Shown here: positions 1 through 64,000 of the stretch, piece by piece | Layout of the letters: each line of letters begins with the position of its first letter | Numbering within the stretch: position 1 is the stretch's first letter | Assembly: GCA_006226495.1 (NCBI GenBank) | Contig: SBGU01000040.1 | Location: 1 to 64,000, forward strand | Direction of reading: 5' to 3' | From: Alphaproteobacteria bacterium | Lineage (GTDB): Bacteria > Pseudomonadota > Alphaproteobacteria > Sphingomonadales > Kordiimonadaceae | Length of the DNA: 64,000 nt | Position numbers and translations under genes: made by a program | The notes under the pieces: generated by a model | What the model saw: only the letters and a program-made list of their open reading frames with translations | Database searches by the model: none | What the model was told of the DNA's origin: nothing

Positions 1-3000
1 GTCACCTATGGCGGCGTGACCATCGGCACCGCCACGGGCGGCAACGGCGCAAACCTCAGCGTCACGCTGAACGCAAACGCAACGTCAGCGGCGATCGAAG
101 CGCTTATTGAAAACCTGACCTATGCCAACAGCTCGGACGATCCGACCGCAAACCGCTCGCTCAGCATCCTGGTCACCGATGCCGACGGTGGCAGCAACGG
201 TCAGTCGCTGAGCTGGGAGCAACAGACCGACAGCAACAACCCGCTGGACGCTTTCCAAATCAGCTCCGGCTATTCTTCGGTCGCTTTCATTGATCTCGAC
301 GGCGACGGCGACCTGGACATCATGGCCGGGTCCTACAGCAGCGGCGAACTGGTGTATTACCGGAATGAAGGCACCAGCAGCGCGCCGGTTTTTGTGGAAT
401 ACCAAGTCGACGACACCAACCCGATGAACAACGTCGCGGTCGGCAACTATGCAGCGCCCGCGTTTGTCGACATCGACAATGACGGCGACTATGATCTGTT
501 CACGGGCATCGATTCAGGCCTGGTCCGCTTCTACCGCAATACCGGCGACAATATGAACCCGGTGTTCGAAGAGGATGCGGCCAACAACCCCATGAACCTC
601 TCGCCCTCCGGCTCCTATTCCGCGCCGGTTTTCGCCGATCTCGACAATGACGGCGACTTCGACCTGGTGCTGGGCTTCAACAACGGCCTGCAATATTACC
701 GCAACGACGGCACCGCTTCGTCCGCATCCTTCGTCCATGTCGACAGCGCCACCGATGTCACGAGCCCCTTCTACGGCCTGACATTCGCCGGCAACACCTT
801 TGCCGCACCCGCAATCGGTGATTTTGACGGCGATGGTGACCTGGACATTGTTGTCGGGACCTATTCGGGCGCCCTGCGCTATTTCGAAAACACCGGCTCT
901 GCCAGCGCGCCGGCCTTCACCGAACTTGAAAACGGCGACAATCCGCTCAACGGCATCAACGTCGGCAGCAACATGGTCCGGCTGGGTAGCGGCGATTTTG
1001 ACGGCGACGGCGACATCGAGCTGGTCACCGGCATGAGCAGCGGTTATTTCGGCTGGTACAACAATACGAGCGTGACCAACACGGTCCCGATTTCGGTCAC
1101 GGCGGTGAACGACGCCCCCACCCTCACGGCCACGGGCGCGACAGTTGAGCTCACTGAAGGCGACAGCGCGGTCCCGGTCTTCTCTGCATCGTCGGCGTCC
1201 ACGGTCGAAAGCGGCCAGACCTTCACCGGTTTCAGCCTGACCGTCACCAATGTGGACGGCACGGACAGTGAAACCCTGACCATCGATGGCACCACGATCG
1301 ACCTGACCGACACCAACACGGGCACCACAAGCGGCAACAGCCTGACCTACAGCGTATCGGTCTCGAACGGCACTGCCACCGTTACCCTGACAAACGGTAG
1401 CCTTGACGCCACCGGCCTTGAAGGCGTGATCGACGCCATCACCTATGGCAACACAAGCGACGACCCGACGAGTTCGGGCGACGACCGCACCATCAGCATC
1501 ACCGTCATCACCGACGACGGCGGCACGGCGAACGGCGGTGTCGACACGGCCAACCCCGGCATTTCCGCGACCGTGACGATGCAACCGGTCAACGACGATC
1601 CGTCGGCAACCGGCCTGCCCACGACCCTGACGGTGCTCGAAGAAACGTCGAGCGCGCTTGACCTGTCGGGCATTTCCTTCAGCGACGTGGATATCCAGTC
1701 CGGCACCGTGACCCTGACACTGAGTGTCGACACCGGCACAATCGGGCTGGCGAACCCCGCGCCGGACAACCTGACTGCCACCGGCCACGCCACCGGCACG
1801 ATCACCCTGACCGGCACGATCGCGGACCTTGAAAACTATCTCGATACCGCGACCAACACGACCTACACCGGCGCGACCGATGTGACCGGCACGGCGGCTG
1901 CCACGCTGACCATCTCGATCTCCGACAATGGCAATACGGGCACGGGCGGCGGCACCACGATCGAATTGGGCACGGTCAACCTCGACATCACCAATGTGAA
2001 CGACGTGCCGGTCCTGACCGCGCCGTCCAGCGCGGCCAGCTTCACGGAAGGCAGCGGCACACCGGTTGTCATCGACAGCGCGATCACGGTCACGGACGTG
2101 GACACCACCACCCTGGCGTCTGCCACTGTGTCCATCACCGGCAACTTCCAGTCCGGCAACGACACCCTGGCTTTCGCCAACACCAGTGGCATGGGCAATA
2201 TTTCCGGCAGCTATAATGCATCGACCGGCGTCTTGACCCTGACCTCGTCCGGCGCGACCGCGACCCTGGCCCAATGGCAGGCGGCGCTCAGGGCCGTGAC
2301 GTTCGAAAACGACAGTGACGACCCATCCGCCAGTGGCGGCGCAGACCGGGAAATCAGCTTCGTGCTGAACGACGGCACCGACAGCAGCACAGCCGTGACA
2401 CAAACGGTGGACATCAGCATCATGAACGATGCGCCCACCAGTTCGACCACCGGTGCCGACCCGGCATTTACCGAAGGCGACAGTGCGGTCAGCCTGTTCT
2501 CGAACACGACCTCGTCCACGGTAGACAGCAACCAGGCCCTGACCGGTTTTGTCATCACCATCACCAATGTCGACGACGGGGCCGGTGAAACCCTGACCGT
2601 CGACGGCAAGAGCATCGCCCTGAACGACGGCGACGAAGACATGACCACCGACAATGGTCTCGACTATGTGATTTCCTTCTCGGGAACCACGGCGACCATC
2701 ACGTTCGACCAGGGCAACCTGGCGGCCGCCACGTTCAACAACATCGTCGACGCAATCACCTACCAGAACACCAGCGACGACCCCACAAGCACCGGTACGA
2801 CCCGCGTGATCACGATTTCGGGCCTGACCGACGATGGCGGCACCGACAACAGCGGCAGCGACACCCAAAGCAGCAACACAGGGTCAAGCACCGTGACCAT
2901 CACGCCGGTCAACGATGCACCGGTTGTGGAAGCGACGGGCAGCGCCCTCGACTATACTGAAAATGACAGCGCCACGGTAATCGACAGCACGATCACGGTG

Positions 3001-6000
3001 TCGGACGCCGACAATGCCACCCTGGCTTCGGCCACGGTTTCGATCACCGGCAACTTCGCCTCGGGCGAGGATGTGCTCGCCTTCACCAACGACAGCGCAA
3101 CCATGGGCAACATTACCGCCAGCTACGACAGCGGCACGGGTGTGCTGTCGCTGTCGTCTGACGGTGCAACGGCCACTGCGGCCGAATGGCAGGCTGCCCT
3201 CAGAGCCGTGACCTATGCCAACAGCTCGGATTCCCCGTCGACCAGCGACCGCACCATCAGCTTCGTTGTCAATGACGGCACCGCCGACAGTTCGGCTGTG
3301 ACCCAGACCGTTTCAGTTACCGCCATCAATGATGAGCCGACCCTGACAGCAACGGGCAGCAACCCGACATTCACGGAAAATGGCTCTGCGGTCGCCCTGT
3401 TCACGGACGCCGCGGCAGACGCCATCGAAACTGGCCAGACATTCCTCAGCATGACCATCACAGTCACCAACGTGACCAGTGGTTCGGACGAATATCTGCG
3501 CATTGATGGTACCTATATCCAGCTAACGGACGGCAACAGCAGTTCCACCCTGTCGAACGATCACACCTATGCTGTTTCGGTTACGGGCACGACAGCCACA
3601 ATCACAATTACGGGCGGTTTCTCGGGAAGCGACGCCGAAACCATGATCGAGGACATGCGGTACCTGAACGGTGCCGACGACCCGACCAGCGCGGCATCGA
3701 CCCGTGTTGTCACCATCACCAGCCTGCAGGACGCCGGCGGCACCAACGTCAGCGGCGATGACGACACGGTCAGCCTGAACATCGCCTCGACCGTCACCAT
3801 TTCGGCGGTGAACGACGCCCCGTCCGCCACGGGTGTGCCGTCCAGTCTTACGATGATCGAAGAAACGGCATCGGACCTCGACCTGTCGGCCATGACCCTG
3901 TCGGATGTGGATGCGCAGTCTGGCGAATTGACCCTCACCCTGACCGCGTCGACCGGTACCATGGCCGCGTCGGACGGCGATGGTGTCACCGTTGGCGGCT
4001 CGGGTACCGGTACCCTGACCCTGACCGGCACCCTGGCCGACCTGAACACCTACATCGACACTGCCAGCAATATCCAATACACAGGCGCGACCGATGTCAG
4101 CGGCGATTCAGCCGCATCGATTGACGTGACCCTCAATGACGGCGGCAACACCGGCACTGGCGGCGGTACCGATGTCGACCTCAGCACCATCGACCTTGAT
4201 ATCACGGATGTGAACGATGCCCCGACCCTGACGGCTACGACGGCCAACCCGACCTTCACGGAAGGCGGTTCCGCCGTAACCCTGTTCAGCGATGCGGCAG
4301 CCGATGCCATTGAAAGCGGCCAGTCGTTCGCCAGCATCACGTTCACGGTCAGCAACGTTACCGACAGCACGAACGAATATCTGCAACTTGACGGCACCTA
4401 TATCGAACTGTCTGACAGCAACAGCGGCTCGACCCTCAGCAACGATATCGGCTATGAAGTCAGTGTAACCGACGGCACCGCCACCGTTACCCTGACGGGA
4501 ACCATGAGCGGCAGTGACGTTCAAACCATTATTAATGCCGCGCGCTATCTGAATGGCGCCGACGATCCGACAAGCGAGCATGGCACCCGTGTGGTGACCA
4601 TCACCAGCCTGCAAGACACCGGCGGCACCACGCTTGAGGGCGATGAAGACACAGCCAGCCTGAATATCGCCTCGACAGTCACCATCGCCGCAGTGAACGA
4701 CGACCCGTCCGCCACCGGCGTGCCGAGCGACCTGACCGCCATTGAAGAAACGGCCGGCGACCTGGACCTGTCGGCGATCACGCTGTCTGACGTGGATGCC
4801 CAGTCCGGCGACATGACCCTGACTCTGACGGCTTCGACCGGCACCCTCGCCGCCTCTGACACCGATGGTGTCGTGGTTGGTGGTTCGGGTACAGGGACCC
4901 TGACCCTGACCGGCACCCTGTCGGAACTGAACGCCTATATCGCGACATCCACCAACGTCCAATATACCGGCGCCACGGACGTGAGCGGCAGCGATGCCGC
5001 GACGGTCACCGTGACCATCAATGACGGTGGCAACACCGGCACCGGTGGTGGCGATGATGTTGAACTTGGCACCATCAATCTTGATATCACCGACGTGAAC
5101 GATGCGCCCGAGCTGACGGCGACGGCAGCCGACCCGACCTTCACCGAAGGCGGCACGGCTGTGGCCATCTTCACCGATGCAGCGATTGACACGGGCGAAA
5201 GCAGCCAGGTCGTCGACAGCATCACCATCACGATCAGCAATGTCACCAACGGGTCGTCCGAGGTCATCATGCTGGACGGCACGGAGGTCAGCCTGACCGC
5301 TGGAACCGGCCTCACGATTGACAACGATCTGGACTATACGGTCACCGTTACCGACGGCACCGCCACCATCGTTCTGGACTGTGGCGGCAGCAGCGCATCC
5401 GAGGTTCAGGATATCATCAATGCGCTGACCTATTCGAACAGCGCCAACGACCCGACCAGTTCGTCGACCACCCGCACAATCACCATTACCAGCATCACTG
5501 ATGCCGGCGGCGTGGCCAACAGCGGTGTCGATACCACCAGCCTGTCTGTGGCGTCGACTGTCACCATCACGCCGGTGAACGATGCGCCCAGCCTGACAAT
5601 CACGGCCGCAAACCCGAACTATACCGAGGGTGACGCGACAACGGCGATCTTTACAAACGCGACGGCTTCGACCATCGAAAGCGGCCAGACCTTCTCGGGC
5701 TTTGTGTTCACGCTCACCAATGTCGGCAACGGCGGTGACGAATATATCGACCTCGACGGCACCTCGATCGCGATGGAAGATGGCTCCGGCACCACCAGCG
5801 ACAGCGGCCTGAGCTACAGTGTTTCGGTCACAAGCGGCACCGCAACCGTAACCATCACGGGCGGCGACCTGTCGGCATCGGCATTCGAAAGCCTGATCGA
5901 AGGCATGAGCTATTCGAACACCAGCGACGACCCGACCACCGACGACCGCGTGCTGACCATTACCAGCGCGACCGACAGCGGCGGCACCACGAACAGTGGC

Positions 6001-9000
6001 AGCGATACGGCTACCCTGTCGCTCAGCAGCACCATTGGCGTGAATGCGGTCAACGACGACCCGTCCAGCCAGGGCCTGCCGGGCGATGTGACGGTGTATG
6101 AAGACACGGCTTCGAACCTGGACCTGTCCGCCCTCAACCTCAGCGACGTGGACGCGCAATCCGGCAGTGTCACGCTCACCCTGACCGCTTCTGCGGGTAC
6201 CATGAGCGCGTCGTCCGGCGGCGGTGTCACCATTTCGGGTTCGGGCACGGAAACCCTGACCCTCACCGGCACGGTTGCGAACATCAACACCTTCATCGAT
6301 ACGGCGTCGAACATCAAATACACGGGCGAAGCCAACGTCAGCGGCAACAATGTCGCCACCCTGACCGTTGTCATCAATGATGGTGGCAATACCGGCAGCG
6401 GCGGCGGCGGCGATGTATCGCTGGGCACAGTCAATATCGACATCACCGATGTGAACGACGAACCGACCCTGACCGCGACCGGCAGCAACCCGAGCTTCAC
6501 GGAAAATGGCTCGGCTGTGACGTTGTTCAGCGGCGCGACCCCGTCGACCTACGAAAGCGGCCAGACCTTCACCGGCTTCACCATCACCGTCACCGGTGTT
6601 TCGGACGGCAGCGCCGAGAAATTCGGCCTGGACGGCAGCAGCATTACGCTGACCAGCGGGCAAAGCGGCACCACCGGCACCAATGGCCTGAGCTACAGCG
6701 TGGCCCTGTCCGGCACGACCGCGACCATTACCGTTTCGAACGGCGGGCTGTCTGTCGCGAACCTGACGACCCTGATCAATGGTCTGAGCTACCAGAATAC
6801 CAGCGACAATCCGACTGTCAGCGGTGGCCGGGTGGTCACCATCACCAGCCTGACCGACAGCGGCGGCACTGCAAATGGCGGTGACAATACCGCCAGCCTG
6901 TCGATCAGTTCGACTGTCGGCCTGATCGCGGTGAACGATGCTGCCGTGCTGTCGAGCCCGGCAAGCGGCATCAGCTACACGGAAAACGCAAGTGCGACCG
7001 CCATCCACAGCGGCGCAACCCTGACGGATGTGGACAACAGCACTCTTTCGAGCGCGACCGTGTCCATCACCGGCAACTTCGCCACGGGCGAGGATGTGCT
7101 GGCCTTCACCAATACAAGCGGCATGGGCAACATTACCGGCAGCTATGAAGCTTCGACCGGCGTCTTGACCCTGACCTCGTCTGGTGCGACCGCCACCGTG
7201 GCCGAATGGCAGGCGGCCATCCGGGCCGTGACCTATGCCAACAGTTCGGACAATCCGGCAACGGGCGACCGCACGGTCAGCTTTGTGGTCAACGATGGCA
7301 CCGCCAACAGCACGGCAATTACCCAGACTGTCAGCATCAGCGCGGTGAATGACGCGCCGACTGCAACCGGTGTACCGAGCGATGTAACGGTAACGGAAGA
7401 TGTCGCCAGCAATTTCGACCTGTCCGCCATCAGCTTTGCTGACCTCGATACCAGCGGCAACGTCACCGTAACCCTGACCGCCGATGCCGGCACCTTTGCC
7501 GCCAGCTCGGGCGGCAGTGTCACCGTCGGGGGCTCCGGCTCCGGCACCCTGACCCTTTCGGGTACGGTCGCCAACATCAACAGCTATCTCGATACCGCTG
7601 CGAACATCCAGTACACAAGCGCAAGCAACGCCGAAGGCGACAATGCCGCCACCGCGACCCTGACCATCAATGATGGCGAAGGCTCTGGCGATGTGGACCT
7701 CGGCACCATCAATATCGATATCACGGCAGTTGACGATGCACCGGTGGTTGGTGGCACCTTCACCGGTGACGTGACCGAAGGCAATGAAGGCGATGATGCC
7801 GTCACTGCAACCGGCACGATCTCGATTTCCGATGTCGACCTGAGCGATGATCCGAGCTTTGCCGATGTCGCCGATACGGTGGGCGACAACGGGTATGGCA
7901 GCTTCAGCCTGACCGATGGCACCTGGACCTATACCCTGGACCAGGCCGCAGTGCAGGACCTGAACGCAGACCAGCAGGTTACCGACACAATCACCTTCAC
8001 GGCAACGGACGGCACCGAACAGCAGATCACCATCACGATCACGGGCACCGCTGATGCACCTGTCGTATCCGGCACCTTCACCGGTGACGTGACCGAAGGC
8101 AACGAAGGCGATGACCCTGTCACCGCAACCGGTACGCTCTCGATTTCCGACCTTGACGCAGCCGACAGCCCGGCCTTCGAAGACGTCGCGGCCACGGCGG
8201 GCGATAATGGCTTCGGCAGTTTCAGCCTTGCAGACGGTACCTGGACCTACACCCTGGACGAAAGTGCCGTGCAGGATCTTGATGCCGGCGACGAAGTGAC
8301 CGACAGCATCACCTACACAGCGACCGACGGCACCGAACAGACCATCACGGTCACCATTACCGGCACCAACGACAGTTCGGTGGTTTCCGGCACCTTCACC
8401 GGGTCGGTCACCGAAGGCAATGTGGGCGATGTGGCCGAAACCGCTTCGGGCGGCCTCGGCATTTCGGACGCCGACGCCGGCGACAGCCCGACGTTCGAAG
8501 ATGTTGCCGCCACCGACGGCGACAATGGTTTCGGCAGCTTCAGCCTGTCGGACGGCACCTGGACCTATACCCTTGACCAGTCGGCCGTTCAGTCGCTCGC
8601 GGGCGGCGAGGAAGCCACGGACAGCATTACCTTCACCGCCACCGACGGCACGGAACAGACAATCACCGTCACCATTATGGGCACCGAAGACAGCGCGGTG
8701 GTTTCCGGCTCCTTCACCGGGTCGGTCACCGAAGGGGATGTCGGCGACAGTGCGGTCACGGCCACAGGCAGCATCAGCATTGCCGACCCCGACGGCGGCA
8801 GCAGCCCGTCGTTCGAGGATGTTGCCGCCACCGACGGCGACAATGGTTTCGGCAGCTTCACCCTGGTGGACGGCACCTGGACCTATACGCTCGATGAAAG
8901 CGCCGTACAGTCGCTGGACGCCGGCGACCAGGTCACAGATACCATCGTCTTCACGGCGACCGACGGCACGGAACAGACCATCACGGTCACCATCACCGGC

Positions 9001-11328
9001 ACCAACGACAGCCCGGTCATCAGCGGCACCTTCACGGGGTCGGTGAGCGAAGGCAATGTGGGTGACAGTGCGGTCACCACGTCGGGCAGCATCAGCATTT
9101 CGGATGCCGATGCGGATGATAATCCAAGCTTCGAAAATGTTGCATCGACAACAGGTGACAACGGCTTCGGCAGCTTCCGCCTGTCGGGTGGCACCTGGAC
9201 CTATGTGCTGGACCAGTCTGCCGTCCAGTCGCTGGGCGCAGGGGAAACCGCGACCGACCGCATCACCTTCACCGCCACTGACGGCAGCACCCGCACGGTG
9301 CGGGTCACTATCACCGGCACCGACGATGCCGCCGTTGTTTCGGGCGACACCACGGGTGACGTTCGGTCCGGTTCAGCAACCGGCGGAACCGTCTCCACCT
9401 CCGGCACCCTGGAGATTTCCGACCCCGATGACAGCCCGAGCTTCCCGGATGTGGCAGCGACCGCCGGCGACAACGGCTACGGCAGCTTCAGCATGTCGGA
9501 CGGCACCTGGACCTATGTGGTGGACAATGACGCCACGGCGGCGCTGGATGACGGCGAAACCGTAACCGATACCTTCACCTTCACGGCATCCGACGGTACC
9601 ACGCAGGTGGTGACCATCACCATCGAAGGCGTCGACGACAGGCCGGTTGTTACCGGCAGTTGGACCGGCGAGGTGACCGAAGGCAACGAAGGCGATGCAG
9701 ACGTTTCGACCAGCGGCACCGTCGCAATTTCCGACCCGGACAGCGGCGACAGCCCGACCTTCGAAGATGTTGCCGCCACAACGGGCGACAACGGCTTCGG
9801 CAGCTTCAGCCTGACGGACGGCATCTGGACCTATGTGCTTGACCAGTCTGCGGTACAGTCGCTTGCGGCGGGCGAAACCGCGCTTGACAGCATCACCTTC
9901 ACCGCCACCGATGGCACGACCCAGGAAATTGTTGTCACCATTACCGGCACGGACGATGCGCCGGTGGTGACCGGCACCTTCACCGGCACCGTTTCCGAAG
10001 GCGATGCCGGCGATACGTCCAGCACCAGCGGCAGCATCACGATCAGCGATGCCGACGGCAGCCCGTCCTTCGCGGATGTTGCAGCCACAGCGGGCAGCAA
10101 CGGTTTTGGCAGCTTCAGCCTGACGGACGGCACCTGGACCTATGTGCTGGATCAATCGGCGGCCCAGTCGCTTGACGAAGGCGACAGCGTCACCGACAGC
10201 ATCACCTTCACGGCGTCGGATGGCACCAGCAAGACCATCGTGGTCACGATCGAGGGCACCAACGACGCCCCGACCGCCAGCGGCAGCCTGTCTGGCGCCG
10301 ACGCCACCGAAGACACGGCCTTCAGCTTCACCCTGCCGTCTGGCACCTTCAGCGACGCGGATGCCGGCGACAGCCTGACCATCAGCGCGCGCCTGGCGGG
10401 GGGTGGCAGCCTGCCGTCCTGGCTCAGCTTCAATGGCACCACCGGGGTGCTGAGCGGTACCCCCACGAATATCGACAGCGACCAGACCCTGACGGTCGAG
10501 TTCGTGGCAACCGACAGCCATGGCGCCACCGCAACAGTCAGCATGACCCTGACAGTCGAGGCGACCATTGTGGTTCCGCCGACAACGCCGACGACACCGA
10601 CAACACCCACCACGCCGACGACGCCCACAACGCCCACAACCCCGACAACGGGTTCTGGCACCGGCAACAGCGGCACCCCGATCAGTGATGCCATCAATGG
10701 CGGCAATGGCTCGGGCACGGGTGGCGGCTCGTCCTCCGGCAGTGGCGGCAGCGGTGGTGGCACCATTGTGCTTGGCGATACCGGCGGCAGCAGTGGCAAC
10801 AGCACGCCGATCGTGACCGTCGTCACAGGCCAACTCGGCAATACCAGCGTGATCGCCAACAGCGGCACACCGGTATCGACCTCGATCACGGTCATCAGCA
10901 CGTCCGACAGTGCCTCGTCCACCAGCTTCAGCCTCGGTGGCGGCCTGGGTGGCAGCATCAGCGGGTCGGCCGGCTTTGGCGGCGGTCTTGGCGGCTTCTT
11001 CGGCCTCGGCCTCAATGGCGATTTCGGCTCAAGCGGGCTGTTCGGCAATGACACGGTCGTCGGCGCCACCGGAAACGGCAACATCAGCGGCGGCACCGGC
11101 GAAGACGACCTGCAGGAAGGCGACGACACCGAAGCGGAAGACGATGGCGAAGCCACGGTCGCTGAAGCCGATATGGCGGACCTGCCCACGGATGCCGACT
11201 TTGCCGAGTGGGTGGCCCTGCCGCGGCTCAGCTTCACAGAACAACTTGCCCAAGCCGCCAATGGCTTTGGCAAGACCCAGTCCAACCTCGCCCTGGCGCT
11301 GATGCAACATCGGCCTCCTGCAGCGTAA
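1..11328 (+). CDS. Giant repetitive cell-surface or secreted protein (adhesin-like), 5' end outside window
   Basis: The frame is open from base 1 and the first in-window start-like codon lies inside a repeat module, so the true N-terminus is upstream; at least 3775 residues are present. Order: end of a cadherin-like module; five FG-GAP/VCBS-type blades with calcium-binding DxDxDGD loops (about nt 211-1074); 15 cadherin-like modules each opening with an NDxP motif (nt 1102-7734); eight VCBS repeats of about 100 residues (nt 7735-10257); one dystroglycan-type cadherin-like domain (nt 10258-10560); a Thr-Thr-Pro linker; a Gly/Ser-rich region; and an acidic tail ending in an amphipathic stretch with FTEQLAQAANGF. 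Only one cysteine was noticed (nt about 5380). Such proteins act outside the cell in adhesion or biofilm formation. The four genes that follow resemble a dedicated export path. No RTX nonapeptide array is seen, so the substrate signal is probably not the usual type I one. Function is inferred from architecture. Confidence 0.9.
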   Translation, partial: VTYGGVTIGTATGGNGANLSVTLNANATSAAIEALIENLTYANSSDDPTANRSLSILVTDADGGSNGQSLSWEQQTDSNNPLDAFQISSGYSSVAFIDLDGDGDLDIMAGSYSSGELVYYRNEGTSSAPVFVEYQVDDTNPMNNVAVGNYAAPAFVDIDNDGDYDLFTGIDSGLVRFYRNTGDNMNPVFEEDAANNPMNLSPSGSYSAPVFADLDNDGDFDLVLGFNNGLQYYRNDGTASSASFVHVDSATDVTSPFYGLTFAGNTFAAPAIGDFDGDGDLDIVVGTYSGALRYFENTGSASAPAFTELENGDNPLNGINVGSNMVRLGSGDFDGDGDIELVTGMSSGYFGWYNNTSVTNTVPISVTAVNDAPTLTATGATVELTEGDSAVPVFSASSASTVESGQTFTGFSLTVTNVDGTDSETLTIDGTTIDLTDTNTGTTSGNSLTYSVSVSNGTATVTLTNGSLDATGLEGVIDAITYGNTSDDPTSSGDDRTISITVITDDGGTANGGVDTANPGISATVTMQPVNDDPSATGLPTTLTVLEETSSALDLSGISFSDVDIQSGTVTLTLSVDTGTIGLANPAPDNLTATGHATGTITLTGTIADLENYLDTATNTTYTGATDVTGTAAATLTISISDNGNTGTGGGTTIELGTVNLDITNVNDVPVLTAPSSAASFTEGSGTPVVIDSAITVTDVDTTTLASATVSITGNFQSGNDTLAFANTSGMGNISGSYNASTGVLTLTSSGATATLAQWQAALRAVTFENDSDDPSASGGADREISFVLNDGTDSSTAVTQTVDISIMNDAPTSSTTGADPAFTEGDSAVSLFSNTTSSTVDSNQALTGFVITITNVDDGAGETLTVDGKSIALNDGDEDMTTDNGLDYVISFSGTTATITFDQGNLAAATFNNIVDAITYQNTSDDPTSTGTTRVITISGLTDDGGTDNSGSDTQSSNTGSSTVTITPVNDAPVVEATGSALDYTENDSATVIDSTITVSDADNATLASATVSITGNFASGEDVLAFTNDSATMGNITASYDSGTGVLSLSSDGATATAAEWQAALRAVTYANSSDSPSTSDRTISFVVNDGTADSSAVTQTVSVTAINDEPTLTATGSNPTFTENGSAVALFTDAAADAIETGQTFLSMTITVTNVTSGSDEYLRIDGTYIQLTDGNSSSTLSNDHTYAVSVTGTTATITITGGFSGSDAETMIEDMRYLNGADDPTSAASTRVVTITSLQDAGGTNVSGDDDTVSLNIASTVTISAVNDAPSATGVPSSLTMIEETASDLDLSAMTLSDVDAQSGELTLTLTASTGTMAASDGDGVTVGGSGTGTLTLTGTLADLNTYIDTASNIQYTGATDVSGDSAASIDVTLNDGGNTGTGGGTDVDLSTIDLDITDVNDAPTLTATTANPTFTEGGSAVTLFSDAAADAIESGQSFASITFTVSNVTDSTNEYLQLDGTYIELSDSNSGSTLSNDIGYEVSVTDGTATVTLTGTMSGSDVQTIINAARYLNGADDPTSEHGTRVVTITSLQDTGGTTLEGDEDTASLNIASTVTIAAVNDDPSATGVPSDLTAIEETAGDLDLSAITLSDVDAQSGDMTLTLTASTGTLAASDTDGVVVGGSGTGTLTLTGTLSELNAYIATSTNVQYTGATDVSGSDAATVTVTINDGGNTGTGGGDDVELGTINLDITDVNDAPELTATAADPTFTEGGTAVAIFTDAAIDTGESSQVVDSITITISNVTNGSSEVIMLDGTEVSLTAGTGLTIDNDLDYTVTVTDGTATIVLDCGGSSASEVQDIINALTYSNSANDPTSSSTTRTITITSITDAGGVANSGVDTTSLSVASTVTITPVNDAPSLTITAANPNYTEGDATTAIFTNATASTIESGQTFSGFVFTLTNVGNGGDEYIDLDGTSIAMEDGSGTTSDSGLSYSVSVTSGTATVTITGGDLSASAFESLIEGMSYSNTSDDPTTDDRVLTITSATDSGGTTNSGSDTATLSLSSTIGVNAVNDDPSSQGLPGDVTVYEDTASNLDLSALNLSDVDAQSGSVTLTLTASAGTMSASSGGGVTISGSGTETLTLTGTVANINTFIDTASNIKYTGEANVSGNNVATLTVVINDGGNTGSGGGGDVSLGTVNIDITDVNDEPTLTATGSNPSFTENGSAVTLFSGATPSTYESGQTFTGFTITVTGVSDGSAEKFGLDGSSITLTSGQSGTTGTNGLSYSVALSGTTATITVSNGGLSVANLTTLINGLSYQNTSDNPTVSGGRVVTITSLTDSGGTANGGDNTASLSISSTVGLIAVNDAAVLSSPASGISYTENASATAIHSGATLTDVDNSTLSSATVSITGNFATGEDVLAFTNTSGMGNITGSYEASTGVLTLTSSGATATVAEWQAAIRAVTYANSSDNPATGDRTVSFVVNDGTANSTAITQTVSISAVNDAPTATGVPSDVTVTEDVASNFDLSAISFADLDTSGNVTVTLTADAGTFAASSGGSVTVGGSGSGTLTLSGTVANINSYLDTAANIQYTSASNAEGDNAATATLTINDGEGSGDVDLGTINIDITAVDDAPVVGGTFTGDVTEGNEGDDAVTATGTISISDVDLSDDPSFADVADTVGDNGYGSFSLTDGTWTYTLDQAAVQDLNADQQVTDTITFTATDGTEQQITITITGTADAPVVSGTFTGDVTEGNEGDDPVTATGTLSISDLDAADSPAFEDVAATAGDNGFGSFSLADGTWTYTLDESAVQDLDAGDEVTDSITYTATDGTEQTITVTITGTNDSSVVSGTFTGSVTEGNVGDVAETASGGLGISDADAGDSPTFEDVAATDGDNGFGSFSLSDGTWTYTLDQSAVQSLAGGEEATDSITFTATDGTEQTITVTIMGTEDSAVVSGSFTGSVTEGDVGDSAVTATGSISIADPDGGSSPSFEDVAATDGDNGFGSFTLVDGTWTYTLDESAVQSLDAGDQVTDTIVFTATDGTEQTITVTITGTNDSPVISGTFTGSVSEGNVGDSAVTTSGSISISDADADDNPSFENVASTTGDNGFGSFRLSGGTWTYVLDQSAVQSLGAGETATDRITFTATDGSTRTVRVTITGTDDAAVVSGDTTGDVRSGSATGGTVSTSGTLEISDPDDSPSFPDVAATAGDNGYGSFSMSDGTWTYVVDNDATAALDDGETVTDTFTFTASDGTTQVVTITIEGVDDRPVVTGSWTGEVTEGNEGDADVSTSGTVAISDPDSGDSPTFEDVAATTGDNGFGSFSLTDGIWTYVLDQSAVQSLAAGETALDSITFTATDGTTQEIVVTITGTDDAPVVTGTFTGTVSEGDAGDTSSTSGSITISDADGSPSFADVAATAGSNGFGSFSLTDGTWTYVLDQSAAQSLDEGDSVTDSITFTASDGTSKTIVVTIEGTNDAPTASGSLSGADATEDTAFSFTLPSGTFSDADAGDSLTISARLAGGGSLPSWLSFNGTTGVLSGTPTNIDSDQTLTVEFVATDSHGATATVSMTLTVEATIVVPPTTPTTPTTPTTPTTPTTPTTPTTGSGTGNSGTPISDAINGGNGSGTGGGSSSGSGGSGGGTIVLGDTGGSSGNSTPIVTVVTGQLGNTSVIANSGTPVSTSITVISTSDSASSTSFSLGGGLGGSISGSAGFGGGLGGFFGLGLNGDFGSSGLFGNDTVVGATGNGNISGGTGEDDLQEGDDTEAEDDGEATVAEADMADLPTDADFAEWVALPRLSFTEQLAQAANGFGKTQSNLALALMQHRPPAA
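211..1074 (+). repeat. Five FG-GAP/VCBS-like beta-propeller blades
   Basis: Five blades of about 45-60 residues share a core of Ala-Pro or Val-Ala, hydrophobic residues, then D-[LIF]-D-[GN]-D-G-D and a hydrophobic-G strand, followed by a YYRN/YFEN/WYNN turn. The acidic loops are the classic calcium site of FG-GAP repeats. The block sits inside a cadherin-like module: sequence before it ends in TDADGGSNG, where other modules continue into the last strand, and that last strand (PISVTAVNDAP) comes only after the blades. Confidence 0.8.
1102..7734 (+). repeat. Fifteen cadherin-like modules of three sequence types
   Basis: Modules of about 110-160 residues each start at [AVIPD]-[VIM]-N-D-x-[PA]. 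Type A (seven copies) has the signature FTEG-SAV-LF then ESGQTF; type B (five copies) has P-S-x-L/V-T-x-E-E/D-T followed by LDLS; type C (three copies) has a YTEN/FTEG start and an ATVSITGNF strand. The order is A B C A C A B A B A A B A C B. Copies are diverged in DNA, which argues against very recent tandem expansion. The fold is a calcium-stabilised beta sandwich in known relatives. Confidence 0.75.
7735..10257 (+). repeat. Eight tandem VCBS repeats
   Basis: Eight units of about 100 residues each carry FTG-[DS]-V-[TS]-EG, then a SGxxxISD strand, a DVA-T-GDNGFGSFSL segment and a GTWTY-LD turn, ending in TFTA-DGT and a V-T-ITGT strand. The sixth unit is the most diverged and lacks the usual EGN motif. 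VCBS repeats are known from large Vibrio, Colwellia, Bradyrhizobium and Shewanella surface proteins. Confidence 0.85.
10575..10650 (+). repeat. Nine-base tandem repeat coding a Thr-Thr-Pro linker
   Basis: About eight copies of a nine-base unit (ACA/ACG-ACG/ACA/ACC-CCG/CCA/CCC) encode (TTP)n. Synonymous codons vary between units, so the run is old or held by selection. Such Pro/Thr linkers commonly form extended spacers between a folded region and a wall- or membrane-proximal part. The repeat could change in number by slippage. Confidence 0.85.
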
Positions 11329-11367
11329 GTTATTTGAAACCATGAATTTTATCGGGATGCGCAACCT

Positions 11368-12909
11368 ATGACGAACCAAGTCGGGAAAAACCAGATGAAG
11401 CACCGCATACTGCCGATCCTATTGATGTCGACCTTTCTGGTCACCGGCTGCGCGGTCAAGCCAAAGCCGCTGACCGACGCCGACAACAGGACCCGTGTCG
11501 AAGCCGACCTTGATGCACTGTTCCAGGACCAGGAAAAGATCAGCGGCCCCCTGAGCCTGGAAGACGCCATCGCCCGCGCGCTGAAGTACAACCTGGACCA
11601 GCGGCTCAAGCTGATGGAAACCGCCGTTGCCATGGGCCAGCTTGATGTCGCGAGCATGAGCCTGCTGCCAGATGTGGTGGCTCGTGCCGGCATCTCCAGC
11701 CGCAGCAACCCGGACAGCACATTCAACGAAGCCAAAACCTCGACCTCGACCAGTTCGGACCAGACGGTCAAGACCGGCGACCTGTCGGTAAGCTGGAACA
11801 TCCTGGATTTCGCCATCGGCTATGTCCGGGCGCACCAGCAGGCAGACATGGCCCTGATCACGCAGGAGCGCCGCCGCGGCGTCATCCACAACGTAGTGAA
11901 CGATACCCGCCGCGCCTATTGGCGCGCTGCGGCTGCGGAACGGTCGCTGGTACGGATCGACCCGGTCCTGAAACGTGTGAAGGCCGCGCTTGAGCAGTCG
12001 CAAAAGCAGGTTGAAGAAAATGTCGGCGCCCCGCTTGACGCCCTGACCTACCAGCAGGACCTGCTTCTGACCCTGCGCGAACTTGAAACCCGCCGCCGGC
12101 AACTGCAGGAAGCGCGCACCGAACTGGCTGCGCTCATCAACGTGCACCCGGGCAGCGATTTCAGCCTCGCCGCCTCCACAAGGCCGATCCCCAGCAAGGA
12201 ACTGGCCCTGCCCTACGACCTGGACAAGCTGGAGGTCGAGGCCCTGAAAAACCGTTCGGAACTCAGGGAAGAAGCCTATCAGTTGCGCGTCTACCAGCGT
12301 GATGCCAAGATCGCCATCATGAGGATGCTGCCGGGTATCAACCTGTCTGCCGGTATCAATTACACCAGCGACAGCTACAAGCTGAACGACAACTGGTACG
12401 ACGGCGCCGCGCGCCTGTCCTGGAACCTGATGCAGGTGGTGCGCGCACCCGCGGACAAGCGGCTGGCCAATGCCCAGATCGACCTGTCGGAAGTGCGCCG
12501 CCTTGCGCTCAGCATGGCGGTCATCAGCCAGGTCAATATCGCCAAACTGCGCTTCGAACATGCCAAGGTCGACTATCAACTGGCAGACCGCATCGCGACC
12601 GTGCAGGGCAAAATTCTGGAACGGCTCAGCGCCGGTCGCCAGGCCAACACGGTTGGTGAAGGACAGGAAATCCGCGGCGAGGTAAGGTCGCTGCTGTCCG
12701 ATTTGCAGCGTGACATGGCCTATGCCGACCTGCAGGCCGCCTATGGCCGCATCTTTGCCTCCATCGGCGCCGACCCGCTGCCGGAATCGGTTCCGGACAC
12801 GTCGCTTGGCAGTCTTTCCGATGCCGTCGGATCGGTCTTGGCAAAATGGGACGGGGGGCAGTATGATTCCCCGAAACGTGTTCCAGAGGAAGTTGCCGTA
12901 TCCCGATGA
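11368..12909 (+). CDS. TolC-family outer-membrane lipoprotein
   Basis: The 513-residue protein has a lipoprotein signal with lipobox LVTGC, followed by long helical segments and two repeats typical of outer-membrane efflux proteins (SLEDAIARALKYNLD near residue 65 is the start of the first OEP repeat). It should form the outer-membrane channel of the export path built by the three following genes. The start at 11368 gives nine extra residues before the hydrophobic signal; ATG 11395 would place the signal at the very N-terminus and is equally plausible, both having a weak GGGA upstream. Its TGA overlaps the ATG of the next gene, so the two are likely translated together. Some TolC-like factors serve RND pumps, but no RND gene is present. 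Confidence 0.85.
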   Translation: MTNQVGKNQMKHRILPILLMSTFLVTGCAVKPKPLTDADNRTRVEADLDALFQDQEKISGPLSLEDAIARALKYNLDQRLKLMETAVAMGQLDVASMSLLPDVVARAGISSRSNPDSTFNEAKTSTSTSSDQTVKTGDLSVSWNILDFAIGYVRAHQQADMALITQERRRGVIHNVVNDTRRAYWRAAAAERSLVRIDPVLKRVKAALEQSQKQVEENVGAPLDALTYQQDLLLTLRELETRRRQLQEARTELAALINVHPGSDFSLAASTRPIPSKELALPYDLDKLEVEALKNRSELREEAYQLRVYQRDAKIAIMRMLPGINLSAGINYTSDSYKLNDNWYDGAARLSWNLMQVVRAPADKRLANAQIDLSEVRRLALSMAVISQVNIAKLRFEHAKVDYQLADRIATVQGKILERLSAGRQANTVGEGQEIRGEVRSLLSDLQRDMAYADLQAAYGRIFASIGADPLPESVPDTSLGSLSDAVGSVLAKWDGGQYDSPKRVPEEVAVSR

Positions 12910-13676
12910 GACGATCTGTTTTCCTGTCAATTCTGCGGCGGGGGCCAGCCTCCGCCGCACTGTTCTTTCTGGCCCCTGCCGTATGGGCGCAGGACACCGC
13001 GGTTGATGCCCCCGGCTTTGAAGCCCGCGCGCTGGTGACCACCGGCGACTGGGCCGTTCTGTCCAGCCAGATTCTGGCGCCGATTGCCGCCATGCCGAAA
13101 CAGCCCGGTGCCAGCTTCCGGGCCGGCGACGTGCTTGTGACCCTGAACTGCGACGATTATGCCGCCGAACGCGCAGCCGGCCAGGCCGAGGTCCGGCAGG
13201 CAAAAGCGCAGTTGCAGGCGCAGGAGCGGCTGTTCGAGCTGCAATCGGCCGGCAATCTGGATGTGGAAATCGCCCGCGCCGCGCTGGACCGGGCCGAAGC
13301 CAACCTGAAACTGCAGGATGTACGGCTGGACCGCTGCACGGTAACGGCCCCCTATGACGGCGCCGTGGTGCGCTGGGCCGCACAGCCACACCAGACCGTG
13401 TCGGTTGGCAATGAACTGATCGAGATTGTCGGCACCGGCGGGCTTGAACTTGAACTCATTGTGCCCTCGTCCTGGCTGGCATGGCTCAGGAAAGGCAACC
13501 ATGTCGTCGCCCGTATCGACGAAAATGGCAGCGAGGTTGTAGCCGAAGTGTCGCGACTGAGCGCCCGCATCGATCCTGTGAGCCAGACGATCAAGATTTA
13601 TGCTAAGATCACCGCCGGCAGGGACAAGCTCCTGGCCGGCATGAGCGGCCGTGCAGTCATCAGCCCGGCGCAATAA
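12906..13676 (+). CDS. Periplasmic adaptor (HlyD/RND-type membrane fusion protein)
   Basis: This 256-residue protein has an N-terminal signal segment ending near AVWAQD, then a lipoyl-like half (LAPIAAMPKQPGASFRAGD), a short helical hairpin (about residues 75-135) and a second half with the usual TAPYDGAVVR motif, ending in a beta-barrel domain. It is shorter than typical adaptors, so its hairpin is short. It overlaps the upstream TolC-like gene by 4 bases (ATGA). Predicted role: a periplasmic link between the inner-membrane fusion proteins downstream and the TolC-like channel. Family assignment is clear; the partner assignment is inferred from the operon. Confidence 0.85.
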   Translation: MRRSVFLSILRRGPASAALFFLAPAVWAQDTAVDAPGFEARALVTTGDWAVLSSQILAPIAAMPKQPGASFRAGDVLVTLNCDDYAAERAAGQAEVRQAKAQLQAQERLFELQSAGNLDVEIARAALDRAEANLKLQDVRLDRCTVTAPYDGAVVRWAAQPHQTVSVGNELIEIVGTGGLELELIVPSSWLAWLRKGNHVVARIDENGSEVVAEVSRLSARIDPVSQTIKIYAKITAGRDKLLAGMSGRAVISPAQ

Positions 13677-13691
13677 CAGGTTCGCAATACC

Positions 13692-15065
13692 ATGCATGAC
13701 CCGCGACAAGTGGACCGCAATACCAGGGAGGCCGCAACAGGCAGCATCCTTCTGGGCCTTGGCCGGGCCTTGCGCCATGCCCCGGACCTGACCACCTTCC
13801 GTTTCACCATTGTCTCCGAGCCGCGCCGCCTGATCGCCTACAGGCAGGCGATCCTGATCGAACGCACAGGCGGCACCCTCAAGCTGGCCGCTGTTTCCAA
13901 TGTCGCGACCATCGACCGCAACGCGCCCTTTGTCGTGGTGCTGGAACGCCTGCTGGCGGGCCTCGACAAGACCGGCCATCTGGAAGCTGCCACCACACTC
14001 GACCAGAATGCCCTGTCCGCGCGCGACCGACAGGAATGGCTGGAGTTCCTGGACAGCAGCGTCTATTGGCAGCCGCTTGTGGCGCCTGGCGGCCCTGCCC
14101 TGGGCGGGCTTTTGCTTGTGCGGGCCGAAGCCTGGACGCCGACCGAAGCCGCGCTTATGGATGAAATTGCCGACGCCGGTGCCCATGCCTGGCAGGGCCT
14201 TCTGGAGCGCGGCCAGCGGCGCATCGTTTCCAAACCGAAACTTTCCCGGCGCACCATGCTGATTGCCGGCTGTTCGCTGGTGGTTTTGCTGGCGCTGCCG
14301 GTGCGGCTCAGCACCATTGCGCCCGCCGAAGTGGTCGCACGCGACCCCGCCGTGGTGGCCGCGCCCATGCAGGGCGTCATCCGCGAAGTCCATGTCAAAC
14401 CCAACGCGCAGGTTCGTGCGGGCGACATTCTCTACAGTTTCGAGGATGCAGAGCTGAAAGCCAACGACGCCATGGCACGCCGCGCGGTCGAGGAAGCCGA
14501 GGCCGAACTGAGGCGCGCATCGCAGCAGGCGTTTGGCGACGCCAAGGGCCGGGCCGAAATTGCGCTCCGTCAGGCGCGGCTTGCGCTCAGGCAGGAGCAG
14601 GCCGCCTATGCCGCCTATCAGCTTGGCCAGGTGGAAGTGCGCGCGCCAAACGACGGCATTGCCATCTTCAGCGATGCCAACCAGTGGCGCGGCCGCCCCG
14701 TGACAACCGGGGAACGGGTGATGGCCATCGCAGCACCCGATGCCGCCGAGTTGCAGATCCTGATCCCGGTGTCCGATGCCATCAGCCTCGAACCCGGTGC
14801 CCAGGTGCGCCTGTTCCTGGATGTCGCACCGCTGTCGGCGGTTGACGCAACCCTGTTACGCTCGTCCTATGAGCCGGCCCGCACGCCGGACGGCACCATG
14901 GCCTATCGGGCCGTCGCAGCATTTCCGGAGACCGGAGAAGAGGCAGCCCAACCGCCCCGCATCGGCCTCAAGGGGTCAGCCAAGGTGCTGGGTGAACGTG
15001 TGCCGCTGGTTTTGTTCCTGTTCCGACGGCCTCTGGCGGCCCTTCGCCAGATGGTCGGGTTCTGA
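13692..15065 (+). CDS. GAF-like/HlyD fusion protein of the inner membrane
   Basis: The 457-residue product has no signal peptide. Residues 1-175 look like a cytoplasmic GAF-type sensor fold (a run of strands and helices such as RLIAYRQAILIER and PLVAPGG-LGGLLLVR). One transmembrane segment follows at about 189-210. The periplasmic part is HlyD-like: a lipoyl motif near VVAAPMQGVIREVHVKPN, a charged coiled coil at about 260-310, a second lipoyl half with VEVRAPNDGIAIF, and a beta-barrel region. The gene lies 15 bases after the adaptor gene and 4 bases before the M50 gene. A soluble domain on the cytoplasmic side of an adaptor suggests control of export by a bound ligand or by contact with a partner; this is inference. 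Confidence 0.8.
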   Translation: MHDPRQVDRNTREAATGSILLGLGRALRHAPDLTTFRFTIVSEPRRLIAYRQAILIERTGGTLKLAAVSNVATIDRNAPFVVVLERLLAGLDKTGHLEAATTLDQNALSARDRQEWLEFLDSSVYWQPLVAPGGPALGGLLLVRAEAWTPTEAALMDEIADAGAHAWQGLLERGQRRIVSKPKLSRRTMLIAGCSLVVLLALPVRLSTIAPAEVVARDPAVVAAPMQGVIREVHVKPNAQVRAGDILYSFEDAELKANDAMARRAVEEAEAELRRASQQAFGDAKGRAEIALRQARLALRQEQAAYAAYQLGQVEVRAPNDGIAIFSDANQWRGRPVTTGERVMAIAAPDAAELQILIPVSDAISLEPGAQVRLFLDVAPLSAVDATLLRSSYEPARTPDGTMAYRAVAAFPETGEEAAQPPRIGLKGSAKVLGERVPLVLFLFRRPLAALRQMVGF

Positions 15066-15069
15066 ACCC

Positions 15070-17214
15070 ATGGCGATGGCACCGTCCGCCGATCCGGCTG
15101 CAATGCCGTTGCCGCCCCTCAGGGAAGACCTGAAACTTCTGCCTGCGGAAGCCGACGAATATGGCACCCCGAACTGGACCATCCATGACCCGGTGCGCAA
15201 CCGCTATTTCCGGATCGGCCTTGCCGCATTCGAGATGCTGAACCGCTGGTCTGCGGGCACCATTGCCGCCCTTGTCGGGCGCATCGAACGCGAAACCATC
15301 CTCTCAGTCACGGTCGAGCAGGTGCGGGACATGATCCGTTTCCTGCATGGCAATGGCCTTCTGATCCGGCTTGGCGCCGACAGTATCGCCGAATTCGGCC
15401 GCATCGCCGAGGCCGGCAAACCGCCCTTCTGGAAATGGCTGGTGCAGAATTACCTGTTTGTGCGTTTTCCGCTTGTCCGGCCCGATCGGTTCCTGCGCCG
15501 CACCCAGGGCATGGCCGATGCCATCGCCTCGCCCGCCATGTCCTATGCCATCCTCGCCCTCGGCCTTGTCGGGATTTTCCTGACCCTCAGGCAGTGGGAC
15601 AGTTTCCTGGGCACCTTCCTGCAGTTTGCCAACTGGCAGGGTGCCCTGTGGATCGGCCTTACCCTGATGCTGACCAAGGTGGCGCACGAGCTTGGACACG
15701 CCTACACGGCCACGCGCTATGGCTGCCGGGTGCCAACCATGGGGGTGGCGCTGCTGGTCCTGTATCCGGTCCTCTATACCGACACATCGGACGCCTGGAA
15801 GCTGACAAGCCGCGACCAGCGGCTGCGCATCGGTTCCGCCGGCATTCGCGTCGAACTGGCGCTGGCGCTGCTGGCGACCTTTTTCTGGCATGTGCTGCCA
15901 CCGGGGCCGTTCAGAAGCGGTGTGTTCCTCGTCGCCTCGACAACCTGGGTTTCCACGCTGCTTGTGAACCTGAGCCCCTTCATGCGCTTCGACGGCTATT
16001 ATCTGTTGTCCGACCTCTTGCGGGTACCCAACCTGCAGGACCGCGCGTTCCGTTTCGCCCGCTGGCAATTACGCGAAATCCTGTTCAGCCTGGGTGACCC
16101 CGCCCCCGAACCCATGAACCGGCAACGGCGGCGGGTGCTGACCCTGTATGCTTACGGCGTGTGGATTTACCGTTTCTTCCTGTTCCTTGGCATCGCTCTC
16201 GTGGTCTATCACCTGTTTTTCAAGCTGCTTGGCATCCTGCTGTTCATCGTTGAAATCCTGTGGTTCATCGCCTTGCCGGTTGCGCGCGAACTGAAGGTAT
16301 GGTGGCAACACAGGGACCGTATTCGCCTGAACCGCACCACCATGGGGCTGTTGGGCGGCTTCCTGCTGCTGCTGGCCATCCTGATCGTGCCCTGGCGCGG
16401 CACCGTCACCGCCGGCGCTGTCCTTGAGGCCGAGGCCGATACCGTGGTCCTGAGCCCGATGGCCGCACGTGTGGCCGACATGCGTGTGCAGGACGGCGCA
16501 CAGGTCGAAACAGGCAACATCCTGGTCGTTCTGTCCTCGCCCGAGCTGGACCACCGCCGCCTTTCAATGGCCGGCGAACTGAAAGAAGCGGAAATCAGGC
16601 TGGCGCAGGCACGCATCGCCAGCGAGGGCCTGGCCGATGTCGCCAGCCTTGAGAAGGAAGTACTGCGCCTGGGTGCCGCGCTGGCAGGCCTGGACGCACG
16701 GCGCGAACAACTGACCGTGCGCGCCACCCTGTCCGGCACCGTGCGCGATATCCAGCCCGAAAGCCGCACCGGTACCTGGCTTGCTGCCCAGGTTCCGCTG
16801 CTGCGCCTGGTCGCGGACAAAGGTGCGCCACATATCGTCGCCTATGTATCGCAAAGCGACATCGCCCGCGTGCAGGCCGGCGCCAAGGCCCGTTTCATTG
16901 CTGACGACCCCGGGCTTGATGCCGTCGTCGTGCGGGTCGACAGTGTCGACCCCATGGGCGCCATGGTGCTGGAACCCGCGATGCTGGCCAGCGAACATGG
17001 TGGCGCCATCGCGGCGCGCGCGGGCGAAGACGGCACCATGCTGCCGGAAGGCGCGATCTACCGGCTCACAGGCACAGCGGCGCACACCGGCACGACAGAG
17101 GGTATCCTGCTCGCCCGCCGGGGTACACTTGAGATCGAGGCCCCGGCAGAAAGCCTGATTGTGCATGCCTGGCAGGCGCTGTTCGCAGCCTTTGTGCGCG
17201 AAACCGCCTTTTAG
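15070..17214 (+). CDS. PqqD-like / M50 site-2 metalloprotease / HlyD fusion
   Basis: The 714-residue product starts at ATG 15070, four bases after the previous stop; a longer frame upstream would overlap that gene and is rejected. Residues about 35-100 resemble PqqD-type peptide-binding domains (W-I-D-x3-NRYF, then FE-x-L-x-RW). The M50 core has HELGH at 206-210 and a distal zinc ligand in RFDGYY (Asp308), within six or seven membrane helices. After a final helix near residue 440, a periplasmic HlyD-like part carries lipoyl halves and a coiled coil (about 470-640). The catalytic residues are present, so proteolysis is possible. Known M50 enzymes cut within membranes; relatives of this fused type occur near large repetitive proteins. 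I propose it as the inner-membrane element of the export path. Confidence 0.85.
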   Translation: MAMAPSADPAAMPLPPLREDLKLLPAEADEYGTPNWTIHDPVRNRYFRIGLAAFEMLNRWSAGTIAALVGRIERETILSVTVEQVRDMIRFLHGNGLLIRLGADSIAEFGRIAEAGKPPFWKWLVQNYLFVRFPLVRPDRFLRRTQGMADAIASPAMSYAILALGLVGIFLTLRQWDSFLGTFLQFANWQGALWIGLTLMLTKVAHELGHAYTATRYGCRVPTMGVALLVLYPVLYTDTSDAWKLTSRDQRLRIGSAGIRVELALALLATFFWHVLPPGPFRSGVFLVASTTWVSTLLVNLSPFMRFDGYYLLSDLLRVPNLQDRAFRFARWQLREILFSLGDPAPEPMNRQRRRVLTLYAYGVWIYRFFLFLGIALVVYHLFFKLLGILLFIVEILWFIALPVARELKVWWQHRDRIRLNRTTMGLLGGFLLLLAILIVPWRGTVTAGAVLEAEADTVVLSPMAARVADMRVQDGAQVETGNILVVLSSPELDHRRLSMAGELKEAEIRLAQARIASEGLADVASLEKEVLRLGAALAGLDARREQLTVRATLSGTVRDIQPESRTGTWLAAQVPLLRLVADKGAPHIVAYVSQSDIARVQAGAKARFIADDPGLDAVVVRVDSVDPMGAMVLEPAMLASEHGGAIAARAGEDGTMLPEGAIYRLTGTAAHTGTTEGILLARRGTLEIEAPAESLIVHAWQALFAAFVRETAF

Positions 17215-17361
17215 GCCGCGGCAGCGACCCGGGGCCGCAATCCCGGCCAGGGACGGCCAAGACAGTCCAATCTCCGCCAACCCTGTACTCTGCTTGCAGG
17301 CAGGCGCGGCACGCATGCATCCGCAGTCCCATGGCCGTGATAATTTTTTTCATCACATCGC

Positions 17362-17390
17362 TTGCAATTAAATCGTGAGCTATCTATATC
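17362..17390 (+). promoter_or_regulatory. Candidate ohrR promoter with overlapping AT-rich operator
   Basis: TTGCAA (17362-17367) and TATATC (17385-17390) are spaced by 17 bases, a plausible vegetative promoter. The spacer includes AATTAAATCGTGA, which shares ATCGT with the inverted repeat upstream of ohr. A transcript would start near 17397, downstream of the first ATG at 17391. Confidence 0.4.
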
Positions 17391-17417
17391 ATGTCTGTAA
17401 GCAACGGGATGATGACG

Positions 17418-17864
17418 ATGACCGATACCCTGACACCTTCGCTGCGACTGGATGACCAGCTCTGTTTTGCGCTTTATTCGGCCATGCATGCGATGAAAAA
17501 ACTGTACCGTCCGGTCCTGGACAAGCTTGGTATCACCTATCCCCAGTATCTGGTGATGATGGTATTGTGGCAGCAGGACAGCCAGACGGTATCTGAAATC
17601 GGCAACCGGCTTTATCTCGACAGCGCGACCCTGACACCGCTTCTGAAACGCATGGAAAGCGCCGGCCTGATCGCCCGCACCCGTGCCAAGGAAGACGAAC
17701 GCCAGGTGATCGTGGGCCTGACCGACAAGGGCCGGGCGCTCGAAGATGCGGCCTGCATCGCGCCCAAGGTGGCGGCTGCCGCCATCGGCTGCACTGCCGA
17801 GGAGTTTTTTGCGCTCAAGGACGGCCTGAACCGCCTGCGCGACGACTTGATGAAAGCGGCCTGA
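17418..17864 (+). CDS. ohrR: OhrR, MarR-family organic-peroxide sensor repressor
   Basis: MarR-type winged-helix protein with the OhrR signature [12 protein letters not shown], whose Cys (residue 16 from this start) is the peroxide-sensing residue in the family; the [13 protein letters not shown] region and the wing EDERQV are also typical. When oxidised, OhrR leaves DNA and allows expression of ohr. I place the start at ATG 17418 because a promoter-like pair ends at 17390; in-frame ATGs at 17391, 17409 and 17412 are alternatives. ohr follows in the same direction after about 100 bases with its own candidate operator. Confidence 0.9.
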
Positions 17865-17913
17865 CCGGCCAAACGACCGCCCGCCCATGCGCGCACAAGC
17901 CTATGCACATTAC

Positions 17914-17925
17914 ATCGTACACGAT
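17914..17925 (+). promoter_or_regulatory. Candidate OhrR operator upstream of ohr
   Basis: The sequence ATCGT-AC-ACGAT is a perfect 5-base inverted repeat in the 103-base space between ohrR and ohr, in an AT-rich stretch. The half ATCGT also occurs in the ohrR promoter region (17372-17376). Position and shared half-site fit an operator, but the site is short. Confidence 0.4.
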
Positions 17926-17967
17926 TTAATAACTGACGATCAGCCCTGACCCTGAAAGGAAACCACC

Positions 17968-18396
17968 ATGAACAAGCTCGACAAAATTCTCTATACCGCC
18001 CATGCCAAAGCCACCGGCGGCCGTACCGGCACCGCCAAATCGGACGATGGCAAACTGGATGTCGCCCTCTCGACCCCGAAAGAACTCGGCGGCGCCGGCG
18101 GCGACGGTACCAACCCGGAACAACTGTTTGCCGCGGGTTATGCCGCCTGTTTCATCGGCGCGATGAAAGCCGTGGCCGGCCGCGCCAAGATCGCCCTGCC
18201 GGACGATGTCTCCATTGAAAACTCGGTCGCCATCGGCCCGATCCCGCAAGGCTTCGGCATCTCGGTCGACATGAAGATCCATATCCCGGGTTTCGCGAAG
18301 GCCGACGCTGAAGCACTGGTGGAAAAAGCCCACCAGGTTTGCCCCTATTCGAACGCCACCCGTGGCAATATCGAAGTGAGCCTGACCGTCGTCTAA
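17968..18396 (+). CDS. ohr: Ohr, organic hydroperoxide reductase
   Basis: The 142-residue protein is of standard length for Ohr/OsmC-type thiol peroxidases. Both catalytic cysteines are visible: [11 protein letters not shown] (near residue 61) and [11 protein letters not shown] (near residue 125), the latter being the Ohr-subclass signature. It reduces organic hydroperoxides in the cytoplasm using lipoylated proteins in studied relatives. A strong AGGAAA ribosome site lies ahead of the ATG, and the partner repressor ohrR is immediately upstream. Confidence 0.95.
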
Positions 18397-18421
18397 CCGA
18401 CCGGGCGCGCTGCATCTACCC

Positions 18422-18460
18422 AAGGCCGCTGCCACACCCTGGCGGCGGCCTTCTACTTTT
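18422..18460 (+). terminator. Rho-independent terminator after ohr
   Basis: A 12-base stem (AAGGCCGCTGCC with GGCGGCGGCCTT, one G-T pair) and a 7-base loop are followed by CTACTTTT. It lies 26 bases after the ohr stop codon. Confidence 0.75.
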
Positions 18461-18544
18461 CCCCTAAACCGAGGCGCAATTGACCGCTCCCCCGCCCCGT
18501 GCTTTGCTGATGGCAAACGAGCATAACAAGGGGGAGGACCAACC

Positions 18545-19495
18545 ATGCTCAAAGCCCTGATGGCCGCCGGTATGTTGGCCGCCGGCCTCGCGGCACCGGC
18601 GCTGGCCGACGATGCGCCCGGCCACCCGGTGAAACTGCACCGCTATACGGCACCCCTTTATGCCTGGAATACCAACAGCTACTGGCTGGAAAGCGCGGAC
18701 GGGGTCGCGCTCATCGACGCGCAGCTTCTGTCGTCCGACGCCCGTTATCTGGCCGCCGCCATCAAGGCCAGCGGCAAACCGCTCAAGGGTGTCATCATCA
18801 CCCACGGGCATGTCGACCATGTCAGCGGCCTTGATGTGCTGCGCGCCGAATTTGGCGACTTCCCCATTTATGGCACCGAGGCCACCAAGGCGGCCATGCC
18901 CGACATCTGGGCGGGCGCGCACCGCTTTTTTGCCATGCCCAACATGTTTGACGAGGCGCTGAGCGAAACCATGGTCCTGCCGGACCATATGATCAGGGCG
19001 GGCGATAGGGTCGAGATCGCCGGCATCAGCTTCGAGGTGTTCGGCGGCGGCCCTGGTGAAGCGGCAGACAATATCGGTGTCTATGCCCCGGCGCTGAAGG
19101 CCGTCTTTGCGGGCGACATGAGCTATCCGTTCGCGCATTTCTACACGGGCGACGGCCACCCGTCGGGTGCGCTTGCGCAGGCCAGGGCCCTGCGCGCGGC
19201 CTACGACCCCGCCCTCATGGTCTATTCAGGCCACCGCGACCCGGCACCCGTTGCCCAGCTTGACGACCAGATCGCCTATCTCGAATTCATGATCGCGGAA
19301 ACAAAAGCGGCGATGGCAGACCCCGCCAACCTGGGTGACAACGGCTTCCTGAAGCGCGAGGCCCGCCGCGCCGTCATGGCCAAAATCCTGGAACGCTACC
19401 CGCACTATGACAGCTTCGGCTTCACCGCCGGCGAAATCGTGCCCGGCAACATCTATGGCGCTGAACAGGAAATCAAAGCCGCAACGGGGAGCTGA
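18545..19495 (+). CDS. Periplasmic metallo-beta-lactamase-fold hydrolase
   Basis: The 316-residue protein begins with a clear Sec signal (MLKALMAAGMLAAGL, cut after ALA). The zinc motif HGHVDH is near residue 85, and further fold motifs follow (AGDMSYPF with the bridging Asp, and SGHRDP near residue 230). It therefore looks catalytically complete. A GGGGGAGG ribosome site precedes the ATG. Substrate is unknown: the family includes beta-lactamases, lactonases and alkylsulfatase-like enzymes, and nothing in the context picks one. It is a single gene after the ohr terminator and convergent with the next gene. Confidence 0.8.
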   Translation: MLKALMAAGMLAAGLAAPALADDAPGHPVKLHRYTAPLYAWNTNSYWLESADGVALIDAQLLSSDARYLAAAIKASGKPLKGVIITHGHVDHVSGLDVLRAEFGDFPIYGTEATKAAMPDIWAGAHRFFAMPNMFDEALSETMVLPDHMIRAGDRVEIAGISFEVFGGGPGEAADNIGVYAPALKAVFAGDMSYPFAHFYTGDGHPSGALAQARALRAAYDPALMVYSGHRDPAPVAQLDDQIAYLEFMIAETKAAMADPANLGDNGFLKREARRAVMAKILERYPHYDSFGFTAGEIVPGNIYGAEQEIKAATGS

Positions 19496-19501
19496 ACGTC
19501 C

Positions 19502-20239
19502 TCAAGCATATATCCAAGTGACAGCGACCCTTGAGAAAAGAACGTCTGAATTGTCTGAGGGGAGTACCGTGAAAACAAGAGTCGCGTCAGAGCTCACTCG
19601 GAAGCTGAATTGAACCCCACCACTAGATTCGCCGCGTACCGGTACACCTTCGAAATGTTCGGCATGATTTAGCGTGGTAAGGTCCGCTTGGGCGCGTATT
19701 GCTGTAAATGCTTGATCGCAATATAGTTCGGCGTCGATTAGCGCCGCACAAAAATCCTCCTTGGAGACACTCGCCATCCATGCCCGAAGTTTCGGCAGGA
19801 AACCAATAACCCCACCGGCATAGTCAAGTCCTGGCCCCAACTGAATCCAGTGTGTGACATCAGCACAGGCACCTTCCGTCGGCGGCAGCTCCGCCGCATA
19901 CATGTCTACCCGGAAGTGATCAGGGCGGTTCTGCAACTCGCCGATATCAGTTTCACCATCCGGCTTGCTGAGGTGGATGGTGCGGCGAACACAAGTGCCC
20001 TTGTCCTGCAAAAATGGTGTCGTATTGATATCGACTTCAATCACGGGGCGACGGTCGCTGTATCGGACCTTGCGGACGTTCGACATGTCGAGGGCGAGCG
20101 GTCGCATTCCCAGAATATCTTCAACAACTTGCATGGCCTCCTGCTCGGAGACCGGCAATTCGATGACAACAGCCAATTGCGCGAAAGCAGGCTGGCTGGA
20201 CCACACCAGCATCATAAGCCCCAGAATGACCTTTTTCAT
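19502..20239 (-). CDS. Secreted protein of unknown function
   Basis: I do not recognise this family. ATG 20239 gives MKKVILGLMMLVW, an ideal signal peptide, with cleavage likely after AFA; the upstream ATG at 20251 adds four residues. The mature part is about 225 residues, with cysteines near residues 87, 128, 168 and 179 (two possible disulfides), a W-I-Q-LGPGLDYAGG segment and a C-terminal strand-rich half. The coding sequence is noticeably less GC-rich than its neighbours, and an AT-rich stretch lies upstream (20240-20290), which suggests recent acquisition. It ends a few bases from the preceding gene (convergent). Confidence 0.6.
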   Translation of the reverse strand: MKKVILGLMMLVWSSQPAFAQLAVVIELPVSEQEAMQVVEDILGMRPLALDMSNVRKVRYSDRRPVIEVDINTTPFLQDKGTCVRRTIHLSKPDGETDIGELQNRPDHFRVDMYAAELPPTEGACADVTHWIQLGPGLDYAGGVIGFLPKLRAWMASVSKEDFCAALIDAELYCDQAFTAIRAQADLTTLNHAEHFEGVPVRGESSGGVQFSFRVSSDATLVFTVLPSDNSDVLFSRVAVTWIYA

Positions 20240-20352
20240 CACCACCCTCAAATTTTGTTATAACATTGCAATGATATACTTAGACATCCCTTTCGTCAAT
20301 TGCCTCGCATAAACGAACAAGGAAGATTCCGTCAGACCAGATCGCGATTGCC

Positions 20353-21489
20353 CTATCTCGGCTTTTTCCGGTGCCGGGCGGCGGGCACGGCCGTGCGGAT
20401 ACGGGCGGCGCTGTCGCGCAGGCAGACTTCGCTTTTGGCCAGGGGGCCGGTGACGAAACTGCTGTCCCCCATGCCGTTCTGCACCCGGTTGATGATGGCC
20501 GTGTCCTCGGCATTGACCTCGCGGTTGATGCGCCAGTTCAGGTAGCGGGCGGCCTGCATCTCGCGCCGGTCGTCCGGCAGCACATAGGCAATTTCCCGGA
20601 TCATGGTTTCGGTGGGCGAAATCGGGATGAACTGCATGAAATCCATCTGGTCGGGGTAGATGTCGAACGCCAGATTGGGCCACAGGCGGTAATAGACCCA
20701 GTGGCGCTGTTTGTCGGCCGGCAGGTGCGCGATGGGCGGCAGCAGCTTCTTGTAGGCGCGGGTCGACCAGCTATCCTTGCGGGTTTCCATCACGTCGCCC
20801 CACATCTTGTGGATGTCGCCGCTCACTTCCATGCCGTAGCTGTTGCCGACAAGGCCGGACAGGCCGGGGTGCGCGACCGGGATATGCAGGGCGTCGCAAT
20901 AATTGTCGGCGATCTGTTTCCAGTTCACCACACGGGGACGAAGGGTCACACGGCCCAAAGGCTGCATGTCTTCGAACCGGTAGGGTTTGATCTCGTCGAT
21001 ATAGGGCGCGAACTGCTCGGCAACACTGGGGCCACCCGGCCTCAGGCGCGCCCAGATGAAACCGAGGAATTCTTCGGTTTCGACAGTCGCAAGGCCATGC
21101 TGGGCGCGGTCGAAATCCTCGAAATCGCGCTCGTAGGGCACGTTGATCAGGCTGCCTTCCAGGTCCCAGGTCCAGGCATGGTACGGGCAGCGGATGCGCC
21201 CCGGGCAGGAACCGGACGAACCTTCCAGAAGCCGCGAGCCCCGGTGGCGGCAGACATTATGGAACACCCGCACCGTGTCGTCCTTGGTGCGCAGCGCCAC
21301 CAGCCGGTCATTGAGCAGGTCAAGCGTGACATAATCCCCCGGCTTGGGGATGTCGTTCCGATGGCAGACAAGCTGCCAGCTCGGACGTACCACCGCGTCC
21401 ATTTCGGCGTCGAAAAAATCCTGGTCGCTGTAGGTCCAGGACGGCAGGCTTTCGCCGCAGTGCACCGGCATGGCGGTATCATCGAACAT
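20353..21489 (-). CDS. Rieske non-heme iron oxygenase, alpha subunit
   Basis: The 378-residue protein has a Rieske [2Fe-2S] site at residues about 80-110 (CRHRG then CPYHAW) and the mononuclear iron motif D-A-L-H-x4-H in DALHIPVAHPG. These mark a ring-hydroxylating-type oxygenase, a family that also demethylates quaternary amines (glycine betaine, stachydrine, carnitine types). ATG 21489 is chosen because it overlaps the stop of the upstream gene (TAATG) and has GGAGGGAAG ahead; a longer frame would run into that gene. No reductase or ferredoxin gene is adjacent, so electrons must come from elsewhere. The operon links it to an amidinotransferase-fold enzyme and an amino-acid permease, pointing to a guanidino or N-methyl substrate (inferred). 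Confidence 0.85.
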   Translation of the reverse strand: MFDDTAMPVHCGESLPSWTYSDQDFFDAEMDAVVRPSWQLVCHRNDIPKPGDYVTLDLLNDRLVALRTKDDTVRVFHNVCRHRGSRLLEGSSGSCPGRIRCPYHAWTWDLEGSLINVPYERDFEDFDRAQHGLATVETEEFLGFIWARLRPGGPSVAEQFAPYIDEIKPYRFEDMQPLGRVTLRPRVVNWKQIADNYCDALHIPVAHPGLSGLVGNSYGMEVSGDIHKMWGDVMETRKDSWSTRAYKKLLPPIAHLPADKQRHWVYYRLWPNLAFDIYPDQMDFMQFIPISPTETMIREIAYVLPDDRREMQAARYLNWRINREVNAEDTAIINRVQNGMGDSSFVTGPLAKSEVCLRDSAARIRTAVPAARHRKKPR

Positions 21490-22364
21490 TACACTTCCCT
21501 CCATAGGGGGCGCGTCAGGCAGGTTGGCCCGCCTTCGCCCTTGCGGCTGATTTCGTCGCCCGCATAAGTCTGCACCCGGCATCCGGCCTTTTCAAGACCC
21601 GCCTTCGTGATCGGCAGCCGGTCCAGCATCAGCACATCCCGGGGGCCGAGCGCGAGCACATTGCAGCCCATGGGGATAAACTCCTCCTCCGGAACCTCGA
21701 CAAAACCGACGCCGCGCGCGCCGAGCCATTCGACAAAGCTTTCCGGCATAAGCGGACGGTAGATGAGCGCAAGATCGCGGTCCAGCGGGCTGATCATCGA
21801 CATCAGGTGGAACACATCCTCGGGGTGGCTGGGCGGTGGCAAGGGTACCACATGCACGTCGACATCGGGGCCGACAAGCGCCTGAAGCTGGCGAATGCCA
21901 TCTTCATTGGTGCGCGGGCCAAGGCCGACCGCAAGCGCCGTGTCGTCGAGCCAGATCAGGTCGCCGCCTTCGATGGTGCCCGGTGCCTCGATCCGGCCAA
22001 GGACCGGATAGCCCATGGCGGAAAGTGCGCTGGCATTGAGCGCGGGTTCAAAATTGCGGCTGGCGCGGCCCATGTTGCACAGGATCAGGCCCTTGGGGCT
22101 GACCAGCAGCGCATCGCGGGCATAGATGGAATCGAGGGTGATATCCGCCGTTTTTGGCAGTTCGATCACCTCGGCGCCATAGGCCGCCAGAAGGTCGCAA
22201 AAAGCCTGGTGTTCGCGGGCCGCAGGCGCCAGCACAGGCGCGGAATGGAAGCGCAGTCGTTCCCACTCCGCGCCAATCTTGGTTTCCGACTGGTACGCGG
22301 CATCGGGGGTGCGCACGGCCACGGCTTTCAGCCGGCCATATTCATTGAAACCGGACAGGGTCAT
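21489..22364 (-). CDS. Amidinotransferase-fold hydrolase (DDAH/arginine deiminase superfamily)
   Basis: The 291-residue protein has the superfamily features: ARD after the substrate loop (near residue 82), GTIEGGDLIWL (near 130), a His in the FHLMS stretch (near 185), and the catalytic Cys in GGPTCLTRPL near the C-terminus. Length matches dimethylarginine dimethylaminohydrolase and related enzymes that cleave guanidino groups. It overlaps the permease gene by 4 bases (ATGA) and the oxygenase by 1 base, so all three are almost certainly one operon. The exact substrate (dimethylarginine, arginine or another guanidine) cannot be told from sequence. Confidence 0.85.
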   Translation of the reverse strand: MTLSGFNEYGRLKAVAVRTPDAAYQSETKIGAEWERLRFHSAPVLAPAAREHQAFCDLLAAYGAEVIELPKTADITLDSIYARDALLVSPKGLILCNMGRASRNFEPALNASALSAMGYPVLGRIEAPGTIEGGDLIWLDDTALAVGLGPRTNEDGIRQLQALVGPDVDVHVVPLPPPSHPEDVFHLMSMISPLDRDLALIYRPLMPESFVEWLGARGVGFVEVPEEEFIPMGCNVLALGPRDVLMLDRLPITKAGLEKAGCRVQTYAGDEISRKGEGGPTCLTRPLWREV

Positions 22365-23701
22365 TCCGCCTTAACCTCCGTATTGTCTGCCTGCGCGGCA
22401 TTGGCCTTGGCCCGCATGTCCGCATAGACCGGCACACCCACCATCAACAGGAGGAAGCCCCAATAGACCGCTTCGGTGCCCGAGCCCGCAATCGCCCACA
22501 GGGTATAAAGGAACCCCGCCGCCGCGATCAGCCCGTCCTTCAGCCGCTGGCCACGGCTCAGGGTCGCGTCACCGGCCGCAAACAGCCAGGCCGCGCCGGC
22601 AGAGAACGAGAGCGGCACCACGGTGGTGAGCGTGGACAGGAGGATCAGGAATTCGAACGCACCCACCAGCCCCTTCACATAGTTCATGGCCAAGGCCGCA
22701 GACGACAGGATGGCACCGATATAAAAACCGACCGCCGGGGTGCCCGATTTGGTTGTCTGGCCAAAAGCCTGCGGGAACAGGCCGTCAAGCGCCGCCGCCA
22801 TCGGCATCTGGCCAACGGCGAGGATGTTGCAGTTGAGCGCACTTGCAGTCGCAATCAGCGCCACAATGGCCACAAAGGCCGCACCGACCGGCCCCATAAG
22901 CACCGTGGCCGCGTCCGCGAGCGGCGAGGTCGATTGCATCAACTGGTCGGACGGCACCAAGCCAAACACGGCGACGGTGACGAGGAAATACAGCACCACC
23001 GTAAGGCCGACGCCGGCGATCAGCGCCCGCGGGATGGTCTTTTCGGGTTCACGGATATCGCCCGCCGGGATGGTGCCGGCCTCGAAGCCAACAAAGGCCC
23101 ACATGGCCAGGGCCCCCGCGGTCGCGAGCGCGGCCATGGGCGAACCTTCAGGCACCACCATCGTGTCGTAGGTTGTGCCGCTGACCCCCAGGAAACCGAT
23201 GGTCGCCAGCAACACAAGCGGCACCACCTTGAGGATCGAGGCCACCAGACCGAAGGTGGTGCTGTCCTTGATGCTGCGGGCGTTCAAGACACTGAGGGCC
23301 CAGATGACGGCGACACCCACACAGATGGCCATGGCGGGGCTTTCGGTAATTGCGGGCACAAATACGCCGGCATATCCGACAAACGCGACCGCAATGGCCG
23401 CGCTGGCCACCCACACCGAAACCCAGTAACCCCAGGCCATCAGGAAGCCGGCAAAATCGCCGAACCCGGCGCGTGTGTAGGCATAGGGCCCACCGGTTTT
23501 GGGAATGCGTTTCGCCAGCGCACCCAGTGCAAACGCCAGCGCCAGGGTGCCGGTGCCGGTCACAAGCCAGCTTGCGACCCCGATCCAGCCATACGGTGCC
23601 AGAACGGTCGGCAACATGAAGACGCCGGAGCCGATCATCAGCCCGACCACAATGCCCCATACACGCCAGAAGCCCAGGACGGGCTGTGGTTTCGTATCCA
23701 T
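22361..23701 (-). CDS. APC-family amino acid permease or antiporter
   Basis: The 446-residue protein has about 12 membrane segments. The first carries GSGVFMLP, the substrate-binding GSG motif of the APC family, in the form seen in arginine/agmatine-type exchangers. Further family features are TGGPYAYTR near residue 70 and WAFVGFE (near residue 200). It is the first gene of the minus-strand operon that continues with the amidinotransferase-fold enzyme and the Rieske oxygenase, so it likely imports the guanidino or amino-acid substrate of that pathway, or exchanges it for product. Confidence 0.85.
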   Translation of the reverse strand: MDTKPQPVLGFWRVWGIVVGLMIGSGVFMLPTVLAPYGWIGVASWLVTGTGTLALAFALGALAKRIPKTGGPYAYTRAGFGDFAGFLMAWGYWVSVWVASAAIAVAFVGYAGVFVPAITESPAMAICVGVAVIWALSVLNARSIKDSTTFGLVASILKVVPLVLLATIGFLGVSGTTYDTMVVPEGSPMAALATAGALAMWAFVGFEAGTIPAGDIREPEKTIPRALIAGVGLTVVLYFLVTVAVFGLVPSDQLMQSTSPLADAATVLMGPVGAAFVAIVALIATASALNCNILAVGQMPMAAALDGLFPQAFGQTTKSGTPAVGFYIGAILSSAALAMNYVKGLVGAFEFLILLSTLTTVVPLSFSAGAAWLFAAGDATLSRGQRLKDGLIAAAGFLYTLWAIAGSGTEAVYWGFLLLMVGVPVYADMRAKANAAQADNTEVKAE

Positions 23702-23870
23702 AAATGTTCCTTCCCCCTTGAAGGTGAAGGAAGCCTAGAGAGGAAAAACCGAACCGCCAAGTGCAATTCTGCCCTGCCCGCTATCCGCACCGGATGGCCA
23801 TTGCTCGCCCTTGCCGTGCCGCTGGAATTTGGCTATGCCTGAGCCTGGCGCATTGATGACGGGAAACCGC

Positions 23871-24737
23871 ATGAAACCGGTTCTGCACGCAGTCATATTG
23901 GCGAAAACCGTGAACGACAGCCTGCATGCGATGACGCTGGCCGCCGCCGACAGCCTGCGCCGCAGTTTTGCCCACCGGCCGGGCACCCTGAGCATCACGA
24001 TCGTTGAGAGCAACCGCGACTTTGCCGGCTCAGGTTATGCCTATCCCGACTATGTGCGCCTGCTGGTGCCGGACGAACCATTCAATTTCAACCGGTTCCT
24101 GAACCTTGGCCTTGAGAGTGTGACGGCGGACTATTACGCGCTTTGCAACAATGACATCGATTTTGCGCCCGACTGGTTTGATGCCATCGAGCGCATGGCC
24201 GGCCTGATGCCCGAGGTGGGCTCCTTCAGTCCCATGTGCCCGGACTGGCCGCGCCAGCAAAGCCTGTTGGCGGGTGGCAGCCGCCCGGTGATCATGGGAT
24301 ACCGGCCTTCGTTCGAGCTTTCAGGCTGGTGCATTGTGCTCAGGCAGGCGACATGGCGGGCCATCGGCCCCTTTGACGAGGCCTTCCGCTTCTATTTCGC
24401 CGACGATGATTATGCCATGACCCTGCGGGCCCACAATATCCGGCATGCGCTGGTGCCGGCATCCCATGTGCGCCATCTGGAGCATCAGAAAACCAGCCAC
24501 CAGACAGACGTGCCCGGCCATGATGTGGCAAAACCGCCAAGCGGGCTGCCGCTGCTCCTCCGGTTCAGGCGCTATCGGTGGCTGACCAGCAATCCGGGCA
24601 TGCTGGACGGCTATCTGGCCTTTTCGCGCAAATGGGGCAACATGCTGGTTTATGCGTTGAGGCGCACTTTGCATGATGCCACCTTCCTGCGCCTCGGCCT
24701 CAAGTGGCCGACCCGGCTGATCATCCCACGGCCCTGA
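23871..24737 (+). CDS. Family 2 glycosyltransferase
   Basis: This is a GT2 (GT-A fold) protein of about 288 residues: an early VILAKTVND strand, CNNDIDFAPDWF (metal-binding DxD-type site) near residue 85, and SGWCIVLRQATW and FYFADDDYAMTLR in the acceptor half. No membrane segment is evident, so it is probably cytoplasmic or membrane-associated. The start is uncertain: ATG 23871 puts the first strand right after the N-terminus; ATGs at 23835 and 23856 are alternatives. It stands alone between a divergent permease gene and modA, so its acceptor (cell-surface glycan or other) is unknown. Confidence 0.75.
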   Translation: MKPVLHAVILAKTVNDSLHAMTLAAADSLRRSFAHRPGTLSITIVESNRDFAGSGYAYPDYVRLLVPDEPFNFNRFLNLGLESVTADYYALCNNDIDFAPDWFDAIERMAGLMPEVGSFSPMCPDWPRQQSLLAGGSRPVIMGYRPSFELSGWCIVLRQATWRAIGPFDEAFRFYFADDDYAMTLRAHNIRHALVPASHVRHLEHQKTSHQTDVPGHDVAKPPSGLPLLLRFRRYRWLTSNPGMLDGYLAFSRKWGNMLVYALRRTLHDATFLRLGLKWPTRLIIPRP

Positions 24738-24887
24738 TATATCCGCACGGCGATCATGAAATTGCCATGCTGGCGATGTTTGATAGACTGATGTTTTGCT
24801 TCATTTGATCGGGTGCCGCCATGGGTACAGGTTGGGCGCCATGTTGACGATGCAATCGCAACCCTTTGACCGAAAGCAGGCTGCAGT

Positions 24888-25667
24888 ATGAAATATATTT
24901 TTGCGACCCTGGCCCTGGCCACCGCCTTTATTGCAGGCACGGCAGGCGCAGACGACAGCACCCCGGAGCCTGTGACCGTTTTTGCAGCCTCAAGCCTCAC
25001 CGATGTCCTGGGTGAACAGGCCAAAAACTGGTCGAGCGAAAACAAGCGCCCGATGCCCCGGCTTTCTTTTGGTGCCAGCGCCACCATGGCGCGGCAGATC
25101 ATGTCCGGCGCACCGGCCGACCTGATGCTGAGCGCAAACCCTGCATGGGTTTTCACCCTGTCGGACGAAGGCCTGTTGAAAACCGAACCGGTGGCGCTCG
25201 TGAAAAACAGCCTGGTGCTGGTGATGCCGGGTGTCAGCCTGCCGGCCACACCCGAGCGGGCGGTATCGGCCCAGTTGGTGAAACAGGCCACACGCGGCGG
25301 TCGGCTCGCGATCGCCGATCCGGCGGTTGCCCCCGCGGGCGCCTATGCCAAAAACTTCCTTGAACAGGTCGGCCTGTGGACCGAACTTGAGCCGCGCGTT
25401 GCGATCAGCCCCAATGTGCGCCGCACGCTCTTGCTGGTGGAACGCGGCGGCCTGCCGGGCTTCGTCTATTCCAGCGACGCCAGGGCCAGCAAATATGTCA
25501 CCATCGTCGGCACCGTGCCCGAGGATGCCGGCAACCCCATCCTTTATATGGCTGGCCTGACGAAAGATGCCGCACCGGACGCGGACCAGTTCCTGGCCTA
25601 CCTGATTGGTGTGCAGGCCCGGGCGGTGTGGGAAAAGTACGGTTTTGTGCCACTTGACCTGAAATGA
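24888..25667 (+). CDS. modA: ModA-like molybdate-binding periplasmic protein
   Basis: The 259-residue protein has a signal peptide (cleaved near GTAGA) and the ModA pattern: TVFAASSLTDVL at the start of the mature part, then FGASATMARQI, GAPADLMLSANPAW and, later, GFVYSSDA. The Ser residues in AASS and FGAS bind the oxyanion in the family. No modB or modC is next to it, which is unusual; the permease and ATPase must be elsewhere, or this binds a different oxyanion. MoaD and MoaE genes at 37 kb show the cell uses molybdenum cofactor. Confidence 0.85.
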   Translation: MKYIFATLALATAFIAGTAGADDSTPEPVTVFAASSLTDVLGEQAKNWSSENKRPMPRLSFGASATMARQIMSGAPADLMLSANPAWVFTLSDEGLLKTEPVALVKNSLVLVMPGVSLPATPERAVSAQLVKQATRGGRLAIADPAVAPAGAYAKNFLEQVGLWTELEPRVAISPNVRRTLLLVERGGLPGFVYSSDARASKYVTIVGTVPEDAGNPILYMAGLTKDAAPDADQFLAYLIGVQARAVWEKYGFVPLDLK

Positions 25668-25766
25668 TACAGTTTTTGATGTATCAAAGCGGGACAATAT
25701 GCTTCATTTCGGGACACATATTTGAGCCAAAAATATCAAGTTATTGAAATATATAGACTTTAATTT

Positions 25767-25784
25767 CTGGCACAGCCCTTGAAA
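25767..25784 (+). promoter_or_regulatory. Candidate sigma-54 promoter
   Basis: CTGGCAC-N5-TTGAAA matches the sigma-54 -24/-12 consensus (TGGCAC-N5-TTGCW) except for GA in place of GC at -12, with correct spacing. Two copies of CGGGACA (near 25691 and 25711) lie upstream as possible activator sites. Transcription would start near 25793. Confidence 0.45.
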
Positions 25785-25792
25785 TATAAATT

Positions 25793-25940
25793 GCGAACCT
25801 GGTGCTCCGGCTGCCACCGAAATCCGGGTTCCCGATTTAGGTTCTTCCCGCTGCCACGGGTTGTAACCCTGTAAAGTTGAAACCGGCTGTGCCATTTGCC
25901 CCACCTCAATCCGCCCGGCACAGTCGGTTTCAGTCTTTTT
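25793..25940 (+). ncRNA. Candidate small RNA with C-rich terminator loop
   Basis: This 329-base space has no convincing coding frame but is strongly structured. Smaller stems (AAATC/GATTT near 25821-25845, GGGTT/AACCC near 25856-25868) precede a 16-base terminal hairpin and a T run. The terminal loop shows CCCCACCTCAATCC, complementary to ribosome-binding sequence (GAGGTG-like). Exposed anti-Shine-Dalgarno loops are a known theme of alphaproteobacterial small RNAs. It could instead be the long leader of the following hydrolase gene (ATG 25997), with the hairpin as attenuator. Confidence 0.4.
25878..25940 (+). terminator. Long-stem intrinsic terminator of the candidate small RNA
   Basis: TGAAACCGGCTGTGCC (25878-25893) pairs with GGCACAGTCGGTTTCA (25917-25932), 16 bases with a single G-T pair, around a 23-base loop, followed by GTCTTTTT. 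Confidence 0.6.
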
Positions 25941-25996
25941 AGGCCTTCCCGATTTCCGCAAATGCAGCTACCCATAAGGCAAACGAAGGACGCCTT

Positions 25997-26920
25997 ATGA
26001 GCATCGGATTCATTCAGGATTTCACGGCGAATTATGGAATTGCCGAGGCGCGCAGCAACCGCGTGACCCGCGTGCTGTGCAAAAACCCGAGCCCCTATAC
26101 CTACACCGGTACCGCCACCTATCTTGTGGGTGCCGGCAGCAATCTGGCGGTCATCGACCCCGGCCCCTTGATGCCGGAGCATGGCGAAGCAATCCTGAAC
26201 GCCGCAGGCGACCGCACCATCAGCCATATCCTCGTGACCCACAGCCATATCGACCACAGCCCGCTCTCGGCCTGGCTGGCTGAACGCACGGGGGCGCCGG
26301 TATACGGCTTCGGGCCGCACGGCACCGGCCGCAAGACCGGCCTTGAAGGCGAGGATGTCGAAGCCGGCGCCGACCGCAGCTTCATGCCCGACATCCGGCT
26401 TGCGGACGGCGACACGGTCACGGGTGACGGCTGGACCATCCGGGCCATCCATACACCCGGCCATACCGCCAACCACCTGTGTTTTTATCTGGAAGAAGAA
26501 AAGGCGCTGTTTGTCGGCGACCATATCATGGGCTGGGCCACCACGGTTATCGCGCCGCCCGACGGCGACATGCGCGACTATCTCGCGAGCCTCGACAGGG
26601 TGATCGCCCTCGCGCCCGACCGGCTGTACCCTACCCACGGCCCGGCGGTCGACGATCCCGTACCGTTTGTGCGCGGCATATATGACCACCGGCTGAAGCG
26701 GGAAGAACAGATCCTGGCGCACCTTGAAGAAGGCCCCTGCACCATCGATATAATGGTCAGCCGCATGTACAAGGGTGTCGATCCGCGCCTCTTTGGTGCT
26801 GCCGCGCGGTCGGTGTTCGGGCACCTGATTGCGCTTCGAGACGAAGGCCGGGTGCTGACCGATGGCCCCGCACGACTGGACAGCATATACAGGCTTGGCC
26901 AGGCGCCAATAAATCCTTGA
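25997..26920 (+). CDS. LACTB2-like metallo-beta-lactamase-fold hydrolase
   Basis: The 307-residue cytoplasmic protein has the zinc motif THSHIDHS near residue 80, TPGHTANHLCFY with the third-site His near 155, VGDHIMGW with the bridging Asp, and YPTHGP near 215. The C-terminal 75 residues (REEQILAHLEEGPCTIDIMV onward) form the winged-helix tail typical of LACTB2-like proteins, some of which cleave RNA or thioesters. GAAGGA precedes the ATG. nadA begins 81 bases downstream in the same direction; no functional link is known. Confidence 0.85.
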   Translation: MSIGFIQDFTANYGIAEARSNRVTRVLCKNPSPYTYTGTATYLVGAGSNLAVIDPGPLMPEHGEAILNAAGDRTISHILVTHSHIDHSPLSAWLAERTGAPVYGFGPHGTGRKTGLEGEDVEAGADRSFMPDIRLADGDTVTGDGWTIRAIHTPGHTANHLCFYLEEEKALFVGDHIMGWATTVIAPPDGDMRDYLASLDRVIALAPDRLYPTHGPAVDDPVPFVRGIYDHRLKREEQILAHLEEGPCTIDIMVSRMYKGVDPRLFGAAARSVFGHLIALRDEGRVLTDGPARLDSIYRLGQAPINP

Positions 26921-27001
26921 TTGCCAAGGCGGGCGCTGCCCGGTATCTATGCGGCAGATTTGTTACCAGTGAACGCGCGGGAAGGCGCGGGAGACGAGCT
27001 T

Positions 27002-28000
27002 ATGAACCTGATGAACAACCCGGCTGTTGACCCGACCCTCGACCTTGTTGCCGAAATCAACCGGCTCAGGAAAGAGAAGAATGCCGTCATCCTGGCGCAT
27101 TATTACCAGGCCGGTGAAATCCAGGACATCGCCGATTTTGTCGGCGACAGCCTCGATCTTTCCCGCAAGGCGGCGGAAACCGATGCCGATGTCATCGTCT
27201 TCTGCGGTGTGCGTTTCATGGCCGAGGTCGCCAAGATCCTGAGCCCCCAGAAAACCGTGGTGCTGCCCGACCTGAAGGCCGGCTGCAGCCTTGAGGACAG
27301 TTGCCCGCCGGACGAATTCGAGAAATTTGTCAAGGCGCACCCCGACCATATGGTGCTGAGCTATATCAACTGCTCGGCCAAGGTGAAGGCGCTGACCGAC
27401 ATCATCGTCACCAGCTCGAACGCTGAACATATTGTCGCAAGCCTGCCCGCGGACCAGAAGATCATTTTCGCGCCCGACCGGCACCTTGGCGGTTACCTGT
27501 CGCGCAAGCTGGGCCGCGACATGCTTCTGTGGCAGGGCACCTGCATGGTGCATGAACTGTTCAGCGAAAAGGAACTGATCAAGCTGAAGGCCCAGTATCC
27601 GGACGCGCCGGTTGCCGCACACCCCGAATGCCCGGACCAGATCGTGCAGCATGCCGACCATGTGGGCTCCACCAGCTCGATCCTCAAATTCGCCACCGAA
27701 AGTGACGCCGACACCATCATTGTCGCGACCGAGCCGGGCATCATCCACCAGATGCAGAAGGCGGCCCCGCACAAGACCTTCATCGGCGCCCCCGGTGCCG
27801 ACGGCAATTGCAGTTGCAACACCTGCCCCTTCATGGCGCTCAATACCATGGAAAAGCTGTATCTGTGCCTGCGCGACCTGGGCCCCGAAATCGACCTGGA
27901 TGAAGAAACCCGCGTCAAGGCGGAAAAGCCGCTCCGGCGCATGCTGGAACTGAGCCCCACCAAGGGCCCGGCCAAAGACGTTTCCGCCATCGGCGCCTGA
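27002..28000 (+). CDS. nadA: Quinolinate synthase A
   Basis: The 332-residue protein condenses iminoaspartate with dihydroxyacetone phosphate to quinolinate for NAD synthesis. Hallmarks are ILAHYYQ near residue 33, the cluster cysteines in KAGCSLEDSC, GTCMVHE and NCSCNTCPFM (three cysteines ligate one [4Fe-4S]), and the HPECP segment. ATG 27002 has GGGAG a few bases upstream; longer frames need TTG. nadC follows 14 bases later, so the pair is an operon. nadB (L-aspartate oxidase), usually nearby, is not in the window. Confidence 0.97.
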   Translation: MNLMNNPAVDPTLDLVAEINRLRKEKNAVILAHYYQAGEIQDIADFVGDSLDLSRKAAETDADVIVFCGVRFMAEVAKILSPQKTVVLPDLKAGCSLEDSCPPDEFEKFVKAHPDHMVLSYINCSAKVKALTDIIVTSSNAEHIVASLPADQKIIFAPDRHLGGYLSRKLGRDMLLWQGTCMVHELFSEKELIKLKAQYPDAPVAAHPECPDQIVQHADHVGSTSSILKFATESDADTIIVATEPGIIHQMQKAAPHKTFIGAPGADGNCSCNTCPFMALNTMEKLYLCLRDLGPEIDLDEETRVKAEKPLRRMLELSPTKGPAKDVSAIGA

Positions 28001-28014
28001 GGGACCAGCCCGGC

Positions 28015-28860
28015 ATGACCGACTTTCCGCTGAATGCTGCCGAAATCGAACGCTTCATCGACACGGCCTTCGCCGAGGATATCGCCGATGGCGATGTGAC
28101 ATGCGCGACCGTGATCCCGGCGGATGCGCGGCTGAAGGCGGTGATGAACGCGCGCGAAGCCATGGTGATTGCCGGCCTGCCGCTGATTGAACCGATCTTC
28201 CGCCGGCTGGACCCCGATTGCACGGTGCGTTTCCACCTGCGGGACGGTGACCGCGCTGCGGCGGGTGATACCATTGTCGAAATCGAAGGCGCCGCCCGTG
28301 CGCTATTGAGCGCGGAACGCACCGCGCTCAATATCCTGCAGCACCTGTCCGGCATCGCGACCCTGACCCTCAGTTATGTCGAGCGTATCGAAGGCACGGG
28401 TGCCCGGCTTCTGGATACGCGCAAGACCATCCCGGGGCTCAGGAAGCTGGCCAAGTATGCCACGGCCATGGGCGGGGCCAAAAACCACCGCATGGGCCTG
28501 TTTGATGCCGTCATGATCAAGGACAATCATATCGCGGTTGCGGGCTCGGTTTCCAAAGCCGTGGCCGGCGCCAAGGCTGCTGGCCGTACCGATATCCAGG
28601 TGGAATGCGATACCATCGCGCAGGTGCGCGAGGCACTGGATGCCGGTGCCAACAGCCTGCTTCTGGACAATATGCCGCCGCCGGTGCTCAGGGAAGCCGT
28701 GAAGCTTGTGGCGGGCCGCATCAGTTGCGAAGCCTCTGGCGGTGTGACGCTCGATACCATTCGGGCAATCGCGGAAACCGGTGTGACCTATATTTCGGTG
28801 GGACGGCTGACCCAGTCGGCCCCCGCAGTCGACATCGGCCTCGATTTTTCCGCGGCCTGA
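28015..28860 (+). CDS. nadC: Nicotinate-nucleotide pyrophosphorylase (quinolinate phosphoribosyltransferase)
   Basis: The 281-residue protein converts quinolinate and PRPP to nicotinate mononucleotide. It shows the standard motifs: ALLSAERTALNILQHLSGIAT, DTRKTIPGLR (Arg and Lys of the active site), KNHRMGLFDAVMIKDNH and EASGGV. Length is normal. It works directly after NadA, encoded just upstream, and is convergent with the next gene 10 bases away. Confidence 0.97.
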   Translation: MTDFPLNAAEIERFIDTAFAEDIADGDVTCATVIPADARLKAVMNAREAMVIAGLPLIEPIFRRLDPDCTVRFHLRDGDRAAAGDTIVEIEGAARALLSAERTALNILQHLSGIATLTLSYVERIEGTGARLLDTRKTIPGLRKLAKYATAMGGAKNHRMGLFDAVMIKDNHIAVAGSVSKAVAGAKAAGRTDIQVECDTIAQVREALDAGANSLLLDNMPPPVLREAVKLVAGRISCEASGGVTLDTIRAIAETGVTYISVGRLTQSAPAVDIGLDFSAA

Positions 28861-28870
28861 CGACTGACGC

Positions 28871-29272
28871 TCAGGCGTGCCCGCCATAATGGTGCGCGCG
28901 GATATCATGGAGTTCGCTGTCAAGCTGGTGCCAGGTCGCTTCGTCGATGGCGTTTTTCCAGACACACGACAGCGCCACGCAGAAATTCTGGCTTTCACGC
29001 GCGGCTTCGAGGAGAAGACCGAGCATTTCAGGGCCATGATGGCGCACCAGTTCTTTCAGGGGACCAGTGCCCAGGCCCGCGAGCGCCTTGACATTGTCGC
29101 CCTCGGCGGTGTTGGCGATGACCCAGCATACCTTGAAGCCCAGCATGCCGTCGTCGCGGCACAGGCGTGCGAGCTTGCCAAGGGCAAACATTTCCGGCTG
29201 GTCGAGCCGCTGCCCGCCCAGATAAAATCCCAGATAGTCAGCCGCCAACTGGTGAATTTCGGCTTCCTGCAT
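28871..29272 (-). CDS. Small alpha-helical protein, resembling DUF6869-type
   Basis: From ATG 29272 the product is 133 residues, all helical by composition, with a YLGFYLGGQRL segment near the start and LGTGPLKELVRHHGPEM in the middle, a pattern I associate with the DUF6869 family; this assignment is weak. No membrane or signal segment is seen. A longer frame begins at 29398, but its extra part looks non-coding. Function unknown; the neighbours (nadC and an M48 protease gene) do not suggest one. Confidence 0.6.
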   Translation of the reverse strand: MQEAEIHQLAADYLGFYLGGQRLDQPEMFALGKLARLCRDDGMLGFKVCWVIANTAEGDNVKALAGLGTGPLKELVRHHGPEMLGLLLEAARESQNFCVALSCVWKNAIDEATWHQLDSELHDIRAHHYGGHA

Positions 29273-29488
29273 AAAACTGTCGTCCCGGTCCGGGCATGTT
29301 GTCTCTGCGTACAACCCGTGCCCCTCTCTTTTGCCGGAATGCAATAGCGCTTTCCGACCCCCGGGTTGCATAATGCTTATACGCGCGGGAACACGCAAAC
29401 ATTGCCCCGTATTTTACTAAAATTTTAATTATCTGTTAACCATACATGCCCATGTAACCACAGGCAGAATCCGGTTGGTCCTTCAGGA

Positions 29489-30259
29489 TTACGGCCCCCG
29501 GAACTCTTTCATGTATTCGGGCATTTTTGCCTGCAGCCGCTTGATACGATTGTCGTCGGACGGGTGGGTGGACAGGAAGGTCGGCTGGCCGCCGGCGTCC
29601 TTCAGGGTCTTCATTTTCTGCCACAGTTTCACGGCAGCATGCGGATCGAACCCGGCACGCGCCATATAGACGGTGCCGACATCGTCGGCTTCCAGTTCCA
29701 TGTCGCGGCTGTGCGGCAGCGCGACAAAACCCTGTGCCGCCAGGGCGCCAAGGCCCACGGCAAGCTGGGCGGTCTCGTTATCGGTACCGGCGGCCACGGC
29801 AGCACCGGCACCCGCCAGGATCATGTTCTGCACCTGGGCGCGGCTCATCTGCTCGGCACCGTGGCGCAGCACCGCATGGGCGATTTCGTGCCCCAGCACG
29901 GCGGCCAGTTCGGAATCGTCGAAACTCTCGACCATCTTGGCATAGACCGCGACCTTGCCGCCCGGCAGCGCCCAGGCGTTCAGGACAGGCTCGTCGATCA
30001 CAACAAATTCCCACGGCAGCTCGGGCGCATCGGAAATGGCAGCGATGCGTTTGCCGATCCGGCTCACCCGTTCGGCCATCACGCCGGTCTCGAGCACCGG
30101 GGCGGTCTTCTTGACCTCCTGCATGGCCTCAAGGCCAAGGGCCGCGTCCTCGGACGCCGGGATGGTGATGAACTGCGACCGGCCGGTCACTTCATTGGTG
30201 GTTACACATGCCGTCACCGCAAGAAGCGACGCGGCGGCAAGAAGATGCCTGACTGCCAT
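29489..30259 (-). CDS. M48-family metalloprotease lipoprotein
   Basis: From ATG 30259 the product has 256 residues with a lipoprotein signal (lipobox VTAC near residue 18), so it is likely anchored in an envelope membrane and faces the periplasm. The zinc motif HEIAH lies near residue 134 and the third ligand in ELEADDVG near residue 193; both are intact. The C-terminal half has STHPSDDNRI, typical of BepA/LoiP-like M48 proteases that remove misfolded outer-membrane proteins. The longer frame upstream is rejected because it places the signal peptide internally. rpmF lies upstream and ends with its own terminator. Confidence 0.85.
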   Translation of the reverse strand: MAVRHLLAAASLLAVTACVTTNEVTGRSQFITIPASEDAALGLEAMQEVKKTAPVLETGVMAERVSRIGKRIAAISDAPELPWEFVVIDEPVLNAWALPGGKVAVYAKMVESFDDSELAAVLGHEIAHAVLRHGAEQMSRAQVQNMILAGAGAAVAAGTDNETAQLAVGLGALAAQGFVALPHSRDMELEADDVGTVYMARAGFDPHAAVKLWQKMKTLKDAGGQPTFLSTHPSDDNRIKRLQAKMPEYMKEFRGP

Positions 30260-30359
30260 AGGGGTCCCCTGTCCTTTGACTGATCTTGTCCTTAGACTGT
30301 TCAACTGACAGCATAGCAGACCGGAAAGGGCAAAAAAGCGGCAGCGTGCAAAAAACAGC

Positions 30360-30393
30360 AAAAACGGCGGTCCCCCGTGGGAACCACCGTTTT
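30360..30393 (-). terminator. Terminator after rpmF
   Basis: AAAACGGCGGTCCC and GGGAACCACCGTTTT form a long stem with one or two mismatches around CCGT, 35 bases after the rpmF stop. Read on the minus strand it ends in a TTTTTGC stretch. Confidence 0.7.
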
Positions 30394-30427
30394 CTGAAGT
30401 CGCCGAAGCGATCCGCAAGCCGGGGAC

Positions 30428-30613
30428 TTAGTAGTCGCCCTTGGGCTCCAGGATCTGCTTGCCACGATACATGCCCGTTTTCAGGTCGATGTGGTGGCGC
30501 AGCTTGTACTCGCCGGTGTGCGAGTCTTCTTGGAAGTTAACGCGGGCCAGCGCGTCGTGCGAACGGCGCATACCACGGCGGGACGGCGTTGTTTTTCTCT
30601 TAGGAACTGCCAT
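30428..30613 (-). CDS. rpmF: 50S ribosomal protein L32
   Basis: The 61-residue basic protein begins [20 protein letters not shown], the conserved L32 N-terminus. It lacks the zinc-binding CxxC pairs, as in the zinc-free form common in proteobacteria. A promoter-like pair lies about 170 bases upstream and a strong terminator follows, so it is probably transcribed alone. Confidence 0.97.
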
Positions 30614-30782
30614 ATCTCTAACCTTTTTTCATCACCGCGACTGGGTATGCCACCCGTCCGGCCATCTCCACCGGGCCCACACATGCGTGAACCCCTTGAT
30701 TCGAGGCGCGCACCATAAGGCGGGCACCCTTAAAAAGCAAGCAAAAGACGCGCACGCCTCGCCGGCTCTCTGTTCGGGCGGA

Positions 30783-30811
30783 CAGATAATTGATTCTTCA
30801 GCCCTTTTCAA
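30783..30811 (-). promoter_or_regulatory. Candidate vegetative promoter for rpmF
   Basis: On the minus strand, TTGAAA (30811-30806) and TATCTG (30788-30783) are separated by exactly 17 bases in an AT-rich stretch. The leader before the rpmF ATG would be about 160 bases. Confidence 0.45.
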
Positions 30812-30882
30812 GCGGACTTTTGACTTATAAGACCTATCTTTAGGGAAACACGCCGCCACGGGCGCGCTTCGGGAGGGACAAA

Positions 30883-31821
30883 ATGAGCAGAATCCTTTTT
30901 TATCTCGATGGTTACAGCCACGATGTCTGGCGCGAGGCCTTCAGGGCGGTCGACCCTTCGGTCGAGTTCAGGGGCTTTCCCGACTGGGGCAGCCCTGACG
31001 ACGGGCCGGCCTATGCTTTTGTCTGGGAAGCCGAACCCGGCCTGTTGAAGCGATTCCCCAACATCAAGGCGATCTTTTCGCTGGGCGCGGGCGTCGACCA
31101 TCTGATGCGCGATCCCGACCTGCCGAAGGACGTGCCCATCATCCGCATGGGCGATGACGGGCTGAAAGAAGGCATGGCCGAATATGTGCTGATGTCGGTG
31201 CTGATGCACCACCGGCAGATGCCGCTTCTGGCCACCGCGCAGTCGAAAGCCCGCTGGCAGCGGGTCTTTTCCCGCCCTGCCCGGCATGTCCGGGTCGGTA
31301 TCCTGGGTTATGGCGCGCTGGGCAAATGTGCCGCCGAAGCGCTCAAACCGCTTGGATACAATATCGCCGCCTGGTCAAGAAGCCCGAAACCCGCCGAGGA
31401 TGGCGTGCAGCATTTCACCGGCGAAGATGCGCTCAATGACTTCCTGGCGCGCACCGATATTCTGGTGGGCCTGTTGCCCAGCACCAAGGAAACCGAGGGC
31501 CTGTTGAATTTCGACCGGCTGTCGCGCCTGCCGGAAGGGGCGTCGGTAATCAACGCCGGGCGCGGCACCCTGATCGTGCTCGAGGACCTGATCGCGCTTC
31601 TGAACAGCGGCTATCTGAAGGGCGCCACCCTGGATGTGTTCCCCGAGGAACCCCTGCCGGCCGACAGCCCGCTATGGCACCAGGAAGGGCTGTTGATCAC
31701 GCCACACTGCGCTGCCATCACCCGGCCCGACACGGCGGCGGAATATGTGGTGCGCAATATTGGCCGCATCGAAGCCGGCGAGGTGCCGGAGAACATCCTG
31801 GACCTCGGACGCGGCTACTGA
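30883..31821 (+). CDS. ghrA: Glyoxylate/hydroxypyruvate reductase A-like D-2-hydroxyacid dehydrogenase
   Basis: The 312-residue protein has the two-domain 2-hydroxyacid dehydrogenase layout. The nucleotide fold has GILGYGALG near residue 143; catalytic Arg and His are in NAGRGTL and ITPHCAAITRP, with Glu in DVFPEEPLP. SLGAGVDHL and the length match the GhrA branch, which reduces glyoxylate and hydroxypyruvate with NADPH. GGGAGGGA precedes the ATG. It appears to be a single gene; the function call is by family, substrate less certain. Confidence 0.88.
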   Translation: MSRILFYLDGYSHDVWREAFRAVDPSVEFRGFPDWGSPDDGPAYAFVWEAEPGLLKRFPNIKAIFSLGAGVDHLMRDPDLPKDVPIIRMGDDGLKEGMAEYVLMSVLMHHRQMPLLATAQSKARWQRVFSRPARHVRVGILGYGALGKCAAEALKPLGYNIAAWSRSPKPAEDGVQHFTGEDALNDFLARTDILVGLLPSTKETEGLLNFDRLSRLPEGASVINAGRGTLIVLEDLIALLNSGYLKGATLDVFPEEPLPADSPLWHQEGLLITPHCAAITRPDTAAEYVVRNIGRIEAGEVPENILDLGRGY

Positions 31822-31966
31822 TGCTGTGCGCCGGGGCAGCAGCTTTGTGCGCAATGCGGCATCTGCACCGGGGGGCCTTTCTTTTGGCGCAGGCAATCCC
31901 TATATAAGCCGGTAGCCCAAAAAAGACGCCCGCACGTGGCGCCAGGAATAAGGATTCGATCACCCC

Positions 31967-32940
<974 letters not shown>

Positions 32941-32944
<4 letters not shown>

Positions 32945-33702
32945 GCGCTGCGCGCCCTGCTGTCCTGATCACCGGTGCCGCGCGCCGCATCGGCCGTGCG
33001 CTGGCGCTGGACCTTGCCGGCCACGGCTGGGACGTGGCCATCCATTACCATGGCGCCGCCGACGAAGCCGAAGCCGTGGCGCGCGAGATCAAGGCACTGG
33101 GCGCCCGCGCCGTGCTCCTGGGTGCCGAACTGGCCGATGCCGACGCAGCGTCCGGTCTGGTGCCCGCCGCCGTGAAAGCGCTCGGTCGGCCACTGGACGC
33201 CGTCATCAACAATGCTTCGATGTTCGAGAAGGACGATGTGCGGAGCCTGACAGCCGACAGTTTCGACCGGCACCAGGCCGTGAACCTGCGTGCGCCGCTC
33301 CTGATCGCACAGGCCTTTGCCCGCACCCTGCCCGCGCATCATACGGGGGCGGTTATCAATATCATCGACCAGCGGGTCCTGAAACTGAACCCGCAATATA
33401 TGTCCTATATGGTGTCCAAGTCCGGCCTGTGGACCCTGACCCGCACACTCGCGCAGGCGCTGGCGCCGCGTATCCGGGTAAACGGTATCGGCCCGGGCCC
33501 GACTCTGAAGAACACGCGCCAGAGTGACGCTGACTTTGCCGAAGAACAGGCGCGCACCTTGCTTCGCCGCGGACCCGACCTCGCCGAAATATGCGGTGCG
33601 GTGCGTTTTCTGCTTGAGACTCCGTCCGTCACAGGGCAAATGATTGCGCTGGACGGCGGCCAGCACCTCAACTGGCGCACCGACGATATCCTGGAGGACT
33701 AG
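32941..33702 (+). CDS. folM: Short-chain dehydrogenase, FolM/pteridine-reductase-like
   Basis: The 253-residue protein is an SDR with ITGAARRIGRA at the cofactor site, NNAS near residue 90, and the YxxxK active site in YMVSKSGL. The TGAARRIG start (Arg-Arg instead of Gly-Ile) and GPGPTL after the active site are seen in pteridine reductases such as FolM and PTR1, which use NADPH on dihydropterins. folB lies 3 bases downstream, which supports a pterin role. Starts with GTG inside the preceding stop region. Confidence 0.75.
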
Positions 33703-33705
33703 GCC

Positions 33706-34131
33706 ATGGCGCATGACGACGCGACGGTGAAAAGCAATATCCTGCATCTGCCCTTTGCCGATGCCACCCGTTCCGTGCGCCATGTGTTTGTGCGTGATTA
33801 CGAGACCGAAGCCGAGATCGGTGTCTATACCCAGGAAAAGGGCAAGACCCAGAAGATCCGCCTGAATGTCGACCTGTCCGTGCTCGAAAGCGGCGATCAT
33901 CATGACGACCAGCTATCGAACGTGGTCTGCTATCACGACATCATCAAGGGCATCCAGACCATCCTGGCCTCCGGCCATATCAACCTTGTTGAAACCCTGG
34001 CCGAAAAAATTGCCGCCTTGGCCCTTGACGACAATCGCGTGATCGGGGTCCGCGTCAAGGTAGAGAAGCTGGAAGCGATCAAGGAAGCCCTGAGCGTCGG
34101 GGTCGAGATCGAACGTCACAGACACGCCTGA
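33706..34131 (+). CDS. folB: Dihydroneopterin aldolase
   Basis: The 141-residue protein has FolB features: the VFVRDYETEAEIGVYTQEKG core (substrate-contacting EIGV and a Glu), VCYHDIIKGI and LVETLAEKIA with the conserved Glu, and a catalytic Lys in VRVKVEKLEA. It makes 6-hydroxymethyl-dihydropterin for folate. An N-terminal extension of about 22 residues is longer than usual. It follows the SDR gene directly, and a hairpin lies 37 bases downstream. Confidence 0.9.
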   Translation: MAHDDATVKSNILHLPFADATRSVRHVFVRDYETEAEIGVYTQEKGKTQKIRLNVDLSVLESGDHHDDQLSNVVCYHDIIKGIQTILASGHINLVETLAEKIAALALDDNRVIGVRVKVEKLEAIKEALSVGVEIERHRHA

Positions 34132-34167
34132 GACCTTAACCAATTAGTAACATTTGGTATTTTCCCT

Positions 34168-34198
34168 GCCGTTCGACATGCGAACGGCGGAAGTTTTA
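34168..34198 (+). terminator. Terminator-like hairpin after folB
   Basis: GCCGTTCG and CGAACGGC form a perfect 8-base stem with loop ACATG, followed by GGAAGTTTT. The T run is short and offset, so termination may be partial. Confidence 0.55.
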
Positions 34199-34512
34199 CA
34201 CATCGAATCGGCTGCTGCCACAGGGCCAAAATCGAGGCAAGTTTACATTTCCCTCGGAGAAATAAATCTCTTATTGACCTTACACCAACCGTTATAAATC
34301 AATGACTTAGCTATTTTGCCCATTTTTTGTGCAATCAGGGGAAACCTCAGTGTTACAGCCATGTTGCACCACAAGCGCATAAGTTTCCCACAAGGTTATC
34401 CACAGGATTCGTGGAAATCTTTTGGACGAATCAAAATAGACAAGTTGAACCATTGAATCCGCCCTGCACTTCCGCCAAAAATGGGCCGCACACATTTCCG
34501 GAGACACACGCG
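34199..34512 (+). other. AT-rich intergenic spacer with a DnaA box, upstream of uvrC
   Basis: No gene is supported in this roughly 310-base stretch. It holds a perfect DnaA box TTATCCACA (34396-34404), a close variant TTTCCCACA 13 bases before it (34383-34391), and an AT-rich tract (about 34255-34330) with TTATTGACC and TTATAAATC. These could be regulatory sites for uvrC, or a small DnaA-binding cluster. Confidence 0.45.
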
Positions 34513-36366
34513 GTGAGCGACACCAGCCTCGACATCGGTATCGACACGATCAAGACGCACGTGAAAACCGCGCCCACGGCACCGGGTGTCTATCGCATGC
34601 TGAACGAACATGGCGACGTGCTTTATGTCGGCAAGGCCAAAAGCATCAAGAAACGCATTGTCTCCTACACCCAGGTGGCCCGGCTGACCGTGCGGCTGAA
34701 GCGCATGGTTGCGGCCACGCGGTCAATGATCTTTGTCACCACCCGCACCGAGGCCGAGGCGCTTCTCCTCGAGGCCTCGCTGATCAAGCGTTTCAAACCG
34801 CCCTTCAACGTGCTTCTGAAGGACGACAAGTCCTTCCCCTATATCATGCTGCGGGAAGACCATGCCTGGGCCCAGATCGCCAAGCACCGTGGGGCCAGGC
34901 GCCACAGGGGCCAGTATTACGGCCCGTTCGCCAATGCGTCTGCGGTCACCCGCACGCTCAATATCCTGCAAAAGGTGTTCCAGTTGCGCTCCTGCACCGA
35001 TGCGGTGCTTGAGAGCCGCACCCGCGCCTGCCTGTTGCACCAGATCAAGCGCTGCTCGGCGCCCTGTGTGAACAAGATCAGCCGTGAGGATTATGCCGAC
35101 ATGGTGTCCGAGACCCGCGCCTTCCTAGAGGGCCGCTCCAGCGACATCCAGAAGAAATTCGCGACCGCGATGCAGGAAGCATCCGATACGCTTGAATTCG
35201 AATTGGCCGCCGTCTACCGCGACCGGCTGAATGCCCTGACCCAGATCCAGAGCCACCAGAGCATGGTCAACGCCATGGTCGACGAGGCGGATGTGATTGC
35301 CGCCGAACTGGTGGGCGGCCAGGTCGGCGTGCAGGTATTCTTTTTCCGGGCCGGCCAGAACTGGGGCCACCGGGCCTATTTCCCCAAGCACCACAAATCG
35401 GACGATGTGGCCGACGTGCTGGCGGCCTTTGTGGTGCAATTCTATGACAATAAACCCGCGCCGCGCCTGATCCTGACCTCGCACCGGCTGCCGGAAGCCG
35501 AGCTGATTTCGGGCGCCCTGTCCGACCGCATGGGCCGGCGGGTCGAACTCAGCGTGCCATCGCGCGGCAAAAAAGCCGATGTGATGCGCGAAGCGATAAG
35601 GAACGCCAAGGAAGCGCTGGAACGCCGCATGGCCGAAAGCGCAAGCCAGGAACGGCTTCTGGAGGGCCTGGCAGAGCTGTTCGACCTGGACGGTCCGCCC
35701 GAACGCATCGAGGTGTATGACAACAGCCATATCCAGGGCACCAATGCCCTGGGCGGCATGGTGGTGGCGGGGCCCGAAGGCTTCATGAAAAACAGCTACC
35801 GCAAATTCAACATCAAGTCCGAGGAGCTGACCCCCGGCGACGATTTCGGCATGATGCGCGAGGTGATGCGCCGCCGTTTCAGCCGGCTGATGAAAGAAGA
35901 CGCCACGCGCGAGCGCGGCCACTGGCCCGACCTGTTGCTGATCGACGGCGGCAAGGGGCAACTGTCGGCGGTCACCGAAACCCTGGACGACCTGGGGGTC
36001 ACCGACGTGGCCATTGTCGCCATCTCCAAGGGGCCGGACCGCAACGCCGGGCGCGAGCAGTTCCATATGCCGGGCCGCGACACCTTCATGCTGCCGATGA
36101 CCGACCCTGTACTTTATTACCTGCAGCGCCTGCGCGACGAAGCGCACCGGTTCGCAATCGGCAGCCACCGGGCAAGGCGCGCGGGCGATATCAAGAAATC
36201 ACCACTGGACGGCGTGCCGGGCATTGGCCCGAAACGCAAAAAGGCGCTGTTGCATCACTTCGGCTCGGCCAAGGCCGTGGCCGACGCCGATGTGCGCGAC
36301 CTTGAGGGCGTGGACGGCATTTCCCGCGCCACAGCACAGACGATCTACGACCATTTCCGGGGCTGA
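34513..36366 (+). CDS. uvrC: UvrABC excision nuclease subunit C
   Basis: The 617-residue protein makes both cuts in nucleotide excision repair. Order: GIY-YIG nuclease (PGVYRML then [13 protein letters not shown], residues about 25-55), a Cys-containing middle region ([15 protein letters not shown]), a UVR motif near 210, the RNase H-like nuclease ([10 protein letters not shown] near 405, [10 protein letters not shown] near 480) and C-terminal helix-hairpin-helix repeats ([16 protein letters not shown]). Starts at GTG 34513 behind CCGGAG; the frame is open farther upstream but with no good start or family similarity. pgsA, moaD and moaE follow. Confidence 0.96.
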
Positions 36367-36465
36367 CACGGTCCATTTCGCCCTGCCCGGCCACAGACGT
36401 TGACGCGGGCGGGCAATCGGCTATTGTTGGCGAGCCCACGCAAAAATCGCCGCGAGTATAAAGCC

Positions 36466-37017
36466 ATGTGGACCCTGCCGAACATTCTGACCATGTCCCG
36501 GATTTTTGTAATCCCGCTTCTGGTCGCCTCCTTCTATATGGAACAGCCGCTGGGCAGCCATATTGCCTTTGTGCTGTTTGCCGTTGCCGGCATCACCGAC
36601 TTTTTCGACGGCTACCTCGCGCGCGCGACCGGCAGTGTGTCGAAGATCGGCATGTTCCTGGACCCCATCGCCGACAAGCTGATGGTGGGCGCGATCATCG
36701 TGATGGTGGTGGCGGTCGGCTGGGTGAACAGCGTGCATGTGGTGGCCGCGGTCATCATCATGTGCCGGGAACTCCTGGTCTCGGGCCTGCGCGAATTCCT
36801 CGCCGGCATCCAGGTCAGTGTGCCGGTCAGCATGCTGGCCAAATGGAAAACCACGGTGCAGATGGTGGCCCTTGGCGCATTGTGCTGGGCCAAGGGTGCG
36901 GTGGTGTTCGGCCTGCCCGCGCTTGAAATCGGCATCGCGCTCCTGTGGGTTGCGGCGGTGCTGACCCTTTATACCGGCTACGACTATCTGCGCGCCGGCC
37001 TCAAACATATGGTATAG
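36466..37017 (+). CDS. pgsA: CDP-diacylglycerol-glycerol-3-phosphate 3-phosphatidyltransferase
   Basis: This 183-residue membrane enzyme makes phosphatidylglycerol phosphate. It has the exact CDP-alcohol phosphotransferase motif D-G-x2-A-R-x8-G-x3-D-x3-D in DGYLARATGSVSKIG followed by MFLDPIADK, and five to six membrane helices. ATG 36466 (MWTLPNILTMSRI) is the conserved family start; longer frames need TTG. moaD starts 7 bases after its stop. Confidence 0.96.
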   Translation: MWTLPNILTMSRIFVIPLLVASFYMEQPLGSHIAFVLFAVAGITDFFDGYLARATGSVSKIGMFLDPIADKLMVGAIIVMVVAVGWVNSVHVVAAVIIMCRELLVSGLREFLAGIQVSVPVSMLAKWKTTVQMVALGALCWAKGAVVFGLPALEIGIALLWVAAVLTLYTGYDYLRAGLKHMV

Positions 37018-37024
37018 TCAGAGC

Positions 37025-37276
37025 ATGCAACTGATTTATTTTGCCTGGGTCAAGGAACGCATCGGCAAGTCCGAGGAGGTCCTGCACCTGCCGGACCATG
37101 TCGGCACGGTGGCCGAACTGCTGGATTACCTGTCCGGCATCAACGAGATTTATGCCCACGCGCTTTCGAACCGCGCCATGCTGCGTGTTGCCGTGAACCA
37201 GACCCATGTCGGGCTTGACCATGCCGTGAAGGACACCGACGAGATTGCCATTTTCCCGCCGGTGACCGGGGGCTGA
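37025..37276 (+). CDS. moaD: Molybdopterin synthase sulfur carrier subunit
   Basis: The 83-residue ubiquitin-like protein ends in the required Gly-Gly (PPVTGG), which is thiocarboxylated and gives sulfur to the pterin in the MoaE complex. FARVKE-type start (IYFAWVKERIGK) is typical. Its stop overlaps the first ATG of moaE (TGATG). Confidence 0.95.
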   Translation: MQLIYFAWVKERIGKSEEVLHLPDHVGTVAELLDYLSGINEIYAHALSNRAMLRVAVNQTHVGLDHAVKDTDEIAIFPPVTGG

Positions 37277-37725
37277 TGATGGCCACGGTGTTGGTTCAGG
37301 AAGCCGACTTCGATATCGGCGCCGAAATTGCCGCCCTGCGCGCCGGCCGCACCGACATTGGCGCAATTGTTAGCTTCACCGGCACGGTGCGCGACCTGGA
37401 CGGCGGCCTGAAGGCCATGACCCTTGAACATTATCCCGGCATGACAGAGGCTGAGCTTGCCCGCATCGCGACCGAGGCCGAAGCGCGCTGGCCGCTGCAG
37501 GGCTGCCGCATCATCCACCGCTTTGGCCGCTTGCTGCCGGGCGACCAGATCGTGCTGGTGATCACCTTGAGCGCGCACCGGCAGGCCGCCTTCGAAGCCG
37601 CCGATTTCCTGATGGACTTCCTCAAGTCCAAGGCGCCTTTCTGGAAGAAGGAAGAAACGGAGGGCGGGGCAGAGTGGGTTGCCGCCAAGGACAGCGATAC
37701 GGACGCGCTCGACCGCTGGCCCTGA
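37276..37725 (+). CDS. moaE: Molybdopterin synthase catalytic subunit
   Basis: The 149-residue protein shows MoaE motifs: VSFTGTVRD near residue 35, LEHYPGM, and the C-terminal catalytic lysines in KSKAPFWKKE near residue 120. With MoaD it converts cPMP to molybdopterin. It starts at the first of two ATGs (37276/37279) overlapping the moaD stop. A perfect bidirectional terminator follows 25 bases on. Confidence 0.95.
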   Translation: MMATVLVQEADFDIGAEIAALRAGRTDIGAIVSFTGTVRDLDGGLKAMTLEHYPGMTEAELARIATEAEARWPLQGCRIIHRFGRLLPGDQIVLVITLSAHRQAAFEAADFLMDFLKSKAPFWKKEETEGGAEWVAAKDSDTDALDRWP

Positions 37726-37750
37726 CCAGCCCGGCCTTGCCGACATAAAA

Positions 37751-37779
37751 AAGGCGGCCATAGGCCGCCTTCAGTTTTT
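37751..37779. terminator. Bidirectional terminator between convergent moaE and membrane-protein gene
   Basis: AAGGCGGCC-ATA-GGCCGCCTT is a perfect 9-base stem. It is followed by CAGTTTTTA on the plus strand and by TTTTTTATG on the minus strand, so it can stop transcripts from both sides. Confidence 0.85.
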
Positions 37780-37803
37780 AGGCTTGGGAATGTTGTTCTT
37801 CTG

Positions 37804-38712
37804 TTATCCGGCTGTGGACACATTGTCGGCCCGGTAGACGTCGAAATTCATGGTTTCCGGCGTGATGCGCCTTAGGGTCATGCCCACGCCCATTACCATG
37901 CAGGCCTGCATGTAAAGGCTGGTGAGCACCGCCCCCAGTTCCCGCAGGTCGAACCGGTCCACGGCATCGACACCGATCAGGAACAGGCTGACACCGATGG
38001 AAGAAATCACCACGGACTTGACCACCACCTCGATGGCGCGGTGCTGATCTGCCGGGCTGGCGAGCGGGTCCAGGCGCCTGCCCGAAATGAAACCCCGCAC
38101 CACAAACACATACATGATGTTCATGAAGGTAATCAGCGGCAGGGTCAGGGTCACTTCTTCGCCCCATTGGCTCATCGGTCCCTTGCCGGACAGGTAGAAG
38201 ACTACCCAGGCAACATACAGGACCACCGCCAGCGCCACATAACCGGGCGCGATATAGTTGCCGAGCCGGCGCGGCGACAGGTTGGCCGAGCGCATGCGGC
38301 TGGCGCTATAGGCTTCGCGCATGGCCTTGTAGCGGCGCATTTCGACCACGGACAGATAGATGAAGGGCATGACCTGAATGATAAAATAGACGGCGGCCAT
38401 GGCCTTGCTGCCGCCCACCGTCATGCCATGGAAGCCCAAAACCACGGCAACAAGGGCAACGCCCCCGAATGCAGCAATCGCATAATTGACTCCCAGATAC
38501 ATGCCGATGCGGGCTTTGGTGGCACCGACAAAATCAGGCCCTGCGCCCGGATACAGCTTTGGAAATTCCGACGGCGGGAAATGGTCAAGCATATAGTGCA
38601 TGCGCGCGGCGATCTGGCGCGGGTAAAAGACCGAGACCAGGAAGACCTGACTGGCAAAGGCCAGGTAAAACAATATCAGGATGCTGGCTGTCGTTATCGT
38701 GGCGGACATCAT
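37804..38712 (-). CDS. Multi-pass membrane protein of unknown family
   Basis: I do not recognise this 302-residue protein. It has about eight hydrophobic helices, a conspicuous loop rich in Pro and Phe after the first helix (FYPRQIAARMHYMLDHFPPSEFP), and basic cytoplasmic loops (EMRRYKAMREAYSASRMRS). No transporter or enzyme signature is visible. Its start overlaps the stop of the GntR-type regulator (ATGA), so the two are one operon and the regulator probably controls it. The regulator's subfamily often controls ABC transporters, but no ATPase is present here. Confidence 0.7.
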   Translation of the reverse strand: MMSATITTASILILFYLAFASQVFLVSVFYPRQIAARMHYMLDHFPPSEFPKLYPGAGPDFVGATKARIGMYLGVNYAIAAFGGVALVAVVLGFHGMTVGGSKAMAAVYFIIQVMPFIYLSVVEMRRYKAMREAYSASRMRSANLSPRRLGNYIAPGYVALAVVLYVAWVVFYLSGKGPMSQWGEEVTLTLPLITFMNIMYVFVVRGFISGRRLDPLASPADQHRAIEVVVKSVVISSIGVSLFLIGVDAVDRFDLRELGAVLTSLYMQACMVMGVGMTLRRITPETMNFDVYRADNVSTAG

Positions 38713-39098
38713 TGGCCTCCGTTCATTTTGTTCTGCATCAGGTTCGCAAACGCGATCCTTATTTCACTGTCGGTAGCACCGCGCGCACGGCAGGCTTCCA
38801 CCGTGTCGCTGATCTGGCCCGCGACCCAGGCATTCAGGTCGAAATCCACATGGGCTTTGGCGTCGGGATGCACAAAAGTGCCCCTGTAGCCCTTGGTCTG
38901 GATGATATTGTCGCGTTCCAGAAGCTGGTAGGCCTTGGCCACCGTCTTGTTGTTGAGATCCAGGTCGTTCGCCAGTTGCCGGATCGACGGCAAGGGTGCA
39001 CCCGGCGCAAGGGTGCCTGCGCTGACGGCGGCCTTGATGCCACCCATCAGTTGGGCAAACAGCGGTTCTTCCGCATCGATGTCGATTGTTATCTGCAT
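38709..39098 (-). CDS. GntR-family transcription regulator, YtrA subfamily
   Basis: The 129-residue protein has a GntR winged helix: PLFAQLMGGIKAAV, then PLPSIRQLANDLDLNNKTVAKAYQ, LLERDNII and the wing TKGYRGTFV. The short C-terminal tail of about 55 residues, with no ligand domain, marks the YtrA subfamily. An inverted-repeat GTACC/GGTAC array lies just upstream, consistent with autoregulation as known for YtrA. It heads the operon with the membrane protein. Confidence 0.88.
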   Translation of the reverse strand: MQITIDIDAEEPLFAQLMGGIKAAVSAGTLAPGAPLPSIRQLANDLDLNNKTVAKAYQLLERDNIIQTKGYRGTFVHPDAKAHVDFDLNAWVAGQISDTVEACRARGATDSEIRIAFANLMQNKMNGGQ

Positions 39099-39133
39099 GG
39101 TCCTCTCGTCTGTCGTGACTCGGGTCTGTCCGT

Positions 39134-39188
39134 TGGTACTTTTTGTTGTTCCCTATGTACCATGTATATAAGGGGTACATCTGGTACA
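39134..39188 (-). promoter_or_regulatory. Inverted-repeat operator array for the YtrA-type regulator
   Basis: TGTACC (39156-39161) and GGTACA (39174-39179) form a perfect inverted repeat with a 12-base AT-rich spacer. GGTAC at 39135-39139 and GGTACA at 39183-39188 add half-sites, making two or more overlapping palindromes. The array sits 36-90 bases upstream of the regulator's ATG, where its promoter must be; the spacer TATATAAG resembles a -10 region. Confidence 0.65.
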
Positions 39189-39241
39189 ATAAAAAAGCAA
39201 GCCCTTTTTTGAGGCCCGCCTGTCCGGCCCGGCACAAACAA

Positions 39242-39267
39242 AAAGGCCGGGGAAAACCCCGGCCTTT
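39242..39267 (-). terminator. Terminator of the division and cell-wall cluster after ftsZ
   Basis: AAAGGCCGGGG-AAAA-CCCCGGCCTTT is a perfect 11-base stem 22 bases past the ftsZ stop; on the minus strand it runs into TTTTTGTTTG. Confidence 0.9.
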
Positions 39268-39288
39268 GATACTACTCGATACTCAGAT

Positions 39289-40947
39289 TCAGTTTTGCTG
39301 GCGCCTGAGGAAGCTCGGGATCTCGAGCTGCTCGGTCGACGCCGGCCTCAGGGCCGGGCGTTCGTCTGCGGTGACACCACCCAGCGACGGAGCCGCACTT
39401 TGGGCCGTGGCCGGTGCGACAGCCGGTGCCGTTGCGGCGCCTGCGTCATTCACCGGCTTCGGGCTTTGCGCCACTTCCGGGGTGTCGGAACGCAGGCCGG
39501 CTGTCATCAGTTGGAACAGGCTGCGCCGCTGGGGCGCTGTTTCCTGGACCGGCTCGGCCACCGGGGCCTTTTTCTCGGGTGCGCCACTGGTATAGGCGGC
39601 TTCTTGGAAGGCGTTCGGGCGAACCGCTGCGGCCACCGGCTGCTGGGCAGCTTTCGGCATCATCGGTGCTTCGGCCACGAAGGCATCCTCGCCCTGCGCC
39701 GCAACGGCACGGGCTTCGAGATCATCTTCGGCTTTTTCCGGCTCGACTTCATCCATCAGCTCGATGGTGTCTTCGTCATCGTCTTCCATCATGGCAGCCA
39801 CTTCGCTCAGCGGCTCGCTGTCCGACAGCGCGGGGCCTTCCTCGATTTCAGCCTTGAACTCGACCTGTACTTTCGGGGCGGCTTCCACAGCGGCCGGCGC
39901 CGCGGCTTCCATCACCGGGGCCTTTTCGACGACCGGCTGCTGGATGGTTTTTTGCGGCTGCGGGATCGGCTGGATGGCCACACCACCTTCGATACCGGTC
40001 GCGACAACCGAAACCCGGAGGCGACCCTCGAGCTCGGGATTGAAGGCCGAACCGAAGACGATCAGCGCATCGGGGTCAACCTGGTCGCGCACCATGTTCA
40101 CGGCTTCATCAACTTCATACAGCGTCATGTCCATGCCGCCGGTAACGTTGATGATGACGCCTTTGGCGCCCTTGAGCGATGCTTCCTCAAGAAGCGGGTT
40201 CGAGATGGCGGCAGCGGCGGCGTCCGACGCGCGGCTTTCGCCCTCGGCCTCGCCCGTGCCCATCATGGCCTTGCCCATTTCTGACATCACGGTACGCACG
40301 TCGGCAAAGTCGAGGTTGATAAGGCCCGGCATGACCATAAGGTCGGTGATGCCGCGCACACCCGAATGCAGCACTTCGTCGGCCATCTTGAAGGCGTCGG
40401 CGAAGGTGGTGCGTTCGTTGGCGACCCGGAACAGGTTCTGGTTCGGGATGATGATCAGGGTATCGACATGCTGCGCCAGTTCCGAGATACCGGATTCAGC
40501 GATCTTCATGCGGCGACCGCCCTCGAAATGGAACGGTTTGGTGACCACACCGACGGTCAGGATGCCCTTGTCGCGTGCCCGTTTCGCGATCACAGGGGCT
40601 GCGCCCGTACCGGTGCCACCGCCCATGCCGGCGGTGATGAAGGCCATATGGCAGCCCGCCAGCATCTCGTCGATGCTGTCGCCGGCTTCTTCCGCCGCGG
40701 CTTCACCGATTTTCGGCTGGGCGCCTGCGCCCAGGCCTTGCGTGATTTGAACACCAAGCTGGATGCGGTTGTCGGCGGCGGCATTCGCCAGCGCCTGCGC
40801 GTCCGTGTTGGCGACCACAAAATCCACCCCCTGCAGATCGGCGCGGATCATGTTGTTGACAGCGTTACAGCCCGCACCGCCAACACCGATCACCGCGATC
40901 TTCGGGGTGAGTTCGGTCAGTTCCATGTTTTCAAAGTCGATAGACAT
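39289..40947 (-). CDS. ftsZ: Cell division protein FtsZ
   Basis: The 552-residue tubulin-like GTPase forms the division ring. [13 protein letters not shown] opens the nucleotide fold and the GTP loop GGGTGTG is at 109-115; the T7-loop [11 protein letters not shown] is intact. After residue about 320 comes a long, acidic, Ala/Pro-rich linker, longer than in E. coli, ending in the partner-binding tail [12 protein letters not shown]. Long linkers of this kind are typical of alphaproteobacteria. It is the last gene of the cluster and is followed by a strong terminator. Confidence 0.98.
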
Positions 40948-41020
40948 TGCCCAAATACCTCCGTTTGATCCTTTATATCCTGCCGAGTCGCGAGAATCCA
41001 GCGAATCGGTGATTTGCCCG

Positions 41021-42286
41021 TTAAAAATTATTCCTGAACCAGCGTGTCAGGCGCCCGAAACCACCACCAGCCGGGCCTTTTGCCCGTTCGGGCTTCTGTT
41101 TTTTGGCGGCATCCTGCACCGGGCGCCGCACGACATAGAACAAAAGGCCGAGCGCTGCCGAAAAACTGCTGGCCTGCGCCGCCTGCGGCAGGCCGTCGAT
41201 CACCTCAGGGCGGCCGATGCGCACCTGGCGCCCCAGCATGCGCGTTGCAAGGTCGCGAATGCCTTCGGCCTGCGCCACACCGCCCGTGAGCACCACACGC
41301 CGCCCGGCAATGCCGGAAAAGCCCGATGCGTCCAGCCGGTCGCTGACCGTGGCCAGCAACAGTTCCAGTTCCTTCTGGATCACGCCAGTCAGCGCCGCAC
41401 GCGGCATGCGCACAACACTGTCGCCACCACGTTCGCCGACCTGTGGCACCTCGATCTCCAGCCGTTCGTCGGCGGCATCCACCATGGCCGAGCCATTGAA
41501 GGTTTTCAGCCGTTCGGCATGATCAAACGGGGTGAGAAGCGCACGCGCCACCTGTTCGGTGATGACACCACCGCCCATGGGCAGCACTTCGGCATGCACC
41601 AGGGCGCCCTGGGCAAACACGGAAATACCGGTGCAGCCGGCGCCGATGTCGATACAGGCGGCGCCCATTTTGGCTTCGTCTTCCACCAGGGTCGCAAGAC
41701 CGGCCGCAAAGGGCGACAGCACGACACCCGCCACATTCAGATGCGCGCGGCGCACACAGGCCTGCAGGTTCTGCAAGGGGCCATGGTCGGCGGTAATGAC
41801 ATGCAGCGCCACGGTCAGCTTCTTGCCATACATGCCGATGGGCGCCTTGGGGCTGAAATTGCCGTCGACCCCAAAGGCCGCCGGGAAAGCGTGCAAGACA
41901 CCCGTGTCTTCCACATCCACCTGTTCACGCGCTTCATTGATCGCGCGGTCGATGTCGGCTTCGCTGACGGCATGGCCCGCGATATCCACCTGCACTTCGA
42001 CAATGGTGCTTTTGGGTTCCCCGCCCGAGAAGGTCAGCCACACATCGCTGATGGTGACACCGGCCATTTTTTCGGCCTGGTCGACCGAGGCCCGGATGGC
42101 TTTTTCGGTCTGGTCCATATCGACGATGGCGCCCGCCGATACACCGCCGCCATTGGCCCGGTTGCCGACACCGCGCACATGGATGGCGCCGGCGTCGTCC
42201 ACCTCGGCGATCAAGCAGGCGACCTTGGCCGAACCGACGTCCAGCGCGGCAATCAGACCTTCCTGTACTGTCTTAGATGGTTTCAT
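41021..42286 (-). CDS. ftsA: Cell division protein FtsA
   Basis: The 421-residue actin-like ATPase tethers FtsZ to the membrane. [15 protein letters not shown] is the phosphate-1 motif; the inserted 1C domain follows ([13 protein letters not shown]), then [13 protein letters not shown] (phosphate 2) and [12 protein letters not shown] (adenosine). The C-terminal [12 protein letters not shown] is the amphipathic membrane-binding helix. ATG 42286 is preferred over an upstream TTG (42295). Confidence 0.97.
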
Positions 42287-42315
42287 GTTTCCCAACTCGA
42301 TACGCGAGAAAAAAA

Positions 42316-43095
42316 TCAGGTCAGCGATTCATCGGCTTCCATGCGTTTGTGGCCGTCCGGCGAAACCCTGAGCACCATGCGGTCCGGCAGGCGCATGTCG
42401 ATGACCATGACCTCCCGTTCCAGAAGTCGGTGCTTGTTTTCATACTCGACAAACCGGCTCCAGGCGGCCTGGGCGCCATAAGGCACCTGGTCGTCCTCCG
42501 GCAGCTTGACCCGGATGCCATTGTCGAAAATCAGGTCCCAGCGGCGTTCACCCACGCGCACGGCGGTGCGCACCTTGGCGGCCAGCTCGGGCGTTTCGTC
42601 CAGCATGGTCTGCAGCGCATGCACACGGCCCTGGGCACCGTCGCCCACCACCAGCATCAAGTGCGCAAATTCCTTGACCCCGCGCGTGGTGATCACCGTG
42701 CCATCGGCATCAATCACATAAACCCGGCCCTTGTCCTGCCACAGTGCATAGGCATGGCGTTCGGTAAGGCGGATATGCAGTTCACCCGGCAGCACGCGGG
42801 TCACTTCCGCGCGCTTGACCCACGGCAGGGCCTCGAGCTGCTTCTGCATCTGGCCCAGATCAATGGCCAGAAGCGGCATGCCGTCGTCGACATCCAGCGC
42901 GGCCAGCACTTCAGACCGGCGGCTGCGTTCCATGCCTTCGATGCTGAGGGACGACAGCACAAAACCCGCGTCCCGCGTGCGTTCAACGAACCAGCCCTCG
43001 ATCACCGGCGCCTGCCATGCGGCATAGCCCGCCGCCGGCACACACAGCATCAGCGGAACAAGCTTCAACCAGCGATGACGAAACGTCAGTGCCAT
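42316..43095 (-). CDS. ftsQ: Cell division protein FtsQ
   Basis: The 259-residue protein is a bitopic divisome component: one N-terminal membrane helix (residues about 10-28), a POTRA domain (SLSIEGMERSRRSEVLAALD onward) and a FtsQ-type C-terminal domain (LPWVKRAEVTRVLPGELHI, then YVIDADGTVI). It is somewhat short for alphaproteobacterial FtsQ. It starts only 3 bases after murB; ddl, often found between them, is absent. Confidence 0.93.
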   Translation of the reverse strand: MALTFRHRWLKLVPLMLCVPAAGYAAWQAPVIEGWFVERTRDAGFVLSSLSIEGMERSRRSEVLAALDVDDGMPLLAIDLGQMQKQLEALPWVKRAEVTRVLPGELHIRLTERHAYALWQDKGRVYVIDADGTVITTRGVKEFAHLMLVVGDGAQGRVHALQTMLDETPELAAKVRTAVRVGERRWDLIFDNGIRVKLPEDDQVPYGAQAAWSRFVEYENKHRLLEREVMVIDMRLPDRMVLRVSPDGHKRMEADESLT

Positions 43096-43098
43096 GCC

Positions 43099-44025
43099 TT
43101 ATGCCCCCTTGGCCGGATTGCCGATGATCCTGATTTCCCATTCGAGATCGACACCCGACGTTTCCTTGACCCGCTTGCGCACGGTTTCACCCAGTTCTTC
43201 AATCTGGGCCGCCGTGGCTTCGCCATGGTTCAGGAGGAAATTGCAGTGTTTTTCCGACACCTGGGCATCGCCGATGCGCATGCCCCGGCAACCGGCCTTG
43301 TCGACCAGTTCCCAGGCTTTCATGCCTTCGGGGTTCTTGAAGGTGCTGCCGCCGGTGCGCGTACCCAGCGGCTGACTTTCCTGCCGGTCGGCACTGATCT
43401 TGGCCATGGCGGCATTGATGGTTTCCACATCGCCGGTCTGGCACTGGAACGAACCACCCAAGAGGATCATGCCCTCGCCGATCCGGCTCGAACGGTAGGC
43501 ATAGCCAAAATCCTCAGCCCTGAGCTCGTGCACATGGCCGTACCGGTCCACCGCATGGGCATGCAACAGCACATCCTTGATTTCCCGACCATAGGCGCCG
43601 GCGTTCATGCGCAGGGCGCCGCCCACGGTGCCGGGCACACCAACCATGAATTCAAGGCCGGACAGGCCAACCTTGGCGGCAGCTTTGGCGACATGCACAT
43701 CCATGGCCGCAGCCCCAGCCTTCACCACATCACCCCGGATGACGATATTGGCGAACGCGCGGCCCAGCCGGATCACCACACCGTCCACACCGCCATCGCG
43801 CACCAGAAGGTTCGAACCGACGCCGATCACGGTCATCGGCACGTCACCCGGCATGTGGCGCAGAAAGGCGATCAGGTCGGCTTCGTCGGCGGGCTCGAAC
43901 AGCACATCGGCCGTCCCGCCGGTGCGGAACCAGCTAAGCCGGGCGAGCGGCGCCTGTTCTACAAGCCGGCCACGCACATGCGGCAGGTTGTCGAGAAAAG
44001 GCAGGTGTTTCGCTTGAGCCATCAT
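43099..44025 (-). CDS. murB: UDP-N-acetylenolpyruvoylglucosamine reductase
   Basis: The 308-residue FAD enzyme reduces the enolpyruvyl group to form UDP-MurNAc using NADPH. Motifs: [23 protein letters not shown] (FAD site), [25 protein letters not shown] with the catalytic Arg, GGSTFKNP with the catalytic Ser, and a C-terminal Glu in LEWEIRIIG. It overlaps murC by 4 bases. Confidence 0.97.
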
Positions 44026-45449
44026 GATGTTTCCCCTGTTTCAGACACGGAAGACGCTAGAATATCCGGGAGCTCGTTTGCCCATTTGCTGATGGAACCG
44101 GCACCCAGGCAGACGACAACGTCGCCCCGGGCGGCATGTTTGCGCACGGCGGCAGCCAGGTCGGCTTCGCCCGCGATGGCTTCGGCATGGCGGTGGCCAT
44201 GGGCCTTCAGCCCGTCGACCAGATGGTCGCGGTCGGCACCTTCGATCGGGCTTTCGCCGGCTTCATACACGGGCGCCACCAAGACTGTGTCGGCATCGTT
44301 GAAGCAGGTGCAGAATTCCTCGAACAGGCTTTTGAGGCGCGTATAGCGGTGCGGCTGCACGACGGCCACGACCTTGTGGTCAAAGCTTTCCCGTGCGGCC
44401 TTCAAAACGGCGGCAATTTCGACCGGATGGTGGCCATAGTCGTCGATGATGGTGATGCCGTCCACAACGCCGGTTTTGGTGAAACGCCGCTTCACACCGC
44501 CAAAGTTGCGGAACGCCTCACGCAGGGTGTCGTCGGACACCTGCATCTCAAGCCCGGCGGCAATGGCCGCGAGCGCGTTCTGCACATTGTGCTGGCCCGG
44601 CATCGGCAAGCTGATATCGGTGATGGTGCGGTCGTCGTCTTCACCACGCGCGCGCACCACCACATCAAACGTCACGGTGCCCTGCACCGAGCGGATGTTG
44701 GTCGCGCGCACATCGGCCTGGGCCGACAGGCCGTAGGTGACAAAACGCCGGTCGCGGATATGGGCGATCAGCGCCTGTACTTCCGGATGGTCGATACACA
44801 GGATCGCGGCGCCGTAGAAGGGCACGCGCTCGACGAACTTGCGGAAGGCTTCACGCTCGGCATCGAAGGTGCCGTAAAAATCCAGATGCTCGGCATCCAT
44901 GTTGGTGACAATGGCAATGGTGGCCGGCAATTTCACAAACGTGCCGTCGCTTTCGTCGGCTTCGACAACCATCCATTCACCTTCCCCCAGGCGGGTGTTG
45001 GTGCCATAGCTGTTGATGATGCCGCCGTTGATGACCGTCGGGTCCACGCCCGCTGCTTCAAGCACCGTTGCCACCATTGAGGTGGTCGTGGTCTTGCCAT
45101 GCGTGCCCGCGACCGACACACACCATTTGAGGCGCATCAGTTCGGCCAGCATTTCGGCGCGGCGCACCACCGGCAACTGGCGCCGACGCGCCTCCAGCAC
45201 CTCGGGGTTGTCGGCCTTGATGGCGGAGGAGACAACAATCACACCGGCATCGGCCAGGTTTTCGGCCTTCTGGCCGATCTTCACCTCGATGCCAAGCTTC
45301 CTGAGCCGCTGCACATTCGCGCTTTCAGCGGCATCCGAGCCCTGCACGCTGTAGCCCAGATTGTGCATGACCTCGGCAATACCGGACATGCCGATACCGC
45401 CAATGCCGACAAAATGAACCATGCCTATGTCAAACGGGATGCCACGCAT
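44022..45449 (-). CDS. murC: UDP-N-acetylmuramate-L-alanine ligase
   Basis: The 475-residue cytoplasmic ligase adds L-Ala to UDP-MurNAc. N-terminal [15 protein letters not shown] binds the uridine nucleotide; the ATP loop [10 protein letters not shown] is at about 114-123; and the C-terminal domain has [10 protein letters not shown] and QPHRYTRL. All three Mur ligase domains are present, in contrast to the murF-like protein of this cluster. Confidence 0.98.
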
Positions 45450-46558
45450 CAGGGTTGTCCCCTCTTTTCATTCACTCTGATTACAAGCGCCGCCAAGTCT
45501 TCGGCGGCACGAAGGTGCGCCATTGCGCGCATGTTTTCCGACGCATCGCGAAGCTCGCCCATGTCGGTGAACAGATATTCCAGTTTTTTGGCCAGCGCTT
45601 CGGTGGTGAAGTCGCGCTCTTCCAGCATCCAGCCACCACCCGCGCGCACCACACGCTGGGCATTGGCCTTCTGGTGGTCGTCCGCCGCGATGGCCAGGGG
45701 CACCAGGATCGCCGGGCGGCCCATGGCGGTCAGTTCCGAAAGGGTCGAGGCGCCGGCACGACAGATCACCAGTTGCGTGCGCAACAGAATGGCACCGACA
45801 TCGTCGAAATAGGGTTGCACCCGGGCCCGCACACCTGCGGCCCTGTAGGCCTCGATCACCCGTTCCACATCCTCGCTTCTGGCCTGGTGGACGACCTCGA
45901 CGCGGCTCCTAAGCTCTTCCGGCAAGGCGGTGATCGCCGCCGGCACCACGTCCGACAGGATGCGCGCGCCCTGGCTGCCGCCCAGGATGAAAACACGGAT
46001 ATCCCCGAAGCCCAGCGGCACGGCATAGGCGATGTTGGCCAGCTTGCCGATCAGCTTGCGCACCGGGTTTCCGGTCACTTCGGTATGAACCCATTCGGCC
46101 ACCCGTTCGGTATCCCCGACACTCAAGGCCACCAGCGCCGCCTTCTCGGCCATCAGCCGGTTCACCCGGCCCAGCACCGCATTCTGTTCATGCAGCACAT
46201 AGGGGATTTTCATGCTGCGCGCTGCCAGTACCGCCGGCAGCGACGGATAACCGCCAAAACCGACCACAACGCCCGGGCGCTGAAGCTTGAACTGCCTGCG
46301 CACCTGCAGGGTGCTGGCAATGATCGAAAGCACCGACCGCACTTTGCCCAGAAGACCACCGCCCATATGGCTTGCAGCCGTCAGTACATGCCGGTCGATA
46401 TCGACAAGCGCGTTGCCGATGGCATCGCCTCTTTTGTCGGTGATCAGCGACACGTCATACCCTTCGCGCACCAGCACGTCGGCCACGGCTTCGGCCGGCA
46501 TCATATGGCCGCCGGTGCCGCCTGCAGCCAGCACGATATGGGGCGTAACCGCCATCAT
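45449..46558 (-). CDS. murG: UDP-GlcNAc lipid I N-acetylglucosaminyltransferase
   Basis: The 369-residue GT28 enzyme turns lipid I into lipid II on the inner face of the membrane. It shows [15 protein letters not shown] at the N-terminus, [13 protein letters not shown], the HEQNAVLG segment, and the UDP-GlcNAc site [20 protein letters not shown]. The start overlaps the ftsW stop and the end overlaps the murC start (TGATG). Confidence 0.98.
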
Positions 46559-47706
46559 TCCGCGGCCCTCCAGCCGACGGGGTCGGTACCGGGGCGGATG
46601 AAACGGTTGCGGCGCGTCAGCGCCAGCACCATGCCCATGCCGATTGCCAGCGCCAGCATTGACGAACCGCCATAGGATACAAACGGCAGGGTCATACCCT
46701 TGGACGGCAACAGCGCCAGATTCACGCCGACATTGATCAGGGTCTGCAGGCCGAACTGCATGATCAGACCCGCCGCCGCCATCATGCGGAACGGGTTTTC
46801 TTCTTCCAGGAGATGCGCAAGCCCGCGCACCACCAGCCCCGCGAACAGCATCAACAGCATTACACAGGCGATGGAGCCGAACTCCTCGCCAACCACCGCA
46901 AAGATATAGTCCGTGTGCGCATCCGGCAGGCGCAGCTTCACGATGCCCTCGCCCGGGCCGGTGCCCAGAAGGCCGCCATGTTCAAACGCCTGCATGGCCT
47001 TGTCGGCCTGATAGGTATCGCCGCTTGCCGGGTTGATGAAACGGTCGATGCGGCTGGCCACGTGCGGCAGCAGGGTATAGCCGAGACCAAGGCCGGCGAT
47101 GCCGGTAAAGCCCGCGGCCACCAGCCACATGATCGGCAGGCCGGCAATGGCCATCTGGGCGAAGAACACCACGCTGATCAGCACCGTCTGGCCAAAATCG
47201 GGCTGCAAGACCAGAAGCCCGGCCACGACGGCATAAAGACCAAAGGCCACGCGCTTGGACGGCAGGCGTTCATCGGTGAACTGCGCCGACAAAATCCAGG
47301 CAGTGGTGACCACAAAAAAAGGTTTCAGGAATTCGCTTGGTTGCAGGGTGAAACTGCCGATCTGCAGCCAGCGGTGTGCGCCCTTGATCTCGGGCCCGAT
47401 AACCAGTGTCGCCACCATCAGCAGCAGCATGGCCGGGAAACCCAGCACACACAGACGCCTGACCAGCGTGGTCGACATCATCGAAATGCCGAACACGGTC
47501 ATGAGCGCGAGCGCGAGGAACGCGGCCTGGCGTTTGACAAAATGCAGGGCATCAAGGCCCAAACGTTCGGCCACCGCCGGGCTTGCGGTCAGGGTCAGCC
47601 AGATGCCGACCATGATGAGGGCAATGATCAGCGCCAGCATCCAGCGGTCGACGGTCCACCACCAGCGGGAGACGACGGAATTGTCTGTGCGCGAAAAGGC
47701 AATCAT
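46555..47706 (-). CDS. ftsW: FtsW, SEDS-family peptidoglycan polymerase of the divisome
   Basis: The 383-residue protein has ten membrane helices. The SEDS signature is present: KGAHRWLQIG with QPSEFLKP, the conserved acidic loop near YQADKAMQAFEHGGLLGTG, and the end region KGMTLPFVSYGGSSMLA. With FtsI it builds septal peptidoglycan. It overlaps murD by 4 bases. Confidence 0.97.
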   Translation of the reverse strand: MIAFSRTDNSVVSRWWWTVDRWMLALIIALIMVGIWLTLTASPAVAERLGLDALHFVKRQAAFLALALMTVFGISMMSTTLVRRLCVLGFPAMLLLMVATLVIGPEIKGAHRWLQIGSFTLQPSEFLKPFFVVTTAWILSAQFTDERLPSKRVAFGLYAVVAGLLVLQPDFGQTVLISVVFFAQMAIAGLPIMWLVAAGFTGIAGLGLGYTLLPHVASRIDRFINPASGDTYQADKAMQAFEHGGLLGTGPGEGIVKLRLPDAHTDYIFAVVGEEFGSIACVMLLMLFAGLVVRGLAHLLEEENPFRMMAAAGLIMQFGLQTLINVGVNLALLPSKGMTLPFVSYGGSSMLALAIGMGMVLALTRRNRFIRPGTDPVGWRAAE

Positions 47707-49067
47707 GCCGCGGCCCCCTGCCGTGCTTCCACAAGGGCGCGGAAAGTCGCACCCCGGTGTTCGAAGTCACGGAACTGGTCGAAGGCCGTGCAGGCCGGCG
47801 ACAGCAGGATCGTATCGCCCGGTTCGGCGTCGGCGACCGCAAGGTCGATGGCATGGGCCAGGTCGTGGCAGTCGATATAATCCACATAACCCTTGATGCC
47901 CTCGGCGATGGCGTCCGCCGCTTCGCCGATCAGGTAGGCGCGGGCCACATTCACCATATAGGGCGCCAGCGCCATGAAGCTCTTGTCCTTTGGCCGGCCA
48001 CCCGCGATCCAGCGGATGCGCGAAAAGCTGCCCAGCGCCCGTTCAGCCGCGTCCACATTGGTGGCCTTGCTGTCGTTCACGAAACGGATGCCATCGATGG
48101 TGGCGATAACTTCCTGCCGGTGTGCAAGACCCGGGAAGCTGCGGAAGGCGTCAAGGATCGCGCCCGGCGCAAAACCCAGAAGCCGCCCGGTCGCATAGGC
48201 CATGGCGGCATTTTGCCAGTTGTGGCGCCCCCGCAATGCTGGCAGGCCGGTCAGGCTGCCGACCGCATCCGCGGTGCCACTGCGGTCGTCGACCAGCAGG
48301 CCGTCGCCGGTGACATAGATGCCGCCTTCGGCGGGACCGGTCACCGAAACCGCAATGGCGCGCGCGCCCAAAGCTTCCCTGATGCCGGCGCCATACGCAT
48401 CGTCGATGCCGACGATGGCGACACCGTCCGGTTTCTGCATATCGAACAGCTTGCGTTTGGCGGCCACATAACCCGCCATGTCGCCATGCCGGTCCAGATG
48501 GTCGGGCGTGATATTCAGCAGGATCGCGATATCGGCCACGAACTGGCGTGTGAGGTCGATCTGGAAAGACGACATCTCGAACACATAGACACCGTCTTCT
48601 TCGAGCGGATCGAGCGACAGGATGCCGGTGCCGATATTGCCGCCCACGGCAGCCGGGCGCCCGCAGGCCGCGATCATATGGCCGATCAGCGCCGTCGTGG
48701 TGGATTTGCCGTTGGTGCCGGTAATCGCCACCGTGCTGTGGCCCGGAAGCTCGCTACGGGCTTTTTCGAACACGTCAAAATCGCTGATCGTGGGTACGTG
48801 CGCTGCCTGCGCCTTTTTCACCAGCGCATGCGGGATCGGGTGCGTGAGCGGCACACCCGGTGCCAGCATCAGCGCATGCAGGGTGCCAAAATCCAGCGCA
48901 TACAGGTCATCGACCATCGGTTCGGCTGCCTGCCGGCGATCGGCATTGTCGTCCCAGGCATGCACAACGGCGCCCGAGGCCGCAAGCGCCCTGACGGCGG
49001 CAAGCCCGGTGCGGGCAAGGCCAAAGACCCCGATCTGTTTATCCTTGTATGCGCGTGCGGTGATCAA
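47703..49067 (-). CDS. murD: UDP-N-acetylmuramoylalanine-D-glutamate ligase
   Basis: The 454-residue ligase adds D-Glu. Motifs: FGLARTGLAAV, ATP loop ITGTNGKSTTT at about 115-125, and NDSKATNVDAAERAL with RWIAGGRPKD in the C-terminal domain. The start is TTG 49067, with GAGGT 8 bases upstream overlapping the mraY stop; no ATG or GTG is near. The weak start may lower translation relative to its neighbours. Confidence 0.96.
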   Translation of the reverse strand: MITARAYKDKQIGVFGLARTGLAAVRALAASGAVVHAWDDNADRRQAAEPMVDDLYALDFGTLHALMLAPGVPLTHPIPHALVKKAQAAHVPTISDFDVFEKARSELPGHSTVAITGTNGKSTTTALIGHMIAACGRPAAVGGNIGTGILSLDPLEEDGVYVFEMSSFQIDLTRQFVADIAILLNITPDHLDRHGDMAGYVAAKRKLFDMQKPDGVAIVGIDDAYGAGIREALGARAIAVSVTGPAEGGIYVTGDGLLVDDRSGTADAVGSLTGLPALRGRHNWQNAAMAYATGRLLGFAPGAILDAFRSFPGLAHRQEVIATIDGIRFVNDSKATNVDAAERALGSFSRIRWIAGGRPKDKSFMALAPYMVNVARAYLIGEAADAIAEGIKGYVDYIDCHDLAHAIDLAVADAEPGDTILLSPACTAFDQFRDFEHRGATFRALVEARQGAAA

Positions 49068-49073
49068 TTGATC

Positions 49074-50150
49074 TTACCTCAGCTTCAGGGTGGCAAGGCC
49101 GATAAGGGCCAGGATGACGGAAATGATCCAGAAGCGGATCACGATCGTGGGTTCGGCCCAGCCCTTCTGTTCATAATGGTGATGCAGGGGCGCCATCCTG
49201 AACACGCGCTTGCCGGTCAGTTTGAAGGACGCCACCTGCACGATGACCGAAATGGTCTCCAGCCAGAACAGGCCGCCGATGATGCCCAGCACGATTTCAT
49301 GTTTGGTGACCACGGCCATGGACGCCAGCGCGCCGCCCAGGGCCAGGGAACCCGTGTCGCCCATGAACACCATCGCAGGTGGTGCATTGAACCACAGGAA
49401 ACCGAGCCCGGCACCGATGATGGCGCCCGCCAGCACCGCCAGTTCACCCGAACCGGCGACATAAGTGACGCCAAGGTATGATGCATAGACCGTGCTGCCG
49501 ACCATATAGGCGATGAAGCCGAACGCGGCAGCGGCGATGATTACCGGCACGATGGCAAGGCCGTCCAGCCCGTCGGTCAGGTTCACGGCGTTACCGCCCC
49601 AGACCATGACCAGCATGGCAAAGGGCACATACCAGAACCCCATATCGAGGACAAAATTCTTCACGAACGGCAGCGCCAGGGTGGGTCCGTTCAGGGACGC
49701 CATCCACCAGGCGACAGCGCCGGTGATGCCAAATTCCAGCAGCAGACGCACCTTGCCGGACACACCCGCAGAGGTGCGTTTGGTGACCTTCAGATAGTCG
49801 TCGACAAAACCGATGGCGCCAAACGACAGGGTGACGATCAGCACCGCCCACACGTAAGGGTTCGAAAGGTCCGCCCACAGGAAGGTGGAAACCCCCATGG
49901 CCAGGAGGATCATGAAGCCGCCCATCGTGGGGGTGCCGGCCTTGGTGATGATATGGCTTTGCGGGCCATCCTCGCGGATCGGTTGGCCTTTTTTCTGCTT
50001 GGCTTTCAGCCAGCGGATGATCATGGGACCGAAGATGAAGCAGATGATCAGCGCCGTCAGCACCGCGCCGCCGGTGCGGAACGTCAGGTAACGGAACAGG
50101 TTGAACATGCCACCATGTCCGGCATATTGGCTGAGCAGATTATACAGCAT
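49074..50150 (-). CDS. mraY: Phospho-N-acetylmuramoyl-pentapeptide transferase
   Basis: The 358-residue membrane enzyme loads the muramoyl pentapeptide on undecaprenyl phosphate to make lipid I. It has ten helices and the conserved loops [36 protein letters not shown] (the DD pair), [13 protein letters not shown] and [12 protein letters not shown] (His cluster). It needs the pentapeptide precursor that a MurF enzyme normally makes. Confidence 0.98.
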
Positions 50151-50165
50151 GTCCGTTACTCCCTA

Positions 50166-51164
50166 CTATTCCGCAAGCATGAGCGCGCGTGTGGGCGCCC
50201 TGCCCGTCTGTTGTTCGTCCCGCATTGCGGCCCCGATTGCCGGCCGCACGGTATCGTCCATATCCCTGCCCGCACCCAGACCCGCCAGCGCCATGGCCGC
50301 CCGGCCCAGATCGCCGCCGGCTGCCTTGACGGCCGCCATCAACATCAGGCTTTTAAGCGCAAGATACCGGCCCGGCAGGCCGACCTTGTAGGTCACCGGC
50401 ACACCGTCGATATCAGCGCTCAGGCAGGTGCATTGGGCATGTTCGGTCAGCTTCAGGACCCTTACGTCGCTGCGGCTTCCGAGGGAGACGGTCATGACCG
50501 CCACACCCCGCCGGCGCGCCCGACGCACGAGGGATGAAGCATCCGCCCTATCCCTGTCAATAACCAGCATTGAACCTTCTGCAAGGCCTTCAAATGCCTC
50601 GCCAATTTCGGTGCCTTCGGCGCAGCCGACCATCATCACATGGGGCTTCACCAGTGCAACATCGGCGACTGCGTCGCCGTAAGCCAGGTCGAACACGCCA
50701 AAACGCGCACTGCGCGGCAGGCGCGCAAGGGTCAGCGGCACGGTATGTTCACCCGCCGTCATGTCGCGGCGTTCGCGCGACAGCACATCCAGCATGCGGC
50801 GCAGAAGGTTCGCGTCCGCGCCGCCCGTCAGCACGATACGGCTGGCCGGCGCGCGGTCGCGTGCGTGGGCCGCCATCAGGCGCAGGGTGGCGCCGGTGTC
50901 GGCCACATGCACAAGGCGCTGGTTGTCGTCGCGGGTGTCGCCCACATCACCATGCACCAGCGCCGCGATGGCACCGCGCGCAATGGCATCGGCCGCCGCG
51001 TCATGGCCGCCGCCCGGCACACCGTCCAGCGCGATGAACAGGTCGCCCGGCAACAGGCCGCGGCTGGTGACCCGAAGGCCGTCCGCATACCAAGGGCGCG
51101 CCATCAGCGCGCCACACGTGGCCCCCAGTTCGACCGAAGTCCAGATGGGTTCGTCAATCTGCAC
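50166..51164 (-). CDS. Degenerate MurF-like protein lacking ATP loop and ligase C-terminal domain
   Basis: This 332-residue protein occupies the murF slot. Its N-terminal part fits MurF (TSRGLLPGDLFIALDGV, GHDAAADAIARGAIAALV, then VADTGATLRLMAAHAR). Where MurF has the ATP loop G-x2-GKT it reads VLTGGADANLLRRML, with no Lys-Thr. The central domain is shortened, losing the metal-binding segment, and the protein ends after a PGRYLALKSLMLMAAV helix with no C-terminal Rossmann ligase domain (MurF is normally about 450-480 residues). The frame is unbroken from GTG 51164, 3 bases after murE, with the same base composition as its neighbours, so it is not a recent frameshift. A catalytic role is very unlikely; a structural or regulatory one is inferred. 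Confidence 0.8.
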   Translation of the reverse strand: MQIDEPIWTSVELGATCGALMARPWYADGLRVTSRGLLPGDLFIALDGVPGGGHDAAADAIARGAIAALVHGDVGDTRDDNQRLVHVADTGATLRLMAAHARDRAPASRIVLTGGADANLLRRMLDVLSRERRDMTAGEHTVPLTLARLPRSARFGVFDLAYGDAVADVALVKPHVMMVGCAEGTEIGEAFEGLAEGSMLVIDRDRADASSLVRRARRRGVAVMTVSLGSRSDVRVLKLTEHAQCTCLSADIDGVPVTYKVGLPGRYLALKSLMLMAAVKAAGGDLGRAAMALAGLGAGRDMDDTVRPAIGAAMRDEQQTGRAPTRALMLAE

Positions 51165-51167
51165 GCC

Positions 51168-52616
51168 CTAGCCCTCGCTCCCCAGGATGCTGCGCACCGT
51201 TTCAATATCCGAAAAAGGCAGTATGTCGGCCCCGACGATCTGTCCTTCTTCATGTCCCTTGCCGGCAACGATCAGCATGTCCCCGTGCTGCATGGTTGCC
51301 ATGGCGGTTTCGATGGCCCGCGCGCGGTCGCCCACTTCGATGGCGTCCGGGCACGCGGCCAGAATGGCTTCGCGGATTGCGCCGGCGTTTTCGCTGCGCG
51401 GGTTGTCGTCGGTTACAAACACGGTGTCCGCCAGTTCAGCGGCGATGGCGCCCATCTGCGGGCGTTTGCCGGTGTCGCGGTCGCCACCACAGCCGAACAC
51501 CACCAGCAGCCGGTTCGGTTTGTGGGCGCGCGCGGCTTCGAGCACGGTTTTCAGGCCGTCCGGCGTGTGGGCATAATCCACAAACACGGCGCCGCCGGCC
51601 CCTGTGGTGCCGATCAGTTCCATGCGGCCCGGCACACCTTTGAGGGATGCAAGGGCCGCGAACGCCGCCCCCGCGTCCATGCCGGTCGCAATGGCAAGGC
51701 CTGCGGCCACCAGCGCATTCTTGGCCTGGAAATAGCCAACCAGCGGCAGATCGATATCATAGGACTGCCCACCATAGGACACGCTGATATGCTGGCCCGT
51801 GGGCGCCACTTCCTGCGACAGCAGGCGAATGACCGCCGCCTCGCGCGTACCGACGCTCAAACAGGTCAGCCCGCGCGCCCAGCAGATATCCTCCAGCACC
51901 CGGCCCCAGGGGTCGTCGGTGTTGATAACCGCGGTCTGGCCCGGCGCCAGAAGGTCGCCAAACAGACGGGCTTTCGCAAAAAAATAGCCCTGCTCGGTCT
52001 TGTGATAGTCCAGATGGTCGCGCGTCAGGTTGGTGAAGGCGGCAGCCTTCAGATGCACGCCGTCCAGCCGGTACTGGTCCAGCCCGTGGCTTGATGCTTC
52101 AATGGCGGCATGGCTGACACCGGCTTCCTTCAGGTCACGCAGCATGCCATGCAGCGCCATCGGGTCCGGCGTAGTCAGGCCACCCGGCAAGGTGATGACA
52201 TCCGACCGCACACCGAGCGTGCCGATGCTGGCGGCATTCAGGCCGCCCGCGCGCCAGATCTGGCGGGTGAAATCGGCGACCGAGGTTTTGCCGTTGGTGC
52301 CGGTGACAGCAACCATATAATCGGGCTGCTGTTCAAAATAGCGGGACGCGAGATCGGCATAGCGCCGGCGCGGATTCTGGTCCTCGACCACCGGCACGCC
52401 GATATCGACGGGTGCGCCGCCCGGCGTGGTCAGGATCGCGCTGGCACCAGCTTCGACCGCCGCCTTGATGAAGGCGCGGCCGTCGGTTTTGGTGCCGGGC
52501 AAGGCCACGAACAGGTCACCCGGGCGCACGCGGCGGCTGTCGACAGTCATGCCCGAAATCCGGACATCGCCCGCCGCTTTTTTACCGCCCAACAATTCCG
52601 CCAGGGTGAGTGTCAT
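51168..52616 (-). CDS. murE: UDP-MurNAc-tripeptide synthetase (meso-DAP type)
   Basis: The 482-residue ligase adds meso-diaminopimelate. Motifs: VDSRRVRPGDLFVALPG, ATP loop VTGTNGKTS at about 104-112, THEAS-type AIEASSHGLDQ, and TDDNPRSE, in which DNPR marks meso-DAP specificity. All domains are complete, unlike the next gene. It lies 22 bases after ftsI. Confidence 0.97.
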   Translation of the reverse strand: MTLTLAELLGGKKAAGDVRISGMTVDSRRVRPGDLFVALPGTKTDGRAFIKAAVEAGASAILTTPGGAPVDIGVPVVEDQNPRRRYADLASRYFEQQPDYMVAVTGTNGKTSVADFTRQIWRAGGLNAASIGTLGVRSDVITLPGGLTTPDPMALHGMLRDLKEAGVSHAAIEASSHGLDQYRLDGVHLKAAAFTNLTRDHLDYHKTEQGYFFAKARLFGDLLAPGQTAVINTDDPWGRVLEDICWARGLTCLSVGTREAAVIRLLSQEVAPTGQHISVSYGGQSYDIDLPLVGYFQAKNALVAAGLAIATGMDAGAAFAALASLKGVPGRMELIGTTGAGGAVFVDYAHTPDGLKTVLEAARAHKPNRLLVVFGCGGDRDTGKRPQMGAIAAELADTVFVTDDNPRSENAGAIREAILAACPDAIEVGDRARAIETAMATMQHGDMLIVAGKGHEEGQIVGADILPFSDIETVRSILGSEG

Positions 52617-52638
52617 TTCAGGCTTTGCCCAATCCTTC

Positions 52639-54321
52639 CTACTTCTCGATCAACAGGGCCGCCTGCTGGTAAAGGCCCTGGTCTTCTTTTTTGGGCGCCA
52701 CACCCAGAAGGGGTGCGGTGCGCAAAATCACATTCTTCACCACAGGGGCCGCAACCCAGCCGCCCGAGGCATACCCAAAGGTTTCCTTGGTGCCACGGGG
52801 TTCATCCAGCAGCGCAAACACCGCATATTGCGGGTCGTCCATCGGATAAACGCCCATGAAGGACGAAATCAGCGCCTTGCGGTCGTAACCGCCAGCGCGC
52901 GGTTTTTCGGCGGTGCCGGTCTTGCCACCGACCCGGTAGCCCACCGCATCCGCCCGGCTGGCGGTGCCCTTCAGCACCACCATGCGCAGAAGCTGGCGCA
53001 TCTCGCGGCTGGTTTTGGCACTGACAATCTGCCGGCTGGTCTGGCCCGCATGATCAGTGTGCATCAGGGTTGCCGGCATCAGGTGACCACCGTTCACCAC
53101 CGCCGCAACACCGGTCGCAAGCTGGATCGGGCTCACAGCGATGCCATGGCCATAGGAGATGGTCATTGTGGAAATTTTGTGCCACGAAGCGGGATAAATC
53201 GGGGCACCCACCTCCGTCAGCTCAAGCGTGGTCGGCTGCAGCATGCCGATGTTCGACAGGAATGCCTGCTGGCGTTCGGTGCCCAGGTCCAGCGCCATCT
53301 GGGCCGTACCGATGTTGGACGAATAGGCGAAAATCTCCGGCACACTGAGGTAGCGGCGTTTCGGGTGGTCGTCCCGGATGGTGAAGCGTGCCACATGCAG
53401 GGGCTGGGTCGCGTCGTAACCATCTTTGAAGGTGACCACCTTTTCGTCAAGCGCGGCGGCGAACGTGAAGGTCTTGAAGGTCGAACCCAGTTCGTACACA
53501 CCCTGGCTCACACGGTTGAAGCGCTCATCGTCGCCGACACCGGTGATATTGTTGGGGTCGTAATCCGGCAGCGACACCATGGCGACCACTTCGCCGGTGC
53601 GCACATCCATCACCAGACCGGCGGCACCGATGGCCCGGTGCGCGCTCATCGCGGCTTCCAGTTCATCCGCCAGCGCATACTGGACCCGGATATCAAGCGA
53701 CAGCTTCAGGGGTTCGCCCGCACGGTCATGGTCGTTCAGCCGGTCGTTGAAATAATGCTCGACCCCGGCAAGGCCGTTGCCGTCCACATCCACATAGCCA
53801 AGCGCATGCGCGGCCAGCCGGCCATGCGGGTAAATGCGCTCTTCCTCGCGCTCGAACGCGAAGGCGGGGATACCAAGGGCGTTCACCTGCCACTTCTGGC
53901 GCGGGGTCAGCTTGCGCTTCAGCCACACGAACTTGCGACCGGACGACAGTTTTTCCTCAACGTCCGCCAGCGACAGGTCGGGCAACACCGACACCAGCTT
54001 GGCCGCGGCTTCCTTCGGGTTCCTGATCTCGCTCGGGTTCGCATACAGGGACGCGGTTTCAAGGTTGGTGGCCAGGATTTCACCATTACGGTCGACAATG
54101 TCGGCGCGCGCGACAGAGACCGGCGGCACCACGATCTGGCGGCTGGTGGTCTGTTTTTCCTCAGGCGTCGACAGCCCCAAATCCACCGTGCGCACCGCCA
54201 TGACACCAAAGGCGCCCATGAACAGCACAGCCGCCACCATCAGGCGGCCACGTGCGACTTCCATCGCGCTTTTGCGTTCACCTTCCAGGATGGTTGCATG
54301 TCTGATCGGCACGGCGTTCAC
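52639..54321 (-). CDS. ftsI: FtsI, septal peptidoglycan transpeptidase (PBP3)
   Basis: The 560-residue class B penicillin-binding protein has one membrane helix at about 26-44, a pedestal domain, and the transpeptidase with STFK at 280-283, SSN at 334-336 and KTGT at 467-470, all intact. It crosslinks septal peptidoglycan with FtsW. It begins with GTG 54321, overlapping the ftsL stop (GTGA). Crosslinking needs D-Ala-D-Ala donor stems, relevant to the MurF and Ddl gap in this cluster. Confidence 0.97.
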   Translation of the reverse strand: MNAVPIRHATILEGERKSAMEVARGRLMVAAVLFMGAFGVMAVRTVDLGLSTPEEKQTTSRQIVVPPVSVARADIVDRNGEILATNLETASLYANPSEIRNPKEAAAKLVSVLPDLSLADVEEKLSSGRKFVWLKRKLTPRQKWQVNALGIPAFAFEREEERIYPHGRLAAHALGYVDVDGNGLAGVEHYFNDRLNDHDRAGEPLKLSLDIRVQYALADELEAAMSAHRAIGAAGLVMDVRTGEVVAMVSLPDYDPNNITGVGDDERFNRVSQGVYELGSTFKTFTFAAALDEKVVTFKDGYDATQPLHVARFTIRDDHPKRRYLSVPEIFAYSSNIGTAQMALDLGTERQQAFLSNIGMLQPTTLELTEVGAPIYPASWHKISTMTISYGHGIAVSPIQLATGVAAVVNGGHLMPATLMHTDHAGQTSRQIVSAKTSREMRQLLRMVVLKGTASRADAVGYRVGGKTGTAEKPRAGGYDRKALISSFMGVYPMDDPQYAVFALLDEPRGTKETFGYASGGWVAAPVVKNVILRTAPLLGVAPKKEDQGLYQQAALLIEK

Positions 54322-54716
54322 AGCGAATGGCCTTTCGTATTGCGGGTGGATTTGTCGGTTTTCTTGTCGTCTTTCTGGTTGCTCGCGGCCGGCAGCAGCA
54401 CACCCGGGTCTTCAACCGGGTCGGCGTCCTTGGGCCGGAACGGAATGCGGTCGGGCTCGGCCATCACCTGCGTCGCCTTCGGCGGCATCAGCGCCAGGAA
54501 TTTGACCGACTGGTCCTGCAGCGCCCGTGGCGTGGTCAGGTACGACCATTCGGCTTCAAGAACCCGGATCGCTTCGCGGTCGTCATGGATTTGGGCGGCA
54601 AGGGCGCGCACATCGTCGGCCTTTTCCTGCACCACAAGCTTCAGCTTCAGAACGGCAGCACCACAGGCAAGTGCGGCGACGGCGGCAAAGGCGGTCACGA
54701 CCCTACGCATGGTCAC
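54318..54716 (-). CDS. ftsL: Cell division protein FtsL
   Basis: The 132-residue bitopic protein has a single membrane helix (residues about 6-28), a short periplasmic coiled coil ([20 protein letters not shown]), then a low-complexity, charged tail ([12 protein letters not shown]) rather long for FtsL. Position between rsmH and ftsI supports the call. The start is GTG 54716 or ATG 54710, both inside the end of rsmH. Confidence 0.88.
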
Positions 54717-55704
54717 CCCCTATTGCCGGCGCATCGGTGCGAATGGCTTGACGAAGCCGGGCAGAGCGGGAACGCGGGTTCACATCCTCCTCCGCTTTGC
54801 CCGGCTTCTGGGCTCCCTTAAGCCTGAGCTCGAATGTCGGTTTGGGCCCCTGGTCGAGGGACGGGGGCAAATGCCGGCTGCCGGCAGGCGTGCGCCCACC
54901 GCGTTCGGTGACAAAATGTTTGACCAGGCGGTCCTCGAGCGAATGGAAGCACACCACCACCAGCCGGCCGCCGGGGTTCAGGATCGCTTCAGCGCCTTCA
55001 AGGCCGCGGGCCAGTTCGCCCAGTTCGTCATTCACATGGATACGCAAAGCCTGGAAGGTGCGGGTGGCCGGATGCACGGCCTTCACACCCTTGCGGCGCG
55101 GCGGCATGCCCAGGGTCTTCTCGATAATGGACGCCAGCGCGCGGGTGCGCTCGATCGGCGCCTCGAGCCGCGCGCGCACAATGGCGGCGGCGATGCGGCG
55201 CGACTTATGTTCCTCGCCATAGCGGTAGATAATGTCCGCGAGGCGGGTTTCCTCGTAATTGTTCACCACATCGGCGGCGCTTTCACCCTTCATGGCCATG
55301 CGCATGTCCAGAGGGCCGTCTTCCATGAAGGAAAAACCGCGCTCGGCTTCATCCAACTGGAACGACGACACACCGATATCCAGCATCACACCGTCGACCT
55401 TGGGCATACCAGCTTCGGGCAGCAGGCGGCCCATGTCACCGAAGCAGCCTTCGATCATGTGGAAACGCTCGCCAAATTCGGCCTTCAGACCCTGGGCGCG
55501 CTTGATGGCGTCGGGGTCGCGGTCGATGGCATAGACGGTGCAATCGGCGGCCTTCAGGACCGCGCGGGTGTAACCGCCGGCACCAAACGTGCCGTCCACA
55601 TACACTTCGCCGTCTTTGGGGGCGAGCGTGGACAAAACTTCAGCCAGCATCACGGGGATGTGCTGGCCGCCTTTGCCTTCCGCCATTTCGGGCTTGCGGG
55701 TCAT
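54703..55704 (-). CDS. rsmH: 16S rRNA (cytosine-1402-N4)-methyltransferase
   Basis: The 333-residue SAM-dependent enzyme has [10 protein letters not shown] near the start, [14 protein letters not shown] (SAM site), [25 protein letters not shown] and [16 protein letters not shown] 55704 overlaps the mraZ stop (ATGA); the frame runs further upstream but that part belongs to mraZ. Confidence 0.97.
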
Positions 55705-56171
55705 GGCCGGCCTCCTCCGAAGGGGGGCAGCTTGGGCGCCTGTTCGGCGGCCCGGCCCAACTGGTCGGCTTTGTGGGCTTCGAACGCTTCCGGGTTCCAT
55801 ATCTGGAATTTGCGACCGATGCCCACAAAGGTGCAGGCATCGTCGATGCCGGCGCCGGCCTTCAGTTCGGCGGGCAGCATCACACGGCCTTCGGGGTCGA
55901 AGGAAAGCTGGCTGGCACCGGCAAGGATTGCGGTGGCGACGGACATCTGGTCGGGGTCGAAAGGTCCAAAATCGCCGTAAAGCCGGTCAGACAATTGTTC
56001 AAGGAATGCAAGGTCCGCGCCTTCGATGCACGGCAGATTGAGGGGGCGGTAGATCACGATGCCGGGGAAGGCACCTTCGGACGCACAAACGGCATTACGG
56101 AAGGGAGCCGGCACGGACACGCGCCCCTTCTTGTCAACCCGGTTTGTAAATGTGGACAGGAAAAATGCCAT
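55701..56171 (-). CDS. mraZ: MraZ, DNA-binding regulator of the division and cell-wall cluster
   Basis: The 156-residue AbrB-fold protein has two copies of the MraZ half: [20 protein letters not shown] and [19 protein letters not shown]. It is the first gene of the cluster, and in E. coli it represses its own promoter by binding TGGGN repeats. A phased TGGG array lies about 80 bases upstream here. ATG 56171 gives the usual N-terminus [10 protein letters not shown]. Confidence 0.96.
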
Positions 56172-56249
56172 TGCCCTGCGTCCCCCGTTTCCCCCTTCCG
56201 GCCGCCGCATACGACAGGAAAGGCATCCGGATCGTCATCCGGACCCATT

Positions 56250-56315
56250 TGGGATATCATGGGCATTCATGGTTGGTCAATGGGACAATATGGGAAAACC
56301 CGAGTTTTTCTGGGA
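56250..56315 (-). promoter_or_regulatory. Phased TGGGN repeats, candidate MraZ operator
   Basis: TGGGA, TGGGC and TGGTT occur at 56250, 56260 and 56270; TGGGA recurs at 56281, 56291 and 56311. Nearly all are one helical turn apart, as in known MraZ sites (TGGGN with 5-base gaps). As written they lie on the plus strand, opposite to mraZ transcription. The rest of the 56172-56550 spacer holds the AT-rich stretch 56340-56400 (probable promoter) and the hrpB terminator; no gene is seen. Confidence 0.6.
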
Positions 56316-56467
56316 CGCCGCACCCCGACCAAATGGCCTTTTTCTCCTTATATTTCCGTCAGTTGATCACCTTTGTTCTTTTAATGTTCCGCATCAATTG
56401 GCTGGTTCGGCCACCCCTGTTCTGGGCCCGCATGGGCGGCGGTGGGAAAACCGCGCATTTCCAAGAA

Positions 56468-56493
56468 AAAAGGGAGACCGAAGCCTCCCTTTT
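56468..56493 (-). terminator. Terminator after hrpB
   Basis: AAAAGGGAG and CTCCCTTTT form a perfect 9-base stem; on the minus strand the loop contains CTTCGG, a stable tetraloop, and a TTTTTTC run follows. It insulates the mraZ promoter region from hrpB. Confidence 0.85.
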
Positions 56494-56550
56494 GACCAGA
56501 ACACCCATGATTTCCCAACCGGTACCCACCCTGCCGCACCGCCGGGACAC

Positions 56551-59022
56551 TCAGCCTGACGAAGCGCCCCTGGGTTTGGCACGTGCTGTCGCCTGTGCGC
56601 CGCCCGGGTCGTCCGGCCAGAAATGGCGGGGGTATCGCCCCCTCATGTCCTTGACCACATCAGCCCAGGAACCACGCCAGAAACCCGGCAAATCGCGGGT
56701 CATCTGGATCGGACGATGCGCGGGCGACAAGAGGATGAGCAGCAGGGGCGTTTTGCCACCCATAATCGCTGGATGTCTGGTCAGCCCAAAAAGCTCCTGC
56801 ACACGCACCTCGATGGCGGGCGCCGTTTCATGCGTATAATCGATCGGGATACGCAACCCGGTCGGCGCCTGGAAATGGGAAGGCAGCAGGTCGTCGATCT
56901 GCGACCGCAGGTCCCAGGGCAACAGGGCCGACAAGGCGCCTTCAAGCAGCTCGGGCGTGATTTTCGAGACAGCCGTTACATCATAAAGGCAAGGCAACAA
57001 CCAGTTTTCGACGTCGGCCTGCAGGGCCCGGTCGCTCAGGTCCGGCCAGGGCGCGCCAAGTATTTCTTGCAAATAGGTTGCACGCGCACGCAGCGCCAAC
57101 TGCCCCTTGCTCCATGGCAGGATATCCAGACCCAAGTCTTCGATGCCGGCACACAGGAGCGCTGCAGCGGCTTCTGCATCCTCAACTTTGGCAGATGCAT
57201 CCGCGAGGACAACCTGATCGATTGCGCGAACACGGCGCGCCCGGACGCTGCGGGAACCACGATCAAATTCGAGGCGGGTTTCGTCGACAATATGCGCCGA
57301 AAAACTCTCCTCTATCTCGTTGATGTCGATCCGGGCGGCGGCACGGATACGCCCGTTCGCGGCCTGCCCGCTGATATCTGTCACCACCAGGAACCTGTGC
57401 TGCGCCAAGGCATTCGCCTCGGGCAAGCTGGCGGCGCGCCCGTTTGCGAGGCGGTATCGGCCCCGCTGACCGGCAGCTTGTGCCAGGCGGTCCGGGTAAG
57501 CATTCGCCAGCATTTGGCCGATGCTCATGGTTCGCGTCTGTTGCCGGGACGTGGCTGCCAGTTTTGCCCAGCGGCCGGCAAGCGCCCTGGCGTCCCTGGC
57601 CCGGGGGCTTTGGTCGGCCCGGAAAAGGCGCAACCGGTCCTCAAGGTCAATCGCGTCGCCGCCCAGCCCGTGTTCGGACACAAGGGCTGCAATGTCCGCG
57701 GCCTCCCGGGCGTTGCCGCCTGCCGCGGCGCGCTGGATCATGTGCGCCAGGCGTGGATGGACCGGGAAGGCGGCCAGCGCGCGGCCCTCGTCGGTTATCT
57801 GCCCGCGGCTGTCGGTGGCATCCAGCCTCTCGAGGAGCGCGGTGGCCTCGGCCCAGGCGGACGCGGGCGGCTGGTCAACGAACTGCATCTGCGCGGGGTC
57901 GCTGACCCCCCATGCCGCGAGGCTGAGCGCCAGCGGGGCCAGGTCGGCGGCCAGAATTTCCGGCGTGTCGAAAGCTGCGAGCGCGGCGGTTTGCCCCTTG
58001 TTCCACAGGCGATAGCATATGCCGTCTTCGGTACGACCGGCACGGCCCTGCCTTTGTGTGGCAGCCGCCTGCGATATTTTTCTGGTTTCCAGCCGGGTCA
58101 GTGCCGTTGCGGGTTCAAAGACCGGCACCCGCGCGAGCCCGCTGTCGACAACAATACGGATTCCCTCGATGGTCAAAGACGTTTGCGCGATTGTGGTTGC
58201 CAGCACTACCTTGCGGCGCCCCTTGGCCGCGGGCGCAATGGCCCGGTCCTGCTCTCGGGGGGAAAGGCGGCCATAAAGCGGCCCAATATCCGTTGTGTCC
58301 GCAACCCGGGCCGACAGGCGCTCGGCCACGCGGCGTATTTCCGCTTCGCCGGGCAAAAACACCAGAATGGAACCCTGCTCGTCCTGAAGCGCCATCAGCA
58401 CCGTGGCGACAACATGGTCCTCCATGCGAACGTCAGGTTTTGGCGGCACATAGCGTGTTTCCACCGGGAAGGCGCGCCCCTCGCATTCGATCAGCGGCGC
58501 ATCGCACAACAGCCTGGACATGCGGCTGCTGTCCAGCGTTGCCGACATGACAAGGATGCGCAGGTCCGGCCGCAGGATGGCACTGTCAAGCGCCAGCGCC
58601 AGACCAAGGTCGCCATCCAGGCTGCGCTCGTGAAACTCATCAAAAATGACGGCGGCGACACCCTTCAGTTCAGGGTCGTCCAGGATCATGCGGGTGAAAA
58701 CACCCTCGGTCACCACTTCGATCTGCGTCCGCGCGCTCACGCGCGTGTCAAGCCGCACCCGGTAGCCGACGGTATCACCGACCTCCTCGCCAAGGGACCC
58801 GGCCATCCAGTGCGCCGCCGCCCTGGCGGCAAGGCGCCGGGGTTCCAGCATGATGATGCGCCCCTTTGCCCGCCAATCGGCGTCAAGCAGATGCAGGGGG
58901 ACGCGCGTGGTCTTGCCCGCGCCCGGCGCCGCCACCAGCACGGCAAACATGTTGTCGCGCAGCGCCAATGCGAGTTGCGGCAGCACGGCATCAATGGGAA
59001 GGGGGGAGCCTGTTTTGGTCAT
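56551..59022 (-). CDS. hrpB: HrpB-type DEAH-box helicase
   Basis: The 823-residue protein has the helicase core: AAPGAGKTTRVP at about 31-42, DEFHERSLDGDL (DEFH instead of DEAH), SATLDSSR, then QRQGRAGRTEDG. It has the HrpB C-terminal region ending in FWRGSWADVVKDMRGRYPRH. Length is typical. In E. coli the protein's role is unclear; RNA-linked roles are known for the family. It ends in a strong hairpin before the mraZ promoter region. Confidence 0.95.
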   Translation of the reverse strand: MTKTGSPLPIDAVLPQLALALRDNMFAVLVAAPGAGKTTRVPLHLLDADWRAKGRIIMLEPRRLAARAAAHWMAGSLGEEVGDTVGYRVRLDTRVSARTQIEVVTEGVFTRMILDDPELKGVAAVIFDEFHERSLDGDLGLALALDSAILRPDLRILVMSATLDSSRMSRLLCDAPLIECEGRAFPVETRYVPPKPDVRMEDHVVATVLMALQDEQGSILVFLPGEAEIRRVAERLSARVADTTDIGPLYGRLSPREQDRAIAPAAKGRRKVVLATTIAQTSLTIEGIRIVVDSGLARVPVFEPATALTRLETRKISQAAATQRQGRAGRTEDGICYRLWNKGQTAALAAFDTPEILAADLAPLALSLAAWGVSDPAQMQFVDQPPASAWAEATALLERLDATDSRGQITDEGRALAAFPVHPRLAHMIQRAAAGGNAREAADIAALVSEHGLGGDAIDLEDRLRLFRADQSPRARDARALAGRWAKLAATSRQQTRTMSIGQMLANAYPDRLAQAAGQRGRYRLANGRAASLPEANALAQHRFLVVTDISGQAANGRIRAAARIDINEIEESFSAHIVDETRLEFDRGSRSVRARRVRAIDQVVLADASAKVEDAEAAAALLCAGIEDLGLDILPWSKGQLALRARATYLQEILGAPWPDLSDRALQADVENWLLPCLYDVTAVSKITPELLEGALSALLPWDLRSQIDDLLPSHFQAPTGLRIPIDYTHETAPAIEVRVQELFGLTRHPAIMGGKTPLLLILLSPAHRPIQMTRDLPGFWRGSWADVVKDMRGRYPRHFWPDDPGGAQATARAKPRGASSG

Positions 59023-59163
59023 GGACCTTACATATTTGAAACGCCCGACCCTGAAAAGCGGTATCGCATGAAAAGGCTATGGCGATGACCGACCCGTCGC
59101 CCGATTGTGCTGAAACCAGCCTTCGTACCGAACAGGCTGGCCTTAACCCGCCGGAGCGCCGGT

Positions 59164-59634
59164 TCAAACCGGATCGCCCGCCGCCGCCTCGACCGCAGGC
59201 AGCAGCGCAGCCAGCGCCTGCCCAACATGGTTCGGCCGAGCCGGGGCCAGGTCGGCCAGCGTATACTGATCCAGTGTGCGGAAAAAACTTGCCAGGGCCT
59301 CGCTGAACACATGTTTCAGCCGGCAAGCCGGCGTGATCACACACTGGTTGTCGCCCCCGAAACATTCCACAAGCGGCGCCCCCTGCTCGAACTCGCGCAC
59401 CAGTTTGCCAACCCGGATATTCTCCGGTTTGTCAGCGAGCTTGAGGCCACCGTTTTTGCCCCGGGTTGCTTTCAGATAGCCCCGGGCATTCAGTTCCTGC
59501 ACGATTTTCATCAGATGGTTGCGCGAGATATCGTAGCTGTCGGCAATGTCCCGGATGGTCACGGTCTTGTCGCCGGCGACCGCCAGATACATCAGGACTC
59601 TGAGGGAATAGTCGGTATAGCGGGTAATATGCAT
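59164..59634 (-). CDS. nsrR: NsrR-like Rrf2-family nitric-oxide-responsive repressor
   Basis: The 156-residue protein starts MHITRYTDYSLRVLMYLA, the Rrf2 winged helix with the NsrR-type second-helix residues (IADSYDISRNHLMKIVQEL). Cluster-binding cysteines are at 91, 98 and 104 in the expected spacing. NsrR loses repression when NO attacks its [Fe-S] cluster. It is divergent from ytfE-norB, with two palindromes between, which fits control of NO detoxification. ATG 59634 is preferred over an upstream start. Confidence 0.92.
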   Translation of the reverse strand: MHITRYTDYSLRVLMYLAVAGDKTVTIRDIADSYDISRNHLMKIVQELNARGYLKATRGKNGGLKLADKPENIRVGKLVREFEQGAPLVECFGGDNQCVITPACRLKHVFSEALASFFRTLDQYTLADLAPARPNHVGQALAALLPAVEAAAGDPV

Positions 59635-59725
59635 CGATGATCGGTCCTGTCGTCGCCGCAACGTCTCAATAGTGATCGGCGGGCCCCGCGCCGGCTGCAA
59701 GGGGCTGCGTCATTTTGCCTCCCTA

Positions 59726-59767
59726 AAGATACATGTATTTTACACCTTATAAAGATGCATGTATTTT
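59726..59767. promoter_or_regulatory. Paired palindromic sites, candidate NsrR operators
   Basis: AAGATACATGTATTTT (59726-59741) and AAGATGCATGTATTTT (59752-59767) are near-identical 16-base imperfect palindromes, 26 bases apart centre to centre, in the nsrR-ytfE gap. The AAGATGCAT half is close to the known NsrR half-site AAGATGCATTT. Two sites could control both divergent promoters. Confidence 0.7.
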
Positions 59768-59845
59768 ACTTCTTATGAATGATGACCATTCTGGGAGCCG
59801 ATGCGCCCCGCACCGGCCCCGCAAGCTTAGATGTCGGAGACGATC

Positions 59846-60526
59846 ATGACCTTACTGGAAACGCCCATAGGGACGCTGGCCGAGCAGATACCCGGCGCCA
59901 CCGCCCTGTTTCACCGCCACGGACTGCAATTCTGCTGCGGCGGCAGCCATTCGCTTGAACAGGCTGTGAACAAGGCCGGCGTCGACCTGGCCGAAGTGCT
60001 GGTCGACCTGTCGCGCCTGACCTGCCGTGACAGCGAAGAACGTGACTGGAAGTCCGAACAGGTTTCGGGGTTGATCAGCCATATTCTGGAACGCTTCCAC
60101 AAGGTGCACCGGGAACAGTTGCAGGAACTGGTGCGGCTGGCCAGCCGGGTGGAACAGGTGCATCACGACAAACCGGCATGCCCGCTTGGCCTTGCCGACC
60201 ACCTGCGCCTCATGACGGTGGAGCTGGAAAGCCACATGCAGAAGGAAGAGCAGGTTCTGTTCCCGATGATCCTGCGTGGCCAGGGCATGCTGGCGGCCGG
60301 CCCGGTGCGCATCATGATGGCTGAACATGAAGGGCATGCTGAGGCGCTTTCGGTCATCGACGGGCTGACAAACGGGCTGACACCACCTGCAGACGCCTGC
60401 AATAGCTGGCGCGCGCTCTATCGCAGCCTCGGGGCGTTCCGGGCCGACCTCGAACGCCATATCGAACTTGAAAACAACATTCTCTTTTTGCGGGCCCTGA
60501 AGGGCGATGAGGTGAATCATGGCTAG
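59846..60526 (+). CDS. ytfE: Iron-sulfur cluster repair di-iron protein (RIC, YtfE/ScdA type)
   Basis: The 226-residue protein has an N-terminal ScdA-type domain with the Cys pair in LQFCCGG (30-31) and a four-helix hemerythrin-like domain whose His and Glu residues (HKVHREQLQEL, HLRLMTVELESHMQKEEQVLFP, EHEGHAEAL, ERHIELEN) bind two irons. It repairs clusters damaged by NO. ATG 59846 is chosen for GGAG at the right distance; ATG 59831 is five codons earlier. Its end overlaps norB by 8 bases, so they form one transcript. Confidence 0.93.
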   Translation: MTLLETPIGTLAEQIPGATALFHRHGLQFCCGGSHSLEQAVNKAGVDLAEVLVDLSRLTCRDSEERDWKSEQVSGLISHILERFHKVHREQLQELVRLASRVEQVHHDKPACPLGLADHLRLMTVELESHMQKEEQVLFPMILRGQGMLAAGPVRIMMAEHEGHAEALSVIDGLTNGLTPPADACNSWRALYRSLGAFRADLERHIELENNILFLRALKGDEVNHG

Positions 60527-62801
60527 ATACCACCGGCTTTGGTGGCTGCTGATCGGCATTTTGGCCGTCACATTTGCGCTTCTTGGTTATTTCGGCAGGG
60601 AAGTGTACCGGCAGGCACCACCGATCCCCAATGAGGTTGTCGCCGAGGACGGCACCCTTCTGATGACAAAAGAAACAATTCTCGATGGCCAGAATGCCTG
60701 GCAATCCGTCGGCGGCATGCAACTCGGGTCCATCTGGGGCCATGGCGCTTACCAGGCACCTGACTGGACTGCCGACTGGCTGCACCGGGAACTGACCGCC
60801 TGGCTGGAACTCGCAGCCACAGATCGCTACGGCAAGGCCTATGACCAGTTGTCGGGCGAGCAGCAAAATGGCCTTAGATACGCGCTGACCCAAGCATACC
60901 GCACCAACGGCTACGATGCTGAAACCGGCCAACTGGTTCTGGGCGCGCGCCGTATTGCGGCCATCCGCCAGACCGCCGACTATTATGACCGCCTGTTCGG
61001 CGGCGCACCGGCCCTGCACACCACGCGCGAACATTATGCCATGAAGGATGTTACCCTGCCGGACCCCGGCCACCGGGCCCGCCTGAGTGAATTCTTCTTC
61101 TGGACCGCCTGGGCCGCCGCCACCGAACGCGCGCCCGGCGAAGCGACCTATACCAACAACTGGCCGCACGAACCCTTGATCGGCAACGTGCCGACGGCGG
61201 AAAACATCGTCTGGTCGGTAGTCAGCGTTGTGCTTCTGGTCGCCGGCATCGGCGGCCTTGTCTGGGCATGGTCGTTCCTCCGCAAGGAAGACGACGAAGA
61301 GCCCAAGACCCCGGCACGCGACCCGCTCAGCCTCGTGACACTGACACCATCGCAAAAAGCCCTGGGCAAATACCTGTTCCTGGTGGTGGCGCTTTTTGTC
61401 TTCCAGGTTTTCCTGGGCGGTTTCACCGCACACTATACGGTCGAGGGCCAGAGCTTCTACGGCATCAATATCTCCGAATGGTTCCCCTACAGCCTCGTGC
61501 GCACCTGGCATATCCAGTCGGCCCTGTTCTGGATCGCAACCGGTTTTCTGGCCGCCGGCCTGTTTCTTGCTCCGATCATCAATGGCGGCAAGGACCCGAA
61601 ATACCAGAAGCTGGGCGTCGATATCCTGTTCTGGGCCCTGGTTGCCGTGGTTCTCGGTTCCTTCACCGGCAACTATCTGGCGATTGCCCAGATCATGCCG
61701 CCCGAACTGAATTTCTGGCTCGGCCACCAGGGGTATGAATATGTCGATCTGGGCCGGCTGTGGCAGATTGGCAAGTTTGTCGGCATCGTCTTGTGGCTGG
61801 TGCTGATGATGCGCGGTATCGTGCCGGCGCTCAGGCAGCCTGGCGACAGGCACCTGTTGGCACTTCTGACAGCGTCGGTTGTCGCCATCGGGCTGTTTTA
61901 CGGTGCCGGTTTCTTCTATGGCGGGCGTACCCACCTGTCCGTGATGGAATATTGGCGCTGGTGGATCGTACATTTGTGGGTCGAAGGTTTCTTCGAGGTG
62001 TTTGCAACCACGGCCCTGGCCTTCATCTTCTGTTCGATGGGGCTGATTTCCCGGCGCATGGCGACAGTGGGGTCGCTGGCGTCCGCATCCCTGTTCATGC
62101 TTGGCGGGGTGCCCGGCACGTTCCACCATCTCTATTTCGCCGGCACCACCACGCCGGTGATGGCGGTGGGTGCCACCTTCAGCGCGCTTGAAGTGGTGCC
62201 GCTGATCGTGCTCGGTTACGAAGCCTGGGAACATTGGCGCCTGCAGCACCGGGCACCATGGATGGCCCATGTCAAATGGCCGCTGCTGTTCTTCGTCTCT
62301 GTTGCCTTCTGGAACATGCTGGGGGCCGGCGTGCTGGGCTTCACCATCAACCCGCCGATTTCGCTCTATTATGTGCAGGGGCTGAATACCACGGCAACCC
62401 ATGCCCATGGTGCGCTCTTCGGGGTTTATGGTTTCCTGGCGCTGGGCTTCACCTTGCTGGTGCTCCGGTATATCCGGCCGGGGATGGCCTTCGAGGACCG
62501 GCTGATGCGGCCCGCTTTCTGGTGCCTGAACGGCGGCCTTGCCCTGATGCTGTTCACCAGCCTGCTGCCGATCGGCATCATCCAGTTTGTCGCCAGCACG
62601 TCCCATGGCCTTTGGTACGCCCGCAGCGAAACCTTCCTGCAAAGCGACCTCCTGGTGACCCTCAGATGGGTGCGCACCTTCGGGGATATCGTCTTCATCG
62701 CAGGGGCGCTTCTGACCGCCTGGCAGGTGGTCAAGGGTCTGTTCGGTGTCCAGACCGGTGCCCCGCATCCCGCCCGCCCTGTGCGCGGCGAAGGTTACTG
62801 A
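60519..62801 (+). CDS. norB: Quinol-dependent nitric oxide reductase
   Basis: The 760-residue protein is the single-subunit qNor type: an N-terminal helix and a hydrophilic extension (GGMQLGSIWGHGAYQAPDW near residues 65-85) that replaces NorC, then about twelve helices. Metal ligands are visible: RTWHIQSALFW, LWVEGFFEVF with catalytic Glu, TFHHLYFAG (FeB) and THAHGALFGVYG (hemes). It reduces NO to N2O with quinol. The ytfE overlap and the NsrR sites upstream indicate NO-induced detoxification, not a full denitrification locus, since no nir or nos genes are present. A strong terminator follows. Confidence 0.96.
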   Translation: MARYHRLWWLLIGILAVTFALLGYFGREVYRQAPPIPNEVVAEDGTLLMTKETILDGQNAWQSVGGMQLGSIWGHGAYQAPDWTADWLHRELTAWLELAATDRYGKAYDQLSGEQQNGLRYALTQAYRTNGYDAETGQLVLGARRIAAIRQTADYYDRLFGGAPALHTTREHYAMKDVTLPDPGHRARLSEFFFWTAWAAATERAPGEATYTNNWPHEPLIGNVPTAENIVWSVVSVVLLVAGIGGLVWAWSFLRKEDDEEPKTPARDPLSLVTLTPSQKALGKYLFLVVALFVFQVFLGGFTAHYTVEGQSFYGINISEWFPYSLVRTWHIQSALFWIATGFLAAGLFLAPIINGGKDPKYQKLGVDILFWALVAVVLGSFTGNYLAIAQIMPPELNFWLGHQGYEYVDLGRLWQIGKFVGIVLWLVLMMRGIVPALRQPGDRHLLALLTASVVAIGLFYGAGFFYGGRTHLSVMEYWRWWIVHLWVEGFFEVFATTALAFIFCSMGLISRRMATVGSLASASLFMLGGVPGTFHHLYFAGTTTPVMAVGATFSALEVVPLIVLGYEAWEHWRLQHRAPWMAHVKWPLLFFVSVAFWNMLGAGVLGFTINPPISLYYVQGLNTTATHAHGALFGVYGFLALGFTLLVLRYIRPGMAFEDRLMRPAFWCLNGGLALMLFTSLLPIGIIQFVASTSHGLWYARSETFLQSDLLVTLRWVRTFGDIVFIAGALLTAWQVVKGLFGVQTGAPHPARPVRGEGY

Positions 62802-62836
62802 CCCGGCTGGGCCGATACGAATACCCCAAGAACAAG

Positions 62837-62869
62837 ACAGCCTCCCGATTTTCGGGAGGCTGTTTTTTT
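62837..62869 (+). terminator. Terminator after norB
   Basis: ACAGCCTCCCGA-TTT-TCGGGAGGCTGT is a perfect 12-base stem followed by TTTTTT, 36 bases after the norB stop and ahead of a convergent gene. Confidence 0.95.
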
Positions 62870-62891
62870 ACCGGGGCAATCGCCGACGGGA

Positions 62892-64000
62892 TCAACTGGC
62901 AAGGGAATGCGGTTCTGCCGTTTCGCCCAGGAACCGCACCAGTTCCTCCGTCAGCGTCTCGCGCACCTTTTGGTCGGCCCAGAAGGGGTTCATGAACACC
63001 ATGCGGATCAGCACCAGCCGGTCGTCGTCCAGTCGCCCGCGATAGCTGCCGACATGCCGCTGGATCACCTTGTCGTGGCTCTTGAGGCCCAAAGTGGTTT
63101 TTGAAACCGAAAAGTCCGGACAGGCGACAAAACGCTCGAACAGCGCTTCGGTGGCAGCGTTGGCCGCCTTCAGGCCGTCCCCTGCCCGCGCCAGCGAAAA
63201 ACACAGGATATTGGTGTCGGCGGGACTGAAAAACCGCACATCCGGCAGCGCTTCCGCAAGGTGTGTGCGCACGTCGCGGCACGCCTTGATGGTTTCGGCG
63301 ATCACGGCACCCAGGCCATCGGCATGGAACCCCAGCGTCTTGCCGGTCAGCCATGTCGCCGCAGCACCCGCGGCCGAACGTGACCCCTCAAGCGTGGTCG
63401 ACCATTTGTCCGGCACGTCGAGCCGACGTTCGAGATATGGCGCCTTGAAGCCCGATACGGCATAGGTTTCCGCATCGCGCGTCAGGAGCGCACCACACGA
63501 ATAGGGGACGTACCCCAGCTTGTGCGGATCGATGGTGATGGAATGCACGTCGGTCAATGTACTGAGCGCCGCCATGCTGGACACACTCAGCACATTGCTG
63601 GGGCTGCGACCGCGCAACAGGCTGCACAGGAAACCGCCATAGGCCGCGTCGACATGGTGCCAGATGTCCCAGCCGTGCCGGTTATGGGCGGCATTCAGAA
63701 TGCCCTGTACCTGATCGATGGGGTCGATCTCGCCCGTCTCTGTCGTGCCGGCAACGCTGACCACCATGGTAACGGGCCGGTTGCAGGCCCGGGCCTCGTT
63801 CAGCCGGTCCTGCAGCGAAGCCACATCCAGTTTCCCCATGGCATCAAGCGCCACCGGCCAGAAACTTTCCTCGCCGAAGCCGAAGATATTGGTCGCCTTG
63901 GTCCAGGAGAAATGTTTGTTTTCGGGCACCAGCATCACCGGGCCGCGATAGGCGATACCGAAGGCCGCATTCATGCGTTCGCCGAAGCCATAAGGGTTGC
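62892..64000 (-). CDS. PLP-dependent decarboxylase (group II), N-terminal part outside window
   Basis: The frame stays open to the right edge, so only the C-terminal 369 or so residues are seen. The PLP fold is clear: VVSVAGTTETGEIDPID, HVDAAYGGF (Asp contacting the pyridine ring), and DPHKLGYVPYSCGAL with the Schiff-base Lys. This matches aspartate/glutamate/aromatic L-amino-acid decarboxylases of group II. The substrate cannot be told from this part. It is convergent with norB. Confidence 0.85.
   Translation of the reverse strand, partial: NPYGFGERMNAAFGIAYRGPVMLVPENKHFSWTKATNIFGFGEESFWPVALDAMGKLDVASLQDRLNEARACNRPVTMVVSVAGTTETGEIDPIDQVQGILNAAHNRHGWDIWHHVDAAYGGFLCSLLRGRSPSNVLSVSSMAALSTLTDVHSITIDPHKLGYVPYSCGALLTRDAETYAVSGFKAPYLERRLDVPDKWSTTLEGSRSAAGAAATWLTGKTLGFHADGLGAVIAETIKACRDVRTHLAEALPDVRFFSPADTNILCFSLARAGDGLKAANAATEALFERFVACPDFSVSKTTLGLKSHDKVIQRHVGSYRGRLDDDRLVLIRMVFMNPFWADQKVRETLTEELVRFLGETAEPHSLAS

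Follow-up and report, generated by a model that had tools for sequence, protein, structure and literature searches.

MurF is the UDP-MurNAc-tripeptide--D-Ala-D-Ala ligase and is generally treated as indispensable to bacteria that make peptidoglycan. MurT, of the GatD/MurT pair, is a Mur ligase homologue that has no UDP-binding N domain; it acts on lipid II, for which, its authors argue, the N domain is unnecessary and likely to clash with the membrane (PMC6113224). The MurE-like PAP11 of the plastid RNA polymerase is a Mur ligase homologue in another complex, and PAP11/AtMurE is listed among the Mur ligase family proteins whose activity is not known (PMC4080259). In Bordetella pertussis MurE and MurF are fused, which places MurF next to MurE in what has been proposed to be a multi-protein Mur assembly that includes MurG. 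The gene reported here differs from the latter two systems in that PAP11 is a plant MurE homologue whereas ours is a MurF in the dcw cluster, and in that its product is in all probability dead while the B. pertussis fusion is described as bifunctional (PMC6420597).

We analysed a 64,000-nucleotide stretch of DNA (the window) from a bacterium that its relatives place in the Kordiimonadaceae (genome G000, assembled in 60 contigs and 96.8% complete), where the dcw cluster around murF is otherwise ordinary. An open reading frame (ORF) of 332 aa with a GTG start and no internal stop (50166..51164; minus strand, as for all window features below) lies in frame between its upstream neighbour murE, 3 bases away (51168..52616), and its downstream neighbour mraY, 15 bases away (49074..50150; named by position and by homologues 74-91% identical in the mapped loci). 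MurF (TIGR01143, NF010693; PDB 4cvk, 1gg4) is the ancestor, with which the ORF shares its place in the dcw cluster and the fold of the N domain and central domain. Residues 5-306 matched positions 4-332 of the 479 in the MurF model NF010693 with 137.8 bits, against a cut-off of 544. Searches with Pfam detected the N domain (PF01225, E 1.7e-5) and gave no match to Mur_ligase_C; of the 200 positions of the middle domain only the rear ones, 110-196, were matched, and this below cut-off. An AlphaFold2 model of the truncated protein was a confident MurF-like fold (pLDDT 81.5, pTM 0.80), and its best PDB fold matches were MurFs (4cvk, TMq 0.72, 27% identity). The tenth-best match, behind nine MurF chains, was the plastid RNA polymerase chain 8r6s_Q, which we take to be PAP11.

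To score what has been lost we took as reference 29 MurFs of the same order but outside the family (25 of them belong to a single family, f8), after dropping one contig-cut locus (L026) from 30; these share 108 strictly conserved columns. The ORF retains 41 of them, whereas the 14 motif-complete members of the family retain 81-93. Retention was 14/20 in the N-terminal domain (about residues 1-105, 50850..51164), 23/61 in the middle domain and 4/27 in the C domain, where only a short tail stands in place of the missing ligase domain (residues 298-332, 50169..50273). What remains of the P-loop (residues 113-120, 50805..50828) reads TGGADANL where TGSxGKTS is expected, so that G-K-T has become D-A-N (GGADAN against the required G-x-x-G-K-T/S). 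Among the columns to which we assign catalytic roles in the MurF active site, the Asn pair is lost, Glu is replaced by Asp and His by Glu, and the Lys column was removed by an internal deletion, approximately located near residues 188-189 (50598..50603). Unlike MurF, the ORF thus lacks the P-loop and the C domain and keeps none of the catalytic motifs intact, and given these absences it cannot be an ATP-dependent ligase of the MurF type; we regard its product as almost certainly catalytically dead. The sequence-only reading had described a protein that keeps the N-terminal MurF domain and lacks the ATP-loop Lys-Thr, part of the central domain and all of the C-terminal domain, and this description was confirmed.

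The best-kept parts of the truncated protein are the N domain and the rear of the central domain. The latter (residues 241-290, CTCLSADIDGVPVTYKVG..., 50295..50444) is the best-kept stretch, and across its residues 241-280 the protein is identical at 28/40 positions to that of the sister genome G064 (100% complete). The CTC...TYKV segment encoded here has outlived the catalytic motifs in G000, G064, G043 and G067, and contains one Cys and one Lys that are strictly conserved across the 29 outside MurFs. Both sisters also carry the internal deletion and lack the C domain, their last codons agree, and the 3' end up to mraY is nearly identical in the two. The sequences show that the ORF descends from the dcw MurF and lost the C-terminal domain before the split from the G064 lineage.

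Across 29 genomes of the family the dcw murF was motif-complete in 14, full-length and degenerate in five, truncated in two (G000 and G064) and absent in eight, where the murE and mraY matches lie 31-52 bases apart. Two of the degenerate copies (G043, G067) have lost the P-loop Lys-Thr and the DDSYNANP motif together with the Asn pair, His and Lys. The other three retain the P-loop and have lost the Asn pair; in addition G104 and G038 have Lys in place of Glu, and G087 has Arg in place of His. Their degeneracy is less certain than that of G000, G064, G043 and G067. The MurFs of G262 and G216, two genomes that do not carry the replacement candidate described below, also depart from several motifs, and motif departures alone therefore do not prove death. 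On a species tree of ten dcw proteins, rooted on G034 and with several weak deep nodes (37-68), the eight absences formed one clade (UFB 100), G000 and G064 were sisters (no support value is given for their node), and so were G043 and G067 (UFB 100). Degenerate G104 paired with intact G076 (91) and degenerate G087 with intact G099 (100), and G038 stood alone. Read on this tree, the canonical dcw MurF was inactivated or lost at least six independent times in the family. Relatives with a full-length MurF at this locus had been named as a counter-argument; some do have one, but the sister shares the truncation and the clade of eight has lost the gene.

A profile search of G000 revealed no other canonical MurF; it gave six TIGR01143 matches at E<=0.001, none over the cut-off. 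The best of these was a 578-aa protein on contig 19 (G000:C19:109917-111650), hereafter TM-MurF, whose first 222 residues are mostly membrane-type helices and whose remainder is a Mur middle and C-terminal domain. No PF01225 was detected in TM-MurF, where the helices take the place of the UDP-binding N domain, and the membrane domain had no Pfam match. With 219 bits the protein falls under the TIGR01143 cut-off of 288.6, and this is still its best match among the NCBIfam models. The catalytic residues of its middle and C domains could be aligned to E. coli MurF, and Gly-Lys-Thr of the P-loop, N260, E283, H313, K327, R441, D456 and N461 were invariant in 44 sequences. The predicted helices are separated by conserved stretches (QQEEYD...RF..W and KKxLVxTxR..RI) that could, as a conjecture, meet a lipid pyrophosphate. 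TM-MurF is present in all 29 family genomes, and records whose titles name at least six phyla, with many metagenome bins among them, contain it too. In a tree of the ligases all TM-MurFs fell together (UFB 99) and joined canonical MurF (UFB 99) to the exclusion of MurC, MurD and MurE, and as the canonical MurF clade itself had a support of only 54, TM-MurF could branch inside MurF; the MurF of Yoonia, which failed the P-loop pattern, and nine near-duplicate TM-MurF rows were omitted from this tree. TM-MurF resembles MurT, likewise a homologue of the Mur ligases, in lacking the UDP-binding N domain, and it differs from MurT in having MurF as best match, membrane helices of its own and a Ddl neighbour. 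MurT was not its best match in any of these comparisons: Pfam reported only generic Mur domains, the best NCBIfam match was MurF and the MurT chain 6gs2_B came last of 24 PDB matches.

The TM-MurF gene adjoins genes for a D-Ala-D-Ala ligase and an alpha/beta hydrolase in an operon other than dcw, as seen in locus L007. The top match to the Ddl model adjoins TM-MurF in 28 of the 29 family genomes (in G096 that match is split over two contigs), although none of the 29 exceeds the Ddl cut-off; in G000 it is the only strong one, with 177 bits against 53 for the next listed. Usually ddl sits between murB and ftsQ. In the window these two genes are adjacent and their junction (43095..43099) has no room for ddl, and the murB and ftsQ matches lie no more than 362 bases apart in all of the mapped loci that show both, 18 of 21 (the mapped dcw loci include L098-L117), so the dcw ddl is missing. 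Of 80 fetched TM-MurF loci (L127-L206), 76 contain a hydrolase homologue and 68 a homologue of Ddl; short contigs make up part of the remainder. The alpha/beta hydrolase (L007:6152-6931) accompanies TM-MurF across distant groups.

We then compared TM-MurF with canonical MurF in 340 Alphaproteobacteria of at least 95% completeness, 14 with and 326 without TM-MurF. A full-length canonical-type MurF was present in 3/14 genomes with TM-MurF (G281, G479 and G360, the last with a protein below the family cut-off) as compared to 318/326 without, canonical-type among the 326 meaning a TIGR01143 match at E<=1e-40 (Fisher p 1.7e-13, with no correction for relatedness). By the family cut-off alone the figures were 2/14 and 311/326. 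Six low scorers without TM-MurF are canonical-type, some as fragments (G216, G250, G262, G343, G365, G415), and one or two more were counted as such unexamined. Eight of the 326, all without TM-MurF, had no TIGR01143 match at E 1e-40 either, and four of these eight belong to one genus (G245, G334, G460, G512; 0.9 Mb each). In the order-wide samples six genomes, all less than 90% complete, were without a strong match to either (G036, G098, G103, G108, G112, G114). Of the 11 genomes that have TM-MurF only, the ten other than G000 were searched; no canonical match exceeded the cut-off and the TM type was the best match in all ten. In one TM-MurF genome a partial MurF-like match with an internal stop adjoins a MurE-like match (G230:C246:16153-18486) and is perhaps another murF remnant. 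In some Alphaproteobacteria (G247, G260, G521 and others) MurF matches fall in open frames of about 940-990 aa, perhaps MurE-MurF fusions.

The exclusion is incomplete. Among 50 further TM-MurF genomes, whose completeness is not given, at least seven had a canonical MurF over the cut-off among the matches listed, and a canonical type below it is probable in at least two more, G170 and Alistipes G196 (the latter with an N-terminal match inside a frame of 802 aa). Where both types co-occur outside the family, the canonical copy is full-length and visibly degenerate in G360 (L224) and in Yoonia maritima (GKAS, VNQWD, IKIGAR; L213, L220), whose Glu-to-Lys change is also that of G038 and G104 in the Kordiimonadaceae; it is intact by motif in G281 and G154, and G479 is in between. 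Since neither type shows motif damage in 14 family genomes or in G281 and G154, a further duty of TM-MurF is conceivable. It had been proposed that either a second MurF exists elsewhere or the step is done differently; a second canonical copy was not found, and in its stead a membrane-anchored homologue likely substitutes. From the phyletic pattern and the Ddl neighbour, TM-MurF very probably performs the MurF step. TM-MurF would then join D-Ala-D-Ala to the muramyl tripeptide, and by covering this reaction would leave the canonical MurF free to die in the family.

With the reaction covered elsewhere, the dead copies can be kept for another task or be on their way out. The latter possibility, that murF decays after the takeover by TM-MurF and that its frame is kept mainly as its translation feeds mraY through translational coupling, is to us plausible at rather less than even chance, and in the G000 lineage it is a serious rival to a protein-contact role. 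Between G000 and G064 the truncated MurF gave dN 0.488, dS 1.415 (close to saturation) and dN/dS 0.345 (bootstrap 0.23-0.47), above all 12 dcw neighbours (0.079-0.245) and so the highest of the 13 genes; its identity between the two genomes is 48%, as compared to 68-91% for the neighbours. As both genomes carry the deletion and the same last codons and lack the C domain, this ratio reflects evolution after truncation. The gene was cleanly lost in the clade of eight, and the part kept base for base is the 3' end that adjoins mraY, all of which a decaying gene can account for. However, a dN/dS well below 1 is not given by coupling alone, and in neutral simulations of one lineage at 0.7 substitutions per site the frame acquired a mean of 5.9 stops and stayed stop-free in only 1/300 runs. 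Moreover, the fully dead full-length copy of G043/G067 (dN 0.031, dS 0.613, dN/dS 0.051, bootstrap 0.032-0.074) is as constrained as its 12 dcw neighbours (0.014-0.095). For comparison, pairs of motif-complete MurFs gave 0.08-0.16 in four cases and 0.03 in one, where dS is saturated. Judged by these rates the dead MurF copies are not neutral and the ORF is evidently still selected to stay open, as had been suspected from its uninterrupted frame. Neutral decay in close relatives had been named as a counter-argument; decay is indeed present, and its neutrality was not borne out. With its open frame, the signs of purifying selection and no catalytic motif, the ORF is a predicted MurF pseudoenzyme.

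Taken together, the account we favour, and consider probable, is that of a MurF pseudoenzyme and a TM-MurF replacement, with some dead copies kept for a non-catalytic job. We hold some selected role of the dead MurF to be highly likely in the G043/G067 lineage and somewhat likely in the G000 lineage. The likeliest job, as a guess, would be contact with MurE, MraY, MurG or TM-MurF in a precursor-making assembly, carried by the N domain and the rear of the central domain. Any such role must be dispensable, as eight close relatives are without a dcw murF.

A more far-reaching version is tentative and in our opinion unlikely: the D-Ala-D-Ala step may have moved to the membrane, where MraY would transfer the tripeptide and TM-MurF would extend the lipid-linked muropeptide with D-Ala-D-Ala from the neighbouring Ddl, the old MurF repeatedly becoming a pseudoenzyme with a structural or regulatory part to play in the new assembly. 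It was also suggested that the dead protein still binds UDP-MurNAc-tripeptide and presents it to MurE and MraY. This we find quite improbable. The N-domain signature DSR...DGH, which presumably contacts UDP, is nearly invariant in the 29 outside MurFs and is partly retained in the ORF (TSR...GGH), where SR and GH persist, and a MurF fused to MurE is reported to bind MurG in another bacterium (PMC6420597). Against this, the signature is lost in three other dead copies, namely the sister G064 (AGQ...DDV) and the full-length copies of G043 and G067 (SAS or EAS...DDE). The UDP-precursor site of the dead MurF thus looks eroded, and the erosion in these copies favours protein contact over substrate holding, counting against the suggestion. 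Even less probable is a split enzyme, in which the dead MurF would supply its UDP-MurNAc-binding N domain in trans to TM-MurF; the domain retained in the ORF, with 14/20 columns kept, is the very one absent from TM-MurF, but eight family genomes have TM-MurF alone and the signature loss in G064, G043 and G067 also speaks against it, and we largely rejected this alternative. An assembly or sequencing artefact, conceivable in a draft of 60 contigs at 96.8% completeness, has next to no probability, since these deletions and this 3' end recur in the complete sister genome, so the truncation is genuine.

In the openly accessible literature that was searched we found no membrane-anchored MurF and no MurF loss in Kordiimonadaceae; in databases TM-MurF may be filed as a MurF or as a Mur ligase. 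Our finding points to a membrane-anchored class of MurF that is used by other bacteria too, often without an ordinary MurF. Should the substrate of TM-MurF prove to be lipid-linked, the pathway would not everywhere follow its textbook order. Dead MurFs that selection retains also open the question of a Mur-enzyme scaffold to testing, because in them nature has already removed catalysis. Finally, as the Kordiimonadaceae show intact, dead and deleted murF on a single tree, the replacement of an essential enzyme can be traced step by step in this family.
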